A stretch of DNA of 6,956 bases, taken from positions 1 through 6,956 of the forward strand of contig RFHZ01000753.1 in NCBI GenBank assembly GCA_003696125.1, read 5' to 3'. A program made the translations under genes and the position numbers. Positions 1-6,956 of this stretch are shown piece by piece. The DNA is from Nitrospinota bacterium (GTDB taxonomy: Bacteria; Tectomicrobia; Entotheonellia; J063). Position 1 is the first letter of the stretch, and every line of letters begins with the position of its first letter. The notes below the pieces were generated by a model. The model was given only the letters and a program-made list of their open reading frames with translations. It searched no databases and was not told the DNA's origin.

Positions 1-66
1 AAATTTGAACCCGTTTCCACGCCCGGTCTTCACCTTATAGTTCTGGATGGTATCATCCAGGCCACC
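1..66 (-). pseudogene. glgA: Inverted glgA fragment (22 codons)
   Basis: Read on the minus strand from 66 to 1, this is an open frame giving GGLDDTIQNYK followed by VKTGRGNGFKF. The first part matches the conserved GG-L-x-D-T-[VI] motif in the C-terminal Rossmann domain of bacterial glycogen synthases (E. coli GlgA has GGLADTV). The second part is the same peptide that the + strand encodes at 69-101. Placing this fragment before base 102 on the + strand rebuilds a continuous, normal GlgA sequence. It is therefore a displaced, inverted copy of the gene next to it and not a separate gene. Confidence 0.85.
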
Positions 67-101
67 GGGTGAAGACCGGGCGTGGAAACGGGTTCAAATT
101 T
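1..101. repeat. Perfect 34-bp inverted repeat at window edge
   Basis: Bases 1-34 are the exact reverse complement of bases 68-101, with a 33-base centre (35-67). The match runs to base 1, so the true arm may extend left of the window. The right arm is ordinary glgA coding sequence in frame with the gene end at 287. The left arm and centre together are the reverse complement of the glgA sequence expected just before it. The simplest reading is a fold-back chimera at a contig end. A genuine inverted duplication inside glgA is the alternative. A smaller 7-bp stem (43-49 with 54-60) lies in the centre and is part of the native codons. Confidence 0.95.
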
Positions 102-287
102 CAGGACTACTCGGTAACCGCCCTGGTACAGAAGGTGGAAGAGGCGGTTACTCTGTATCGACAGAATCCGAGGGCCTGGCGGAAGGTGATGATGAATGCC
201 ATGCAGGCAGACTTTTCCTGGAAAAAATCGGCACGACGCTATGTGGAACTCTATCGGGTGGCGCAGGCGCAGGATGGGGGAGTATAA
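69..287 (+). CDS. glgA: Glycogen synthase, C-terminal end (partial)
   Basis: This is the last 72 codons of a GT5-family glycogen/starch synthase, which transfers glucose from ADP-glucose to a growing alpha-1,4-glucan in the cytoplasm. Visible family features are the GRGNGFKF segment (GTGFVF in other GlgA proteins), the loop 'QDYSVTAL', an amphipathic helix with LYRQNPRAWRKV, and the terminal motif 'DFSWKKSARRYVELYR', which closely parallels E. coli 'DFSWQVAAKSYRELY'. The gene stops with TAA at 285-287. The GTG at 69 is an internal valine codon and not a start. The rest of the gene is missing: upstream of 68 the + strand is the inverted fold-back and the frame meets a stop at 6-8. The next gene starts 43 bases downstream with no terminator between them. 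The identification rests on motif recall over a short stretch. Confidence 0.82.
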   Translation: MKTGRGNGFKFQDYSVTALVQKVEEAVTLYRQNPRAWRKVMMNAMQADFSWKKSARRYVELYRVAQAQDGGV

Positions 288-330
288 AGGTGCGGTAGCA
301 TGATATCGTGAAGGAGAGAAGGGAGTTGAT

Positions 331-909
331 ATGACAAAAGACCTCTATGAAGCGACACTACACCACCTGCCTCAGGGGATCCTTCTCTTGAGCGGGGAAG
401 GAAAGATCCTGTACAGCAATCTTTCCCTGGCCCACACGCTCGGCTACGATGACCCTTCTGCCCTTCTCCGGCTTTCCCCTGATGCTTTCCAGACAGAGGA
501 CTCTCCTCTGCGGGATTCTCAAATCCTGACGGCATGTCAGGCGGGAAAGACCTGGCAGGGAGAGGTGGTATACCGGACGAAAGAGGGAGAAACACGGCGT
601 TTTCACGTGCGTCTCATTCCCCTGGCAGAGATAGCCGATGTCCCTCTGCTGGCCTTCCATGCAGAGGCGGGTTCCCCGCTGGCAGATGCCCAGGAACGAC
701 TGGACGAGGTCATAAAGCGGGTGCGGAGGATTTCCCATGACCTGAACAACCCTCTGACCACGCTGCTGGGAAACGTGGAACTGGCGTTGATGCGTCTGCC
801 CGAATCTGATCCCCTGTACAAGCGCCTGCAGACGATCCTGAAGCAGGCGGAGCGGATGCGGGAACTGGTGGCCCGTCTTCATGAGATTAAATACCTGGCC
901 CAGCCGTAA
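331..909 (+). CDS. PAS plus DHp (HisKA-like) protein without a kinase ATPase domain
   Basis: A 192-residue cytoplasmic protein with no signal peptide or membrane segment. Residues about 5-110 look like a PAS sensor fold: 'LPQGILLLSGEGKILYSN' is the typical start, followed by a GYD turn, a WQGEV strand and the final beta strands. Residues about 115-190 form a helical hairpin with an H-box, 'RISHDLNNPLTTLLGN', where H136 is the predicted phospho-acceptor, and a second helix 'LKQAERMRELVARLHEI'. This is the dimerisation/phosphotransfer module of sensor kinases. The HATPase_c domain that normally follows is absent: the stop comes right after the second helix and the next gene starts 17 bases later, so there is no room for a remnant. 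The protein cannot autophosphorylate alone and may accept phosphate, dimerise with another kinase, or act as a scaffold. GGGAG at 321-325 is a suitably spaced ribosome binding site. Ligand and partner are unknown. Confidence 0.8.
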   Translation: MTKDLYEATLHHLPQGILLLSGEGKILYSNLSLAHTLGYDDPSALLRLSPDAFQTEDSPLRDSQILTACQAGKTWQGEVVYRTKEGETRRFHVRLIPLAEIADVPLLAFHAEAGSPLADAQERLDEVIKRVRRISHDLNNPLTTLLGNVELALMRLPESDPLYKRLQTILKQAERMRELVARLHEIKYLAQP

Positions 910-926
910 GGAATCTTTCCCTGCAT

Positions 927-1943
927 ATGATGCCGTTGTTTGTGCTGGAAGAGGTCAAGAAGTACCAGGGGACCCGCCTGGTGCTTCATATCCCTCATCT
1001 CTGTCTGAGGGCAGGGCGTCTCTATGCCCTGACCGGACCGAACGGGGCTGGAAAGACCACCCTTTTGCGCCTTTTAAGCTTTCTCGACCTCCCTTCCAGC
1101 GGCCGGATCTTCTTTGCGGGCAGGGAGGTGTCGGCGGAGCGTCGCATCCTAGAACAGCTCCGCCGTGAGGTGTGTCTGGTTTCCCAGTCTCCTCTCCTCT
1201 TCCGGAGCACGGTTTACCAGAATGTCGCTTATGGTCTGAAGGTGCGTGGCCTGTCTCGCCAGCGTATTACTCCCCGCGTGCTGGAAGCCCTCAAGATGGT
1301 CGGCCTGCCGGAGTTTGCCCCGCGCAAGGCCTGGCAACTCTCCGGCGGCGAGATCCAGCGGGTGGCCATTGCCCGGGCTTTGGCCCTGGACCCTCGGGTG
1401 TTACTCCTCGATGAACCGATGGCCAATGTGGATGCGCAGACCGTGGTTCTCTTGGAGACCCTTCTCAAACGTCTGCCGCAGGAGAAGGGGATGACGGTGA
1501 TCTTCACCTCGCATAACGTGCATCAGATGCAGCGGCTGGCAGACGAGGTGATCGGTCTGCGTCAGGGACGGCTGGTACGGACCCTCCAGGAGAACATCTT
1601 GACCGGTAAGGTCATCCGGGAGGGAGACGAATATTGGTTTGATACCGGGAAGTTGCGCCTGGCTCTGGCCACAGAGGTCGAGGATTGTCGGGCCGTGGCG
1701 TTGAGTCCCAACGATATTGTCCTCTCCCGGGAGCCGTTCGTCTCCAGTGCCCGGAACGTCTTTGCCGGGAGGGTCATCAAGCTGGAGGAGTTTGACAGCC
1801 AGACGGTTGCCGTGACGGTCGATGTTGGGCACCCCCTGGTGGTTCACATCACCCATCAATCGGTAGAGCGCCTCTCTCTGGCTCCTGGTGTCTCGGTGAT
1901 TGTTGCGTTTAAGAGCACGGCGCTGGAGGTGCTGGCTTCATGA
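927..1943 (+). CDS. ABC transporter ATP-binding protein, tungstate (TupC)-like, with TOBE domain
   Basis: A 338-residue ABC ATPase. Walker A is GPNGAGKTT (37-45), the Q-loop is Q87 in 'LVSQSPLLF', the signature is LSGGE (138-142), Walker B is VLLLDE (158-163), the D-loop is about 166-169 and the switch histidine is H196 in TSHN. Residues about 274-336, starting 'SARNVFAGRVIKLEEF', form a TOBE/Mop-type domain, which in molybdate and tungstate importers binds oxyanion or regulates the ATPase. The segments 'LLFRSTVYQNVAYGLKVRG' and 'NVHQMQRLADEV' resemble TupC more than ModC or phosphate ATPases; molybdate specificity is still possible. No tupA (binding protein) or tupB (permease) gene lies on either side, so its membrane partner must be elsewhere. 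ATG codons at 927 and 930 are both possible starts; AAGGA at 908-912 overlaps the previous stop and is rather distant. It is probably co-transcribed with the PAS-DHp gene. Confidence 0.78.
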   Translation: MMPLFVLEEVKKYQGTRLVLHIPHLCLRAGRLYALTGPNGAGKTTLLRLLSFLDLPSSGRIFFAGREVSAERRILEQLRREVCLVSQSPLLFRSTVYQNVAYGLKVRGLSRQRITPRVLEALKMVGLPEFAPRKAWQLSGGEIQRVAIARALALDPRVLLLDEPMANVDAQTVVLLETLLKRLPQEKGMTVIFTSHNVHQMQRLADEVIGLRQGRLVRTLQENILTGKVIREGDEYWFDTGKLRLALATEVEDCRAVALSPNDIVLSREPFVSSARNVFAGRVIKLEEFDSQTVAVTVDVGHPLVVHITHQSVERLSLAPGVSVIVAFKSTALEVLAS

Positions 1944-1964
1944 GTCTGCGGGCTCTATTAAAAA

Positions 1965-1979
1965 TAAAAATCATTATTA
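1965..1979. promoter_or_regulatory. Fur/PerR-type operator (7-1-7 box)
   Basis: TAAAAATCATTATTA is an imperfect 7-1-7 palindrome with 6 of 7 arm pairs complementary. It agrees at 12 of 14 arm positions with the Bacillus PerR box TTATAATNATTATAA and at 11 of 14 with the Fur box TGATAATNATTATCA. It ends 3 bases before the -35 element at 1983, and the next gene downstream encodes a PerR-type regulator. Autoregulation by metal-bound PerR is therefore the natural inference. Binding has not been shown, and the AT-rich setting makes some chance match possible. Confidence 0.65.
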
Positions 1980-1982
1980 CTA

Positions 1983-2011
1983 TTGACAGCCCCCTCCCCA
2001 TCTGCTATAGT
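1983..2011 (+). promoter_or_regulatory. Sigma-70/SigA-type promoter of perR (and possibly suf)
   Basis: A perfect -35 hexamer TTGACA (1983-1988) and a -10 hexamer TATAGT (2006-2011, 5 of 6) are separated by the ideal 17 bp. TG at 2003-2004 gives an extended -10. Transcription would start near 2017-2019, leaving a leader of about 135 bases before the perR start. This is the only near-consensus promoter I find in the window, and no convincing one precedes sufC. Confidence 0.82.
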
Positions 2012-2152
2012 ACCAGAACGAGGGCAAGAGGAAAGAGAGTCCATGCCTCCGCCGAACAGAGGGGAGAGGAACAGGTGAAAGGATGATACCGGCCTTCCTC
2101 CCCAGAAACCGAGATGCATGTATTCGCCGAGAAAAGGGTAGGTAGAAGAGTC
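2012..2152 (+). other. perR 5' leader, with possible hairpin
   Basis: This is an untranslated, purine-rich leader. Bases 2061-2071 (GGGGA, a GA bulge, GGAA) can pair with 2095-2103 (TTCCTCCCC) to form a 9-bp bulged stem with a 23-base loop. I recognise no known riboswitch. Two tiny frames (ATG at 2042, 11 codons; ATG at 2083, 20 codons) are present but have no supporting evidence. Confidence 0.4.
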
Positions 2153-2644
2153 ATGAATCAACTGTTATCAAAAGGGGAAGCCGACAAGGTACGCGTGGCC
2201 CTGGAAGCCAACGGACAGCGGTTTACCCATCAGCGGGCAGCAGTCTATGCCTGTCTGCAAAGGACCACCACCCATCCCACGGCCGAAGAGATTTACCTGC
2301 AGGTCAAAAAAGACCTCCCGGCCATCAGTCTGGCCACCGTATATAAAGCCCTGGAAGCACTGGTGGCCGCAGGACTGGCCAGTAAACTCGTCTTTGGCGA
2401 TCATTCGGCCCGGTACGATTCCCGGACGGACAAGCACTACCATGCCCGCTGTTTAGGGTGTGGCACTATCCAGGACCTGCCGGCAACGGTACCGTCTCCC
2501 TTCCCCGAACCCCAGGCTCTGGTCGAGGGGTTTCTGGTAACCGAATATCGCGTGGAATGGCTCGGCTACTGTGCGCAATGCCGTCCCCAGTATATCCCGG
2601 ACCTGCAAGAGGCGCCAGTGGGAAGGCCATCCGAAATATTTTAA
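2153..2644 (+). CDS. perR: Fur-family transcriptional regulator, PerR type
   Basis: A 163-residue metal-dependent repressor. The N-terminal winged helix includes the recognition helix segment 'SLATVYKALEALVAAGL'. The C-terminal dimerisation half carries 'DKHYHARCLGCGTIQDL' and a second CxxC, 'CAQC'. Regulatory-site ligands are H41, D89, H95, H97 and D108, and structural Zn cysteines are C100, C103, C140 and C143. All nine equal Bacillus subtilis PerR positions (H37, D85, H91, H93, D104, C96, C99, C136, C139) plus 4. The D108 position is informative: PerR has Asp there, while Fur usually has Glu. The expected role is Fe-dependent repression relieved by peroxide oxidation of the site histidines. 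ATG 2153 is chosen over the in-frame ATG 2114 because it gives the usual family length; neither has a strong ribosome binding site. A PerR-type operator and promoter lie directly upstream and the suf genes downstream. Fur function cannot be fully excluded. Confidence 0.88.
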   Translation: MNQLLSKGEADKVRVALEANGQRFTHQRAAVYACLQRTTTHPTAEEIYLQVKKDLPAISLATVYKALEALVAAGLASKLVFGDHSARYDSRTDKHYHARCLGCGTIQDLPATVPSPFPEPQALVEGFLVTEYRVEWLGYCAQCRPQYIPDLQEAPVGRPSEIF

Positions 2645-2927
2645 GGGGAATCTTCCCGCCGGATGAAAACCCCGAAATATTTGCGGGACAGAAGAGAGGG
2701 GAAGCGGTGCGCAGGGAGAGCCCGGAACAGGAGGGCAGCACCTCTCCTCTGGAACGGAGCAGAAGGGCACGGCCTCTCTGCTCGGCAGACAGAAGAGAGG
2801 GGCTGGCATGCTTCTTGCTCTCGAAACAAGGGGGCAGGCAGTGATGAGGATGACAGCGGCAGGTGCAGGCCTGTTGCTGAGAATGTAGGCAAAAGCAAGG
2901 ATGTTAGGAGAGGAGTTAAAGAATCAT
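2645..2927 (+). other. Gene-free perR-sufC spacer / suf leader region
   Basis: No coding frame here is supported. The region holds a 15-nt direct repeat (2687-2701 and 2788-2802). It also holds a hairpin, GAGCAGA 2757-2763 with TCTGCTC 2777-2783, extended by 3 further pairs (2765-2767 with 2773-2775) past one mismatch. An 11-nt repeat CCGAAATATTT occurs at 2631-2641 (end of perR) and 2672-2682. I find no near-consensus promoter, no hairpin followed by a T-run, and no PerR-type box, so perR-suf read-through from the 1983 promoter is plausible. AGGAG at 2911-2915 is the likely sufC ribosome binding site. Confidence 0.5.
2687..2802 (+). repeat. 15-nt direct repeat pair around a complementary pyrimidine tract
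   Basis: GACAGAAGAGAGGGG occurs exactly at 2687-2701 and 2788-2802, 101 bases apart. The tract CCTCTCCTCT at 2741-2750, lying between them, can pair at 9 of 10 positions with AGAAGAGAGG in either copy (2690-2699 or 2791-2800). The two pairings are mutually exclusive. Purine-rich bias of the region could produce this by chance. Confidence 0.6.
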
Positions 2928-3716
2928 ATGGCAGATGTGGAACTCGTCATTAAGGATTTACGAGGCAGTATCGAGGGTAAAGAGATTCTCAAAGGCGTGA
3001 ACCTGACCATAAAAAAGGGAGAGGTCCATGCGCTAATGGGGCCCAACGGCTCGGGGAAGAGTACCCTGGCCTATCTGTTGATGGGACACCCCAAGTACCA
3101 GGTCGATAGCGGTGAGGTCCTGTACAAGGGGGAGAATATCCTGGATATGGAGCCGGATGAACGGGCCCGGAATGGCCTCTTCCTGGCCTTTCAGTATCCG
3201 AGTGAGATTCCGGGAGTCAGTGTCTCCAACTTCCTTCGGACTGCCCTGAAGGCGAAGAGTGAGGCGAGTGGGAACGGGAAGAAAGGCCTCTCCATTCCCG
3301 AGTTTCGGCGCAAGCTCAAGGAAAAGATGACCCTGCTCCAGCTCGATGACTCTTTTGCCAGTCGCTACCTCAACGAGGGATTCTCAGGCGGAGAGAAGAA
3401 GCGAATGGAGATCTTGCAGATGGCCATGCTGGAGCCGGAAATGGCCATCCTGGATGAAACCGATTCTGGTCTGGATATCGATGCCCTGCGTACGGTGGCC
3501 GAAGGGGTCAACTACTGTAAAGAAGCATATGGCATGGGCATTTTGCTGATCACCCACTATCAACGGATTCTGCATTACATCAAGCCGGACCATGTCCATG
3601 TCATGTTCGACGGCCGCATTATCGCCTCAGGAAGCAGTGAACTGGCAGAAGAACTGGAGGCCAAGGGCTATGAATGGCTGAAAGAAGCCTTTCTGGCAAA
3701 GGAGGAAGTCTCATGA
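2928..3716 (+). CDS. sufC: Fe-S cluster assembly ATPase SufC
   Basis: A 262-residue, ABC-type but soluble ATPase that binds SufB and SufD and powers conformational change during Fe-S cluster assembly in the cytosol. Hallmarks are the start '[21 protein letters not shown]', Walker [10 protein letters not shown] (38-46), Q-loop Q89 in the SufC-typical '[12 protein letters not shown]', signature FSGGEKKR (152-159), Walker B MAILDE (172-177), the SufC-specific '[11 protein letters not shown]', and switch histidine H210 in 'ITHYQRIL'. The ending '[13 protein letters not shown]' is also typical. ATG 2928 is preferred because AGGAG lies 12 bases upstream and the protein then starts like other SufC. 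The in-frame ATG 2901 (9 codons longer) has only AAGG immediately adjacent. It is the first gene of the suf operon, and its TGA overlaps the sufB start. Confidence 0.96.
3698..3705 (+). promoter_or_regulatory. Ribosome binding site of sufB
   Basis: AAAGGAGG lies inside the end of sufC, 7 bases before the ATG at 3713. This near-perfect Shine-Dalgarno sequence fixes the sufB start at 3713 rather than at the in-frame upstream codon at 3674. It also indicates coupled translation with sufC through the ATGA overlap at 3713-3716. Confidence 0.9.
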
Positions 3717-5116
3717 GTGATACCCAAGCTCTGGAAGCGATAGATGAATATCGGTACGGTTTTCACGATCCCGAAGATTACGTTTTCAAATCGAAGAAGG
3801 GGTTGAGTCGCCAGGTCGTCGAAGAACTCTCCTGGATGAAGAAAGAGCCGGACTGGATGCGGCAATTTCGCCTCCGTGCCCTGGAGATCTTTGAGAAGAA
3901 GCCGATGCCGACCTGGGGAGGCGACCTCTCTCAACTCGATTTTGACGATATCTACTACTTCATCCGCCCCACCGATCGGCAGGGACGGAGCTGGGATGAA
4001 GTGCCGGAGTATATCAAACAGACCTTTGACAAACTCGGCATTCCAGAAGCAGAGCGGAAGTTCTTGGCCGGGGTCGGGGCCCAGTACGAATCAGAAGTCG
4101 TCTATCACAACCTGCGGGAAGAATGGGAAAAGCAAGGGGTCATCTTTGTCGATATGGATACCGCCCTGCAGAAGTATCCGGATCTGGTCAAAGAGTATTT
4201 CAGTACCGTGATCCCACCTGCCGACAACAAGTTTGCCGCTTTGAACAGCGCGGTATGGAGCGGGGGAAGCTTCGTCTATGTCCCGGCTGGCGTGCATGTC
4301 GAGATCCCTTTGCAGGCCTATTTCCGGATCAATGCCGAGAACATGGGACAGTTCGAGCGCACCCTGATCATCGCGGAAGAGGGGAGCTTTGTCCACTACG
4401 TGGAAGGGTGTACCGCTCCCATCTATACCACCGATTCCCTGCACAGTGCGGTAGTCGAAATCATCGTGAAGAAGGGGGCCCGGGTTCGCTACACCACCAT
4501 CCAGAACTGGTCTACCAACGTCTATAACCTGGTGACCAAGCGGGCGGTTGCCTACCAGGATGCCACCATGGAGTGGATCGACGGCAACATCGGGAGCAAG
4601 CTCACCATGAAATATCCCAGCGTCTATATGGTCGAGCCGGGTGCGAGAGGGGAGATTCTCTCCATCGCCTTTGCCGGCAAAGGCCAGCATCAGGACGCCG
4701 GGGCCAAGGTGGTCCATGCTGCCCCGTACACCACCTCCCGTATCACCTCCAAGTCGATCAGCAAGGGAGGGGGCCGGGCCGGATACCGTGGGCTGGTCAA
4801 GGTGTACGAAGGGGCAGAGCATGTCAAATCCAATGTCCAGTGTGATGCCCTGATCATGGATGAGGAATCCCGCTCCGATACCTACCCTTACATCGAGATC
4901 GACGAGGATAACGTGAGTATCGGACACGAGGCAACGGTGAGCCGGGTGGGAGAGGAGCAGCTCTTCTACCTGATGAGCCGAGGACTCAGCCAGGAAGAGG
5001 CGACCACCATGATCGTCACCGGCTTTATCGAGCCGATCGTGAAAGAGCTCCCCATGGAGTACGCGGTAGAGATGAACCGACTAATTCAACTGGAAATGGA
5101 AGGGTCGGTAGGGTAA
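3713..5116 (+). CDS. sufB: Fe-S cluster assembly scaffold protein SufB
   Basis: A 467-residue scaffold subunit of the SufBCD complex, on which nascent Fe-S clusters form. The N-terminal helical region has '[19 protein letters not shown]', followed by '[19 protein letters not shown]' and the right-handed beta-helix core with '[20 protein letters not shown]'. C233 in 'VEGCTAP' corresponds to E. coli SufB C254 (sulfur acceptance). C377 in 'VQCDALIM' and E406 in 'GHEATVS' correspond to E. coli C405 and E434 (cluster ligation), with the same 29-residue spacing. H405 precedes E406. The C-terminal helices '[20 protein letters not shown]' would contact SufC. Length is normal for the shorter SufB form, and no intein or frameshift is visible. 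It overlaps sufC by 4 bases and is separated from sufD by 131 structured bases. Confidence 0.97.
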
Positions 5117-5132
5117 AATAGAAGGAGACGCG

Positions 5133-5228
5133 AGGCAGGCTGGAGGACAAAGGGCTGCTCCCTTGTCCTCACCTTCTCCTTTCTGTATCCTGTGGAGCGG
5201 GAAGGAGGAGAGGTCTGCCTGTCTTTTT
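5133..5228 (+). ncRNA. Predicted three-way-junction RNA between sufB and sufD, with T-run
   Basis: Three stems close one compact junction. P1 pairs 5133-5141 with 5212-5220 (9 bp, two G-U). P2 pairs 5143-5150 with 5163-5170 (8 perfect bp), then across a one-base bulge 5152-5154 with 5160-5162 (3 bp) around a 5-base loop. P3 pairs 5173-5184 with 5199-5210 (12 bp, three G-U). Only bases 5142, 5171-5172 and 5211 are left in the junction. P1 is followed by TCTTTTT (5222-5228), like an intrinsic terminator or attenuator, and the sufD Shine-Dalgarno sequence comes 8 bases later. I know of no described family matching it. The pairing was found by hand; no energy calculation or covariation test was done. 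Confidence 0.55.
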
Positions 5229-5235
5229 GTCATAC

Positions 5236-5243
5236 AAGGAGGG
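5236..5243 (+). promoter_or_regulatory. Ribosome binding site of sufD (supports TTG start)
   Basis: AAGGAGGG is a near-perfect Shine-Dalgarno sequence. Its core (5237-5242) ends 5 bases before TTG 5248, which decides that start. The alternative in-frame TTG at 5227 lies upstream of this site and inside the T-run, so it would have no ribosome binding site. Confidence 0.88.
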
Positions 5244-5247
5244 AAAG

Positions 5248-6570
5248 TTGAGTCAAGAAGTTACACTCCATACAGAAACGTTTTCGCAAAAAGCGGTTGA
5301 GGAGCTTTCCTGGCTGAAGAACGAGCCGGAATGGATGCGGAAGAAGCGCCTGGACGCCTGGCACCTCTTTACCCGGATGCCTCTCCCCAGGTGGGAGCGG
5401 ACCGATATCAGCCGCCTGCAGTTGGATGCCCTCTCTCCTTTTGCCAGACCAGAGGCAGAAACCGACTATCGTACCGCCCTCGCTCAGGCCTCTCATACCC
5501 TGCTCGGATTGGAAGAACAGCAGGGAGGGATGCTCCTCCAGCACGACTCGGAGGTTGTCTATAAGAGCCTGGCCGAGGACCTCCGCCGGCAGGGGGTGAT
5601 CTTTACCGATCTGGATAGTGCGGTACAGGACTATCCTGAGTTGGTGCAAAAGTATTTTATGAGCGAGTGTGTCACCCCGGATAGCGGGAAATTTGCCGCC
5701 CTCCATGCCGCTTTTTGGAGTGGTGGCCTGCTCCTCTATGTGCCCAAACAGACAGAGATCACCCTGCCCCTGCAGGCCTATTTCTCCCTGGGAACCTCCC
5801 AGCTCGGACTCTTTCAGCATACCCTGATCATTACCGAACCGGGAAGCCAGATCACCCTGTTAGAGGAATATACCTCCCCCTCCTTACCCGGCCAGGCCCT
5901 GAACGCTGGGGTGACCGAAATCCTGGTCGGTCCAGAGGTCAATCTCACCTATGTCAGCCTGCAGAACTGGGGGACAAATGTCTATCATTTAGCCACGCAG
6001 AAGGCGCTGTTGGAACGGGATAGCAACTTCACCTGGATCTTTGGCACCGTGGGAGGACATCTCTCCAAGATCGATATCGAAACCCTGCTGCAGGGACCAG
6101 GAGCGACCATTGAGCTGATGGGGTTCTTCCTGACCGGGGAAGGCCAGCACTTTGCCTTCAACACGGTGCAAAACCATATTGCCCCTTATACCACCAGCGA
6201 TCTCCTCTGTAAAGGGGCACTCAGCGGGAAGAGTCGTTCGGTGTTTGAGGGATTGATCCGGGTCCATAAAGGTGCCCAGCACATCAACGCCTACCAGACC
6301 AATCCCAATCTCCTCCTCAACGACAAGGCGCGTGCCGACTCCCTGCCCACCCTCGAGATCGAGGCAAACGACGTGCGGTGTACGCATGGGGCCACGGTGG
6401 GACGCCTGGAGGAGGAGTTGATCTTCTATCTCATGAGCCGGGGGCTCTCGCGGCGAGAAGCCGAAAAGCTGCTGGTTTACGGGTTCTTTGAACCGGTGTT
6501 ACAAAGAATCCCCTTGGAGAATGTACGCCGCTCTCTGGAAGAAACGATTGAAAGGAAGATCGAAAAATGA
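5248..6570 (+). CDS. sufD: Fe-S cluster assembly protein SufD
   Basis: A 440-residue paralogue of SufB that forms the SufBCD complex and helps iron entry and cluster formation. It has an N-terminal helical segment very like that of SufB ('VEELSWLKNEPEWMRKKRL'), 'QGVIFTDLDSAVQDYPELV', a beta-helix core, and the C-terminal '[26 protein letters not shown]'. The conserved SufD histidine is H380 in 'CTHGATVGRL' (E. coli SufD H360). At the sites of the functional SufB cysteines it has Y208 (for C233) and N352 (for C377), and G381 replaces the SufB ligand E406. That pattern identifies it as SufD and not a second SufB. Translation starts at TTG 5248, set by AAGGAGGG. Its TGA overlaps the sufS ATG by 4 bases. 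It is the only gene in the cluster preceded by a long structured spacer. Confidence 0.94.
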   Translation: MSQEVTLHTETFSQKAVEELSWLKNEPEWMRKKRLDAWHLFTRMPLPRWERTDISRLQLDALSPFARPEAETDYRTALAQASHTLLGLEEQQGGMLLQHDSEVVYKSLAEDLRRQGVIFTDLDSAVQDYPELVQKYFMSECVTPDSGKFAALHAAFWSGGLLLYVPKQTEITLPLQAYFSLGTSQLGLFQHTLIITEPGSQITLLEEYTSPSLPGQALNAGVTEILVGPEVNLTYVSLQNWGTNVYHLATQKALLERDSNFTWIFGTVGGHLSKIDIETLLQGPGATIELMGFFLTGEGQHFAFNTVQNHIAPYTTSDLLCKGALSGKSRSVFEGLIRVHKGAQHINAYQTNPNLLLNDKARADSLPTLEIEANDVRCTHGATVGRLEEELIFYLMSRGLSRREAEKLLVYGFFEPVLQRIPLENVRRSLEETIERKIEK

Positions 6571-6956
6571 GCATGTTGGAAGCAGGCAGTAAGGTGGATT
6601 TTCGGGTATTGCGTAAGGACTTTCCCATCTTGAACCGGAAGGTGCATGGCAAACCGCTAGCCTACCTTGATAACGCCGCCACTTCCCAAAAGCCTGAGGT
6701 CGTCATCAAGGCGATGACCCATTACTACCACCGGTATAACGCCAATGTGCACCGGGGGATCTATCAGATCAGTGAAGAGGCGACGGCGAAATACGAAGAG
6801 GGGCGGGCCAAGGTTGCCCATTTCATCAACAGCCGGAGCATAGAGGAAGTCGTCTTTGTGCGAAATACCACCGAAGCGATCAACCTGGTGGCCTATAGCT
6901 GGGGACGGGCCAACATACAACCCGGTGATGCCATTGTCCTGACCGAGATGGAACAC
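6567..6956 (+). CDS. sufS: Cysteine desulfurase SufS, N-terminal part (cut by window end)
   Basis: The first 130 codons of a PLP-dependent class V aminotransferase-fold cysteine desulfurase, which removes sulfur from L-cysteine and passes it as persulfide towards SufB. Family marks are 'LRKDFPILNRKVHGKPLAYLD', 'NAATSQKP' (substrate-end loop), 'YNANVHRGIYQISEEAT', 'VVFVRNTTEAINLVAYSWG' (the T-T-E-[AS]-I-N PLP-phosphate motif) and the final EMEH, where SufS proteins continue as EMEHHSN. The catalytic PLP lysine and persulfide cysteine lie beyond the window. ATG 6567 overlaps the sufD stop (ATGA), and AAGGAAG at 6552-6558 lies 8 bases upstream. ATG 6573 is a less well-placed alternative. The class (SufS rather than IscS) follows from these motifs and from its place in the suf operon. 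Confidence 0.94.
   Translation, partial: MSMLEAGSKVDFRVLRKDFPILNRKVHGKPLAYLDNAATSQKPEVVIKAMTHYYHRYNANVHRGIYQISEEATAKYEEGRAKVAHFINSRSIEEVVFVRNTTEAINLVAYSWGRANIQPGDAIVLTEMEH

Follow-up and report, generated by a model that had tools for sequence, protein, structure and literature searches.

A predicted branched RNA structure between sufB and sufD in a Nitrospinota bacterium is a candidate intercistronic control element

The window analysed here, 6,956 nucleotides of a Nitrospinota bacterium, is one whole contig (RFHZ01000753.1) of a fragmented genome (4.18 Mb across 990 contigs) and carries a sufCBDS cluster on the forward strand. The sufC gene (2928-3716), which encodes the ABC ATPase of the SUF system for Fe-S assembly, was assigned from its Pfam ABC_tran domain, its best matches and the sufCBDS gene order. 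Both sufB (3713-5116, with its TAA stop at 5114-5116) and sufD (5248-6570) match Pfam SUFBD_core, at E values of 9e-91 and 6e-81, and SufB is 72-76% identical to the proteins of its class relatives. The sufD gene begins with a TTG codon at 5248 that is preceded by AAGGAGG at 5237-5243. The class-V aminotransferase gene sufS (Pfam Aminotran_5) is represented by its 5' part, 6567-6956, where the contig end cuts the gene. A Fur-family gene (2153-2644) lies directly upstream of sufCBDS and is a likely local regulator of that operon; ahead of it, within 1983-2644, stands a near-consensus promoter (TTGACA-17-TATAGT with TG). Two of the three junctions in the cluster are ATGA overlaps, sufB starting at 3713 ahead of the sufC end at 3716 and sufS at 6567 ahead of the sufD end at 6570. 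The third, between sufB and sufD, is a spacer of 131 nt (5117-5247), and the gene boundaries bear out the first-pass annotation in describing it as the sole gap in an otherwise overlapping suf operon.

This spacer is predicted to hold a structured RNA element of about 107 bases, 5122-5228, placed between the sufB stop and the sufD ribosome-binding site. In the predicted fold a 9-bp stem P1 (5133-5141 with 5212-5220) closes a three-way junction from which two hairpins emerge. P2 (5143-5170) consists of 8+3 bp, 5143-5150/5163-5170 and 5152-5154/5160-5162, separated by a bulged A5151. P3 (5173-5210) consists of 14+3 bp, 5173-5186/5197-5210 and 5188-5190/5194-5196, with a bulged A5187 and four G-U pairs. 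Pair probabilities for P1 to P3 are mostly 0.9-1.0, and the predicted fold is unchanged at 55 C. An outer stem P0 of 8 bp joins the Shine-Dalgarno-like strand AAGGAGAC (5122-5129) to 5221-5228, at a pair probability of 0.5-0.7. The three stems and the junction proposed earlier are thus recovered with P1 and P2 as described, P3 being 14+3 bp rather than 12 bp; the TCTTTTT reported to follow the stems is present as well, but it is paired inside P0, a stem that the proposal lacked. The U-rich run TCTTTTTGT (5222-5230) has two possible partners in alternative folds, 5122-5129 in P0 or 5235-5243, where ACAAGGAGG forms the sufD Shine-Dalgarno region and would be the 3' strand of an alternative hairpin. 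Reading onward from the Shine-Dalgarno-like bases 5122-5127, we found no ATG, GTG or TTG at a distance suitable for a small ORF.

The fold is stronger than composition predicts. Folding 5117-5250, the check suggested at the outset, gave z -3.3 with none of 200 shuffles reaching it. The element itself, 5122-5228, has a minimum free energy of -57.9 kcal/mol against -40.1 (sd 3.7) in dinucleotide shuffles, a z of -4.84 that none of 4,000 shuffles attained. Among 15,548 GC-matched 110-nt windows drawn from 263 kb of unmasked sequence of the same genome, only one contig-end foldback outdoes it in stability. Of 80 contigs of this genome that were sampled, 37 read as N. By computation, then, the structure of 5122-5228 is real and non-random. 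The antisense strand gives a weaker fold (-43.0, z -3.3) than the sense strand (-57.9, z -4.8) because eight of the 45 pairs of the element are G-U, and the stems contain no A-C mismatch. The G-U pairs and the lack of A-C mismatches fit a structure that would be maintained as RNA and not as a DNA palindrome; a reservation is that the sense strand was the one on which the stems were picked.

Strong folding is common among the gaps of this genome: z lies below -3 in 10 of the 41 tandem gaps measuring 80-400 nt, whereas no convergent or divergent gap (19 in all) reaches that level. Several of these tandem gaps hold dispersed palindromes, GTAGGGGCG...CGCCCCTAC, which we located at L066 3176-3328, L073 2307-2504, L067 4339-4493 and L054 1686-1944, where they are accompanied by GGCACAAAGG/GGCACAGAGG and ATTACTCATTACTCGTTACTC runs. 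For the sufB-sufD element itself, a REP- or MITE-like dispersed palindromic repeat was considered and is not supported, the element being present in one copy by DNA search and by structure model. The DNA search of the searchable part of the genome returned no second copy, and a one-sequence covariance model run on the same part returned none either, its next match having an E value of 3.1. That structure model also retrieved no homologue in 31 genomes, including four class relatives and 26 more distant ones. A search of genome contigs for close SufD relatives returned only three distant loci, and viral contigs yielded none.

The element has no counterpart in the class relatives that made up our comparison set with the source genome (five genomes in all: the source, G001, G002, G003 and G004). 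Their sufB-sufD spacers measure 12 nt in G001, 11 nt in G002 and 27 nt in G004, none with a hairpin, and 70 nt in G003, which carries a different 12-bp hairpin; searched as a dispersed repeat, the G003 hairpin gave only weak short matches. Because the spacers of these relatives are short and hairpin-free or hold a different hairpin, the element is, on this sequence comparison, specific to the source lineage and not conserved even within its class. The first-pass annotation had named short or unstructured spacers in related genomes as grounds for abandoning its proposal, and three of the four relatives have spacers of just that kind.

These comparisons also bear on where the element came from. 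Just after the sufB stop lies a purine tract, GAAGGAGACGCG, that resembles the sufD ribosome-binding site of G003, GAGGAGACGCG, with a 10-nt match directly before P1, and this likeness suggests that the folded part could have been added behind an older, short spacer. A reading in which the element is a neutral or mobile-element relic builds on the same likeness: a palindromic insertion would have landed behind an ancestral short spacer and been kept since it did no harm. The TAA followed by AATAGAAGGAGACGCG resembles the ribosome-binding sites of class relatives, G003 being the example, three of those relatives (G001, G002 and G004) have short spacers, and the source genome is rich in dispersed palindromes and in gaps with structure. 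We nevertheless consider this origin improbable, though worth keeping in mind. An insertion of this kind left no further copy that either search could find, the retained G-U pairs and absent A-C mismatches point to the RNA level, and P0 lies partly inside the supposed ancestral spacer.

The proposal that the element might sense a ligand linked to Fe-S status found no support. Rfam returned no match at gathering score over the whole window, and at E values up to 10 over 5050-5300 the best match was a eukaryotic family of no relevance that scored below half its cut-off, in keeping with the first impression that this is not a known riboswitch. A related possibility is that the fold serves as the 5' leader of a separate sufDS transcript, perhaps a ligand-sensing one. 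A promoter-like TGGAAA-17-TAAAAT at 5091-5119 would place an RNA start near 5126, where the fold has its base; it scores 9/12, however, and such sites are expected by chance. The element moreover has no Rfam match, no riboswitch-type alternative terminator pair and no conservation, and we regard a separate leader as very improbable.

The U-run next to P1 raises the question of transcription termination. As a partial intrinsic terminator, a constitutive attenuator, P1 followed by GUCUUUUU would release some polymerases and so lower sufDS relative to sufCB. The run adjoins P1 directly, and textbook terminators do occur at this junction elsewhere, with scores of +53 in G023 (10 bp and T6), +18 at L138 and +20 in G141. 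The source element, by contrast, has a d'Aubenton-Carafa type score of -26.3, or of -3.6 when counted from U5222, below threshold in either case, and a terminator scan did not call the site. Its tract, GUCUUUUUGUC, is interrupted, P1 closes an 88-nt branched structure rather than a simple hairpin, and P0 can take up the U-run. The earlier suggestion of attenuation is weakly supported, and we think partial termination unlikely.

A further reading assigns the U-run to translation. Pairing with 5122-5129 would form P0 and leave the sufD Shine-Dalgarno free, pairing with ACAAGGAGG would hide it, and a ribosome positioned at the stop codon of sufB, or a factor bound there, could shift the balance and so link SufD synthesis with the translation of sufB. 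The two states differ by no more than about 1.5 kcal/mol, and the predicted opening of the Shine-Dalgarno falls from about 0.9 with P0 to about 0.2 with 5100-5131 blocked, as a ribosome at that stop would do. This energy difference is within the error of the model, however, and whether P0 or the hiding hairpin is the minimum free energy fold depends on the flanks that are folded along with it. Pyrimidine tracts near a Shine-Dalgarno pair with it by nature, and for this reason we give a translational switch a low prior and hold it to be distinctly unlikely.

To place the junction in a wider context, we surveyed sufB-sufD spacers across the domain, first in a sample of 60 genomes and then in one of 290. 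Most readable junctions are short or unstructured. Unrelated hairpins nevertheless occur at this position in G023 (10 bp followed by T6), G141 (11 bp, z -3.1), G003 (12 bp), L034 (10 bp) and G036, whose spacer of 165-180 nt (L196 4280-4459) contains several hairpins with a minimum free energy of -79.9 and z -3.5. In the genus of G023, probably Thermus (L136-L160), a hairpin of 10-14 bp stands between sufB and sufD in 17 of 25 species; its arms vary between species and still pair, and in some a T5-T6 run is present. Of the other eight species, seven have a spacer of 42 nt that lacks a strong hairpin and one a spacer of 9 nt; sufC and sufB overlap in all 15 operons of this genus that were examined. 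These hairpins were located one by one, the MAFFT alignment of the spacers being heavily gapped, and their scores rank at roughly the top 5% when set against random windows of the same regions. On the other side, longer sufB-sufD spacers without a strong hairpin are found in G138, G139, G273 and G327, and in one of the operons compared (G327) a similar hairpin lies at sufC-sufB. The recurrence of hairpins at sufB-sufD is therefore suggestive, on small numbers. A bolder generalization would make this junction a recurrent control point, at which unrelated lineages independently placed a hairpin, a terminator or a branched structure that keeps the levels of SufB and SufC above that of SufD; the source element would then be the most elaborate version, a three-way junction whose bistable U-run doubles as a gate for the sufD ribosome-binding site. 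We find this generalization attractive but doubtful.

Altogether, we tentatively favor, at somewhat less than an even chance, a model in which the element acts in cis as an intercistronic structure and uncouples sufCB from sufDS, with mRNA stability or processing as the most likely route. We envision that sufCBDS would be transcribed as one message that is cleaved at the element itself, within sufD or downstream of sufD. The fold could then block 3'-to-5' exonucleases such that sufCB mRNA is kept as sufDS mRNA is lost. The long spacer would also abolish the translational coupling that the other junctions retain, and the SufB:SufD ratio may change. This uncoupling model draws on a fold beyond chance, on the preference for the sense strand, on the confinement of the open junction to sufB-sufD and on the unrelated hairpins found there in other lineages, among them the probable Thermus genus with its like layout; against it stand the missing element in class relatives, the hairpin-free long spacers elsewhere and the frequency of folded gaps in the genome. 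The decay and processing machinery that it calls upon is plausible because the source genome has an RNase III gene and part of a PNPase-like gene, cut by a contig end. Among the functions put forward by the first-pass annotation, protection of an mRNA end or setting of the SufB:SufD ratio fits best, judged by analogy and from the hairpins that recur at the junction.

SufB occurs in complexes with SufC, with or without SufD, at varying ratio. A structure at exactly sufB-sufD, with analogues in unrelated bacteria, would offer a testable cis-acting answer to how cells set these ratios from one operon. If the element is neutral, it has little significance.

The uncoupling model has precedent in E. 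coli. In iscRSUA, as the work of Desnoyers et al. (2009) is described in PMC8593673 and PMC8300815, a long folded gap between iscR and iscS protects the iscR part of the message while the small RNA RyhB triggers decay of iscSUA. The element described here resembles that gap, as those accounts present it, in being a long structured gap within an Fe-S assembly operon, a strong fold between two cistrons of one operon that lies before the ribosome-binding site of the downstream gene. It differs in operon, genes and sequence, and a RyhB-like RNA belongs to the isc side of the comparison; the iscR-iscS structure, on the same accounts, can protect the upstream message, whereas for the suf element protection is proposed by analogy. 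More generally, protective RNA structures reshape about 12% of E. coli polycistronic mRNAs (PMC5927463). Those structures are likewise stable folds between cistrons of one operon, but they were recognised from decay rates and 3' ends, whereas the suf element is known from sequence alone. With the intrinsic terminator of G023 the element shares a stem with a U-run behind it in the sufB-sufD gap, and it departs from the simple hairpins of that probable Thermus type in its branched, 88-nt form, its interrupted U-run and its below-threshold score. The element is thus probably a further case of a known kind of intercistronic control rather than a ligand sensor, and could be the suf counterpart to the iscR-iscS control. 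A literature search found no paper on a structured or terminating sufB-sufD junction.

Two further features of the window deserve mention. The 283-nt leader before sufC (2645-2927) is strongly folded, with z -4.1 in its best 110-nt window and -2.7 over the whole leader; an Rfam search of it gave no credible match, and the predicted fold could represent a further RNA control element for the suf operon. At the start of the contig, 1-34 is the exact reverse complement of 68-101 and the frame after 69 resembles the C-terminus of a glycogen synthase, a likeness that we infer from a frame with no Pfam match; the inverted copy and this frame indicate that 1-67 is probably a fold-back assembly artefact. 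Another contig of the genome (C25, L066) ends in the same kind of fold-back, and 2 of the 88 contig ends checked show one.
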